Shown here piece after piece: positions 1 through 43,837 of a stretch of 43,837 nucleotides of DNA. The position numbers were made by a program, and so were the translations under genes. This stretch comes from a virus. Positions within the stretch are counted from its first letter, which is position 1; every line of letters begins with the position of its first letter. The stretch lies in the IMG/VR virus record IMGVR_UViG_3300009085_000010, positions 1 through 43,837 of that record, one strand, 5' to 3'. The notes beneath the pieces are model-generated. The model had not been told where the DNA came from. It made no database searches and saw nothing but the letters and a program-made list of their open reading frames with translations.

Positions 1-123
1 GCCATGATTCACTCCAGTATTTTTTGCTATAGCCTCTTTTTGTGCCAGCAGATACAGTTCAGGACATACCCTTAACAACTCATTGGTAAGCACGCATGTC
101 ATGTTGCGATTGCCTTCATTGAA
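1..123. repeat. Terminal direct repeat, left copy (circular-assembly overlap)
   Basis: These 123 bases are repeated exactly at 43715-43837. The copy lies inside a coding gene, not at an intergenic packaging end, and joining the two ends restores that gene. This points to a circular contig with an assembly overlap rather than a physical direct terminal repeat. The unique genome length is then 43,714 bp. Confidence 0.95.
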
Positions 124-327
124 CGCAGTGATATAGGGATCAGGGACAAAGGATGATGTGCCAATGCCACGAATTGACAGCAGTTCCCAGATGACACTTC
201 TTCCAACTGGCGTATTCATTACGTTGAAAAGGTCTAAATCCTTCTGCTTTTCGTTAAGCAATACTTTTCGTTTTCTGCCTTTTACAGACTCTACATCGCT
301 GGAATCAAAGTTTTCTTCTTCGATCAT
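1..327 (-). CDS. Bbp19-like phage protein between portal and scaffold genes (split by the window edge)
   Basis: Minus-strand frame starting with ATG at 325-327 and open to base 1. When the circle is closed through the terminal repeat, the stop TGA is at 43712-43714, giving 109 aa. The middle shows NTPVGRSVIWELL followed by an ITAFNEGNRN stretch, the pattern I recall for the Bbp19-like family of small podovirus proteins found next to portal and scaffold genes. Molecular role is unknown. The ATG overlaps the portal stop (ATGA), and the C-terminal end overlaps the scaffold start, so the three are translationally coupled. No membrane segment or signal peptide. Family call is from recalled pattern and position. 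Confidence 0.75.
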   Translation of the reverse strand, partial: MIEEENFDSSDVESVKGRKRKVLLNEKQKDLDLFNVMNTPVGRSVIWELLSIRGIGTSSFVPDPYITAFNEGNRNMTCVLTNELLRVCPELYLLAQKEAIAKNTGVNHG

Positions 328-2030
328 GCTGCACCGGTGTTGATACTTTGATTAAGCCCAGGAATAGAAGGGGTTTGACCCTGGAATGAAGACATTAAGC
401 CCGTCAAGGCGCTTGGTTCTGTCATGGGAGCGTTAGCCAGCTTTTGGGTGGTGTCTGCCGCTGAATTGGCGAGCGCGGCCGTGTTGGCAATCTTGGCCTG
501 CCTTGCCTTTTCCTGTCTGGCTGCAGCGATTTCTTTTTTGTCGTTCAGCAGCTTGGGCGGAGTCCCCAGCATGTCAGCCATGGCCGCAACGGCTTCGTCA
601 GCGTTATACAGATCCAAAACAGTCGGGAAGACCTCTGCAATCTGCGCGGTAAAGCCTGATAGTTTCTCAATGCCAGTAATGCCGGTAAGCTTCATGGCTT
701 GCGCCATCGTGGAGATATACTCAACCGTCAAATCCATTCCCTGGATCTCTGGCGGTGCCGGTGGCAGCTTGCGAGCACGGCTCATGATATTGAAGGCCCT
801 GTCAATCAGCGGGTCTAGCAGCTCATCATTCAGCCGAGTGAGCACCGGCCCCAGGATCAGCATTTTCTCCTCGTTCCTGGCCACGATTTCATGGGCAGTG
901 ACATTCGAGCGATCATCCTGAGAGATCATCAGAAAAAGATCTTCAAAAAAACTACGCTTAATTCGTTCCTGCGTCTCTCGGATATCTTGCCCCAGAAACT
1001 GCAGCCAATTAGGACTAGGCTGATAAAATGGAACTATTCCCTGCTGAGCTTGATTGATATCAACAAAGGTAATGGCCCCAGGCAATTGAGATACATTTTT
1101 CTTACTCAAACTAGAAGGTGCTGAAAGAGGAGGGGCGTTCCCCTTGTCGATTATTTGCAGCTTTCGCCTTTGTTCCTGTTGAAGACCCTTGATATCGCCA
1201 ATAGAATGCCAACCAGGGCCATAGCCATAAACATCCTCGCCCGTAATTTCCCAACGCGGAGCCATAACGGGGAATTCATCAAATCCTTTTTCCTGCAGGA
1301 ACTTATCTTCAGTGCTAGATTTTTCGTAATAAACAGCCCTGAATTTTTTGTATTTGGACTCAAATTTCTTATCATCATATTTTTCGTTAGGTTCGATTGC
1401 AAAGACTACATTGAAATAGGTGTCCCTGCCGGTATTCATGGCCGCTGATTTGACTTCAAAAGAGCAGTTTTCCATGCCGAATTGCCCGACTATTTGAGCA
1501 GCAGACATCTGGTATTCACGGTAGCAGGTATCGATCAGACCTTCCCACGACTGCCCCAGATAAAAAGACCCTATCGGCATCGGATGACACCGCATTGTTT
1601 TGCGCTTGTTTTCCAGCATCAAAAATGCTGAAGTGCCATAAACGGCGACTTCCTTGTAAAGGGTTGGCAGAGCGTTATACAGATTTGAGGAGATGAATAA
1701 TTCGCTCATTAAATTTCTAACCGTATCCAGCCACTCTTTGACAGGTTGCATCGCGTTGAGCTTGGGATCGAGCACACGCAGGTTAAACCATGGCCTCGCT
1801 GGATTTGTGATGCCTGCCATCATGCCAGCGCTGAGTGTCTGGACAGCGAAAGCACAGGTTCCGTCTATAATTTTACTTTCCTTATTACCTCTGTTTCTGT
1901 CTGAAGTGAAGAACCTACCAGACATAGGTAATATGTAGTCTGTGAGATCTGTCCACGCAGAAACGTAACTGCTTCTTTCAACGCTTAAAGAGGCTAACCT
2001 TTGATTAAAATCTTTTATTGTGGCGCTCAT
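324..2030 (-). CDS. Portal (head-tail connector) protein, podovirus type
   Basis: 568 aa, the usual size for T7/BPP-1-type connectors. Such proteins form the dodecameric ring at one capsid vertex through which DNA is packaged and ejected. The N-terminus (FNQRLASLSVERSSYVSAW, then DYILPMSGRF) and the segment LSAGMMAGITNPARPWFNL near residues 66-85 are typical of the Head_tail_con family. The region around residues 335-400 includes a conserved ETQERIKRSFFEDLF helix. The last 70 residues are Ala/Gln-rich and probably disordered. It follows the 67-aa gene after one base and overlaps the Bbp19-like gene by ATGA. Position upstream of scaffold and capsid fits. Confidence 0.93.
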   Translation of the reverse strand: MSATIKDFNQRLASLSVERSSYVSAWTDLTDYILPMSGRFFTSDRNRGNKESKIIDGTCAFAVQTLSAGMMAGITNPARPWFNLRVLDPKLNAMQPVKEWLDTVRNLMSELFISSNLYNALPTLYKEVAVYGTSAFLMLENKRKTMRCHPMPIGSFYLGQSWEGLIDTCYREYQMSAAQIVGQFGMENCSFEVKSAAMNTGRDTYFNVVFAIEPNEKYDDKKFESKYKKFRAVYYEKSSTEDKFLQEKGFDEFPVMAPRWEITGEDVYGYGPGWHSIGDIKGLQQEQRRKLQIIDKGNAPPLSAPSSLSKKNVSQLPGAITFVDINQAQQGIVPFYQPSPNWLQFLGQDIRETQERIKRSFFEDLFLMISQDDRSNVTAHEIVARNEEKMLILGPVLTRLNDELLDPLIDRAFNIMSRARKLPPAPPEIQGMDLTVEYISTMAQAMKLTGITGIEKLSGFTAQIAEVFPTVLDLYNADEAVAAMADMLGTPPKLLNDKKEIAAARQEKARQAKIANTAALANSAADTTQKLANAPMTEPSALTGLMSSFQGQTPSIPGLNQSINTGAA

Positions 2031-2031
2031 G

Positions 2032-2235
2032 TTATTGCCCCAATAAAGACTTGGGCGCTGATAGCGCGGCAGTCTGGTTCATTCCGCCTAGAGTCGTAGA
2101 AGCTTTATTCAATGCGCCTGCCCTTTTTTGCCTCAATTGCGTAGCTGCATTGTTGGCGGCGTTCATATCCTCTTGCGGTTGATAAGCGGGAGGAGCAGGA
2201 ATTGATTCGGTGCTTGCGGAGCCCAAGAAACACAT
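2032..2235 (-). CDS. Small phage protein upstream of portal, LLGQ terminus
   Basis: 67 aa. The sequence begins MCFLGSAS, has a Pro-rich stretch (residues 12-20), an Ala/Gln/Arg-rich helix, and ends SAPKSLLGQ. Short proteins with this MCFLG start and LLGQ end are common next to portal genes of podoviruses, but I know no established function. Spacing is one base to the portal start and a few bases from the preceding membrane-protein gene, so it belongs to the late morphogenesis operon. No cysteine cluster beyond Cys2 and no membrane segment. Confidence 0.75.
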   Translation of the reverse strand: MCFLGSASTESIPAPPAYQPQEDMNAANNAATQLRQKRAGALNKASTTLGGMNQTAALSAPKSLLGQ

Positions 2236-2236
2236 A

Positions 2237-2554
2237 TCAAAACCCCTTGTTTATTTTTGGTTTATTGGGAATTATCGTGGTGACATTTGAATGATTATTG
2301 CTATTCAATTCAGCTACGAATTCTTTTACATCTTTTATGGTTCTGTTGAATTCATTAGTAGAAACAAACTTGTCACAACTCCAACTTTTAATCTGTTCAA
2401 TTGATAGCTTTAGGTCAGTAATGCCCTTGTTGGCTTCCTCGATAGAATCAAGCATTTTATCGTTGCCTTTGATCCACCGGACAACAAAGAAAACCAGCAT
2501 TGCGATTACAACAACATTTATTCCGGTTAAAAACCATAATTTAATCTCTATCAA
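2237..2554 (-). CDS. Membrane-anchored small protein, possible holin or spanin-like lysis factor
   Basis: 105 aa. One strong N-terminal membrane segment (about residues 5-26, LTGINVVVIAMLVFFVVRW) is followed by a charged, probably coiled-coil region (residues 30-90). This N-in anchor plus long coil resembles inner-membrane spanins (Rz) and some phage accessory membrane proteins. Its start overlaps the stop of the M15 endolysin gene (ATGA at 2551-2554), which supports a role in lysis. No overlapping lipoprotein (Rz1-like) reading frame was recognised. Calling it holin or i-spanin is inference. Confidence 0.6.
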   Translation of the reverse strand: MIEIKLWFLTGINVVVIAMLVFFVVRWIKGNDKMLDSIEEANKGITDLKLSIEQIKSWSCDKFVSTNEFNRTIKDVKEFVAELNSNNHSNVTTIIPNKPKINKGF

Positions 2555-3000
2555 AGGGAAACCTCCCTGTATTCCATCCCGTTACCCGTGGCGTGCCCCA
2601 GGAATGCTTGCCTGCGCGATACCGAACCCAAGCTATTTATCTGAATATGGATGTGATACCGATTCTTTTTGAATTCCAGAATCATCTTGTCGAAAGGGAT
2701 ATCACTATGCAAAATGCGCTCGAAAGACAGACGGATAGCCTCTTTTGTTTCCGGGTAGAAATCAGCCGCACGCCCTTCCAGATGGGCGGAGCCTTGCGCC
2801 CCGTCCTCTGCCTGGTTCACTTCCATCGTTCGGAATGCTGAGGAGATCACCAGCTTGCAGCCCAATAGATCCCTGACTGGTTCCAGCACATCCGCCGCCA
2901 AACGAGTCAGGTTTTTGACACAGTATTCACCGGGGTCATTGGGTAGACCGGTATCAGTACGCGTAAGGTCAGCAATCGTGAAATGTGGTGCTATACGCAC
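2551..3000 (-). CDS. Endolysin, peptidase M15-type peptidoglycan hydrolase
   Basis: 149 aa. M15-family zinc peptidase that would cleave peptide cross-links in the cell wall at lysis. Visible motifs are SSAFRT (residues 52-57), the zinc-site pattern SAHLEGRAADF (about 71-81, His and Asp ligands) and HIHIQ (about 115-119, third ligand). Length fits single-domain M15_3-type phage endolysins. No signal peptide, so it would need a holin for export. First gene of the minus-strand run that continues to portal and capsid; the intergenic region upstream is divergent with the DUF1353 gene. Confidence 0.88.
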   Translation of the reverse strand: MRIAPHFTIADLTRTDTGLPNDPGEYCVKNLTRLAADVLEPVRDLLGCKLVISSAFRTMEVNQAEDGAQGSAHLEGRAADFYPETKEAIRLSFERILHSDIPFDKMILEFKKNRYHIHIQINSLGSVSRRQAFLGHATGNGMEYREVSL

Positions 3001-3153
3001 TGTTGAAGATCTCCAGTCTCAACGGTGCTAGATTAGTGGTGGAATTAAAATGAATGCGTTTATGCGATTCGCGTAAATAGCGCAAACAGCTCAATATTTT
3101 TCACATAAATCGTAATGACCCTAGTCGATGAATGAATCATATTGAGGTGCACA
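3001..3153. promoter_or_regulatory. Divergent intergenic region with an operator-like dyad
   Basis: This gap separates the minus-strand endolysin-to-portal genes from the plus-strand DUF1353 gene and must hold their promoters. An imperfect dyad built from GCGTTTATGCG and CGCGTAAATAGCGC lies at 3056-3083 and could be a repressor site. I see no convincing -35/-10 pair on either strand. A TTTGCG/CATAAA pair on the minus strand is only weak. Confidence 0.35.
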
Positions 3154-3582
3154 GTGGACTGCGTTGAATACCAAGGTGGTTATAAATACCAGCTTAAGCG
3201 AAATTATATGGTTCAGACGTCTTTAAAGACTACAAGGAATATAGATATTGATTTTATAACCCTGTATACAGATGGCGTTTTATTGATCAAAAACGGCTAT
3301 GCGTGGGATGGCCCCAGCGGCCCGACCTTTGACACTCTGAATTTCATGCGCGGGTCCCTGGTCCATGACGCGCTCTATCAATTGATGCGTGAAGGCCAGC
3401 TTGACCACAAATACTATCGGCCCCTGGCAGATGAGATGTTGTACGCCATCTGCGTGGAGGATGGGATGTGGAGGATCCGCGCCTGGTGGGTGTTGAAGGG
3501 TGTTACCTGGTTTGGCGATCCGTGCGCAGACCCCAGACATAAAAGGCCTTCCATGTGGGCGCCGAAAGAACCTAACGAGTAA
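3154..3582 (+). CDS. DUF1353 family phage protein
   Basis: 142 aa from GTG at 3154. This start has GAGG at 3144-3147 with suitable spacing; a TTG at 3142 is possible but lies on that site. The block NGYAWDGPSGPTFDT followed by RGSLVHDALYQLMREG is the signature of DUF1353, a small phage family of unknown function often found near lysis or tail genes. Three conserved Trp and His/Asp residues in the core suggest a compact soluble fold. It is transcribed opposite to the flanking late genes and followed by a strong terminator, so it is probably a single-gene unit. Confidence 0.82.
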   Translation: MDCVEYQGGYKYQLKRNYMVQTSLKTTRNIDIDFITLYTDGVLLIKNGYAWDGPSGPTFDTLNFMRGSLVHDALYQLMREGQLDHKYYRPLADEMLYAICVEDGMWRIRAWWVLKGVTWFGDPCADPRHKRPSMWAPKEPNE

Positions 3583-3596
3583 TACTTACAGAAGTT

Positions 3597-3627
3597 AAAA
3601 AGGTAAAGAAATCTTTACCTTTTTTTG
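3597..3627 (+). terminator. Rho-independent terminator after the DUF1353 gene
   Basis: A perfect 12-bp stem (3597-3608 with 3613-3624) with loop AAAT is followed by a run of T to 3627. The A/T-rich stem contains AAGGTAAAG. Part of the same word (AAATCTTTACCTTTT) recurs at about 17338-17352 upstream of the Cas12-like gene. Confidence 0.85.
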
Positions 3628-3655
3628 TGTAGACACGTGAGACGTGACGTCGTAA

Positions 3656-3697
3656 CCTTTGGGTATCGGGAAGCGAACCCCGACAAACCAAAGGGAG
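3656..3697 (+). promoter_or_regulatory. Nested hairpin that would mask the ribosome-binding site of the plus-strand island
   Basis: An outer stem, CCTTTGG (3656-3662) with CCAAAGG (3688-3694), encloses an inner stem, TCGGG (3666-3670) with CCCGA (3679-3683), and an 8-base loop. The 3' arm includes the first bases of the Shine-Dalgarno AAGGGAG (3691-3697), six bases before ATG at 3703. When folded, ribosome access would be reduced. This may be a cis-regulatory leader; regulation itself is inferred. Confidence 0.45.
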
Positions 3698-3702
3698 CAG
3701 AA

Positions 3703-3927
3703 ATGCGTATCTGGACAGTAGAAAAAAAAGACTCTATGGGTTACGAAATACTTTACTTTCACAACCTCGAAAACGCCCGTAAACAGTTTGACGGATGGCG
3801 GAAAAGTGGAGAAATGGACGACTTCACCAAAGAGATGTACACACTGGATGTCCATATTGATGAATTTCTCGGGATTGAGGTACCAACACAACACGGTTTT
3901 CTTGGCTGGATAGACACAAAAGATTGA
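3703..3927 (+). CDS. Small protein of unknown function, first gene of the plus-strand island
   Basis: 74 aa from ATG at 3703, chosen because AAGGGAG sits at the right distance; an upstream in-frame extension is covered by the leader hairpin. The sequence begins MRIWTVEKKDSMGYEILYF and is acidic and aromatic, with a GFLGW motif near the end. No known domain recognised. It leads five short plus-strand genes, and the next gene has a near-copy of its ribosome-binding segment (AAACCAAAGGGAG, then ATG), suggesting cassette-like gene gain. Confidence 0.65.
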   Translation: MRIWTVEKKDSMGYEILYFHNLENARKQFDGWRKSGEMDDFTKEMYTLDVHIDEFLGIEVPTQHGFLGWIDTKD

Positions 3928-3949
3928 AATCAAACCAAAGGGAGACGAA

Positions 3950-4165
3950 ATGAGAGCAGTTCGAACAGCCACAATTAATAACAATGATCCTAGTAAGTGC
4001 CGGGTGCGGCTTGAACTACGAAAAATACAAGAAGGGTACTGTTGGTTCACAAGCGATGATGAAGACTGCGGGCTTGGCTGCTTTAAATCAGTAAAGGAAG
4101 CATTAAACTCAGCTTGTTTAGCGTGGGGAGCTGATATCTGGAATTTGCGCGCATCTTGGCTTTGA
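3950..4165 (+). CDS. Small protein of unknown function
   Basis: 71 aa. Starts MRAVRTATINNNDPSKCRV and contains three or four Cys and several Trp, with a central WFTSDDEDCGLGCFKS segment. It looks like a short soluble protein with a helical C-terminus (SVKEALNSACLAWGADIW). No family recognised. The start is fixed by AAAGGGAG followed by ACGAA and ATG, the same cassette used by its neighbours. It lies 22 bases after the previous gene and 16 before the next. Confidence 0.65.
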   Translation: MRAVRTATINNNDPSKCRVRLELRKIQEGYCWFTSDDEDCGLGCFKSVKEALNSACLAWGADIWNLRASWL

Positions 4166-4181
4166 CACAAAGGGAGACGAA

Positions 4182-4433
4182 ATGAGCCAAAGATTCACAG
4201 TAGATCCTGAATGGAATGGCGAGGAGTTTTGGGAAAACGCCAGAACGGCCCCTGACTGTCCGGCATTTTTGAAGGCAGTAATCCATGGAAAAAAAGATGA
4301 AGTGATTCTCAGCGAGAGAGATGCAGACAAAGCAATTGATTGGATCAATGGAATCGTGGGATCGAACGAATATTGTAATGATTTTTCCAATGGACCTTTC
4401 GTGATTAATCCAGTAGGGAGGGAGCAGAAATGA
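4182..4433 (+). CDS. Small acidic protein of unknown function
   Basis: 83 aa. Begins MSQRFTVDPEWNGEEFWENA. It is acidic, with a central LSERDADKAIDWINGI helix, and has no recognised domain. Preceded by AAAGGGAGACGAA, the third use of this ribosome-binding cassette. Its stop overlaps the next start (ATGA at 4430-4433), so the two are coupled. Confidence 0.65.
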   Translation: MSQRFTVDPEWNGEEFWENARTAPDCPAFLKAVIHGKKDEVILSERDADKAIDWINGIVGSNEYCNDFSNGPFVINPVGREQK

Positions 4434-4666
4434 AAACTAGATACGAATACGCAGTGATTCCCTCGGCTGGAATGTACGGCCATGGGCGAATTAAGGTTTG
4501 CAGCCGGCACAAAACTGCCAGCGCTGCAAAGAAAAGAGCCGAGATAGAGACAAGATATTACCGAGAAGAAATGGCCAAGCACGGGGGTTCCTCTGGAAGA
4601 TTCATAGCTGTTAAATATGAAAAATCCACATTTTGGGCTGACTGCCCGCCTTCGGAAATAGAATGA
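4430..4666 (+). CDS. Small basic protein of unknown function
   Basis: 78 aa. Begins MKTRYEYAVIPSAGMYGHGR; basic, with an Arg/Lys-rich helix (about residues 29-48, TASAAKKRAEIETRYYREEM). Preceded by GGGAGGGAGCAGAA. No family recognised. The overlap with both neighbours (ATGA at each end) indicates translational coupling with the 83-aa gene before it and the HTH gene after it. Confidence 0.65.
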   Translation: MKTRYEYAVIPSAGMYGHGRIKVCSRHKTASAAKKRAEIETRYYREEMAKHGGSSGRFIAVKYEKSTFWADCPPSEIE

Positions 4667-4848
4667 AATACGATAATTCCCTCCCTGAACCCTGGCGCAC
4701 GCTTGCTGAACGCTTTGGAAGCGTGAAGGCATTGGCCGAGCACTTCGGAGTCACGCGGCGAACCATCAACCGTTGGGCAAACGGTGAAATGGGCATGAGC
4801 GGCCCCGCAAAGAAACTACTAGAAAGCCTTAAGACCTCAACTCCCTAG
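4663..4848 (+). CDS. Helix-turn-helix protein, Cro-like
   Basis: 61 aa. Residues 20-45 (VKALAEHFGVTRRTINRWAN) form a clear helix-turn-helix; the Trp after the recognition helix and GEMGMSGPAKKLLESL resemble Cro/YdaS-like phage DNA-binding proteins. Likely a small transcriptional regulator that binds operator DNA as a dimer. Last gene of the plus-strand island. Its 3' end overlaps the 3' end of the convergent HTH gene on the minus strand by 20 bases. Target operators are not known. Confidence 0.75.
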   Translation: MKYDNSLPEPWRTLAERFGSVKALAEHFGVTRRTINRWANGEMGMSGPAKKLLESLKTSTP

Positions 4849-5014
4849 CCAGCGCCTGGACATCCTCCAGGCACCATTTACGCGATCCACCGGGCAGTCT
4901 GATTGACCTCAGGCTGCCCGCATACTTATTGAGCAAAGTCGCCGAACAACACCCCAGCATATCCGCCGCTAATCCGGTCGGAATCCATACAAGGTTTTCG
5001 GCGCCATCGCTCAA
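4829..5014 (-). CDS. Helix-turn-helix DNA-binding protein (MerR/excisionase-like), TTG start
   Basis: 61 aa. Start is TTG at 5012-5014, supported by AGGGAG five bases upstream; no ATG is available nearby. Residues 12-40 (TGLAADMLGCCSATLLNKYA) give a winged-helix/MerR-type DNA-binding unit, and the C-terminus SRKWCLEDVQALARELRS fits excisionase-like or regulator proteins. It follows the 34-aa membrane peptide after two bases and so lies in the terminase operon. It converges on the Cro-like gene with a 20-base overlap, which could allow antisense interference. Confidence 0.68.
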   Translation of the reverse strand: MSDGAENLVWIPTGLAADMLGCCSATLLNKYAGSLRSIRLPGGSRKWCLEDVQALARELRS

Positions 5015-5015
5015 T

Positions 5016-5120
5016 CTATCTCCCTGATATCACAGAATAGAGCAGAAAAAAGCCAAGCGCCGCGAAGGCCAGGCAGAACACCGCGAGGCAGAACAGGAAG
5101 AAGCGCGACACGCGATTCAT
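5016..5120 (-). CDS. 34-aa single-pass membrane micro-protein coupled to the large terminase gene
   Basis: Start ATG at 5118-5120 overlaps the TerL stop (ATGA); stop TAG at 5016-5018. After a basic N-terminus (MNRVSRFF) it is one continuous hydrophobic segment rich in Phe, Leu, Ala and Cys, ending SVISGR. Size and topology fit a tiny membrane protein, possibly a pinholin-like or lysis-timing factor, but no family is recognised. It sits at a position usually free of genes in podovirus terminase operons. The overlap and intact frame support expression. Confidence 0.55.
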   Translation of the reverse strand: MNRVSRFFLFCLAVFCLAFAALGFFLLYSVISGR

Positions 5121-6562
5121 GGAGAAGCCAGCGGGTCATAATCGAAAGAATTAGGCTTTCCATATCTATCTGCCAATTTTTGGAAATCCGTTTCGGCAGG
5201 TTGATCAGGGAAAGAAAAAGTCAGTGCAAGAGCGTCCACCAAGTCTGGACTCCGTCCCAATCTCGCTTTTATTTGGTCCTTGTCTTCAATCAGAATTTTA
5301 CCTTGTGAAAAGGTATATGTGGGAACCGTCAACTCTGCAACCATTTCTGGGATGTTTGGAATCGCGCCCCCTCTTTTTACCCAATCGCTTAACTGAAACC
5401 AGATTTCTGCACGTTTGTTTTTGTACCTGGGGTCAAGTGCGGGACCATGGAATTGAATGCCTATCGCAGGTAATCGGGCAGACAGCAAGTTATCAATCAC
5501 GCCATGGCCCCAGTGCCCGGTATCGTCCACGAAGACCTGTTCAGCCCCCCATTTCGCGATAGCTTGCGCAGCCCTGGCCGCAATATCGGTCGTTCTCTGG
5601 TGGCGCATCACGACAGGCTTGAACGCTACTAAGCCCTGCCTAGGGAAAATTACGCTTCGATCCGTGCCGAAACGAGCAACATCAATTCCTAAACACTTCT
5701 GGCTCCAGTCGTATTGATCCGGCTTGAGAAATCTCGACATGGAAGCCTCGACTTCCTCGATTGATAACAGGGAATTGATGGAAGAAGGCGGAAACTGACC
5801 AAGTATAAAACTCATCACCCAAGGGTTATCACGGCCATGAATGTCAATCTGCTGTTGTGCCCATTCCTTATTTACACGTGGTGTCCTTTTCGGATCGTCA
5901 GGATCCGCGCTGATCGAGACGACATACCATTGATCTCTGTTCTGATTGCACACGTGATACAAAAGGCCATCGTGAGACGTCGTATTCCCAGCGGTGAGAA
6001 TCAAGCCGTCAACGCATCCAGTTAGCCCCTGCTCAGCACTGCGGGAAATGTGCGGCGGAATATCTCCGGACTCGTCAATCAGATAAAACGGGAATTCAGA
6101 ATGCAATCCTGAAAGAGTGCGACCAACACTGTCCAAGTCAGCAGATTTAGCGTATCCCCTGGCAGACAGAAACCATGTTTCTGGATGATCTTTGGCAAAA
6201 ACACGAGTATGTGTCCACTGGAAAGCCTCCAGTAGGAAAGGCGATCTATTTTGCCATTTGGACAGCTCCGACCAGAGATTATCTTTCAGGTTGTCTGAAG
6301 TGATGGCAACTGCTGCGCCTTTGGGGTGTTCGCCTTTCCTGCCGAAGCAAACAAGCCTGTGCCACCCGGCCCAGGCGAGCAAGGCGGTTTTGCCAGGTCC
6401 CGCGCAGCTCTTCAAGGCTATGCGTTTGCGCCCTGGTTTCCCCATTTCGCGTAGCGTGTCAGCCTGCCATCCATCAGGCTCAACGCCGAATACTTCACGC
6501 ACAAAAGAAACCGGATCCTTGTTCCAGCGCCTTATGTTTTCAATTGCAATCTCACTCGTCAT
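5117..6562 (-). CDS. terL: Terminase large subunit (packaging ATPase and nuclease)
   Basis: 481 aa from ATG at 6560-6562; a start seven codons upstream would overlap TerS more. This motor pumps phage DNA into the prohead and cuts it. ATPase part: Walker A-like SCAGPGKTALLAW (about residues 52-64) and Walker B FYLIDESGDI. Nuclease part: CLGIDVARFGTDRSVIF, then VFVDDTGHWGHGV and the terminal acidic site SPDLVDALALTF, the RNase H-like triad. It overlaps the TerS stop by 11 bases and the 34-aa membrane gene by ATGA. Confidence 0.93.
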   Translation of the reverse strand: MTSEIAIENIRRWNKDPVSFVREVFGVEPDGWQADTLREMGKPGRKRIALKSCAGPGKTALLAWAGWHRLVCFGRKGEHPKGAAVAITSDNLKDNLWSELSKWQNRSPFLLEAFQWTHTRVFAKDHPETWFLSARGYAKSADLDSVGRTLSGLHSEFPFYLIDESGDIPPHISRSAEQGLTGCVDGLILTAGNTTSHDGLLYHVCNQNRDQWYVVSISADPDDPKRTPRVNKEWAQQQIDIHGRDNPWVMSFILGQFPPSSINSLLSIEEVEASMSRFLKPDQYDWSQKCLGIDVARFGTDRSVIFPRQGLVAFKPVVMRHQRTTDIAARAAQAIAKWGAEQVFVDDTGHWGHGVIDNLLSARLPAIGIQFHGPALDPRYKNKRAEIWFQLSDWVKRGGAIPNIPEMVAELTVPTYTFSQGKILIEDKDQIKARLGRSPDLVDALALTFSFPDQPAETDFQKLADRYGKPNSFDYDPLASP

Positions 6563-7067
6563 ATATTCCAGCACTGGCAACAAGTGCCTCTAATGTCACC
6601 TTGCCCATTATCAACTTTTTGTCTGTCCACATATTCAGGTGCTTTCCGAGCAACTCTTGAGCCTTCAGAGCGTTTGAGGCGTCAAACTCCCATACAGATT
6701 TGCCGTTTTCATCCAAGACAACCTCGAAGGTTTTGGATTCAGCGTTCCATGCTGTGATTGGTCTTTTTTGCATACAGCGTTCACCTATCTCTTTAATGTT
6801 TGTTAGAACATAGTCTATATCTATCGTTGTTCTTTTTGACCTTTTTTGCATTTCTTTTTCTATATCTTCTTTAATGTCAATATATGACAGTAAATTATCC
6901 GCTATTTGCCTTGCGGTTTTAGGACTGTATCCTGCCCTAATAGCGGCTTGAGTTCCATTAAGATCTAGCAGATACTCCTGAACAAATGCCTTTCTTTTTA
7001 AGGTGCTATTTTTCTTTATGCCTTCACGCTCGTCTCGACTTATTTTTGTTGATTTTTTGAGAGCCAT
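6552..7067 (-). CDS. terS: Terminase small subunit (DNA recognition)
   Basis: 171 aa. Residues 22-60 (LKRKAFVQEYLLDLNGTQAA, then IRAGYSPKTARQIADNLLS) are the helix-turn-helix signature of Terminase_2-type small subunits, which bind the packaging site and load the large subunit. The central part is charged and helical (oligomerisation), and the C-terminus ends ASAGIYDE. Directly followed by TerL with an 11-base overlap. The coding sequence is more A/T-rich than TerL. Length is normal for the family. Confidence 0.9.
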   Translation of the reverse strand: MALKKSTKISRDEREGIKKNSTLKRKAFVQEYLLDLNGTQAAIRAGYSPKTARQIADNLLSYIDIKEDIEKEMQKRSKRTTIDIDYVLTNIKEIGERCMQKRPITAWNAESKTFEVVLDENGKSVWEFDASNALKAQELLGKHLNMWTDKKLIMGKVTLEALVASAGIYDE

Positions 7068-7069
7068 TG

Positions 7070-7201
7070 TTACACACCTACATTTTTCATATAAGGAAGT
7101 ATTTTTCTCTTCACATACTCGCTATCTTTCCCCCGGACATATATTTCCTGATATGCCCATTTAAGCCACTCTTTTGAGCCTTTATCCATTGGTTCGGTCA
7201 T
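7070..7201 (-). CDS. 43-aa basic protein between membrane micro-genes and terminase
   Basis: ATG at 7199-7201 with GGAGGG six bases upstream; stop TAA at 7070-7072, two bases before the TerS start. The peptide begins MTEPMDKGSKEWLKWAYQEI and is short, basic and amphipathic, with no membrane segment. No family recognised. The strong ribosome-binding site and overlaps on the 5' side (its ATG overlaps the previous stop) support a real gene. Confidence 0.55.
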   Translation of the reverse strand: MTEPMDKGSKEWLKWAYQEIYVRGKDSEYVKRKILPYMKNVGV

Positions 7202-7272
7202 TCATCACCCTCCGGTAGGTATCGCATCAGTAAGATAAGCATTACTACTATTAAAGCCGGTAGAAATATCAC
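7198..7272 (-). CDS. 24-aa hydrophobic micro-protein, GTG start
   Basis: GTG at 7270-7272 overlaps the stop of the 29-aa gene; TGA at 7198-7200 overlaps the ATG of the 43-aa gene. Nearly the whole peptide is one membrane segment (FLPALIVVMLILLMRY), ending in acidic PEGDE. Single-pass topology with an acidic cytoplasmic or periplasmic tail. No family can be assigned at this length. The call rests on being one link of an unbroken chain of stop/start overlaps. Confidence 0.45.
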   Translation of the reverse strand: MIFLPALIVVMLILLMRYLPEGDE

Positions 7273-7358
7273 TTTTCGGACTCGTAGCTCATCAATAATA
7301 GCTTATTGAGCCAGTAAATGACAATCAAGCACAACAATACCATCTCTAGCAGAGTCAT
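7269..7358 (-). CDS. 29-aa hydrophobic micro-protein
   Basis: ATG at 7356-7358 overlaps the RusA-like stop (ATGA); TGA at 7269-7271. It has one hydrophobic helix (LEMVLLCLIVIYWLNKLLLM) and a short charged end, SYESEK. Together with the 24-aa gene it makes a pair of single-pass membrane peptides encoded back to back. A holin-like or lysis-regulating role is possible but not shown. Expression is supported only by the coupling pattern and lack of any other content in this interval. Confidence 0.45.
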   Translation of the reverse strand: MTLLEMVLLCLIVIYWLNKLLLMSYESEK

Positions 7359-7759
7359 GGTTGAACGTCCCAGAGCAAGAGAATCGTGTGTGGTTTTTGG
7401 CCTTTCGGTAATGGCATGTTTTCGCCCTCCAATGCAAGCCACTTGTCTGAATCATCGACCAGCAAACCCATATCCTTGAGGTTGTCTGTTATAACGCACT
7501 TAGCGCCGCCTATCAGATTATCAGGGTCAAGAGGCTTGCCTTTGCCGTATCGCTCAATGCGTAAATGCCGCTTTTTTGTGGCTTTCGGGACGTCAATAAA
7601 GCCTTTGGCCGCCCTGATGAGCCAATACCATTTTTTTTTGTCTTTCGCCTGGACAAAGGGAGACATAGCCGAGGTATATTTATTCAGGCTTGGCGATGGT
7701 TGTGCAATCTCCAAACGGTAGATCAAAATGGGTTTTTTTTCTGCCAGTTGTGCGACCAT
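7355..7759 (-). CDS. RusA-like Holliday junction resolvase
   Basis: 134 aa. RusA-family endonucleases cut branched DNA, resolving recombination or replication junctions before packaging. The signature is in residues 76-105: KPLDPDNLIGGAKCVITDNL followed by KDMGLLVDDS, giving the conserved Asp residues that bind Mg and the Asn/Lys of the DPDN...K...D pattern. The N-terminal strand IYRLEIAQPSPSLNKYTS fits the family start. Slightly longer than E. coli RusA (about 120 aa). It probably works with the RecT-like protein encoded at 10410. Start is the ATG after AGGA. Confidence 0.85.
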   Translation of the reverse strand: MVAQLAEKKPILIYRLEIAQPSPSLNKYTSAMSPFVQAKDKKKWYWLIRAAKGFIDVPKATKKRHLRIERYGKGKPLDPDNLIGGAKCVITDNLKDMGLLVDDSDKWLALEGENMPLPKGQKPHTILLLWDVQP

Positions 7760-7768
7760 TACCGAGCC

Positions 7769-8296
7769 TCATTCCTTTGTCTTTTTGTCTGCACAGAGCC
7801 GCAACATCTGTTTCTCAACCTGTGGAAGGTTCAATAGTTTAGGCTGTGGAAGCCCTTTTTCATGGCAACTATCGATAATGCGCCGTCGCAAAAATGCGGC
7901 CCTGGTCCGCTCCTTTTTCCATTCTTCAGTGTGTGACCCGGTATTGTTAAGAAACTCCATGCTTTCGTTAAATGCTGTTATATAACTATCTACACTATGA
8001 TTTTTGATGGGTTGCAACCTTTCCGGGGGCTCCAGCTTCGGGTATTGGTCATAAGGAAGGCCCGTTTTTTCGGTGAGGGTCTCCAACACTCGCAGTAAAT
8101 CTTGTAATTCCACCTTTTTACGCACCCAGACTCTGTATGCATTATTATGATTGGAGTTCGCACCTTCCATGATTCGATAATCGCCTGGAAACAGGGATAA
8201 ATGCTTCTCTAATTCCCGCCGCGCAACTTCATATTTCTGTTTCGACCGGGTAGGGCTTGGTTTCCCGCACTCTAAGTCATCTGTTTCTTTTGACAT
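7769..8296 (-). CDS. Unknown charged helical protein
   Basis: 175 aa. Highly charged with long helices; the first 30 residues are polar, then RSKQKYEVARRELEKHLSLF, then a central region with GANSNHNNAYRVW and a basic end (RLCADKKTKE). Two Cys only, no membrane segment. No family recognised. It overlaps the upstream 58-aa gene by 23 bases and ends nine bases before the RusA-like gene, so it may belong to the same recombination or replication function, but this is only context. Confidence 0.65.
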   Translation of the reverse strand: MSKETDDLECGKPSPTRSKQKYEVARRELEKHLSLFPGDYRIMEGANSNHNNAYRVWVRKKVELQDLLRVLETLTEKTGLPYDQYPKLEPPERLQPIKNHSVDSYITAFNESMEFLNNTGSHTEEWKKERTRAAFLRRRIIDSCHEKGLPQPKLLNLPQVEKQMLRLCADKKTKE

Positions 8297-8448
8297 TGCA
8301 GGGTTTCCTCTTGTGCCTGTTCCAAAATACCATCCAAATCGCCAGATTCAACCAGTTCCTCATACATGGCGTCTATTTCTTCCTTGGCGTAGGCCGCCTG
8401 CAGTGCATCATCTCCGTGTTCCTCGTTCCACTCGTCGAAAGATCGCAT
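8272..8448 (-). CDS. 58-aa acidic protein, first gene of the leftward operon
   Basis: ATG at 8446-8448 with GGAG seven bases upstream; stop TAG at 8272-8274, inside the next gene. It begins MRSFDEWNEEHGDDALQAAY and is strongly acidic and helical. Acidic micro-proteins in first position often act as DNA mimics or inhibitors, but there is no motif to support this here. It directly follows the divergent operator region, so it should be the first product of the leftward transcript. Confidence 0.6.
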   Translation of the reverse strand: MRSFDEWNEEHGDDALQAAYAKEEIDAMYEELVESGDLDGILEQAQEETLQCQKKQMT

Positions 8449-8464
8449 GTTTGCTCCTTTTGTT

Positions 8465-8516
8465 CGATTTTACACAAATTTATACAAATTTGTAGTTTTT
8501 TGTATGTTTTTGTATT
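8465..8516. promoter_or_regulatory. Divergent operator array with 10-bp phased repeats
   Basis: Between the leftward and rightward operons lie two abutting 10-mers, ACAAATTTAT (8474-8483) and ACAAATTTGT (8484-8493). The second is inside the perfect 12-bp palindrome TACAAATTTGTA (8483-8494). They are followed by two TTTTTGTAT words at 8497 and 8507, again 10 bp apart. One-turn phasing suggests cooperative binding of a repressor such as one of the small HTH proteins. Promoters for both directions should overlap this block. Confidence 0.6.
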
Positions 8517-8564
8517 AGGCTGATCTCTCACCCGCCGAATGGTCGGCCAAGCGAGGAGCAAAAC

Positions 8565-8981
8565 ATGAACGATGAAGTTTTTTTATCTGAAACTTTGGTC
8601 ATCAACGGCGAAGAATATATCAAAAAATCAGCAATAGAAAAGCTATATGTCAAAAAATATAATAGTGAAAGCGTATTCGCATACTCACCAGAGGGTTATC
8701 CCTTTGTTATTATACGATCTTATGACGCTGGCTGTTTCTGTGGATACCTTAAATTCCAAGACGACGCCACGCGAAAAGTAACACTTTTAAACTCAGTCAG
8801 GATGCATCAATGGTTTGGTGCTTCCCTGTCGCAACTCTCGCAGGAGGGAACGCCGGACGCTGAGAAGTGCCGGTTTGCAATGCCTGAAATCGAGAAAGAC
8901 GTTTTCAATGTGATTGAGAAGACGCCCTGCACAGAAAAAGCGAGGCTTAATTTATTAAGCGTGCCGTCATGGAAGATCTAG
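8565..8981 (+). CDS. DUF6948-like phage protein
   Basis: 138 aa. The block PFVIIRSYDAGCFCGYLKF, then VTLLNSVRMHQWFGASLSQL and the end IEKTPCTEKARLNLLSV match the DUF6948 pattern of small phage proteins (unknown function). The fold is probably a small beta barrel, given alternating hydrophobic strands. First gene of the rightward early operon, with GAGGAGC before ATG. Its last 13 bases overlap the start of the Gly/Ser-rich gene; in other phages this family is often followed by or fused to such a repeat tail (recalled, not checked). Confidence 0.7.
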   Translation: MNDEVFLSETLVINGEEYIKKSAIEKLYVKKYNSESVFAYSPEGYPFVIIRSYDAGCFCGYLKFQDDATRKVTLLNSVRMHQWFGASLSQLSQEGTPDAEKCRFAMPEIEKDVFNVIEKTPCTEKARLNLLSVPSWKI

Positions 8982-9157
8982 AATACGACGGCTCTGGCTC
9001 TGGCTGGGGCTTAGGCTCCAAATACGGCTACAGCTTCAGCTTCGGCTTGGGCTCTGGCTTGGGCTTCGGCTCTGGCTTGGGATCCGGCTCCGGCTCCGGC
9101 TCCGGCTACGGCGATGGCGATGGCTCGGGCTCAGGCGAGGGCGAGGGTAAGGGCTAA
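8969..9157 (+). CDS. Gly/Ser-rich repeat microprotein
   Basis: 62 aa, over 70 per cent Gly and Ser with regularly placed Tyr, Phe, Leu and Asp. The N-terminus is MEDLEYDGSGSGWGLG; the middle alternates GLGSGLG and SGSGSGYG units; the end is GEGEGKG. It overlaps the DUF6948 stop. Such low-complexity chains with aromatic stickers can behave as disordered, phase-separating or surface proteins. The DNA is a degenerate GGCTCY hexamer tract, so length may vary by slippage. No direct ribosome site; coupling to the gene before it is likely. Confidence 0.5.
   Translation: MEDLEYDGSGSGWGLGSKYGYSFSFGLGSGLGFGSGLGSGSGSGSGYGDGDGSGSGEGEGKG
8988..9157 (+). repeat. Degenerate hexamer tract (GGCTCY and variants)
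   Basis: Tandem six-base units GGCTCT, GGCTCC, GGCTTG, GGCTAC and GGCGAG run through the Gly/Ser gene. The reading frame is kept throughout, and the third codon bases vary, which suggests selection on the protein and not only slippage. Confidence 0.7.
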
Positions 9158-9163
9158 AAAAGC

Positions 9164-9220
9164 GCCCGTCTCCCCCAGGAGAGATACGAGCGCAGTAACC
9201 AAACATCATCAATGAGGAGG
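9164..9220 (+). promoter_or_regulatory. Stem-loop between the repeat gene and the zinc-ribbon gene
   Basis: AAAAAAGCGC at 9157-9168 starts an imperfect hairpin that closes at GAGCGC around 9188-9193, with an inner CGTCTC/GAGATACG pairing. No T-run follows, so it is not a normal terminator. It may process or stabilise the message ahead of GAGGAGGT at about 9214-9221. Confidence 0.3.
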
Positions 9221-9225
9221 TCACT

Positions 9226-9378
9226 TTGACCAATCTAGCACGGAAACGTTGGAAATGCATAGAATGCGGGTGCGATCTCACCATGGAAATGGAGAGAGAC
9301 ACAGAAACATGCGTCGAGTGTATGCACGAAAAAACGCCCACCCAAGAGGAAATTGACGATGTCAGAACTAACTACTAA
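9226..9378 (+). CDS. 50-aa zinc-ribbon protein, TTG start
   Basis: TTG at 9226-9228 follows a very strong site (GAGGAGGT) by four bases, which decides the start; there is no ATG nearby before residue 20. Two CxxC knuckles (CIECGC at residues 11-16 and CVECM at 29-33) predict a zinc ribbon. The remainder is basic then acidic, ending VRTNY. Small zinc ribbons of this kind in phage early operons often bind nucleic acid or host RNA polymerase, but the target here is unknown. The 3' end overlaps the next gene by 20 bases. Confidence 0.65.
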   Translation: MTNLARKRWKCIECGCDLTMEMERDTETCVECMHEKTPTQEEIDDVRTNY

Positions 9379-9589
9379 AAGTTTTCAGTTGGCCGCGCGC
9401 CTGGCCACACAAATGAAACTGAAAAGAATGACGGCTTGGGATTCCTTACACCAGCAGGGGCATGGGTTGATAACGATTCCCTTTGATTCCTTCTGGAGTG
9501 AAGCCGACGCCGCCGCACTGGATGAATTCGAGGCTCACGAACAGCTCTTGCAGGGCTTCAAAAAACTGCCATTTCCGGAGGAGAAATAA
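9359..9589 (+). CDS. Small protein of unknown function in the recombination operon
   Basis: 76 aa from ATG at 9359 (GAGGA eight bases upstream); a TTG two codons earlier is less likely. Begins MSELTTKSFQLAARLATQMK and is helical, acidic toward the end (DEFEAHEQLLQG), with no motif recognised. Its TAA overlaps the next start (TAATG at 9587-9591). Position just before the coiled-coil and RecT-like genes suggests an accessory to them. Confidence 0.6.
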   Translation: MSELTTKSFQLAARLATQMKLKRMTAWDSLHQQGHGLITIPFDSFWSEADAAALDEFEAHEQLLQGFKKLPFPEEK

Positions 9590-10410
9590 TGGAACTAATC
9601 AATAATCAACTAACTGAAGCATTTGTTGAAGAAATTAAAGATATGGATGCAATAAAAATGCTTGATCTTGAAGCCAAGACAACGCTTACCAAGGCCAAAA
9701 TGGTCATAGTCCGAACGACTGATGACTATGTGAAAGCCGGTGCGGACTTCTCCAAGATAAAAAACTTGATAAAAATTGCCGAAGCGGAACGGGTAAGGCG
9801 CACCGGCCCAATAAATGAAACACTGAGACTCATAAACGCTGACTTTAAACGCATCAAAGATACCTTAGAGGAAGCCTTGAAGCCTTACGAGCAGGGAATG
9901 CTCGCCTACAAGCAGGAGGAAGCCAGACAGCGCAAGGAAGCGGAGGAAGCCGCCAGGAAGGAACGCGAACAGATCGAAGCGGAAGCCCGCGCCAAGGCCC
10001 AAGAGGAAATGGACCGACTGGAAGCCGCCAGAAAAGAACAGGAAGCCGCTGCGCAGCGAATCGCCCAGGCAGAAGCAGCATCAAACCCAATAGCGGCATT
10101 TGTGGCCAAACAGCAGGCCGCCCAGGCAGAAGCCGACGCCGAAGCCGCCAGGCTGGCAACCGAAGACGCATTGAGAGAAGCGGCGCTTGCACCTCGCGCC
10201 GTGATGACGGCGGCAGTACCCAAAATCACAGCAGCAGGAACCAGCTACCGAACTACATGGAAATTCCGGATAGTTGACCTGAACCTGGTGCCCAGGGAAT
10301 ACATGATCCCGAATGAGCAACTGCTTGGCGCCACCGCCCGCACAACCAAAGGCGCCCAGACAATCCCAGGCGTCGAATTTTACGCAGAGCAATCCATTGG
10401 AGGCAGATAA
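9589..10410 (+). CDS. Coiled-coil protein paired with the RecT-like gene
   Basis: 273 aa. Residues 1-95 are helical; 100-200 form a long Glu/Ala/Arg-rich coiled coil (for example EEAARKEREQIEAEARAKA). The C-terminal 60 residues form a small domain with VPREYMIPNEQLLGATART and TIPGVEFYAEQ. Many phages place a protein of this architecture next to a RecT-type annealing protein, which suggests a partner role in recombination or DNA handling. Function is not established here. The gene is bound to both neighbours by TAATG overlaps. Confidence 0.7.
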   Translation: MELINNQLTEAFVEEIKDMDAIKMLDLEAKTTLTKAKMVIVRTTDDYVKAGADFSKIKNLIKIAEAERVRRTGPINETLRLINADFKRIKDTLEEALKPYEQGMLAYKQEEARQRKEAEEAARKEREQIEAEARAKAQEEMDRLEAARKEQEAAAQRIAQAEAASNPIAAFVAKQQAAQAEADAEAARLATEDALREAALAPRAVMTAAVPKITAAGTSYRTTWKFRIVDLNLVPREYMIPNEQLLGATARTTKGAQTIPGVEFYAEQSIGGR

Positions 10411-11396
10411 TGGCCGACGAACAAACCGCCCTCAACACGCGAGAAAATCAGGAAATCCGTTTAGGATTTGACACCAAGGAAGGGATGGATGCTCTTTTGC
10501 GGGCTTCCAATGTGCTCAGCAGTTCCACTCTTGTCCCTGTCTCCTACCGACGTTTTACGACAGACAAGGAAGGGAACACAACAGAGAATCCCAATGGTTT
10601 GGCTAACTGCGCCGTTGCGCTGAATATGGCCAGCCGGATGAATGCAGATCCACTAATGATTATGCAAAACCTTCACATTATTGAAGGGAGACCTAGCTGG
10701 TCAAGCATTTACATAATCGCATCCATCAATCAGTGTGGAAAATTCAGCCCGCTGCGCTTCAGTTTTTCCGAATTGGGACAAGAAGAGGAAGTGCCTTACA
10801 CCTACACGGAATGGGTAGACAACCCTCGCAACGCAGGAAAGAAGATGCCCGTTGAGAAAACAGGCACTATGAGAATTCGGCATCGATCCTGCATTGCTTG
10901 GGCAATCGAAAAGGCCACGGGTGAACGCCTGGAAAGTCCAGAAGTATCCATTCAGATGGCAGTTGATGAAGGTTGGATCCAAAAAAAGGGCAGCAAATGG
11001 AAAACAATGCCCGAGATCATGCTGAGATATCGCGCCGCGTCATTTTTCGGGAAAACATATGCCCCTGAACTCTTGATGGGCCTCCAGAGCGCTGAAGAAT
11101 CTCAAGACATCCTAGAAGCAGAAATCATTGAAGAAAAAACGTTACCCGCTGCTAGAAAGAAAAAAGAGTCTCAGGTTTCCGTGGTTTCATGGCCGATCGA
11201 AGCGCTTGAAGAATTCGACACCTTGATGGATTTGGCTTATGTGGCCTTCAAAGACGCCGGACAAGTTGAGCACTGGCCAGTATTCGAGAAGAAATGGAAA
11301 CCGAAGAGAGGCGGCATGGATGACAAAGGCACCATTCGAGACCTGAAAGCCGAGGTGCAGACCTTCCTACCAAAAGACGAGAAGAAGGAGGGTTGA
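10410..11396 (+). CDS. RecT-like single-strand annealing protein
   Basis: 328 aa. RecT-type proteins coat single strands and anneal them during phage recombination or replication restart. Visible: CAVALNMASRMNADPLMIMQ (about residues 67-86), HIIEGRPSWSSIYIIASIN, the CIAWAIEKATGE region (about 164-175) and the basic RYRAASFFGKTYAPELLMGL segment (about 209-228). These follow the order seen in RecT/Bet-like phage proteins. The C-terminal 90 residues are charged. No lambda-type exonuclease is encoded beside it. It overlaps the preceding gene by TAATG and the HTH gene by TGATG. Family call is fairly sure, exact subfamily is not. Confidence 0.68.
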   Translation: MADEQTALNTRENQEIRLGFDTKEGMDALLRASNVLSSSTLVPVSYRRFTTDKEGNTTENPNGLANCAVALNMASRMNADPLMIMQNLHIIEGRPSWSSIYIIASINQCGKFSPLRFSFSELGQEEEVPYTYTEWVDNPRNAGKKMPVEKTGTMRIRHRSCIAWAIEKATGERLESPEVSIQMAVDEGWIQKKGSKWKTMPEIMLRYRAASFFGKTYAPELLMGLQSAEESQDILEAEIIEEKTLPAARKKKESQVSVVSWPIEALEEFDTLMDLAYVAFKDAGQVEHWPVFEKKWKPKRGGMDDKGTIRDLKAEVQTFLPKDEKKEG

Positions 11397-11578
11397 TGGA
11401 GGTCCAAGAGCGAGAATACTTAAGCGTTGCAGACGTTTCCAGGGTTTGCGGTGTCTCGAAACAGACGGTTTCAAACTGGCGGCGCCGTGAGATCGGCCCC
11501 CCCTGTCAGAAGATCGGCGGCACGTGGCGATACGAAAAAGCAGCGCTGCATCAGTGGATAGACGATTGGAGTGACTAA
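11396..11578 (+). CDS. Excisionase/MerR-type helix-turn-helix protein
   Basis: 60 aa from ATG at 11396, with GGAGG five bases upstream. Residues 8-35 (YLSVADVSRVCGVSKQTVSN) are a typical winged helix-turn-helix, followed by GPPCQKIGGTWRYEKAALHQ, the wing and dimer helix of AlpA/Xis-like proteins. Probable transcription regulator at the end of the early operon. Its stop codon TAA lies inside the solo IS-end element at 11571-11617, so the original C-terminus may have been altered by that insertion. Confidence 0.75.
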   Translation: MEVQEREYLSVADVSRVCGVSKQTVSNWRRREIGPPCQKIGGTWRYEKAALHQWIDDWSD

Positions 11579-11617
11579 TCCCCCACCTGAAGGTGGCGGG
11601 TCTTCAGCGCATAATGG
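11571..11617 (-). mobile_element. Solo IS200/IS605-type end element (copy 1)
   Basis: On the minus strand it reads CCATTATGCGCTGAAG, then a hairpin CCCGCCACC/GGTGGGGG, then ATTAGTCAC. It matches copy 2 (16381-16421) over 41 bases with one mismatch, in inverted orientation, and the left end of the TnpB element at 22688 over 39 of 40 bases. It combines a left-end sequence with the right-end terminus, so it is either a MITE-like remnant or an end scar. It supplies the stop codon of the HTH gene. Confidence 0.7.
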
Positions 11618-11655
11618 ATAAAAAAGCGCGATTGCTGACCTACTGAGGGGGAGAA

Positions 11656-11862
11656 ATGCCGGAGAATCTTGAAGAAAGAAACGCCCGTGGCAGTGTGGCT
11701 TGGGACTACGAAGAGGAGTCTGGTTGCTACCACATATACGCGCACGACGGCGCTTTTGATGGCGATATAGCCTTGCACCTGGAGCTACCGGAAACGCCGG
11801 AGAACACGGAAGATATAAAAATAATCGTCGAGGCGCTCAACAAAATGGCGTTGAGGAGTTGA
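11656..11862 (+). CDS. Small acidic protein of unknown function
   Basis: 68 aa. GAGGGGGAG lies just before the ATG. Begins MPENLEERNARGSVAWDYEE and ends IIVEALNKMALRS; acidic, with a likely beta-rich centre (CYHIYAHDGAFDGDIALHLE). No family recognised. It is the last plus-strand gene before the terminator at 11922 and lies beyond the solo element, so it may depend on read-through of that hairpin. Confidence 0.6.
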   Translation: MPENLEERNARGSVAWDYEEESGCYHIYAHDGAFDGDIALHLELPETPENTEDIKIIVEALNKMALRS

Positions 11863-11921
11863 CTGGTCATCTGCTTGCGGCAGAATAGATCCAGCTTCCC
11901 TCTATCTTTGGGAGTTCGCCG

Positions 11922-11954
11922 CCGCCCGGACATTGTGTCCGGGTGGTTTTTTTT
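11922..11954 (+). terminator. Rho-independent terminator of the rightward early operon
   Basis: CCGCCCGGACA pairs with TGTCCGGGTGG (one G-T pair) around a three-base loop, followed by eight T (11947-11954). It ends the plus-strand transcript just before the convergent minus-strand gene. Confidence 0.92.
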
Positions 11955-12192
11955 AGTCTTTATCGTTGAGCACATTGACCATTTTGTGACGTATTTTGTC
12001 TTTTCCGTTCATATATCCCATTTTATAAGCGTTTTCAATCAAGTCTGCAATATACATACAGTCGTCTATACAGTTTAAATGGATTTCCCTGGTAAACATA
12101 CCGCCAATTATGAATTTTACATCCCCATCAAGGTTTTCCTTTTCTTCGGAGGGCTTCCACTCGTAAGGAGGAAAGAACTTGGTTTGGTTCAT
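11953..12192 (-). CDS. Small protein of unknown function, last gene of the replication block
   Basis: 79 aa from ATG at 12190-12192, chosen because GGAGGG is four bases upstream; an ATG at 12264 would add 24 residues but has no ribosome site. Begins MNQTKFFPPYEWKPSEEKEN; later FIIGGMFTREIHLNCIDDCM and a basic end. Soluble, two Cys. No family recognised. Its 3' end touches the terminator of the convergent operon. Confidence 0.6.
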   Translation of the reverse strand: MNQTKFFPPYEWKPSEEKENLDGDVKFIIGGMFTREIHLNCIDDCMYIADLIENAYKMGYMNGKDKIRHKMVNVLNDKD

Positions 12193-12310
12193 AAACCCTC
12201 CGTTGATAGGTGTTTCTAAAGGATATTCATCTTTTTCTCCAGTGCTAAATACGTTGAATATCATATTACGACCGTGATGAATTAGTTATCGAAAGGTTAA
12301 AGGCGGGGCG

Positions 12311-12550
12311 TTAGTCTAAGCGTGGCAGGTACGAGACACACCCAAATGCTGAAGTCGTTCGCAATTCCAAATCGCGGGTGGGCGTGGGCGTTTCCCGAAA
12401 ATCACTAGCCGGGATCAAACAGATTACAGGGCTACCGGGAGGGAAAAGCAAGGGCAACCGTTTGCAATCCCCTAAACTTGGGTTTCCTGGATAATTTTGT
12501 TTCCAAGCATCGCAAGATGCGCAGGTGTATTTGTTGTAACCATTAGACAT
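12311..12550 (-). CDS. Small Cys-containing protein, possible zinc knuckle
   Basis: 79 aa. Begins MSNGYNKYTCASCDAWKQNY; CxxC at residues 10-13, a third Cys in LGDCKRLP and others at CLIPASD and FGCVS could bind zinc. The pattern (CxxC, then CxR in a Pro-rich region) resembles short phage proteins of unknown role. It overlaps nothing but starts only three bases after the previous stop; the ribosome site (GGGAG) is far from the ATG, so translation may be coupled. Confidence 0.6.
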   Translation of the reverse strand: MSNGYNKYTCASCDAWKQNYPGNPSLGDCKRLPLLFPPGSPVICLIPASDFRETPTPTRDLELRTTSAFGCVSYLPRLD

Positions 12551-12553
12551 GAT

Positions 12554-12781
12554 TTATCGCTGTTTCTCCCTTTCCAATAGTTGGACTACATTCTCATTAC
12601 ATCCGACGCAATCACCATTATCATATATTGCTGACCATCCATCTCTTGCAACGCAAGGAGTTGTGTCAGACTTTGCCCTGGGGCAATCTAAGTGTTCCCC
12701 TTTTTTTAAAGGAATTCGTAGATTGACCAAAGCTTGTAACTCATCCGCTATCTTCTTGAATTTTTCATAGTCTTTCACCAT
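12554..12781 (-). CDS. Small Cys-rich protein of unknown function
   Basis: 75 aa. Helical N-terminus (VKDYEKFKKIADELQALVNL) and then four Cys in CPRAKSDTTPCVA and CVGCNENV, which could form a zinc site. No family recognised. It is followed at once by the 79-aa Cys-containing gene, so two adjacent genes encode small possible zinc proteins. Confidence 0.6.
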   Translation of the reverse strand: MVKDYEKFKKIADELQALVNLRIPLKKGEHLDCPRAKSDTTPCVARDGWSAIYDNGDCVGCNENVVQLLEREKQR

Positions 12782-12799
12782 ACCGTGTTGACCCCGAAT

Positions 12800-13168
12800 T
12801 TACCGAGAATGTTCCAATTCAGACATATGCTTTTGCGCCTGTTGAGGCGTGGCAACCTCGAAATGCGGATATGTCTTTCCTTCGTGGTCTATCTCCATCT
12901 TGTGACAGGAGAAAAGGCCTCCTAATGTCCAATCGCACGGCTTCCCGTCTGGTGTCCTTCGTGGTGGTTTCCCGCCTGTCCAGCGTCCAATACATGAAAA
13001 ACCTATGTATTTTTCGACATCGTTCATGTCTTTGCCGACCCCGGCATTGATCAGATCCAGCGAATTTTGAACGGTGCCGCACATCGGGCAAACCACCGCC
13101 ATAAATTCAGGTGGAACCTGTTGAGCCGTCAGCGCTGCCCGGTATTCCTCTAGCGTCAGCTTGATCAT
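12800..13168 (-). CDS. Small protein with a CxxC zinc knuckle
   Basis: 122 aa from ATG at 13166-13168, which overlaps the stop of the 51-aa gene (ATGA); the longer frame start at 13180 has no support. Residues 24-33 (AVVCPMCGTV) carry a CxxC, and further Cys occur in GFSCIGRW, PCDWTLGGL and SCHK, a pattern for a four-Cys zinc site. The C-terminus (THFEVATP-like, QKHMSELEHSR) is charged. Function unknown. Confidence 0.65.
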   Translation of the reverse strand: MIKLTLEEYRAALTAQQVPPEFMAVVCPMCGTVQNSLDLINAGVGKDMNDVEKYIGFSCIGRWTGGKPPRRTPDGKPCDWTLGGLFSCHKMEIDHEGKTYPHFEVATPQQAQKHMSELEHSR

Positions 13169-13320
13169 GACAGCTCCCATGAACCTTCAGAAATGGCCTT
13201 GGCGATGTCGGGATCTATATTCACCGTTTCCAGGTTGAGAGCATTAAGCGCCTTTGTGAATTGCTCCCATGGCCCCGACATAACACGCTTTTCCAGTTCA
13301 TTCAGTTCGTCGATGTTCAT
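13165..13320 (-). CDS. 51-aa acidic protein of unknown function
   Basis: ATG at 13318-13320 preceded by GGGAGAAGAA; stop TGA at 13165-13167 overlaps the next ATG. Begins MNIDELNELEKRVMSGPWEQ and continues FTKALNALNLETVNIDPDIA. The phrase MSGPWE occurs in some small phage proteins of unknown role. Acidic and helical. Coupling on its 3' side and a strong ribosome site support it. Confidence 0.6.
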   Translation of the reverse strand: MNIDELNELEKRVMSGPWEQFTKALNALNLETVNIDPDIAKAISEGSWELS

Positions 13321-13334
13321 TTCTTCTCCCTTCT

Positions 13335-13559
13335 TCAGATCCACGATTCCACAATCACAGGATCATCTACTGTATTCCTGCCAAGACAGTAACGCCCAGC
13401 AGCCTTAAAATCCTCTCGAATCGTAGCTAAATCATCTCCAAATTTTATGTTTCCAGTTGGCTTTGGAACTGGGAGGGAGACGTCCCATTCCCGAGCAATG
13501 AAACAATCGTGATAATCTATTGGGTGATCGTAAATTGTCCATATTCTAAGGATACTCAT
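13335..13559 (-). CDS. Small protein of unknown function
   Basis: 74 aa from ATG at 13557-13559 (GGAGAAAAA just upstream); the frame extends further 5' but only into the previous gene. Begins MSILRIWTIYDHPIDYHDCF and has the phrase VSLPVPKPTGNI and GRYCLGRNTVDDPVIVESW. Two Cys, no membrane segment. It overlaps the end of the 65-aa gene by ATGA. No family recognised. Confidence 0.6.
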   Translation of the reverse strand: MSILRIWTIYDHPIDYHDCFIAREWDVSLPVPKPTGNIKFGDDLATIREDFKAAGRYCLGRNTVDDPVIVESWI

Positions 13560-13753
13560 TTTTTCTCCACTGCAGTGAACCAGGAAGCATCTATCCAACC
13601 ATCGTTTTTTTCATAAGGTGGATAGATGGTAAACATCACACCGCTTTGTGTTTTGACTTCTTTTCTATCGGCAATTATCACTGTTTTTGCACGCCCGCCC
13701 ATTGTGCAGATTGCGCGATCCCCGACTTGTAGCTCCTTGAAGTGTTTGCTCAC
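13556..13753 (-). CDS. Small beta-rich protein, paralogue A of a tandem pair
   Basis: 65 aa from GTG at 13751-13753. FKELQVGDRAICTMGGRAKT then VIIADRKEV align with the neighbour upstream (TELQPGDFAITCFGGSAKKV, then RISARKEA). The GD...G pattern and short beta strands suggest an SH3-like or KOW-like barrel. Starts five bases after the paralogue's stop with little ribosome-site sequence, so translation probably re-initiates. Confidence 0.6.
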   Translation of the reverse strand: MSKHFKELQVGDRAICTMGGRAKTVIIADRKEVKTQSGVMFTIYPPYEKNDGWIDASWFTAVEKK

Positions 13754-13758
13754 GGTTG

Positions 13759-13950
13759 TCAGCCGTCAACGTAGCGAAACCAGGGCGCTGCAAGCCACTG
13801 GGGGCCGTTGGGAATTTCTGGCTCAAAGGAGTATTTAACGGTATCGAGCTTTGATGCTTCTTTCCTGGCGGAGATGCGCACCTTTTTGGCGCTTCCGCCA
13901 AAGCAGGTAATTGCGAAATCTCCGGGCTGCAGTTCAGTTGGTTTTTTCAT
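13759..13950 (-). CDS. Small beta-rich protein, paralogue B of a tandem pair
   Basis: 63 aa. Begins MKKPTELQPGDFAITCFGGS and ends AAPWFRYVDG; about 35-40 per cent identical by eye to the following gene over its full length, including the shared xWLxAxWFxxV-like C-terminus (WIDASWFTAV there). This is a local gene duplication. GAGG stands seven bases before ATG. The start overlaps the 77-aa gene by 17 bases. Function unknown. Confidence 0.62.
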   Translation of the reverse strand: MKKPTELQPGDFAITCFGGSAKKVRISARKEASKLDTVKYSFEPEIPNGPQWLAAPWFRYVDG

Positions 13951-14167
13951 GGTTAGCCTCGCATTCTTGGCGAAGAGTGGCTATCTTCGCTTTTATCAAG
14001 TCAATACATTGCCGAGTTTTTAGCAATGCATGGCAGCATTCGATCAAAAGTCTCAGATTGTTTTCACTCTCAAGATAGATCCCTGTTTCCAGATTTTTAA
14101 GGATTAATTCAGGGTCGAAATTGTCCCTGGTCATGCTGATGAGTTGGTTCTTTGCGTCTTCGTTCAT
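13934..14167 (-). CDS. Small helical protein of unknown function
   Basis: 77 aa. Begins MNEDAKNQLISMTRDNFDPE; all-helical with a C-terminal coil (CIDLIKAKIATLRQECEANH). It starts right after the stop of the DnaC-like gene (TAGATG), so it may be co-translated and act with the helicase loader. No family recognised. Confidence 0.6.
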   Translation of the reverse strand: MNEDAKNQLISMTRDNFDPELILKNLETGIYLESENNLRLLIECCHALLKTRQCIDLIKAKIATLRQECEANHEKTN

Positions 14168-15058
14168 CTACAACCCCAATAATATTTTATTTCTAGAAAA
14201 CCAGGTATCTAGAACGACCTTATGAGAATTTTTAATTGCTTCAAACATGCTTATATCATTAGACTTAGCCAATGGGGAATCAATATCCAAACTGAAAAAT
14301 ATTATTTTAGAACTTGATAACAAGGTGGGCCTTTGCAAGCTTTTACGTTCCGAAAGGATCATCATCATATCTTTGGCGACCCTTTCATCATTGTCGATGC
14401 AGTCGATATCATCAAGAGCGAGAACAGGGACGCTTATAATTTCTGTCATGGTATCGGTATACTTCTGATAAGACTTGGCCCCGGAATACATAGACGATTT
14501 TATGAAATTACTCAGCGCCCGGCATCGAACAAATTTGCCGCTTACTTCTTTGGCTTTGCACCGGTCGTTTAACATGCCCGCCAACAAGCTAGTCTTTCCT
14601 TTGCCGACGTCACCTATTACAGCAAAAATATCTTGGTTATTTATCTTTCCTTGGCTCCAAAGCTTTGCATTCTTAAAACCATCTGGTTCAGTTAAAAGAT
14701 CCAAATCCCATGCACCATTTTTATTTTGGCATAGCTCTAAAAATTTGAAGTATTGAAATTTTTTGTCAATATCCCTGACAGGGTCAAAAGCTGGTATCAT
14801 GTCCTGTATCTCTTCCAATTCTATTAATATATCTTTCCTTGATACATCCTTTATTGCTACATTATGCCAATAGTTCATAAACTTATCCATGCTTAAATAT
14901 TTAAAATTATCATCTATGTCAATTTTGAATTTCAGCTCCAACATACTGCCGCCTGCACAAGAGCAGACAATAGCCACAGCTCTAACATTCCAATCTGGAA
15001 GAATTACGCCTTTGCCGTAACACTTCGGGCACCCAGGTATACCTCGGATAGGTTCCAC
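14168..15058 (-). CDS. DnaC-like AAA+ ATPase, putative helicase loader
   Basis: 296 aa from GTG at 15056-15058, overlapping the stop of the initiator gene (TAGTG). Likely loads the host replicative helicase at the phage origin. Residues 10-34 hold a zinc-ribbon-like start (CPKCYGKGV and VCSCAGG), as in several phage DnaC-type loaders. Walker A is IGDVGKGKTSLLAG (about 148-161) and Walker B VLALDDID (about 208-215); arginine-finger sensor region follows near SERKSLQRPTLLSS. Coding DNA is notably A/T-rich. No phage helicase is present, which fits use of the host one. Confidence 0.78.
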   Translation of the reverse strand: MEPIRGIPGCPKCYGKGVILPDWNVRAVAIVCSCAGGSMLELKFKIDIDDNFKYLSMDKFMNYWHNVAIKDVSRKDILIELEEIQDMIPAFDPVRDIDKKFQYFKFLELCQNKNGAWDLDLLTEPDGFKNAKLWSQGKINNQDIFAVIGDVGKGKTSLLAGMLNDRCKAKEVSGKFVRCRALSNFIKSSMYSGAKSYQKYTDTMTEIISVPVLALDDIDCIDNDERVAKDMMMILSERKSLQRPTLLSSSKIIFFSLDIDSPLAKSNDISMFEAIKNSHKVVLDTWFSRNKILLGL

Positions 15059-16167
15059 TATTCACCTCTACCCGATTCTAGCCTTTTTGCTTCGGTTTTA
15101 CGGAGATTTTCTTGTTCCATTAGGTGAAAACGCTCTAGTGATTTTTTGAGATCTAGCTCAATTTCATCTCTATTCTCCCAGGTAAGTCTAACCCCTATAA
15201 GTTTGGCATACCGTTCCAGCGGATCTTGCAGTCTGATTTTTTCTTCTTCTTCGCGTTTAGCCAATGCCTCAGAAACCTTGTCCGCCAAAAGTATTTTCTT
15301 TTTTGGCTTGTCGAGATAGCGGTAGAAAAGCTTGATGTTTTCAGGATTTGCTACGAGTTTCTGAAGGTAGGCGCCGTGATTCTTGATGTTCGATTTTGGA
15401 AGCCAAGGTATGGCCAGGTGGACCGCCTTGATGGCCTCCTGGATTCTCCCTTGGGTTTCTGCCAGTTTCACGGCTCCGAAGGCCCCAGGGCGAGAGGTGC
15501 CGTTTTCGATGATCAACTGGGAAAGGTCTCTGGCTTCCTGGCTGAGTGGCTGCTGCTTCGGTTTTGGTGCTGGCTTTGTTGCTGCTGGCTTTGGTGCCGG
15601 CTCTTTTTTCTTTTCTTCTTTGTTTGCAATTTTTACAATTTCATCAACCCTCGGCTCTGCCGGTGGGGTTGGTTGCAGGGTGGTGGGTGGTTCAGTGTGG
15701 CCTTCGGAGTCAACCTGGTCCGGGTAGGGTACCCTTTCTAGTTCTTTAAGAACTAAGGAGTGTGCAAGCCCTTGCGTTCGGAAAAGTCCGAATTCACCCT
15801 TTTCAAAGTTTGACCATAATGGTGCATCGGGTCCCAAAACGTAAACCGCAGCCTTGCGTCTGGCCCGGTTGTGATCCGTAAGGCGAGAAAACGCACCCTT
15901 CAAGGTGCCCTCTTTGAGCCAGTGCTGAACACTGCGCAGATTCAGATCAAACTCTTTAGCGAGCTGGTGAGCAGTGTAACTCCTGGTCCTGTCGTCCTCT
16001 TTGATCCAAAAGAGAATGGCGTCTATAAATTTTTCTTTAATGCATTTTTCACTTCGCCATCTTGCGATAGCTGCCAAATGCATGGCGTCTCTCTTATAAT
16101 ATGGAGAGTGGCAAAAATTTCCTGTTGTAACAGAAGGAAGATTGGTAGAATCTATTTTTATTGGCAT
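15058..16167 (-). CDS. Replication initiator-like protein with N-terminal winged helix
   Basis: 369 aa. Residues 45-100 (IDAILFWIKEDDRTRSYTAH, then QLAKEFDLNLRSVQHWLKEG) form a helix-turn-helix; residues 150-210 are a Pro/Lys-rich linker (PAPKPAATKPAPKPKQQP); residues 215-290 resemble a DnaD-like or O-protein-like helical module (LAETQGRIQEAIKAVHLAIP, NIKNHGAYLQKLVANP). The pairing with a DnaC-like gene is the classic O/P arrangement, so an origin-binding and loader-recruiting role is likely. The origin may lie in or near this gene; I see no iterated A/T box to prove it. Confidence 0.65.
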   Translation of the reverse strand: MPIKIDSTNLPSVTTGNFCHSPYYKRDAMHLAAIARWRSEKCIKEKFIDAILFWIKEDDRTRSYTAHQLAKEFDLNLRSVQHWLKEGTLKGAFSRLTDHNRARRKAAVYVLGPDAPLWSNFEKGEFGLFRTQGLAHSLVLKELERVPYPDQVDSEGHTEPPTTLQPTPPAEPRVDEIVKIANKEEKKKEPAPKPAATKPAPKPKQQPLSQEARDLSQLIIENGTSRPGAFGAVKLAETQGRIQEAIKAVHLAIPWLPKSNIKNHGAYLQKLVANPENIKLFYRYLDKPKKKILLADKVSEALAKREEEEKIRLQDPLERYAKLIGVRLTWENRDEIELDLKKSLERFHLMEQENLRKTEAKRLESGRGE

Positions 16168-16189
16168 CGCTATTATGCCTGAAAGAATG

Positions 16190-16219
16190 GAAGCCTTGAC
16201 GCGAGAACGTCAAGGCTTC
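16190..16219 (+). terminator. Perfect 12-bp hairpin upstream of the initiator gene
   Basis: GAAGCCTTGACG (16190-16201) pairs perfectly with CGTCAAGGCTTC (16208-16219) around CGAGAA. On the plus strand AGAAGTTTTT follows, so it could be a terminator for a rightward transcript. On the minus strand it forms a stem just 23 bases before the initiator start and could control that message. Strand assignment is uncertain. Confidence 0.5.
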
Positions 16220-16294
16220 AGAAGTTTTTGGGGGTTCGTACAGAAACATCCTTCGAGTCTGATCGCCCAATCCAAAAGTGCAACCAAAAATCCA

Positions 16295-16317
16295 CTGCCC
16301 CCGGGCAGTTTTTTTTT
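16295..16317 (+). terminator. Rho-independent terminator facing right
   Basis: CTGCCC and GGGCAG pair around a two-base loop and are followed by nine T (16309-16317). No plus-strand gene lies directly upstream, so it would end an antisense or unannotated transcript. It could also act weakly in the other direction. Confidence 0.6.
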
Positions 16318-16341
16318 GCCTAGAGAAATAAGGCAAACACG

Positions 16342-16360
16342 TGATGACTCTGAGTGATCA
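16342..16360. promoter_or_regulatory. Operator-like dyad
   Basis: TGATGACTCTGAGTGATCA: TGAT/ATCA and ACTC/GAGT are symmetrical around the central T, with a matched G spacer on each side. It lies about 180 bases upstream of the initiator gene and 24 bases from the solo IS-end element. A possible binding site for one of the HTH regulators. Confidence 0.3.
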
Positions 16361-16380
16361 TTACCGAAGATTGATGAATC

Positions 16381-16421
16381 TGCGCTGAAGGCCCGCCACC
16401 TTCAGGTGGGGGATTAGTCAC
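16381..16421 (+). mobile_element. Solo IS200/IS605-type end element (copy 2)
   Basis: TGCGCTGAAGG, a hairpin CCGCCACC/GGTGGGGG, and ATTAGTCAC. It matches copy 1 (11571-11611) in 40 of 41 bases in the opposite orientation, so the two copies bracket the 4.8-kb replication block as inverted repeats. No transposase gene is attached. Confidence 0.7.
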
Positions 16422-16467
16422 GACTCAGGCAAGAGGCAAGCAAGGTGCTGCAAAGCCCCTTGTTTTT

Positions 16468-16476
16468 TGGTATACT
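16468..16476 (+). promoter_or_regulatory. Extended -10 promoter for a small RNA
   Basis: TGGTATACT is an extended -10 (TGn then TATACT, one mismatch to consensus). A clear -35 is not seen, as is usual for extended -10 sites. Transcription would begin near 16483. Confidence 0.5.
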
Positions 16477-16482
16477 GAAAAA

Positions 16483-16553
16483 GCTTTCCAGTGTGCGACG
16501 TCCGCGGCGTCTTAGCTGGTAAACAAAAGGCCCTCCAAAAAGGGCCTTTTTTT
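16483..16553 (+). ncRNA. Candidate structured small RNA, about 71 nt
   Basis: The segment has an extended -10 promoter just upstream and a strong terminator at its end. Inside, CCAG (16488-16491) pairs with CTGG (16516-16519), and GACG (16497-16500) pairs with CGTC (16508-16511), forming a stem-loop. No open reading frame with a ribosome site is present. It lies on the same strand as the Cas12-like gene and array 1 kb downstream. I found no convincing complementarity to the CRISPR repeat, so a tracrRNA role is not supported. Targets unknown. Confidence 0.5.
16526..16553 (+). terminator. Strong rho-independent terminator of the small RNA
   Basis: AAAGGCCCT (16526-16534) pairs with AGGGCCTTT (16541-16549); seven T run from 16547 to 16553. 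The opposite strand also has a T-rich tail, so it may be bidirectional. Confidence 0.9.
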
Positions 16554-16610
16554 GTTATCCTTCCCTTGCAAGATGGCCCCGGAATGGTTTCACCCGGTCA
16601 GCCTGCGCAT

Positions 16611-16637
16611 AAACAAAGGGCTCCAAAAAGGAGCCCC
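16611..16637 (-). terminator. Terminator after the Ig-like gene (minus strand)
   Basis: GGGCTCC (16618-16624) and GGAGCCC (16630-16636) pair around five A; on the minus strand TTTGTTT follows. It ends the transcript of the minus-strand gene at 16704-17105. Confidence 0.8.
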
Positions 16638-16703
16638 TCGCAAACTCTTGTATCAGGTTCGTGTTGTGTCACCGTGTCAACCCGATGGCGACCGGCCCAA
16701 AAA

Positions 16704-17105
16704 TTATACCTTGGGTGCCGGGTTTGGAACAGGGGGAACCGGGGGTGTAGAAGGGAGTGTGGGAGTCCCGAACTCAATCTTGATCCCTGTGGCAAAAGAG
16801 GTTGTAACGTTCACAACCTGAAGCGCTGAAACCGTTGACCCGTCGGGATTGATTGCCGAGACGGTCAGATTCGCGGTTCCCACGGGACCGACAGAGGAAA
16901 TCACGCCGGTAATGGAAGACACTGTAACGCCAGGCTCGGGCACGTGCTCAAGCTTAACAGTGGCGATATTGGTGTTATCAATCACAACGGTCGGATAAGT
17001 TACGTTCGTGGGATTCCCGAGGACATCCAGGAAAGTAGCGGTAAAAGGTACAACCATTGTATTAGGCAGGTTGTAGGGGAGGAGTGGTTCTTGAACCTTT
17101 ATCAT
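16704..17105 (-). CDS. Ig-like (Big-type) domain protein, putative virion decoration or adhesion protein
   Basis: 133 aa from ATG at 17103-17105, where GGAGG stands four bases upstream. A longer form starting at 17252 would add a basic, His-rich N-terminus (SHHHHPHHAH) with a weaker ribosome site. The core shows VPFTATFLDVLGNPTNVTYP, IATVKLEHV, ITGVISSVGPVGTANLTVSA and NPDGSTVSALQVVNV, the strand pattern of bacterial Ig-like domains on phage surfaces. The C-terminus is Pro-rich (STPPVPPVPNPAPKV). It is a single minus-strand gene between the small RNA and the CRISPR locus, so not in the virion operon. Confidence 0.65.
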   Translation of the reverse strand: MIKVQEPLLPYNLPNTMVVPFTATFLDVLGNPTNVTYPTVVIDNTNIATVKLEHVPEPGVTVSSITGVISSVGPVGTANLTVSAINPDGSTVSALQVVNVTTSFATGIKIEFGTPTLPSTPPVPPVPNPAPKV

Positions 17106-17370
17106 AATGCCTCCATGGGCATGGTGTGGGTGGTGGTGGTGACTATGGCACGGGTTTTTGGGGAAGGCGTTGAAAAACCTTACCTCAATAAATACCGCGT
17201 CATGTCTTGTTATTGTTGCCTTCTTCTTGTATAAATCAGCGTTTTTTTTCATATCTGATCCATTATTTTCAACTTAAGGCCACCTCATCCTACCGCCGCG
17301 CCCAGCAGGGTCAAGTAATGTTTTATTAAAAGTAAAAAAATCTTTACCTTTTGAATTGCAGCTAAAAACC

Positions 17371-17455
17371 TTGAAGTGTGGTTCAATGGGGGTCTCCGAG
17401 TTGCGCCTGCAGGCGCACGGATTGAGTGGGGAAACCCCCGTGCCTAGCGGGGGTT
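17371..17455 (+). promoter_or_regulatory. Hairpin-rich leader of the Cas12-like gene
   Basis: Three structures follow one another: TTGAA/TTCAA (17371-17386), the perfect 16-bp palindrome TGCGCCTGCAGGCGCA (17402-17417), and an 8-bp stem AACCCCCG/CGGGGGTT (17433-17455). They end 17 bases before the ATG. Such hairpins resemble the left ends of IS200/IS605-family elements. They could also form a structured 5' UTR or an RNA bound by the effector. The frame is open through them (39 codons), but structure makes coding unlikely. Confidence 0.5.
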
Positions 17456-17472
17456 CCTTCCAGGGATGCCAG

Positions 17473-19161
17473 ATGCCAATTTTGAATTACCAGTATCGAT
17501 TGCTTCCTTCCGCGTCCCAGGCGTCCATTCTGGGGGGTGGAATGGCCGCTTTAGGATCGGGATGGAATAGGCTGATCCGGAAGACCCAAAAGGCCATGGA
17601 CTTGATCAAAAAAAACATGGAAGGCACGGTGCAAAAGCGCCTTGTGGCCCTGGCAGCCGGGAAAGCCTTCGTCGGTGTTCGTGCCGCCAAGGTGATAGCT
17701 CTGCAGAAGGAAGGGCTTTCAAAGGACCAGGCGCAGAAGGAAATTCTGAAGAAAACCATGACGAAAGTGCGCACTTACAAGCGCTCACGGCTGGCTATGG
17801 AGTTCGCGCTTGAGCACGTCTCAGCCAAGAAACGCGCACAGAACGGAAGTGCAATGGGGTCAGCCTGGAGCGCCCTGGCGGTGAAGTACAAGCTGGCCTG
17901 GGAATCCTGCTGGAAAGGTCTCAGAGGAGCGCCCAGGAAGGCAAAAATAAGAAATGCTGGCTGGCTGCAGGCACAGATTCAAACCCTACCGGCAGAATCC
18001 TTTTTTGTGCTCCCAGCTGCGGAAGGCAAGCACCGGATCAACCGGGTGGATCTTTCCATTTTCTACCCGACCAGGCTTACCAGACTGCCGGATAGAATAA
18101 AGAAAGCGCCCCTGGCTAAACGCGCCGCCCTTAAGAGGGAATTCCAAGGGTTGTCAGAAATCAAGCTGATCGAACACCGCCCCCTGCCGCCCGGTGGAAT
18201 TGTCCGGGATTTGAAAGTGACGCGGCACGGCACAGGCCCAAAGGCGGAATGGTATTTAACCGTCACAGTGGAAGTCTCTGAAGAATTCGCCAGGAAGGTC
18301 TATCCCCTGACAGGGAAAGCGTGCGGGATAAACCCCGCCAGACGCTTTGCAATGTCTGTAGTGGGGGAAGATCATTTAAAGACGGAAACGCCAGGATTGG
18401 CAGGCGAAGAGATGGGACCGACAAAGCTTCTAGCGAAAAGTCAGAAGCATCTAGTGAAACTACAGAGGAAGCTTGACCGCCAGACAAGGAGTAATAACCC
18501 GGATTGCTTCGACGAAAAAGGCACGTGGATAAAGGGGAAAAGAGCAACAAACATCAGCAACAATATGAAAGAAACAGAAGCAGAAATAAGAAAGATACAT
18601 TCACATATAACCAATCAGAGAGTAGAAATATACCGTAAATTGTGCGACGAATTACTTGCAAGATATGATGTCATTTATCTTGGAGACTGGAAAGACCCGT
18701 CACCAAAAGAGAGAGAGAAGAAAAAGAAAAAGCCAAAAGGAGCGCCCGCTAAAAAGGGCGAAGCTATGCTTGAAAAGCTGGCTAATAAGATGGATAGAGA
18801 TAATGCGCTTGGAGTTTTCCGGCAAATTTTAAATGAAAAAATTTCCAGGACAAACGGCGAGAAAAATGTTACAGTTATACCTGAACCGATCACAACGGTT
18901 CCCTGTGCGAAGTGCGGCGCTCTTACAGGCCCTACAAGTATCAGGCAGCAAGGTTTTTGGAACTGTTCAAACTGCGGTCACAAGCAACTACGTGGTAGAA
19001 CAGCAGGTTACAATATCCTGATGCGCGGTTTGAGGACCACGCGGGATGCAATGTCTGTTGAGAGACAGAAGGCCGGAGGTAGTCCGGTCAAAGGTGGCGA
19101 CACCGTAGGCTTGGCGCTGAAAAGCAAAGGCGGAAACGTCTTGCCAAGCAAGGAATCGTGA
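17473..19161 (+). CDS. Nuclease-dead TnpB/Cas12-like CRISPR effector
   Basis: 562 aa from ATG at 17473 (AGGGA upstream). The N-terminus YQYRLLPSASQASIL copies the TnpB start (YxYRLYPTxxQ). The C-terminal half is a RuvC-like fold, but all three catalytic acids are gone. RuvC-I is CGINPARRFAMSVVGED (Asp to Asn, codon 18331). RuvC-II is DVIYLGDWKDPSP (Glu to Gly, codon 18682). RuvC-III is RGRTAGYNIL where TnpB has RDxNAAxNIL (Asp to Gly, codon 18994). The zinc ribbon is intact (CAKCG near residue 474, CSNCG near 498). A Lys-rich insert (KEREKKKKKPKGAPAKKG) lies after RuvC-II. The end SVERQKAGG...LPSKES resembles TnpB tails. With the array downstream, I infer an RNA-guided DNA binder that cannot cut. 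Comparable known cases are Cas12k, Cas12m and TldR; the family here is not identified. Confidence 0.85.
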   Translation: MPILNYQYRLLPSASQASILGGGMAALGSGWNRLIRKTQKAMDLIKKNMEGTVQKRLVALAAGKAFVGVRAAKVIALQKEGLSKDQAQKEILKKTMTKVRTYKRSRLAMEFALEHVSAKKRAQNGSAMGSAWSALAVKYKLAWESCWKGLRGAPRKAKIRNAGWLQAQIQTLPAESFFVLPAAEGKHRINRVDLSIFYPTRLTRLPDRIKKAPLAKRAALKREFQGLSEIKLIEHRPLPPGGIVRDLKVTRHGTGPKAEWYLTVTVEVSEEFARKVYPLTGKACGINPARRFAMSVVGEDHLKTETPGLAGEEMGPTKLLAKSQKHLVKLQRKLDRQTRSNNPDCFDEKGTWIKGKRATNISNNMKETEAEIRKIHSHITNQRVEIYRKLCDELLARYDVIYLGDWKDPSPKEREKKKKKPKGAPAKKGEAMLEKLANKMDRDNALGVFRQILNEKISRTNGEKNVTVIPEPITTVPCAKCGALTGPTSIRQQGFWNCSNCGHKQLRGRTAGYNILMRGLRTTRDAMSVERQKAGGSPVKGGDTVGLALKSKGGNVLPSKES

Positions 19162-19195
19162 GATTCCCCCTGCCCTTTCTAACGGAGGGGTAGTC
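19151..19195 (+). ncRNA. IS605 right-end-like hairpins after the effector gene, possible omega-RNA or tracrRNA scaffold
   Basis: GGAATC/GATTCC (19152-19167, containing the stop codon) is followed by CCCCT/AGGGG (19167-19190) and TAGTC. The layout copies the right end of the intact TnpB element at 23911-23938 (CCCCCG/CGGGGG then TAGTCAC). In TnpB systems this region, overlapping the gene end, is the 3' part of the guide RNA scaffold. A second GAGGGGTAG occurs at 19239-19247, directly before the spacer-1 match. Function is inferred. Confidence 0.45.
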
Positions 19196-19249
19196 TGTAG
19201 ACATCTGGAAGGGGCAAGCTTGTGATGCGTTTAGGCGCGAGGGGTAGAG

Positions 19250-19286
19250 TCTACTCTGTTGGATAATCCCAGTCACGGCCCCGCTT
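19250..19286 (+). other. 37-bp copy of CRISPR spacer 1 outside the array
   Basis: Identical to 19451-19487 (spacer 1) over all 37 bases. The bases on either side differ at once (G instead of C before; A instead of G after). So the match is exactly one spacer long. 5' flank is GGGGTAGAG, 3' flank ACGGAAAA. It is either a self-protospacer in the array leader region or a stand-alone guide behind an omega-RNA-like scaffold. Confidence 0.95.
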
Positions 19287-19414
19287 ACGGAAAATCTCAG
19301 AGTCCAGCATTTCTTTGGAAATGGCTTGCCCGGAACCGGTGCGTGAATGCATATAAAATAAGTAAAAACATCAATTGCATTCGTGTATTTCCGCACTGCG
19401 CCTTAATAAAACCT
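19287..19414 (+). promoter_or_regulatory. Probable CRISPR leader
   Basis: 128 bases between the spacer-1 copy and repeat 1. The second half is A/T-rich with GCATATAAAATA (19349-19360) and CCTTAATAAAACCT (19401-19414), either of which may be a -10 region; -35 spacing is poor for both. GGAACCGGTGCG at 19332-19343 can pair imperfectly with the 5' half of the repeat (six-base GGTTCC core) and is a weak anti-repeat candidate. Orientation is supported by the degenerate repeat at the other end of the array. Confidence 0.4.
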
Positions 19415-20470
19415 GTGCAAGTGGTTCCAACAGGCTGGACGTGGCTGCACTCTACTCTGTTGGATAATCCCAGTCACGGCCCCGCTTGTGCATGTGGTTC
19501 CAACAGGCTGGACGTGACTGCACGCCTGAACCTGGTGGAAGCCTGGATTTTAAGAGAAGTGCAAGTGGTTCCGACAGGATGGATGTGATTGCACGCAGCG
19601 CCACGGGCCGCTGGACCACAATCTGAACTGGCAGTGCGAATGGTTCCGGATGACTGGACGAGGCTGCACGGAAGTAGTGCGTTCACCACTTCGGCCACCG
19701 CCGGAGGGTGCAAGTGGTTCCGGATGACTGGACGTGATTGCACGTCGTAACCATCTACGCCAGGTGAAGGCCTCCGCCAAGTGCAAGTGGTTCCAATGGG
19801 CTGGATGTGACTGCACCACGCCTACCTCAGCCAGTCGAGCAGCCAGGCACCGCCCAGTGCATGTGGTTCCGGAGGGCTGGATGTGACTGCACGAGGCATT
19901 CCCGCTGATAAAAGAGCAAGCCAGGGGGGTGCATGTGGTTCCGGAGGGCTGGATGTGATTGCACCTGCAGCCCCACTGTCCGTGGCTGTGGAACTCGGGC
20001 GTGCAAGTGGTTCCGAACGGCTGGATGTGATTGCACACTCGTTGGATTGAAATTGACTTGATTTCAATCCAAGTGCATGTGGTTCCGACGCTGGATGTGA
20101 CTGCACAAAGCTTTTGGCGAAATCAAGGGTGTGACGCCTCGGTGTGCAAGTGGTTCCGAACGGCTGGATGTGACTGCACTCTTGAGCGCGATCGTTTAGG
20201 ACCTCCGGCAAATCGGGTGCATGTGGTTCCGGAGGGCTGGATGTGACTGCACCAAGTAGCTTTGCCACTGAGTATTGAACTTCCCCAGATGTGAAAGTGG
20301 TTCCGAAGGGCTGGATGTGACTGCACCGAGTGCCAGCCGCCGTGTCTGCGCCTGTGCAAGTGGTTCCGAACGGCTGGACGTGATTGCACGTCCTTGATCC
20401 TCCCACGAACCTTCGCGAGGGTTCGCGAGGGTTCGCGCGCATAGGGTTCCGACGCTGGACGTGACCACAC
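19415..20470 (+). CRISPR. CRISPR array, 15 repeats and 14 spacers
   Basis: Repeats are 36 bp: GTGCAWGTGGTTCC, six variable bases, then CTGGAYGTGAYTGCAC. The ends GTGCA/TGCAC are complementary. Starts: 19415, 19488, 19559, 19634, 19708, 19781, 19857, 19929, 20001, 20073 (34 bp), 20144, 20217, 20291, 20354, 20437 (34 bp, degenerate). Spacers are 37, 35, 39, 38, 37, 40, 36, 36, 36, 37, 37, 38, 27 and 47 bp, all different. The variable six bases (AACAGG, GACAGG, GGATGA, AATGGG, GGAGGG, GAACGG, GAAGGG) fall in the predicted loop between TCC and GGA. No cas1, cas2 or processing nuclease is encoded in the window. Spacer 1 matches 19250-19286. Spacer 9 (20037-20072) is a perfect inverted repeat. Orientation is taken from gene direction and terminal degeneracy. 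Confidence 0.92.
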
Positions 20471-20609
20471 GAAGCCAACGATTAGTCTGGAAGTGTCGGC
20501 ACTGATCGAGAAGAAAAAACCCTTGCAATCGTTGCGTAATTCATGGTATTCCGCGATGTTTTCCGCAATTTAACCGCATTTCTAAATTGTTCCACGCCGT
20601 TTCGCTAGA
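20471..20609. other. Intergenic segment beyond the array, no feature recognised
   Basis: Between the last repeat and the terminator of the tail-spike gene. I see no reading frame with a ribosome site and no hairpin of note. Confidence 0.5.
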
Positions 20610-20649
20610 GAAAAAAGAGAAAGGGAGACTGCACTGAAAAATGTGCAGT
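20610..20649 (-). terminator. Probable terminator of the late operon
   Basis: ACTGCAC (20628-20634) and GTGCAGT (20643-20649) pair around eight bases directly after the tail-spike stop; on the minus strand a pyrimidine tract with TTTTTT (20611-20616) follows. The stem shares GACTGCAC with the CRISPR repeat end, probably by chance. Confidence 0.5.
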
Positions 20650-22671
20650 TCAGGTTTGAGCGCCGACGACAGTTCCATCTGTGTCACTGACAGGAGCCCC
20701 GCTTTTTATGCGCAAATCTCCGGTTGAATCCACCCATAAGTAATAAGCGCCTAAAATCAAGGGTTGATCGCTCCAGGAAGACCCTACTATCCTTAAATCA
20801 TCGACATAAAACTTATATATGAAATTGACATTAGTATGCGCACCGGCAAAAGACCATTTGCTATTCGCTATGACATGATTTTTATTTATCAAAACAACAG
20901 CGGTACCCCCAAGAATATTTGTAGGATTGATATTGAAGGCCCTAGCCACTCCGGTTAAAGGCATCAGAATATAATTATTTTCTATCAGGTAATAATTACT
21001 TGGATAAGTCGAGCCATAAGCGTGCAGTGTTACCATACCGTAGTGAGAAACAGATAGAGCACTTGCGTCTACCATGTTATTGCAAACCTTCAAATTTATG
21101 CAGGACTGTATTTGTATTGATGAATATTGGTTAGTAGCGGTATGGTATGTCATGTTTCCTTGAATTAAAACATGTGAGGTGGTGCCATTTATATCTGGGG
21201 AATCCTGTCCCACTAAAATATCGTATTTGTTGCCATTCCTAAACAGACAATTACTGACTATGCAGTTGTCAGCGTCCCCGCCTTCCCTGCCGGTAAACCA
21301 TAGTGCAGTATCATTGTTATCATAGAATTTGCATTGATTGACCAGGATGTTTTTACATCCCGAAAGTTGTAATGCTGCCAGATTGTAAGTTTGCAAGGTA
21401 TTCCCGACTCTGTGATTCAAAAATACACAGTTTTCAACTATCACATCATTACCGCTGTCAACGTATAATGCATGTCTGCCTGTATTTTTAAAGATACAAT
21501 TGGACACGTGAACATGGGAATCTGGACGCCCAGCAGTATCAAAGCCGAGACTGCACGCCAGCCCCAACCCCTGGCCTGATACAACGCCTTCAGATTCATC
21601 ATACATTGTATCAAATAGGCAGTTTTCAACGCTTACATATAAGAAGTAACCCGCCGACTGCTGATTAATGTTAAGACCAAAAGAATGATTTTTGAATGTT
21701 ATATTTCTAAATATAGCATGCTCAACGGTTGTTCCGCTATAATTACCTATTGCAGGCAAATCGTATCTTGTTTCAGGTATTCCTGTGATAATAAAATCCT
21801 CAATTACAAGATAATCAATAGCAACGCTTTGAACTATTTCAATCCAAGATAAATCATGGTCAGTAAGATAAAGTATGGCACCATTACCCATTAAATGTGT
21901 AGACCCCATAATGGTAATTGCCTTTTCAACTACATAGGTTTTCCCATTAGTAAATAACAAACGCTTTCCTACCGCAGCATTCAAAGCCGCCTGGATTGCG
22001 TCCGCATCGTCTGTTTCCCCATCGCCAACAGCCCCAAAGTCATCAACAGAAAGCAATTCCAGTAGCTTAGTGCTCAGCGTTCGACCTACCGCCCCGGTTA
22101 GATTATGTCTATAACCGACTAGAGCGGCCCCTTTCGCCACGTCTGTATTACTGATTAGATCCTGCATCCCCTGTACAGAAATAGCCGTGGTGCTCACTAT
22201 CGCCGTTCCGGCAGCATTCCAGGCGAGAACATGGTCAGGATCGGGCCGGGGAAGGACATAAGAGAACCCTGAAGGAGCTGACACAGGCGCGATCATTGCG
22301 CGGTCTATCTGCTCCTGAAGCTGCTGTGACACCATCAAACTGCGATCATAAGCGTCCTCATGCCTTTCCGGGAAGAAAGCGCCCTGGTTCCTGAAGTGCG
22401 TTGGCTGGTTCAATGGCAGATCACGAAGGATGATCAGGCGATAATTGAGCGCCAGATTGCCATCCAATAAATTGACAAATCCACCTAAAGAATTGCCTTC
22501 GCCATCGACAGAATAATGAATGCCCAAGATCAGAGTATTCTCATTCCCGTCAAGGTCTACCCTGATCACTGTCAAGTCAGTGTCATTGAAAACTTTAAAG
22601 TTATAGTGATAACTGGATAGCAGGCCCGTGCCCGTATATTCTACGCGGTTGTGTGTAGTGGTTAATGTCAT
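20650..22671 (-). CDS. Tail spike: T7-type tail-fibre N-terminus with beta-helix body
   Basis: 673 aa from ATG at 22669-22671, with AAGGGG eight bases upstream; an upstream start at 22785 lies in the mobile element. Residues 1-150 match the T7 gp17 anchor (HNRVEYTGTGLLSSYHYNFK, LILRDLPLNQPTHFRNQGAF, then ERHEDAYDRSLMVSQQLQEQ), which attaches the fibre to the tail. From about residue 210 the motif DDFGAVGDGETDDADAIQAA opens a pectate-lyase-type parallel beta helix, as in capsule-degrading spikes, followed by many short NCxF/VxNC repeats. Likely host-surface binding and polysaccharide depolymerase; catalytic residues not identified. Last gene of the late operon. Confidence 0.85.
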   Translation of the reverse strand: MTLTTTHNRVEYTGTGLLSSYHYNFKVFNDTDLTVIRVDLDGNENTLILGIHYSVDGEGNSLGGFVNLLDGNLALNYRLIILRDLPLNQPTHFRNQGAFFPERHEDAYDRSLMVSQQLQEQIDRAMIAPVSAPSGFSYVLPRPDPDHVLAWNAAGTAIVSTTAISVQGMQDLISNTDVAKGAALVGYRHNLTGAVGRTLSTKLLELLSVDDFGAVGDGETDDADAIQAALNAAVGKRLLFTNGKTYVVEKAITIMGSTHLMGNGAILYLTDHDLSWIEIVQSVAIDYLVIEDFIITGIPETRYDLPAIGNYSGTTVEHAIFRNITFKNHSFGLNINQQSAGYFLYVSVENCLFDTMYDESEGVVSGQGLGLACSLGFDTAGRPDSHVHVSNCIFKNTGRHALYVDSGNDVIVENCVFLNHRVGNTLQTYNLAALQLSGCKNILVNQCKFYDNNDTALWFTGREGGDADNCIVSNCLFRNGNKYDILVGQDSPDINGTTSHVLIQGNMTYHTATNQYSSIQIQSCINLKVCNNMVDASALSVSHYGMVTLHAYGSTYPSNYYLIENNYILMPLTGVARAFNINPTNILGGTAVVLINKNHVIANSKWSFAGAHTNVNFIYKFYVDDLRIVGSSWSDQPLILGAYYLWVDSTGDLRIKSGAPVSDTDGTVVGAQT

Positions 22672-22747
22672 GATAAACCCCTTTTTACCATTATGCGCTG
22701 AAGTCCCGCCACCTTCAGGTGGGGGATGAAAGCGTGCTTTTCGGTGG

Positions 22748-22776
22748 TTGACACAATATGCTCCATAACTTAAGCT
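22748..22776 (+). promoter_or_regulatory. Candidate tnpB promoter
   Basis: A perfect -35 (TTGACA, 22748-22753) is followed after 17 bases by TAAGCT (22771-22776), a poor -10. It is 20 bases upstream of the gene. Confidence 0.35.
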
Positions 22777-22796
22777 GAAATACATGGAGCTTGATT

Positions 22797-23924
22797 TTGC
22801 GTAAAACCTTCCAGTATCGCCTCTATCCTACGAAGTCTCAACTTCGTATGCTGGAAGCAATTTTGGAAGAATGCCGTTGGGTCTACAATGAAACCCTTGC
22901 ATCCAAGAAGAATCTCTTTGAACTGGCTGGTGTGAGCCTTGGGCTTTATGACACTCAGAGCTATCTTCCTTTTTGGAAAGAGAATAGAATTTCTCTCAAT
23001 CTGGTTCATTCCCAAGTTCTTCAAGAGTCTCAGATTCGTGTGGATCTTGCATTCAAAGCGTTCTTTCGTCGTGTGAAAGCGGGAGAAGAACCGGGCTATC
23101 CACGATTCAAAGGGAAGGGATGCTATGACAGTTTCACATTCACGCAAAGCGGCTTTTCTCTTTTGGGAAACGGTGTGAAGCTTTCCAAGATTGGAACGAT
23201 CAAAGCCATCGTTCATCGCCCCATTGAAGGCAAAACCAAAACGCTCACTATCCGCCGGACATCTACAGGAAAATGGTTCGCGTGTTTTAGCTGTGAATTG
23301 CCAGATGTTGAAATAGTTCCTTGTGCTATTGAATCCAGGATCGGTATTGATCTTGGCTTGAAGACTTTTGCCACCATGAGTAATGGTGAGACGGTTAAGA
23401 ATCCCAGAACATTCAAGACCTATGCCACTCGTCTTGCTAAGGCATCCCAGCGCCGAGAACTGAAGCCCAAGGGATCTTCTGAACGCAAGAAAACAAGAAT
23501 AATCGAATCGAAGATTCATGAGCGTATCGCCAATGTTCGCAAAGACTTTGCGCATAAAACCTCGTTGGCTATCGTGCAGAAATACGATCTCATTGCCCTT
23601 GAAAAACTCGATACAAAAGAAATGCTGGAATCCGGCACTCAAGCAATGAGCCGTAGTATTGCCGATGTAGCTTGGTCTCAATTTGTTCAATTCACCCAAT
23701 ACAAGGCTGCAAGCGCCGGTAAACGGGTCATTCTGGTTGATCCGACGAACACTACGAAAGAGTGTTCTCGATGTGGTGTTCTGGTTCCAAAAGATCTTTC
23801 TGAGCGGGTGCATCGGTGCGCCTGTGGTTTGGAAATGGATCGGGATCATAACGCTGCCATAAATATTCTCAGACGTGGGCTAGCGTCTGTGGGCCTCAAC
23901 CACCCAAGAAGCCCCCGACTTTAG
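22797..23924 (+). CDS. tnpB: TnpB RNA-guided nuclease, catalytic residues intact
   Basis: 375 aa from TTG at 22797, eight bases after GGAG; a TTG two codons earlier is also possible. Standard TnpB: N-terminal KTFQYRLYPTKSQLRMLE; RuvC-I GIDLGLKTFATMSNGE (Asp, codon 23349); RuvC-II LIALEKLD (Glu, codon 23601); zinc ribbon CSRCG and CACG; RuvC-III MDRDHNAAINILRRG (Asp, codon 23844). TnpB cuts DNA matching the guide that follows the element's right end, which preserves the element. The 3' end of the gene runs into the right-end hairpin, as is usual for omega-RNA overlap. It is only a distant relative of the dead effector at 17473, so the two were acquired separately or diverged long ago. Confidence 0.93.
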   Translation: MRKTFQYRLYPTKSQLRMLEAILEECRWVYNETLASKKNLFELAGVSLGLYDTQSYLPFWKENRISLNLVHSQVLQESQIRVDLAFKAFFRRVKAGEEPGYPRFKGKGCYDSFTFTQSGFSLLGNGVKLSKIGTIKAIVHRPIEGKTKTLTIRRTSTGKWFACFSCELPDVEIVPCAIESRIGIDLGLKTFATMSNGETVKNPRTFKTYATRLAKASQRRELKPKGSSERKKTRIIESKIHERIANVRKDFAHKTSLAIVQKYDLIALEKLDTKEMLESGTQAMSRSIADVAWSQFVQFTQYKAASAGKRVILVDPTNTTKECSRCGVLVPKDLSERVHRCACGLEMDRDHNAAINILRRGLASVGLNHPRSPRL

Positions 23925-23940
23925 GCGGGGGAGTAGTCAC
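23909..23940 (+). ncRNA. 3' end of the putative omega-RNA scaffold of tnpB
   Basis: GAAGCCCCCGACTTTAGGCG followed by GGGGAGTAGTCAC forms the right-end hairpin that contains the tnpB stop codon. In this family the RNA scaffold ends at the element boundary and the next 15-20 bases of host DNA are the guide. Here these would be the end of the tail-fibre gene. By analogy only. Confidence 0.5.
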
Positions 23941-26033
23941 GTGGCTATAAGTCCATGCGTCCTGTCTTTGGCTAGAGAAAGATTAAGCTTTGTTTTCAAT
24001 TCATTGGCAAGCGCTATTACAGTCGTTAAATCTGTAGCGTCAGCGCTGGCAACATCAGCAATTGCCGCTTGCCTAGCCCCAACGACTTGAAAGCCATTAA
24101 TTTTAATAACTTTTCCGGTTGTAAGATCTAGAACGCTGTTTAATGTCGTTACACCCGTGGAACCTTCAACAAATAGAAGCCGGGTTTCTTTCCCATCATA
24201 AACGCTGAAATTTCTAAACTGAGTAGTTCCATTCAGATAACCGTGGTAATTAAAAGATATTGTGGTTACTCCGTCATATTCTTCTGAAGATATCCTGTTA
24301 GTTCTTACCGTGATACCTATAGTTGAAGCGCCTAAAATGTTTACGACACCGCTAAAAGTTTGCGTCCCTGCAAACGTTTGCGCCGCGTCTGTCCGTGCCA
24401 TGGTCGCGTTGGCATCAGGCACCGTGATTACTCGCGTCGATCCCGCCGCCATGCCCGTGAGTTGCGCAAGGCCCGTAGTAGAAGGAGACTTCAAAGAAGC
24501 CGCGCTGCCGGTAGTCGAAGCATTCACCGCCGCTTTTTCGGTGTCCAGCTCGTCTATCGCATTTTGGACGTTGGTTGCAGCAATGTTCCCCGTGGGTGTA
24601 TAGCTGACATTCAGCGCGTTGACTGCCGTGGTGCCCCCACCCGGTAAAGATGTGGACGTTCGATAATCGGTTGATTCCTGAAAAGTGCCATCACCCTTGA
24701 AAATCCAACGGTAGATCAATTTCATTTCAGGAGTCAGAAAGCCTATGGTAGACGGTGCCGCCGCCGCTCGCGCCGCCGCGATGTTGTTAAAAGCAGACGT
24801 CTTTGAACCCGTCAAAATATAGATCGGTCGGTCAATGTCCGTCGATGCATAAGCCCAAACGACTACATATTCATTTGCCCCGGCATCGGTCAGCGCATAG
24901 GCCGCGTCTGACTTTGGATACTGCACACGGCTTGTTCCTGCGTTCCAAAGGTAGGGGCGGTCATTTCCGGCGTTGTCAACGCCATTTGCCCAGGTGTAGG
25001 TTGAAGCCGCCGTTTCATACCAATTCCGACAGAGGGTCTGTTGTGCAATGGAAAAATCAATGTCCTCATCATGGATATGGCCGGATTCAATCTGAATTTT
25101 GGATTGTGCGCCAGTCGGATACGTTTGAATCAACCCGCTTTCGTACCGCGTTGAGATGGTGTCATGTGCCCATTCGTGCCAAGCCAGGTTCCTTTGTGCG
25201 CCGTGCCTTTCGTCTGACACTGCCCCCGCCGTGCCATTCCAATAAATCGTTGCGACAGGCGCCAAACCGGCAATGATCGACCAGGCACTCATGGAATTCT
25301 GCAAGGCGCCGGTAGCATCAAAATAAATGAAATGCAGGCCGACCGTGGCGGGAATCGTCGTGGAGCAGCTTGCCCCGCCGGTTTTCAGGATTTTGACGGC
25401 ATCCAAATAGATGGCGAAATTGGCCCCCGTGGGCGCAATGGTCAGGGTGCGGGTGGACAAAGATAAGGTGTTGTCTGTCCTGCTCAAGAAACCACTGGTG
25501 AAATGCGTTTCCGCTGCCAGTGTCCACCACGGGGCGATAGCAGCCGCAGCCGTGCCCGCTGGGTCTGCCCCCACGTCCCCAGCCGTCAGCCCATGCGGCG
25601 CAAAGCCGTAAGTTGTAGCACTCAAGGCTTTCAGGAAATGGCCGGCCGTTTTCCCGGTGATCGTGTGCAGTGCTCCATCCAGGGTATGCGCTGTTGGTGT
25701 CCGGGCATCGGATAGCCGCGCGTCGTTCCCTTCGCATGCGGTCCCTGCGGTCGTGCCGATTACCAGGGTAGAACTACCTGCCCCTATCGCCGTTCTGAAA
25801 TCCGCGTCTGATAGTTCAGAAATCGTGTTGTCAGCGTTGATTCTGAAAAACCGGATTGCGAAAGGATCAGGCGCAGCCATCAGCGCCCGACCTACCGCCG
25901 TGCTATCTGAAATCTGGGCAGCCGGGTGGACGTGTGCCGCTGGCGGCTGAGGAACGCCAACCACGGTATTCGTCAGTGTTCCCTCATCGGGAAAAATAGG
26001 CTGAGGATTGGTTTCCTTCCTGAAATAAGCCAT
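23937..26033 (-). CDS. Tail fibre or fibre-like receptor-binding protein
   Basis: 698 aa. N-terminus MAYFRKETNPQPIFPDEGTL, then a repeat-type region with HPAAQISDSTAVGRALMAA, and several GLTAGDVGADPAGTA and GTACEGNDARLSDARTPTAH phrases typical of phage tail-fibre shafts. Central domain (about 170-450) is beta-rich and Trp/Tyr-rich. Then collagen-like/TQTFSG fibre motifs, and a helical end (TDLTTVIALANELKTKLNLS). No intramolecular chaperone motif seen. The stop codon is contributed by the TnpB element (TCAC). Start overlaps the stop of the giant protein gene (TAATG). Confidence 0.82.
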   Translation of the reverse strand: MAYFRKETNPQPIFPDEGTLTNTVVGVPQPPAAHVHPAAQISDSTAVGRALMAAPDPFAIRFFRINADNTISELSDADFRTAIGAGSSTLVIGTTAGTACEGNDARLSDARTPTAHTLDGALHTITGKTAGHFLKALSATTYGFAPHGLTAGDVGADPAGTAAAAIAPWWTLAAETHFTSGFLSRTDNTLSLSTRTLTIAPTGANFAIYLDAVKILKTGGASCSTTIPATVGLHFIYFDATGALQNSMSAWSIIAGLAPVATIYWNGTAGAVSDERHGAQRNLAWHEWAHDTISTRYESGLIQTYPTGAQSKIQIESGHIHDEDIDFSIAQQTLCRNWYETAASTYTWANGVDNAGNDRPYLWNAGTSRVQYPKSDAAYALTDAGANEYVVVWAYASTDIDRPIYILTGSKTSAFNNIAAARAAAAPSTIGFLTPEMKLIYRWIFKGDGTFQESTDYRTSTSLPGGGTTAVNALNVSYTPTGNIAATNVQNAIDELDTEKAAVNASTTGSAASLKSPSTTGLAQLTGMAAGSTRVITVPDANATMARTDAAQTFAGTQTFSGVVNILGASTIGITVRTNRISSEEYDGVTTISFNYHGYLNGTTQFRNFSVYDGKETRLLFVEGSTGVTTLNSVLDLTTGKVIKINGFQVVGARQAAIADVASADATDLTTVIALANELKTKLNLSLAKDRTHGLIAT

Positions 26034-29000
26034 TAGTCACCACCTTTCGGTTTAGGTGGGGGTCCAAACAATAGATTGCGCGTATGTTGAGTACCTGAGT
26101 CCGGTTTATCGCGCTTGCCTGATTCGAGCTGATCCAGATACCGATAAGTGGTTCCTATCTGGCCGCTTCCAGGAATGCCAAACAACAAGCCAGCGCTTTC
26201 CATGCCGGTCATGAAAAAATCATCCCATTCCACATCTTTTTCATCGTCCGCGAGGTCAGACGCCATCTTGGTTGCTTTGATGAATTTCTCCATCACAGTT
26301 TGCACCGGGGTGTATTTGTAGTCGTAACCACCTTCCAACGCGCTCACAACATCGCGGAGTAAGGGCACCGAGGAGGGAAGGCCAAAAATGAGTTTTCCAG
26401 CCAGGTATTTCTTACGATCTTCGTCATCCTCCGGAATCTTATTTTTCAGGAAGTCCGCCAGGATCGGCGAAATGATACCGACCATCAACAAGGCGAATAC
26501 TGAAGACGCCACTTTCTTGTTGCTGCCGATATTTGCCAATGCTTCACGAGTGATACCATAGCTATTTATGGCATCACCCATGAACATTGTAATGAACTTG
26601 AGGCCCATATCACCGGCAGATTGCAAGCTTGTCAGATCTTTTGGAGCGCCGGTCATCAGCTTGAGCCTGACCACCCTGTCAGCTTCCTTGATGGCGGTTG
26701 ACGTGTTTTTGCCCTCGGCGGTGGCTTGATCGAATGCCGCCCACCAGGTGGTGGTAGACGTCAGCGCATCGGCGATAGCCAGCCCTTTGAACCCCCACCG
26801 CTGAGCAGCCGCCAACGCCCCATCTTTCCCGGCAAGCCGACGCATTGCCCCTCTGACATCCCTGTCCAGGTTTTCAGCCCTGCCCCGCATTTCGTGGCTC
26901 ATCTCGCGCATCTGATCGAGCATCGGAAAACCAGCTTGGCCCCCGGTTGCCACGTATTGCGCGAATTCTGCACTAAATTTTGCCCCAGATCGAACCAGAT
27001 ATTGCGGTTTGACGGCATGTGCCCCCACCAGCACTCTGGTCCAATCTGCTGCCTGGACGAAGACAGAAGACGCCCGAAAGCCCAACGTAGCGACAACCAT
27101 ATTCTGCCGCGTGGTTTGTAACAGATGGCGCCAGCCCAGGATCGAGGGATCATTCACCCCGCTCGTATCGTTAACAGTATTTAACAACCAAGGCCAGAAT
27201 TCCCGCGCGTATTCAGGCCCGATGGTTTCATTGAGCGAATTCATCACCCGCTCATCGCGTAGTAATTTGGCAACACTCGTCACAGCTTCACGGTGGGAAA
27301 GATCCTTGATCACTTTGGGAATATGACGCCCGAGAACGCTTTCAAAGTCGAGAAGCATCTTTCTTGCGAAATTCTCGACGCGCTCTTTTGTGTGCCCGGT
27401 TGATGTTCTTGGGTAGCTGACCCGCTTGGTCTGCTCGTCATATACAGCGTCAGCTTGCTGTTTACCGGCGTTCGACTCGTCAGGAGCGTAAACCACCGGA
27501 TAATAGCCGCCGCGCAGACGGAGAACTTCCCCGTCTGCCAGCGTTATGTCTATTGGTTTTATGTCTACTTTCTTCGGCGCTATGCCGTTCAGCCTTAATT
27601 CTTGCGCTTCGATTTCTGGCCAGAGGGTTTCCAGGGAATCCCAAACGCTTTGAATGAACAGCCATTCTTCCTTGGTCAGGACGTCCAACGCCTTGGCCAT
27701 GGCTTCAATACCCGGTAAATCTGTGAGTTTTTCGCCCTTGAGCATTTTCTGGTAATTGGAATCATTGCCGGTATTCAGGCCCGCGCTGATGATCCATTTC
27801 CTGGTCACAGGTCCCAGCCCAGGGATATCAATGATTTCATCGAGATTCTTCCGGATGGCTTTGGGCATCAGTTCAAGCGCCGCCGCAATCCTGGCGGTCA
27901 TGTCCCTGGTCAGCTCATACTCTTTGTATTGCGCCAGACATATCGGCTCGAAGATGGCCCGCCGCCACCACCCGTTGATATCCCCGCCATCCAGCCGGTC
28001 AATCCATTGTTCCATCTTGATCAGAGAGGCATCAAGCGTCTTTGCCTTGGATACTGCCTTTTTGATCGCCCCTTTGGTGTTCGGATCTCTTGGGAGTGGC
28101 TTGATTGCGAAATTGGAATAGGCGGAGTCGTTCAGACCAGCGACCGCTTCTTCTTTGTCTGCTTTTTTGCCGTCGATCAATATCTTTCCCTGATCGCCTG
28201 CCGCCGTCTCGATCGCCTTAAGAGCTGTATAGACAGCTTCCAATTCCGGCCCTGTCAGCTCCCGATAGTTCTTTGTGGTGTCAGAGTAGAGTAAAGGATC
28301 GAGTTCCGGGAGCTCCCCATCCTCGAATTTTTCCTTCAGGAAAGCCCCGATATCCTGCCTGATCATCGCCCGGGTTTCGAGGAAAAGCTTGGTTTCCTTC
28401 GTCCACTGGAAGCGGTCCAGGATTCCGTAAATCTGAGCCAGGTAGACCAGTTCCCCCTGGTCCCCCCCGGCTTTGGCAATCCTCTGCTGAGCCGAAGGCT
28501 TAAAAAACTTCCTTACATATTTCTCCACCTTGGCTTCGAATTCCTGCAACTTTCGCGCTTCACGGTAAAGGAAATGATTCAGCAGTTCCTTTTCCTTGGC
28601 ATCTCCCGCCGCGCCGTAGTCTTTATTGGCCAGCGCCCGGAAGGCTTCCCCGCTGAATTTACGTTGTGCAGTCAGGTATTTGTTGGGGTTGATGTCCAGG
28701 ATCCGGATGCCGGAAATGATTTCCTTGGCAGCATCCTTGAACATGGACATCGGCGGCACTTCATTGACTACGCCCTTGGCCCAGAAGTCCTCCGTCTGCC
28801 GCCCTTGCCTTTCCCTTTGCACTTGTTCCTTGAGTTGATCGGCATTTTCCTTTCCTTCCTTTCTCGCCTGTTGCACGGCAGGAGCCGCCTCGCGCTGAGC
28901 CCGGCGAAACTCGCGCAATTCTATGATCTTTTCTTCGGGATCCCCGGCATGAATAGAATCCTGTGCAGCTTCGGCGATCAAAGCGGGATCCAGGGGATCA

Positions 29001-32000
29001 CCATGGAGCTGTTTCACCCGCTCGTCGACCAGGCGCTGCACCTTGATTTCTTTCTTTTCCGCCATGGTCAAGGCATCCATCAGCGCATCACCAGACTGGA
29101 AGCCCAGCAATTCAGCGGCGCCGTCAGCGTCAATGGACCCTTCGCCCTGAATCTTGTATCCCAGGCGGACATTGCGAGGTAAATCCTTTACCTTCGCCGC
29201 GCCATACTTGGCCACCAGAGCGGGTTTGAAAAGCTTAATGGGTGTTCCATCTGGAAGTTTTCCAGTTGAAAGCGCATCCATAGCAACGTAGACGGGTTCG
29301 GCGCTGACTTCCGCTTCAATGCCAGGCTCAAGGCGTTCCCGTTCGACTTCCAGGAAGTCTTGCCGCTCTTTAACCAGGTCCGACAAGCGTTTTTTATCAT
29401 TTCGCTCCTTGGCCTCGTCGATCCGTTTCTGTGCTATTCGCAAATAACTCTGAAATCGGCTTTCGGTCATGTTCAGGTCTTCGGCACTCGAAAGCAAGGG
29501 CCTGTCGTTGGTTGTAGCGCGCGCTTCTTCTATTTCCTGATCGCTTGCATAGATCCGGTCGAACACCGTTCGAACATCGTTGTTTAGCCGGATATCCAAC
29601 CGCCGCGCCTTGAGCAGCTCATAGATCATGTGCAGCCAGCTTTTCACCCTAGCAAAGGCTTCCTTGAGAGCGTTGGAAGGCGCTTTCCCTTCGAGCAGAT
29701 ACTTTTCCCCGGCTTCGGCCAACATTTCTTCCTGCGCAATGGTGAGGGTGCCATCTTTCGACCCGGCGAAATCCAGAAGCGTCTGCCAGTCGGCTTTGAT
29801 TTGCTCTGTGGCGCCTTCGCGTGACGCCAAATCGCGCATGACACGCATGAGGAAGTGTGTGTTCTCATGGATGAATGTGGTCAGATCGGCCTTTTCCAGA
29901 AAGCCCATCTGTGCCCGTTTGCCGCCTTCGTCCCCCAGATCCCGATACTGGAAAAAACCAAGTGGTTCTTGTGGCTTCTGGCCCTTCTTCTTTCCTTTGC
30001 GCGGCTCGGCCAGCACGTCACCGGCCAGGGAGGCCCCTATCTCAGCATCAAACCTTTCCCAGGCCGCCTGGTTTTCGGCCATTTCCGCCCGGGCCGCGTC
30101 TGACATATTTTTCATGTCGGCTTTATCAGTATTCAGTCCCCGGATTCGCGCCCGCGCTGCATCCTTCTGGGCTTTGGATGCGTAGCGACCCCCGCCACGC
30201 TGGAAGAGCGGCAGACCCTCTTGAATCTTTGCAGCCATCTCTGGAGTGATTTCTATGGATACCTGCTTTGAAGTATCCCCGTCAAAATCAATGGTGCTTT
30301 CACCAAGCTTCCCGCCCAACTTTCGTGCTGTTTCTTTTGCAACACTAGATACAATCACGTCGTAGAAGGTTTTCATACCTTCCCCGCCCACCTTCAGATC
30401 TATTCCTTTTAATTGTCTATATCCTTCATATGTATTAAAAAGTCTATCGCCAAATTCAGGAGTTGCACCCTCTTCATTAATTATTTTATTGGCAACTTCA
30501 TTTCCCACCCAATCAGATATTGAATTTTTTGATACGTTTGATGCTACATCTATAATAGTGTCGTCATTGGTCATTGCCTTTAAGTTATAATTTCCATTAT
30601 CGTTTTTCTTATAGTATAACGAATTAATCTTTTCGCTTAAATCATATCTATCCGCTGATTGTTCACCATTGATGAATGCGATCTTATCAAAGCCACTGTC
30701 CACGGCATAGCGCATCATTCGCTTGATTGCCAACGCTACCCATGCTTTGGTATCGGTTACGAATGGAGCTTTTGGAACTTTATCAAATCCCTCTTTCTTC
30801 CCCCTCTGTGCCCAATCGCTTTGAATCTCTTCAATGAATAAAACCTTTTTCCCTTCTGAATCCGTTCTTTCATTAAATCGGACATGTGCAAGAATATTTT
30901 TCTCATCAAAGTGAGAGGATGAAAACTTTTTACCCCCTGGCAATGTCAGTAGTAATTCTTTATAGTTTTCACCACCCGGCAAAGTATATTCTGAAAACTT
31001 ACCTGGACTTTCATCTGAAATTTCTGGCTCTCTAGTTTCTGATTCCCAATCTTTCTTGATTTTTTTAGCATATTCTTCGGCACTCGCTAAAGCGTCTTCC
31101 TTGCTGTCGAATTGCTCATAGCCATATCTGCCATCTTCGGTAAACCAATCACCATCACTATCCGGCTTCGCTGTCCATACTGCCTCATCATCGTAATTCC
31201 TCACTGTAATATCTGGCTCTGTTTCATGCTCTGAATCATCAATAACTGCTACTGAATCCTCGTATATCCAATTCAATTCAAATTCATAAGCTTTTCGAGC
31301 TTCTTCTTCAGTTTCAAAATACTTCCATTCGTTAGCGGTATTCATAAACCGCCATTTATTACCTTTTTCTATTTCATCAACCTTTACACCATTATATTTA
31401 ACAAGATTCAAAATACTTTGGACAGGTATTTTCTGTTTCTTGTCACTACCCGAAAGAGAATCTATGAAGTCCGGTAATCCAAATAATCCAATAGCATCCA
31501 ATTCTGCTTGTTTAAACTTCCCTTCCTTTTGCCGTGCAGACAGCCAAGCCATTGCTTGGCCTGGATCAACCATGCCTTGTTTGTCTGCGATCTTAGATAT
31601 CTCTGGTATCGAACGCCCAAGAGCGGAATAGAAAACCGGTTTTTCGTTCATTCCCTGAAAATATGTCTCCCACCAGTTCAGCCCTTCGGCCTGCTGATCG
31701 GGTGGCAGTTCCTCTTTTATGGCTTCTTCCGGGCTCATGCCCGCTTCAACCTTCGGCGCCACCCGTTGCATTGCCCGCTGGATGATCGTGCCCTGTTCCG
31801 CAGGAGATGGCCGCGTGATTTTCGGTGAATAGGTGTCGATGATCCACCTGGGGGAAAGGCTTTGCCGCCTGGTGAGATTGGTAAGTGCAGCAGCAGACAA
31901 CATGCTTTCCGTTTCGGCCACATCAGGCGCCCGCCCAGCAGCGACAAGTTGAGTCTTCAGATAATCTTTCAGCTCGTTGAATTCAGGATCGGCTGCCTCG

Positions 32001-33805
32001 TCTACCGGCACGCCTTTCTTGATTTGCTCTTTGATCCGCTCGGCATCCTTCTGATAGGCTTCTTCCTCGCGCTGAGTCGATCCGCCTGGCGTCAGGCGCA
32101 GATCCGCCTGGAGCTGATCCAGGGTTCCGTCCTGCGCCATCCGGACGAAAGCAGCCGGGGAAAGCTGGACTTCCTGACCACTGGCCAGCGCCGGGATAAA
32201 GCCTTCAATACCCAAATCGCTTGCGGTTTGATTGGGCTCCAAGCCCATCCCCTGCCAAAGCGTTGCCAACAAGCCAGCATCCACGCTTGGCAGCTCTGGC
32301 CCGTTTTCAGCCTGGACTTTGATTTGTTCGATCAGCTTGTCTTCAGGAATTTTTGAATTCTTGGCGTGCTCCACCAGGCTTTGGAAGTATTCCGTGTTTC
32401 TGGCCACCCGCAGCGCCATGGGAGCATGCAGACCGGCACCAATCGCACCGCCAACCACGGCACCACCGATTGCATTGGTGATTGCGTTCTGCGTGGCCTG
32501 CTTGATGGTGAGATCCGGCTGGAACGTCACCCACCGGGAAAGGTCCTCCCCGACCCCTTCCAGGACTTCCTGGAAACCTTCTTTCGTTCCTTGAATCGGA
32601 ACCTGCTTAAGCATGGTCAGGATCCGGCGCCCGATGCTCGCAGTGGCGGGTTGGGATGCCATGCTGGCCGCCCAGCCTTCGATGATGCGAGCTTCCAACG
32701 GAGATCCAAAAAGGCTGGATGTGATACCTGCCAGGATCGCGCCGGGGGCTGACTTCGCCGCCGCTTCGGGTTCAGTCTGCCCCTGGGCCATCAGATATTG
32801 AATCCCGTCTTGATGCACTGATTGAGCTACACGCGCCGTATTGATGGCCGCCGCAGGGGTCAGCGCTGCCTTCCCAAAGCGTAGCGCCCGATTCACCCAA
32901 GGCCCATACTTGGCCACTGCCAGCGGAGCAGCCCCGCCACCGGTAAGAGCCGTCGCGCCGACCATGGCCGCCATGCTTGGCACTTCCCCGGCAATCAGTT
33001 TTGCCGCGTTGGATATGGAAATGGATTCCTGATTGAAATATGATTCGCCAGTTACCGGGTCGGTAACGAAGAATTCACCGGTTGCAGCCTCTTTGCCTGC
33101 CAAATATTCCTTGGCTTTGGTCAGGGTGCCTTTTTCCCGCACGGGCGCGGGTTCGCCTGCCAGCTTTGCAGAAAAGGTTGTCAGCAGGTAAAGCATGTCA
33201 CCGGGTAGACCAGCCAGATCGACGGCACCACGACCAAAAGACACGAACGGGGAAAGCCATTTACTCACCCGCCCGGCCCGGTTGGCTGCCTCAACTCGCG
33301 CCTTGTCCGCCGCTATCGCCCTATCCCTGGCATCACCTATAGCCTGTAAGGCTGGCATCTCCCCCTGGACAAGCGCCGCGTTTTCCTGGTTCTGCATCCA
33401 AGTCTGAGTGGGCGCGTGATTCCAGATGGAGGGATGGAGAACCTCTTGCTGCAGCTTCCTATATCGGGTTTCTTCTTCGAGTACCGCCCGATCCCAGTTG
33501 ATCGGGGAATAGGGAGTGCCCAATTTTTTTGCTGTGTCCCAATCCCTGGCCACCTGTTCAGCAGGATTCCCTGAAGCGAATCGAAGCGCCGGTTCCACGT
33601 CGGCAGGATCCGGCCCGGTTTCGGGTTCCGGAACTTCAACAGGTTCCTGAATCGCAGGTTCAGGGGTTTGGATAGGTGGCGCAGTCGGTACAACATAAGC
33701 TTGTGCCGCTTGGCGCTTTTTCTTCAACTCCATCAGAAAAGGATCCGCTTGGAGTTCCTCTAGTGTTCGCTCTTTGAGTGGCTGATCCGAACCGGGAACG
33801 ATCAT
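26033..33805 (-). CDS. Giant internal virion (ejected) protein with polyvalent-type domains
   Basis: 2590 aa, twice the size of T7 gp16, in the gp16 position. Such proteins leave the capsid with the DNA and form a conduit or enter the cell. Residues 35-75 are Pro/Glu-rich. Hydrophobic, Gly/Ala-rich stretches (about 190-215, 280-310 and 440-465) may insert in membranes. Residues 960-1010 hold VRFNERTDSEGKKVLFIEEI and QSDWAQRGKKEGFDK, seen in other large phage polyvalent proteins. HENTH (1313-1317, within TTFIHENTHFLMRVM) is an HExxH zinc-peptidase motif. The C-terminal third is helical with a conserved LRLRGGYYPVVYAPDESN segment. The DNA for about residues 780-1140 is more A/T-rich than the rest. 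No transglycosylase motif seen. Overlaps both neighbours. Confidence 0.78.
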   Translation of the reverse strand: MIVPGSDQPLKERTLEELQADPFLMELKKKRQAAQAYVVPTAPPIQTPEPAIQEPVEVPEPETGPDPADVEPALRFASGNPAEQVARDWDTAKKLGTPYSPINWDRAVLEEETRYRKLQQEVLHPSIWNHAPTQTWMQNQENAALVQGEMPALQAIGDARDRAIAADKARVEAANRAGRVSKWLSPFVSFGRGAVDLAGLPGDMLYLLTTFSAKLAGEPAPVREKGTLTKAKEYLAGKEAATGEFFVTDPVTGESYFNQESISISNAAKLIAGEVPSMAAMVGATALTGGGAAPLAVAKYGPWVNRALRFGKAALTPAAAINTARVAQSVHQDGIQYLMAQGQTEPEAAAKSAPGAILAGITSSLFGSPLEARIIEGWAASMASQPATASIGRRILTMLKQVPIQGTKEGFQEVLEGVGEDLSRWVTFQPDLTIKQATQNAITNAIGGAVVGGAIGAGLHAPMALRVARNTEYFQSLVEHAKNSKIPEDKLIEQIKVQAENGPELPSVDAGLLATLWQGMGLEPNQTASDLGIEGFIPALASGQEVQLSPAAFVRMAQDGTLDQLQADLRLTPGGSTQREEEAYQKDAERIKEQIKKGVPVDEAADPEFNELKDYLKTQLVAAGRAPDVAETESMLSAAALTNLTRRQSLSPRWIIDTYSPKITRPSPAEQGTIIQRAMQRVAPKVEAGMSPEEAIKEELPPDQQAEGLNWWETYFQGMNEKPVFYSALGRSIPEISKIADKQGMVDPGQAMAWLSARQKEGKFKQAELDAIGLFGLPDFIDSLSGSDKKQKIPVQSILNLVKYNGVKVDEIEKGNKWRFMNTANEWKYFETEEEARKAYEFELNWIYEDSVAVIDDSEHETEPDITVRNYDDEAVWTAKPDSDGDWFTEDGRYGYEQFDSKEDALASAEEYAKKIKKDWESETREPEISDESPGKFSEYTLPGGENYKELLLTLPGGKKFSSSHFDEKNILAHVRFNERTDSEGKKVLFIEEIQSDWAQRGKKEGFDKVPKAPFVTDTKAWVALAIKRMMRYAVDSGFDKIAFINGEQSADRYDLSEKINSLYYKKNDNGNYNLKAMTNDDTIIDVASNVSKNSISDWVGNEVANKIINEEGATPEFGDRLFNTYEGYRQLKGIDLKVGGEGMKTFYDVIVSSVAKETARKLGGKLGESTIDFDGDTSKQVSIEITPEMAAKIQEGLPLFQRGGGRYASKAQKDAARARIRGLNTDKADMKNMSDAARAEMAENQAAWERFDAEIGASLAGDVLAEPRKGKKKGQKPQEPLGFFQYRDLGDEGGKRAQMGFLEKADLTTFIHENTHFLMRVMRDLASREGATEQIKADWQTLLDFAGSKDGTLTIAQEEMLAEAGEKYLLEGKAPSNALKEAFARVKSWLHMIYELLKARRLDIRLNNDVRTVFDRIYASDQEIEEARATTNDRPLLSSAEDLNMTESRFQSYLRIAQKRIDEAKERNDKKRLSDLVKERQDFLEVERERLEPGIEAEVSAEPVYVAMDALSTGKLPDGTPIKLFKPALVAKYGAAKVKDLPRNVRLGYKIQGEGSIDADGAAELLGFQSGDALMDALTMAEKKEIKVQRLVDERVKQLHGDPLDPALIAEAAQDSIHAGDPEEKIIELREFRRAQREAAPAVQQARKEGKENADQLKEQVQRERQGRQTEDFWAKGVVNEVPPMSMFKDAAKEIISGIRILDINPNKYLTAQRKFSGEAFRALANKDYGAAGDAKEKELLNHFLYREARKLQEFEAKVEKYVRKFFKPSAQQRIAKAGGDQGELVYLAQIYGILDRFQWTKETKLFLETRAMIRQDIGAFLKEKFEDGELPELDPLLYSDTTKNYRELTGPELEAVYTALKAIETAAGDQGKILIDGKKADKEEAVAGLNDSAYSNFAIKPLPRDPNTKGAIKKAVSKAKTLDASLIKMEQWIDRLDGGDINGWWRRAIFEPICLAQYKEYELTRDMTARIAAALELMPKAIRKNLDEIIDIPGLGPVTRKWIISAGLNTGNDSNYQKMLKGEKLTDLPGIEAMAKALDVLTKEEWLFIQSVWDSLETLWPEIEAQELRLNGIAPKKVDIKPIDITLADGEVLRLRGGYYPVVYAPDESNAGKQQADAVYDEQTKRVSYPRTSTGHTKERVENFARKMLLDFESVLGRHIPKVIKDLSHREAVTSVAKLLRDERVMNSLNETIGPEYAREFWPWLLNTVNDTSGVNDPSILGWRHLLQTTRQNMVVATLGFRASSVFVQAADWTRVLVGAHAVKPQYLVRSGAKFSAEFAQYVATGGQAGFPMLDQMREMSHEMRGRAENLDRDVRGAMRRLAGKDGALAAAQRWGFKGLAIADALTSTTTWWAAFDQATAEGKNTSTAIKEADRVVRLKLMTGAPKDLTSLQSAGDMGLKFITMFMGDAINSYGITREALANIGSNKKVASSVFALLMVGIISPILADFLKNKIPEDDEDRKKYLAGKLIFGLPSSVPLLRDVVSALEGGYDYKYTPVQTVMEKFIKATKMASDLADDEKDVEWDDFFMTGMESAGLLFGIPGSGQIGTTYRYLDQLESGKRDKPDSGTQHTRNLLFGPPPKPKGGD

Positions 33806-35991
33806 TTCTTCCCCTTTCGGTTCGCAAGGTAGGCTTTGATGTCGTTCCAGTCGTTATCGTTGAGCTTTTGGCCGGGTTGAAAGACGCCCGCAGCAGTCAT
33901 TTCCTTGATGGCGGTTTCATAGTCTCGCTTGTTCTGATCGGTAAATTTCACGCCGACCAGCTTGGCAAGCTGTTTTGTGAACAGGAAAGGCGCAGATTTG
34001 ATGCCTGTCCATATCTTTGCGCCTTCTTCCCTGATGGCTTTTTCAGCTCCACCTTGCACCCTTGGCGGTGCTTGCGGTTGTGTCGGTTTGGGCGTTGGGA
34101 CAGGATTTACAGGCCCAGGGACAGACACAGAGGCTTTTTCCTGAGCAGCTTTCAATGCCGTGGCTCCCACCGGTTGCGGCGTTTGTTTCATGAGATATTG
34201 CTGAACCTGCTGCCGTCTTTCCGCGCTCATTTTTTCCCCTGGCTTCAGGGCAGGCAGAATCCCCTGCTGGACCATAGCGCTGTCCAGATCCTGAATAGCT
34301 GTTTCGCTTATCTGGATATTGGGAGCCTGCGCTTGGGCCTGCATTTGCCGCGCGATTTCCGGCTTTTGATATGCATAGACCTCTTCGGTCCCCTCGAACG
34401 GCCACCACCAGGATTTATCTTTGCTGATCCGAATTTTATTCGTCCAGCGCTTGTAAATCTCGTTTCGCTCTGGTTCGGTCGCCACGTGTTGCGGTGATTT
34501 TGTTTGCAGTTGTCTGATATCGTTTTCAATCAATTCCCGCAGCTTGGCTTTTTTGGTCAGCCATTCTTGCTGCTTTGTCTTCCCATTGGGCTTAATACCT
34601 AAACCTGCGGCCGTAAACACATCAGTCAGTTCTTCAGACTTGAGCGCGACATCCGTGAATTTCCGCTGACCTTCCGGCGTTCGGAGAAGCTTCCAGCGTT
34701 CTACCAGGTCTGCATGGTTTTTTTGTCCAAGGGCAATCATCAGATTTGGATCCCAGATCTCTTGAGCCGTCATATTCTGGAGCCGGTTCTGATCCGCCGT
34801 TGCTGCCCAGAAAGCCGCGTTCTGGCTCATCCAGCGGTTAGGATCCTTGATCCCCATCTTTTCGGCCTGTGCCTGGGCTTCCCAGGCAAACAAGGCGTTT
34901 CTCAGTTCAAAAGCTTTGGCCTCGCTGATTTTTCGCAGCTCTGTCAACTCTGGTCTATTCAGCGCTACCGCCGCGCTACCTGTTTCGGCGTAAGCGCCGA
35001 TGATCGTATTGGCGTATGCTTCGATGCGCACGGCGTTGTTTTTTTCGATGAGATTTTGCATCGATGTGGCCAAAGATTTGTGTTCTTCTATGTCCCTTTT
35101 GGATAATCCAGGACGTGAATAAACATCCAACATTAGGGCATTGATATCAAAGGTATTCGTCCCAGGAATGGCGTATTTTTCAATCAGCAGAGGCACGTTT
35201 TGTCTTGCCTGGTAGTATCCAGCTTTATCAGCCACTATCTTTTCAAAGCGTAACCGGTCCTTTTCGGCCAATTCCCCTTTCACCGTATTGAAATACGTTT
35301 CCAGCGCTGGACTATCGCGATTGATAAGAGCATCCAGCACCAGGCGCTTGGTGTCTGCATCCACGGCTTGAACTGCTATCTGTGGATCGGTGCCATTGGC
35401 TATGGCCGCCTGTCGAGCGTTGTTTTTCCTGCGCTCATTGGCCTGAGCGATCACTGGCCCGTCGGGCTGTCCATCTGGCGTCACACCAAAATTGAGTATG
35501 TGGCCGGCTTCCGTGGCGTCTATCTTGTTGTAGCCTTCGTTGGCGACCTTCCCGGATTCGGTATTGATATGATTGTCGATTTTATACTCTAATTCAGTTC
35601 TTAATCTTTCCGTATTTACACGAAACCTTTCCTTCTGCCTGTCTGGTATTTCAGCCATCTGAAAATCAATATTTTCATCATAACGTTTCAAAAGGCTTTC
35701 TTTTAATGGAATATTTAAATCATCACCATTGGGGTCAGGTTCAAGAATCTGATTGCCTTTTTTTGCCTCAACCTCGGCCATCAGTTTTTGGGCTTCAGCC
35801 CTGGCGTAATTGGTTTCTTCTTCAGTCTTAAGATAGTCTGCTTCCTGTTCTTTCTGCTTTATTTTGTTGGCTAGATCAGTGATACCTGCGCCTAAATCCT
35901 CCAAGCCACTACGCACCGCCTGAGATGGCAAATTGACATTGGGCATCTTCGGTTCAACTTGTGGTATGTCGTAAACTGGGATTTTTGCCAT
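33802..35991 (-). CDS. Internal virion protein, gp15-like position
   Basis: 729 aa. N-terminus MAKIPVYDIPQVEPKMPNVN, then a coiled coil at about residues 35-80 (KQKEQEADYLKTEEETNYAR) and long helical regions to 560. A Pro/Gln-rich linker (about 625-670, PVNPVPTPKPTQPQAPPR) leads to a small C-terminal domain ending AYLANRKGKK. Position between the gp14-like and giant gp16-like genes and its helical nature indicate an ejection protein; no sequence motif proves it. Overlaps the giant gene by ATGA. Confidence 0.72.
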   Translation of the reverse strand: MAKIPVYDIPQVEPKMPNVNLPSQAVRSGLEDLGAGITDLANKIKQKEQEADYLKTEEETNYARAEAQKLMAEVEAKKGNQILEPDPNGDDLNIPLKESLLKRYDENIDFQMAEIPDRQKERFRVNTERLRTELEYKIDNHINTESGKVANEGYNKIDATEAGHILNFGVTPDGQPDGPVIAQANERRKNNARQAAIANGTDPQIAVQAVDADTKRLVLDALINRDSPALETYFNTVKGELAEKDRLRFEKIVADKAGYYQARQNVPLLIEKYAIPGTNTFDINALMLDVYSRPGLSKRDIEEHKSLATSMQNLIEKNNAVRIEAYANTIIGAYAETGSAAVALNRPELTELRKISEAKAFELRNALFAWEAQAQAEKMGIKDPNRWMSQNAAFWAATADQNRLQNMTAQEIWDPNLMIALGQKNHADLVERWKLLRTPEGQRKFTDVALKSEELTDVFTAAGLGIKPNGKTKQQEWLTKKAKLRELIENDIRQLQTKSPQHVATEPERNEIYKRWTNKIRISKDKSWWWPFEGTEEVYAYQKPEIARQMQAQAQAPNIQISETAIQDLDSAMVQQGILPALKPGEKMSAERRQQVQQYLMKQTPQPVGATALKAAQEKASVSVPGPVNPVPTPKPTQPQAPPRVQGGAEKAIREEGAKIWTGIKSAPFLFTKQLAKLVGVKFTDQNKRDYETAIKEMTAAGVFQPGQKLNDNDWNDIKAYLANRKGKK

Positions 35992-36006
35992 TTCTTCCGC
36001 CTGTTC

Positions 36007-36444
36007 TTAAAACAAACCGCCCATACCACCTAGCATAGTCGTAAGTGTTTTATATTCCTGAGCTTTTTCAAGTCCTTTTACCTTATTGAATAATGCGGTA
36101 TTCTCAGCGTCATAACCCCATGCCTGCATGAGTGCATTACGCTGGATAGTCTGAGAATCAATTGCTCCCGTCTTTGCGGTATCTGTTGAAAGTTTTTGAA
36201 ATGTCCCGCTGGATACATCTAGCCCACTGGCCCCCATTTGTGCTTGCTGAGCGCCTAAAACCTTTTGTGTTTGGTTTATCTGGTTTTCCTGTGCAATTTG
36301 GCCTTGTGTCAGTGCTTCTTCTTTTTTTACTTTATTTATATTTATCTTATCAATGATCTCTCTTGTTTGCGTTGCGGTTGATTGTTCCTGCCCAGAGGCA
36401 GACGCAAACCCGCCAAAAAGACCCAATGCACCACCGCTACACAT
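36007..36444 (-). CDS. Internal virion protein, gp14-like position
   Basis: 145 aa. Gly/Ala-rich start (MCSGGALGLFGGFASASGQE), then a long polar helix rich in Gln, Lys and Thr (residues 25-75), QMGASGLDVSSGTFQKLSTD, and a Gly/Met-rich hydrophobic end (TMLGGMGGLF). This is the pattern of small podovirus internal core proteins that assemble first on the portal. It overlaps the GNAT-like gene end by eight bases. Confidence 0.72.
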   Translation of the reverse strand: MCSGGALGLFGGFASASGQEQSTATQTREIIDKININKVKKEEALTQGQIAQENQINQTQKVLGAQQAQMGASGLDVSSGTFQKLSTDTAKTGAIDSQTIQRNALMQAWGYDAENTALFNKVKGLEKAQEYKTLTTMLGGMGGLF

Positions 36445-36907
36445 ACGGCCTCCCCTTCATGTGAAACCTTCTGAAATTCAATCTTTCCATCCCATACGGG
36501 GCCGGTTCATCAATCGTAAAGCCGAGATATTTAAGCCACCTTATTGAAGCTTCGTTGCTTGCATCTACATAGTTATAAAGCAAATCCCACTTGGTTTTCC
36601 AGTAGTCTACTATTATTTTTGAATTAATTATAAAACTGTGTATGTTTTCATTCAGTTTTTCGGTAGCCAAAAGCCAAGGAATGCCTTGCTTGGTCAGATA
36701 AGAGCCTGGAGAAACACCAAAAACACATATCGGCTCATCGTCCACTACCCAGACCCAGGATTCATGAGACAGCGCCAAGCAATTCATGAGAGCTTCTTTC
36801 ATGTCTGTAATGTGATGCGATGCATAGACTTCTTTTCTGTCTGACTCTCTTATATTGTTTGCAATCATGTCTATGTATTTTTCGCTTAAAAACTCTATTT
36901 TTCGCAT
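36437..36907 (-). CDS. GNAT-fold phage protein, gp13-like position
   Basis: 156 aa. The order MRKIEFLSEKYIDMIANNIR, then VWVVDDEPICVFGVSPGSYL and the end ASNEASIRWLKYLGFTIDEP is that of GNAT-related phage proteins (the last part is the acetyltransferase motif B-like SIRWLxxLGF). T7 gp13 and many podoviruses have this protein just before the internal virion genes. Enzymatic activity is unproven in most of them. Start overlaps the tail-tube B stop by one base. Confidence 0.8.
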   Translation of the reverse strand: MRKIEFLSEKYIDMIANNIRESDRKEVYASHHITDMKEALMNCLALSHESWVWVVDDEPICVFGVSPGSYLTKQGIPWLLATEKLNENIHSFIINSKIIVDYWKTKWDLLYNYVDASNEASIRWLKYLGFTIDEPAPYGMERLNFRRFHMKGRPYV

Positions 36908-39498
36908 TACTTACCGCCTATCTGAATGTCTGGAATCAAAGCGATCCAGTTGATAGGCAAAGGCTGGTCTTGGCGCAGGCAGATCACCCCTTGAGGCTCC
37001 CAAGTGCAGGCAACCGCGATTCCCACGATTCCGCTTTGCAGCGTGGGCGTTGCGTCGTAGATTTCAGCATTGCGCGGCCTGAATTCATACAGATTGTCAA
37101 AGTCGCGCCCAGCCTTCATATTCCTCGACTCCCGGACCTTGAACCGCACCTGTGTTATGTTTTTCCGCTTGTCCATCGGCGTTTCCGGTAGGTTGATGGC
37201 CGGATCAAGCGTTTTCAAATCCGAATTGTAAGCTAGGCCAATTGAAACCTTGGTCGCTGGCGGATCGATAGCCACGGTACCATCTGCCGCCACCGTGACA
37301 GGTGCCTGAACCAGTCCGTCAGCCAGGACAACCACCTCATTTCCGATCAGATGCGCCATGGCATAGGAATTGCGCGCCCAATCCCAATCAGGCAGAAGCA
37401 CGTTACGGTATTCCTCCGGAATGGTCCTATTGGCTCTAACCTTAGCAGTAGAAGCATTTAAAACTTGCTCGACTGTGAATCTTAGTCTGCTGCCATCAGA
37501 TAATACAAAAACAAGCTGGTCCCCCAGGTCATCGTCAGACGTGGTGTCGAAAATCCCGGCGATATCAGAGAGGCAGTTCACTTGCTCGGTTTCGTCCCAG
37601 TTGGTGCCACCGGTAATGGTCAACTGAACCAGCGCCATCACATCGGAATTGTCGAAGAATAAACCGGAATCGACAAAGAAAGCCTCTGTGAGGTCGGATA
37701 CGAATCGGCCATGCATCCGTTCGAGGTATCTGTGTGGCGTCGGGGTGCCCTCGGCCAGGGTCGGTGAGCTGTAGGTATTCCTTACAACGACAACATACAG
37801 CGCGTTTTCATTGCCCTCTGGAACTGTGCAAACGCTTTCAACGACCCCACCGAGATCATGTTGAGCCCAGCCTAACACTTCCTGCTCGCGCACGTAAGCG
37901 CAGGAGAGTAAAACCCCATCATCGCGGACAGCCCAAAGCGTTTGGAAAGGAACTTCCTGCCAAGCCCACTCAAGGATCTCAAACCCCTCGAATAGGTGAG
38001 ACGCAAGCATTGTCAAATCAAAGGCTTGGTAAGATGATGAATTTAATTCATAAGCCAGATCCCGGATGATTTGCCCTTTGTTCTGCAGGTAAAGACCGCT
38101 TCTTCCGATCCCGATTGGATCCAGCTTTGCAGACCCCCGGAATGATTGGAGCTGAGCGCCACAGTTGGAAGGTGTTAACGCCCCGTTATCCCCGATCCCC
38201 AGCGCCCAGGCACCGCCCGACGTCATAACCACCAGGTTATTGTGAGAGAGCAAACCGCGAATCTCATGCACAGTATTCGCGCCCAGGGTGAGGCTGAGGC
38301 TGTCATCATCAACGACTGGGCTGGATGTTCCGAAATCGGTATATGAACCGACCCTGGACATCCATATGGTTTCAGGGAATTCAGGCGAGCCGCCAAAAGT
38401 AAGCCGCTGTTGATGAATACAGACCGTTCCTGGATAGCCGTTCGGGCCGCCCCAATCCCCATAAGCCCAGATCAGGGAAGCGTTGGAAACCAGATCCTCC
38501 GGGAATCGAGAAACCACGGTCGCGGTAACTGTCACACCGCCAACCGCCACGGCAGTAATCTCAGCGATTCCAAAGCCGCTATTCAGATACGTCCAATTAA
38601 CTGCGCCATCTGACCACGTGCCGCGCTCGTGAATTGGTTTAATAGTTCCAGAAGTCGCGGTATTGACAGCTATATAATATTTACCGTCACTTCTCACAAT
38701 ATCGTTGGCATTGTATGCCCGGCCTGTCTGCCAGGGAATGCCATAGTTGGCGCTTTCGATATAGACCAATTGGCCGACCATGGCGGCGGTAAATATGCCT
38801 GTTCCGCCAGCGTTTGTAATGGTGATTGAGCCAGTAACAGCCGATATTCTCAAGGATGCTGTTGATGAATTAATGATCGAAAAAGGCCCATTGACATAAT
38901 AAAGCGGCAGAATAGACCAAGCGGCAGATTCGTGTGATTGCAAGACCATAGGTCTATGGTTCTGATGCGCTATGAAAAGAGTGTTTCCGCTTTGAGCAAA
39001 GGAAATATCTGCAAGCTCAGCCTCAAGATATGGCGATGGCACTTCAACAATGGTCCCATCCAGAGGATGCCAGTAGGTTGGGCTTGTGGCAGGATTATGA
39101 TTTAAATTTGGAACGACAAGATTGTAATAATTGACACCATTATAGGATTTGACTATTCCATAGCTCTGATAACTGACTGCAGCGCTCCAGGCTGTTATTG
39201 CTGGATTATATAGCTGTAATTCTCCCAGGTGCCAGAAACGGATATAGCCTGGACCAAATTCAAGCACAAAAGTGAAATCTTCGCTGTAAATAAACGGTAT
39301 CAGCCTGACTTTGTGGTCCGAGTCTCTCACTTCCCCCAGGAATTCAAACCCAGCACGGTTTTTAATCCCGCCGTATGGCTGAATGATCACGTTTTTGGCC
39401 GTTTCCAGGCAGGTCATGTACCGTGCGAGATCGGTGCGACCCCATAATCCGGGGCTGAGCTCCCCGCCAGAAAGCGAAGCCTGCAACGCCCCAGTCAT
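36907..39498 (-). CDS. Tail tubular protein B (gp12-like) / stabilisation protein
   Basis: 863 aa from ATG at 39496-39498, which overlaps the stop of tail tubular A (ATGA); a 22-residue longer frame exists but lies inside that gene. Forms the nozzle of the short tail. N-terminus MTGALQASLSGGELSPGLWG, RTDLARYMTCLETAKNVIIQ, PYGGIKNRAGFEFLGEVRDS is the typical start of this family, followed by a beta-propeller-like body (VCIHQQRLTFGGSPEFPETI, then WMSRVGSYTDFGTSSPVVDD). Length is normal (about 800-900 aa). Confidence 0.88.
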   Translation of the reverse strand: MTGALQASLSGGELSPGLWGRTDLARYMTCLETAKNVIIQPYGGIKNRAGFEFLGEVRDSDHKVRLIPFIYSEDFTFVLEFGPGYIRFWHLGELQLYNPAITAWSAAVSYQSYGIVKSYNGVNYYNLVVPNLNHNPATSPTYWHPLDGTIVEVPSPYLEAELADISFAQSGNTLFIAHQNHRPMVLQSHESAAWSILPLYYVNGPFSIINSSTASLRISAVTGSITITNAGGTGIFTAAMVGQLVYIESANYGIPWQTGRAYNANDIVRSDGKYYIAVNTATSGTIKPIHERGTWSDGAVNWTYLNSGFGIAEITAVAVGGVTVTATVVSRFPEDLVSNASLIWAYGDWGGPNGYPGTVCIHQQRLTFGGSPEFPETIWMSRVGSYTDFGTSSPVVDDDSLSLTLGANTVHEIRGLLSHNNLVVMTSGGAWALGIGDNGALTPSNCGAQLQSFRGSAKLDPIGIGRSGLYLQNKGQIIRDLAYELNSSSYQAFDLTMLASHLFEGFEILEWAWQEVPFQTLWAVRDDGVLLSCAYVREQEVLGWAQHDLGGVVESVCTVPEGNENALYVVVVRNTYSSPTLAEGTPTPHRYLERMHGRFVSDLTEAFFVDSGLFFDNSDVMALVQLTITGGTNWDETEQVNCLSDIAGIFDTTSDDDLGDQLVFVLSDGSRLRFTVEQVLNASTAKVRANRTIPEEYRNVLLPDWDWARNSYAMAHLIGNEVVVLADGLVQAPVTVAADGTVAIDPPATKVSIGLAYNSDLKTLDPAINLPETPMDKRKNITQVRFKVRESRNMKAGRDFDNLYEFRPRNAEIYDATPTLQSGIVGIAVACTWEPQGVICLRQDQPLPINWIALIPDIQIGGK

Positions 39499-40115
39499 TG
39501 GAAAAACCCTGTAGAGTTGATGCCACGGACAGTCAGAAACTCGCTTTCCGGGTCCTGGTCGCATTGCTCGTTCAGGTTCCCGGCCCTGGCTTCAGAGAGA
39601 GCGCCAAAATACGCCTGCTTCGCGGTAACAGCCAATTCAGGCTTTCCGAGTAGCGGCCCTGCCAGCTCGACAGCCAGCAGCCAGGCCAAGCAGTTTACAA
39701 ACTGAGGATCGAAAAAGGAGACGTCAGGCAGCCCTACATATTCGAGTTCAACCGCGTCGTAATCGCAAAATAGCGCTTTGGACCCATCCAACACGCCATA
39801 TTCCCAGGGCGTTCTCTGGTTTGTTCTCGGTATCCTCACGCCTTCCTGCACGACTGACAGGATATTGATGCAGTCTGGCGGCAGCGCGTACGCATAACCC
39901 CAATTAGTAGGAGCGGTGGCGGTCAACAAACCCAGGTCAGCGCGTTTCCTGGCAAAATTCCATGGAAAGGCCCTCAACACCTGATCCCGGCAAACCTCGT
40001 AAAAAACATTACAGAGCTGAGCTTCTCGGCTGGTTTCCGTCAGGCTGGAAATACTCTGTCCGCCAACGCGAAGGATGGCCATATTGCATATCTGTATCTC
40101 TGTTGGTACCGCCAT
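39495..40115 (-). CDS. Tail tubular protein A (gp11-like), gatekeeper
   Basis: 206 aa from ATG at 40113-40115, five bases after AAGGGAG; a GTG two codons earlier lies on that site. MAVPTEIQICNMAILRVGGQ, ISSLTETSREAQLCNVFYEV and CRDQVLRAFPWNFARKRADL form the conserved N-terminal half of podovirus TTA proteins, which sit under the portal as a twelve-mer adaptor. C-terminus: CLAWLLAVELAGPLLGKPEL and TAKQAYFGALSEARAGNLNE. Next in order after a 76-aa gene. Confidence 0.9.
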   Translation of the reverse strand: MAVPTEIQICNMAILRVGGQSISSLTETSREAQLCNVFYEVCRDQVLRAFPWNFARKRADLGLLTATAPTNWGYAYALPPDCINILSVVQEGVRIPRTNQRTPWEYGVLDGSKALFCDYDAVELEYVGLPDVSFFDPQFVNCLAWLLAVELAGPLLGKPELAVTAKQAYFGALSEARAGNLNEQCDQDPESEFLTVRGINSTGFFQ

Positions 40116-40125
40116 GTTCACTCCC

Positions 40126-40356
40126 TTAAATTACATCCCGCTCGAAGGGAAATTCTTCCTGCTTGGTTGTGCTGATGGGATTCAAAGGCGGCCTGCCGCG
40201 CCGCTTAGCTTCCGGTGTTTCTTCCACAGGAGCTTTGAAGGATGGAACAGGCACCCACCAGGGGGAAACCGGGTAATGGTCTGGCACGTCGAATTCATCC
40301 CCGATTTCCCGATAACCGTCACAATACCCTATTGCCGTTGCGCGAACTCTAACCAT
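40126..40356 (-). CDS. Small structural-operon protein of unknown function
   Basis: 76 aa. MVRVRATAIGYCDGYREIGD EF-type start with a short beta fold, then SPWWVPVP and a basic Pro-rich tail (KRRGRPPLNPIS, like an AT-hook GRP). Similar short proteins with an SPWW segment occur in phage head-tail regions (recalled). Overlaps the glycosyltransferase stop. Role unknown. Confidence 0.62.
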   Translation of the reverse strand: MVRVRATAIGYCDGYREIGDEFDVPDHYPVSPWWVPVPSFKAPVEETPEAKRRGRPPLNPISTTKQEEFPFERDVI

Positions 40357-41447
40357 CAGCTTACCCCTTCACTAAATAGGATTTCACTTGCTTTGGATGT
40401 CCATTTATTCTCATAAAATGCATAGTTTCTGGAAACTGGTAATTCAAGGATTTTCTTTGCGTTATCTATCGCCATCGATTTACGGTTATTTTCCAAGCAT
40501 AGCATCATCAAACTGCCCAAGGCTTCGGGCCTTGTGCGGTCCATCTCATAAACTTTCAGGTAGGTTATAACCATCTTGTAAAACGGGAGTATCCCTTCCA
40601 TATCCATTATTCTTGCGCACCATAAAGCCGCTACATAACAGTATGGTTGATTGTTTGTCCCCATCGCCTTGAGGAACTGCGTGTATGCTTCTCTGACTTT
40701 ACCCCATTGGAACGTGTTTTCAGACATGTGAGCCTGAATTCTAAGCATTTGCCCAATAAAGAATAAATGTCTTGGGTTATTGTCTATCCTGTATGCATTT
40801 CTTAGAGTCAGAATGTCCTTGTCTACCTTTTCCGGATCTTTCGAGCGTGCGCCGTCCTGAGGAGTTGTGACATAAGGGTTTGCCGTGGGCTTGGCGGGAT
40901 CTCCAATCATTGTCAAGGACATCTCATTTTCATCCGTGCACATCAGCTCTTCATGGATGGGATATCTGTATTTGAATTTACCTGGTATATTTTTAACAAG
41001 ATTAGTTCTAGTGCAGATATTATTGCCGTAAACCATAGGGAAACACATCATTAGTGTGTCACATTCGTAAAGCTTTTCCCTTAATATTTTCGCCTGTTCA
41101 ACGGTAATGTGTAAAATTTCATCTGCATCAAGCAAGAGAATATGTGAGGAATACGAGCGATAAGCAAATTCAAGCGCCTGATTGCGATTCGTGGAAAAAT
41201 CAGCCCATTCCTCATGCAAAACCATTGCATCCACCCAATGCAAATTGGCCCAGATGCATATTCTTCGCGAGGTATCGTCAACACTGCCGGTGTCTACTAC
41301 GCGCACACAATCCCTGCCCACCTGGTTTAAAAGAGGCAGGCAGGAATCTAGCAGGCGTTCAATGCAGTGCGCTTCATCCCGAACAATCAGACAGAGGCAG
41401 AAAGACGCCTCTTTGGGTTCTGGTTTTTTGTTCAGGACGACGGGCAT
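40356..41447 (-). CDS. Family 2-like glycosyltransferase within the capsid-tail operon
   Basis: 363 aa from ATG at 41445-41447 (AAGGA upstream); a longer frame extends into the cement gene. Residues 16-125 are a GT-A fold: SFCLCLIVRDEAHCIERLLD, RVVDTGSVDDTSRRICIWA, FSTNRNQALEFAYRSYSSHI and the metal-binding LLLDADEIL. The C-terminal half (about 220-360) is a helical TPR-like repeat (RHLFFIGQMLRIQAHMSENT), as in tetratricopeptide-linked glycosyltransferases. No membrane segment. It would transfer sugar to a protein or lipid; position directly after the cement gene suggests a virion protein or a host surface change. Substrate is inferred. Confidence 0.82.
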   Translation of the reverse strand: MPVVLNKKPEPKEASFCLCLIVRDEAHCIERLLDSCLPLLNQVGRDCVRVVDTGSVDDTSRRICIWANLHWVDAMVLHEEWADFSTNRNQALEFAYRSYSSHILLLDADEILHITVEQAKILREKLYECDTLMMCFPMVYGNNICTRTNLVKNIPGKFKYRYPIHEELMCTDENEMSLTMIGDPAKPTANPYVTTPQDGARSKDPEKVDKDILTLRNAYRIDNNPRHLFFIGQMLRIQAHMSENTFQWGKVREAYTQFLKAMGTNNQPYCYVAALWCARIMDMEGILPFYKMVITYLKVYEMDRTRPEALGSLMMLCLENNRKSMAIDNAKKILELPVSRNYAFYENKWTSKASEILFSEGVS

Positions 41448-41461
41448 GGAATTCCTTTCAG

Positions 41462-41935
41462 TTACTTGGTCAAAGCGTCTGCCACGGGCGCCCAAGGCGT
41501 TGGAGGATCCAGCGTCAGGAAAGCGTCCACCGTGCCGCCGGTCATTGAATCTCCCGCGTTGGTTGCCCATAGCCCAAGGTAGCGCTGATAGGTGCCTTGC
41601 GGGAGCTGGATAGAGATGACCCGATACCCAGCCGCGAGCGTGGCCATTGCGATAGCTGAAGTGGTGAGATGGACCGTTGTGGTTCCGCCGGTGAGGGCCG
41701 CAAGGGTGGAGCTCCTCAGCTCAAAAGTTTTGGTCGAGCTTGCGCCGGTCGCAGCAGAAGCCATCTGGATAACCAGGGAAATATTGGAATTTCCCGGATA
41801 CCCCTGGACGTTTGTGAGCACCGCGCCGGTCGGCGATTCGCCCAGATCGATCACATTACCAATGATAGTACTGGCAGCCGTGGCTGCAGCAAGACTTGTG
41901 GCGTCACAAAATTCAAGCAATTTGTCGATAAACAT
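41462..41935 (-). CDS. Capsid cement protein, Bbp16-like
   Basis: 157 aa. MFIDKLLEFCDATSLAAATA then STIIGNVIDLGESPTGAVLT, VIQMASAATGASSTKTFELR and VISIQLPQGTYQRYLGLWAT follow the Bbp16-family pattern of BPP-1-like cement proteins that clamp the capsid lattice as trimers. Beta-rich with Ala/Thr-rich loops. GGAG before ATG. It follows the major capsid protein, as expected. Confidence 0.85.
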   Translation of the reverse strand: MFIDKLLEFCDATSLAAATAASTIIGNVIDLGESPTGAVLTNVQGYPGNSNISLVIQMASAATGASSTKTFELRSSTLAALTGGTTTVHLTTSAIAMATLAAGYRVISIQLPQGTYQRYLGLWATNAGDSMTGGTVDAFLTLDPPTPWAPVADALTK

Positions 41936-41982
41936 GTTTTTTTCTCCGTTTTAGGGTTTAGTTTTTTTCGTGTCGGTTCCCG

Positions 41983-43008
41983 TTAGAAGTCGGCTGCCGT
42001 AGCCTTACCAGTTTCAGTGTTTAAAAGCGCATCTGTCCTCACAACAGGAATCCCGTCGAACATCGTAAATCTGCGACCAGCCACGGTCTCAAAGGTCAGA
42101 TTGCCCGCCAGCTTCTTCTGAATCTGCAGACGAACCTTTGTCAGCATTTTTCTGTTCATGTAAAACACTGGCCGACAGTTGTTTAGATTGGGCAATCGTT
42201 CGTACATTTCAATCATTCCATTGATGAGGTCAGGACCGGAAGAGATATCTCCTTTGATAGAGCCGACTTCGAGAGAATGCGCCCGCACAACATAACGCCA
42301 GTCACGCACGACCAAGCCGAGATCCCACCGGTAATGAGTTCGATAGGCTTCCATGCGCCCGGTAAAATTAGAGTCATTGCCGGCATTTTCAATAGTAACC
42401 TGGCCTTTGTCATGCATTTGCAATCCGGCCTGTGAACCTTTGGGGAAAATCCCAAAGACGGTTTCCGGTGACCAGCCTATGAGCCAAATAGATGAGCAAG
42501 TGGCCACGTTAGTATTGTAACCACTCAACATATTATCACTGTTTTCTGCACCGGTAGCAGCATCGAAACGCGGAGTCAGCCCGGTAAAGCCTTCGGGAAC
42601 AAGTGCCTCATTCGCATAGAATAAGGATGAAGCGGCTTTCTGTGCCATCCCTTCAATCCATGCTTTATCTTCTGACAGTCTGAAAGCAGCAGTATTGCCA
42701 TTTAAGTCTGCTATAGCCTTGTCAACCTCGGCGTAAGCTTCAATCATGCCCACGCTATCAGTAATTTGTGAAGTGGTGGACTTTCCAGGCAGAACGCCGC
42801 CGTATAGCTTGCGGAATAGTGCCACGGGAATTGATGTCCTGGTAGTGGATCGATGACCAGTAGGAAGGTTGCCTTCCACCATGGTCATGTCCTGAAGAAT
42901 TGGATTTGTTTGATTCAGGATTTCTGCAATCGAATCAATAGCCCCGTTAGGAGCGACTCTTTTTGTCCAATCCAATAGCGTCGGATTTGTGATTGCTAAA
43001 GTAGACAT
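41983..43008 (-). CDS. Major capsid protein (BPP-1-like)
   Basis: 341 aa. MSTLAITNPTLLDWTKRVAP, IAEILNQTNPILQDMTMVEG, then GHRSTTRTSIPVALFRKLYG form the N-terminal arm and E-loop region; RFTMFDGIPVVRTDALLNTE near the end is the conserved strand of this family. HK97-like fold expected; no N-terminal protease site seen. AAGGAG lies nine bases before ATG. Flanked by scaffold and cement genes, so the call is secure. Confidence 0.92.
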   Translation of the reverse strand: MSTLAITNPTLLDWTKRVAPNGAIDSIAEILNQTNPILQDMTMVEGNLPTGHRSTTRTSIPVALFRKLYGGVLPGKSTTSQITDSVGMIEAYAEVDKAIADLNGNTAAFRLSEDKAWIEGMAQKAASSLFYANEALVPEGFTGLTPRFDAATGAENSDNMLSGYNTNVATCSSIWLIGWSPETVFGIFPKGSQAGLQMHDKGQVTIENAGNDSNFTGRMEAYRTHYRWDLGLVVRDWRYVVRAHSLEVGSIKGDISSGPDLINGMIEMYERLPNLNNCRPVFYMNRKMLTKVRLQIQKKLAGNLTFETVAGRRFTMFDGIPVVRTDALLNTETGKATAADF

Positions 43009-43047
43009 GCGTAAAATCTCCTTTATTTTCCAAGTTGTTTTGTGTTT

Positions 43048-43719
43048 TTACGCCATATTCGGGAACATTCTCTTGGCCGGTGCGACGTCCTCGTGTGGGG
43101 GCTCATTGCGTAGGTAGGTTTGGTCTTCGCCCATGGCCTTACCGATTCGCGCGAGCACCCGGATAATCTCCGGATGGTTCCCAAGCCCTAACCCTTTTGG
43201 GTTCTGGGGTGAGGGTGGATTCATGACCGCCTTGAGCTCTGGCGTTCCGTACTTCTCAAGCGCGTTCCTGGCAGCGACCAGGTTGTTTTCCAGGGCGGGA
43301 CCGCCCATTTCCTTATCCGTTTTCACGCTGGACGCCCAGCCATCGAGCGTGGCTATCCATGCCTCGTTGTTGGCGTTTTGTTGCGCCTTGATTTTATCTG
43401 CATACAAATCCACGAGTTTTTGCGCCTGATCGTTGGTAAGGTTGAGTTCCTTTGCTACTGGCGTAAATTGTTCAACTAATTCAGTATCTAATTCAAAGCC
43501 TTCAGGTGCCTTGAATTCATACTTTTCCGGCGCTCCAACGGGCTTTTCTGCATCCTCTCCGGTTTGCTCTTTGCCCGCATCAATATTGCCTCCAGTCAGC
43601 AAAGAATTGGATTCTTGGCCGACAGGCGGGTTTGATTGCTGTTCGTTTGTATTCGGAGGTGTGAAGCCTCCAGTGGCAGCATTGCCTTGCTCAATGATAG
43701 TTGTTTGGGTTTCAGCCAT
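43048..43719 (-). CDS. Capsid scaffolding protein
   Basis: 223 aa. Acidic and polar: a Gln/Asn/Gly-rich N-terminal third (residues 1-60), then KYEFKAPEGFELDTELVEQF, TPVAKELNLTNDQAQKLVDL and a helical region to 150, typical of podovirus scaffolds that shape the prohead and leave before packaging. C-terminus HEDVAPAKRMFPNMA, a short basic tail that may touch capsid protein. GGAG ten bases before ATG. The first five bases of the window repeat the start codon region. Confidence 0.85.
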   Translation of the reverse strand: MAETQTTIIEQGNAATGGFTPPNTNEQQSNPPVGQESNSLLTGGNIDAGKEQTGEDAEKPVGAPEKYEFKAPEGFELDTELVEQFTPVAKELNLTNDQAQKLVDLYADKIKAQQNANNEAWIATLDGWASSVKTDKEMGGPALENNLVAARNALEKYGTPELKAVMNPPSPQNPKGLGLGNHPEIIRVLARIGKAMGEDQTYLRNEPPHEDVAPAKRMFPNMA

Positions 43720-43837
43720 GATTCACTCCAGTATTTTTTGCTATAGCCTCTTTTTGTGCCAGCAGATACAGTTCAGGACATACCCTTAACAACTCATTGG
43801 TAAGCACGCATGTCATGTTGCGATTGCCTTCATTGAA
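43712..43837 (-). CDS. Bbp19-like gene, C-terminal part (continuation of the gene at 1-327)
   Basis: The last 41 codons and the stop TGA (43712-43714) of the Bbp19-like gene, cut by the window edge. Codons from 43715 to 43837 duplicate bases 1-123. In the circular genome there is only one copy. Confidence 0.85.
   Translation of the reverse strand, partial: FNEGNRNMTCVLTNELLRVCPELYLLAQKEAIAKNTGVNHG
43715..43837. repeat. Terminal direct repeat, right copy
   Basis: Identical to bases 1-123; see the left copy. It should be counted once in the circular genome. Confidence 0.95.

Follow-up and report, generated by a model that had tools for sequence, protein, structure and literature searches.

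The window analysed here, 43,837 nucleotides of IMG/VR record IMGVR_UViG_3300009085_000010, looks like a complete phage genome and carries direct terminal repeats of 123 bp. The minus strand carries the late genes, for terminase, portal, capsid and tail, whose end lies at about 20650 or at 16704. Also on this strand, beginning at 16167, is the replication operon, recognized from its DnaC-like loader; its first gene encodes a 369-aa protein, for which we infer a replication role from its position beside the loader, and the loader gene follows. A candidate small transcription unit occupies the plus strand in the gap between the late operon's end and the replication operon's start, and is directed away from the latter. 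One close relative was found, L004 (IMGVR_UViG_3300031772_000136 in IMG/VR, a fragment record of 35.6 kb). The terminator scores given below come from our own approximate d'Aubenton-Carafa calculation, in which positive values are terminator-like. The features of the region are:

15058..16167, minus strand: replication-region gene, 369 aa, first in its operon; N-terminal part swapped relative to L004
16294..16317, plus strand: further terminator, upstream of the promoter; score 28.1 in the window phage and in L004
16342..16360, no strand assigned: palindrome TGATGACTCTGAGTGATCA, resembling an operator or origin; two other palindromes at this place in L004
16460..16480, plus strand: candidate promoter, T-rich spacer and extended -10 box (TTGTTTTTTGGTATACTGAAA); 18/21 positions shared with L004 (TTGTTTTTTGGTATTCTAAAA)
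16483..16553, plus strand: predicted small RNA of about 71 nt, folded and noncoding; start predicted 7 nt past the -10 box
16488..16519, plus strand: two-part stem, CCAGU/GCUGG and GACGUC/GGCGUC, formed in the predicted minimum-energy fold
16525..16550, strong on the plus strand and usable also on the minus strand: intrinsic terminator hairpin with a T7 tail; score 35.1
16616..16638, minus strand only: second terminator hairpin; score 22.1 on the minus strand against -37.4 on the plus strand; similar hairpin in L004
17473..19161, plus strand: gene of a 562-aa Cas12f/TnpB-like protein
19415..20475, plus strand: CRISPR array; about 15 repeats, variable and 36 nt long (GTGCAAGTGGTTCCGAACGGCTGGATGTGACTGCAC), and spacers mostly of 35-40 nt

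An earlier note on this DNA had described the candidate as a phage small RNA with an extended -10 promoter, a 71-nt segment containing a two-part stem, a strong terminator and no coding frame, and most of that description holds. The extended -10 box, TGGTATACT, lies at 16468-16476 as stated, and L004 has this promoter at the same place within intergenic DNA that otherwise does not align. The site is absent from the list of a standard promoter scan. Because no -35 box better than 3/6 occurs at 15-19 nt spacing, the promoter claim depends on the extended -10 box. The pairing of such a box with a terminator is not exceptional in itself, since three pairs occur in the window and 0-3 in each of ten shuffled genomes. 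The terminator is a hairpin followed by a T run and in the window is strongest on the plus strand, and the RNA predicted to run from about 16483 to 16553 has the proposed length of 71 nt, with a body of about 40-41 nt between promoter and terminator. The transcript has no credible reading frame: the longest plus-strand ORF (GTG at 16491) requires read-through of the terminator and extends to 16829, and no minus-strand ORF of at least 60 aa lies under 16483-16553. No Rfam family, CRISPR repeat families included, reaches its gathering score for the candidate RNA.

The stem fares less well. Its arms are present (CCAG at 16488-16491 with CTGG at 16516-16519, and GACG at 16497-16500 with CGTC at 16508-16511), but they do not exceed chance. 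The 81 nt around the candidate do fold better than expected (z = -3.6; 0/200 shuffles as good), but this signal comes from the terminator, because the 40-nt body alone gives z = -1.5 and is matched or beaten by 9.2% of shuffles.

L004 is 64% identical overall to the window phage in the first gene of the replication operon, 92% in the loader and 91% in a RecT-like protein. The two phages are syntenic at the locus, but three features of the window are missing from the corresponding interval of L004: the 16704-17252 gene, the CRISPR array and the gene of the dead Cas12/TnpB-like effector. A search of the whole L004 record, a 35.6-kb fragment of that phage, found no effector and no CRISPR repeat. 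Positions 16114-16338 are 81% identical to L004, and positions 16339-16703 are 22-55% identical, with the exception of the promoter element at 16460-16480. That element, TTGTTTTTTGGTATwCTrAAA, lies at the same place in both phages and has an ungapped score of 15, reached by 0/60 shuffled region pairs (best 13), a conservation that is drawn from one comparison between two genomes. The differences fall at tolerant -10 positions and the T, A and final T are kept, leaving L004 with a -10 box of 4/6. Beyond its promoter L004 has a different body and then a hairpin-terminator that scores 7.1, against 35.1 in the window, with a poor T tract (TTTGCAAACTTT). Between the two bodies there is no sequence conservation and no common seed. 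A match of L004 to RsmY in Rfam (21.3 bits, cutoff 57) is limited to the last 37 model positions and is thus taken to be the terminator hairpin alone. The small RNA first proposed is a reasonable reading, as the promoter is kept in position and sequence with a hairpin-terminator after it; the body is not kept. The candidate is a plausible small RNA of a known kind, whose conservation appears to extend no further than the promoter and the presence of a terminator.

Searches of viral, genome, phage and plasmid collections for the proteins and the promoter turned up no relative of the locus beyond L004, and every viral match in the search for relatives was to the contig of L004. A looser form of the 15-base promoter string occurs in at least 120 other viral contigs. 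Among the 120 string-bearing contigs listed, none has a terminator of -12 kcal/mol or lower within 160 nt downstream, and none is a further relative of the locus besides L004's contig. The promoter string alone thus does not imply a unit, although the control bears only on the unit in the window, because L004's own tail would fail the T-run criterion.

The unit sits among other terminators. The hairpin at 16616-16638 ends the transcript of the 16704-17252 gene and stands back to back with the small-RNA terminator; both hairpins work on the minus strand, in the window phage and L004 alike. The predicted terminator at 16294-16317 insulates the candidate unit from plus-strand transcription leaving the replication region. 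The promoter of the replication operon was not located in the window.

The L004 fragment has the promoter without effector or array, which places the candidate in the phage's own control region. The reading tentatively preferred here, to which we give somewhat less than an even chance, is that 16460-16553 on the plus strand is a small transcription unit of that region acting locally; we infer both its transcription and its local mode of action. Host RNA polymerase would start at the extended -10 promoter, near 16483, and stop after about 70 nt at the 16525-16550 terminator; the unit is head-on to any polymerase reading through from the late side. Transcription itself, together with a short RNA complementary to the read-through transcript, would then act locally, and the outcome might be less late-operon read-through into the replication operon, or tuned transcription near the origin.

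This mode of action is modelled on the lambda pO promoter and OOP RNA. The candidate also resembles P22 sar RNA (68/69 nt) in size and in its phage control-region setting; the only Rfam match to sar in the region is below threshold (24.9 bits, cutoff 43, E 0.011) and lies elsewhere, at 16186-16247 on the minus strand. Lambda OOP RNA is 77 nt long (PMC12197685), and pO, a promoter near the replication genes, has been shown to reduce opposing transcription (PMC3985674). The candidate unit likewise appears to have its own promoter and intrinsic terminator and to specify a short RNA (about 71 nt) beside the replication operon and against its direction, as far as a layout can be read from sequence. 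Unlike OOP, which overlaps cII, the candidate RNA has no gene opposite it; Rfam reports no similarity to OOP, and the gene order also differs from that of lambda, with the late operon followed by the replication operon on one strand. As the cII-type overlap is absent, the candidate is not filed as an OOP RNA and the resemblance is one of layout.

Target prediction, named earlier as a check, found in the whole phage genome no partner better than those that shuffled RNAs find, except the RNA's own antisense strand. The best site against gene starts, upstream of the tail spike (-40.4), was rejected as a target; the site is antisense to tnpB and unremarkable genome-wide. A changing body behind a fixed promoter fits local action more easily than it fits a conserved seed acting in trans, and bodies that differ completely are to be expected if the effect comes from transcription as such or from the RNA's action on its own opposite strand. 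Against the preferred reading, the existing minus-strand terminators would leave little read-through to control, and the opposite strand offers no overlapped gene of the kind that cII is for OOP; the want of a -35 box, the poor T tract and 4/6 box of L004 and the reliance on a single pair of genomes count against it as well.

It is unlikely, though deserving of serious attention, that only the conserved DNA matters here, with the promoter-like element being a protein-binding or origin site, the hairpin a minus-strand terminator of the late operon, and no functional small RNA being made. The use of both hairpins on the minus strand in both phages would fit such an arrangement, as would the unconserved body with its chance-level stem and the replication-related palindromes nearby, which differ between the phages. 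It is harder to square with the conserved bases, whose identity and order are those of an extended -10 promoter, and with a terminator that in the window is strongest on the plus strand.

A trans-acting, base-pairing small RNA of the Hfq type, regulating host or phage mRNAs, would also have the size, the strong promoter and terminator and the T7 tail of the candidate. It is nonetheless rather improbable, as the body differs in L004 with no seed in common, no phage mRNA pairs with the RNA better than with shuffled RNAs, and shuffled RNAs find equal partners genome-wide.

The pattern of change between the phages admits a further and distinctly doubtful elaboration. Roughly the N-terminal third of the 369-aa protein (16080-15762, minus strand) has only 33-47% DNA identity to L004, against mostly 70-97% in the flanks, and where the window has one palindrome L004 has two copies of wGTGACGCnnnGCGTCACTT. 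The swapped N-terminal part and the differing palindromes suggest, at the level of sequence, that a DNA-binding specificity was exchanged together with its sites. The RNA body might have been exchanged along with these behind a fixed promoter, making the small RNA part of an exchangeable cassette of replication or immunity specificity, although the membership of the body is speculation. Such a cassette, if real, would set apart phages that are otherwise near-identical.

The earlier note had argued for a regulatory role from the neighboring dead effector, and this argument finds no support here. The 562-aa protein has Cas12u2 as its best PADLOC match (3e-28) and a weak sequence match to Cas12m structures, and by eye its RuvC motifs look inactive (GINPARRF for GIDLG, and LRGRTAGYNI for the DRDHNAAINI of intact TnpB). 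Its gene starts almost 1 kb from the candidate, with an opposite-strand gene between them. Effector, array and candidate do share a stretch of about 4 kb, and the candidate could on that ground be a tracrRNA or other guide component, but this is very improbable. The candidate RNA and neighboring intergenic pieces were compared with the CRISPR repeat in both orientations, and the candidate has no anti-repeat; its duplex has z = +0.2, with 101/200 shuffles as good and a longest exact match of 5 nt. The L004 record, a fragment, has the unit without effector or repeats, and the stretch between effector and array, whose pairing with the repeat beats that of most shuffles (z = -2.7), is a more promising site for such an RNA. 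Still more remote is an RNA anti-CRISPR (Racr), a solitary CRISPR-repeat mimic with its own promoter: solitary repeats in phages often lie directly downstream of a promoter (PMC10651486), but no Rfam family, repeat families included, is at threshold, similarity to the phage's own repeat is only 5 nt, and the body differs in L004.

Since L004 keeps the unit in a region that is without the effector locus, a position next to a dead RNA-guided effector did not imply a functional connection here, and this negative result is the main value of the check. The candidate probably represents a local control transcript of an ordinary kind, separate from the CRISPR-like system of the phage. If transcribed, it would be a further example of a short, terminated RNA in the replication control region of a phage, here from a group whose replication genes are without a named relative.

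The effector locus itself resembles that of cyanophage vB_AphaS-CL131, in which a type V-U2 effector accompanies a CRISPR array whose repeats are 36 nt long, and in which no tracrRNA was recognized (PMC6293099); the likeness, a V-U2-like effector beside an array, concerns this locus and not the small RNA. Searches of the window, L004 and the phage collection gave no target for the spacers, only a duplicate of spacer 1 (37 nt), which is exactly repeated upstream of the array (19250-19286 and 19451-19487, plus strand). Together with the repeat-pairing stretch, the duplicated spacer resembles a guide carried by a scaffold of its own, to judge from the sequence.

Several other elements were seen in passing. 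A hairpin at 16190-16219, just upstream of the replication gene start, is retained in L004, where base pairs have changed on both sides (C-G to T-A and T-A to C-G, by eye); a plus-strand transcript ending at 16294-16317 would be antisense to the start of that gene, and the region of these two hairpins is better conserved than the candidate small RNA. Three near-identical IS605-like end hairpins (GCCCGCCACCTTCAGGTGGGGGATTAGTCAC) occur at 16381-16421 (plus), 11571-11611 (minus) and 22694-22727 (plus). The last is upstream of an intact tnpB at 22791, and the other two are solitary, the one at 16381-16421 sitting between the palindrome and the small-RNA promoter. Similar palindromic stretches, AAAAGGTAAAGAAATCTTTACCTTTT, are found at 3595-3622 and 17328-17355, one of them upstream of the effector gene.
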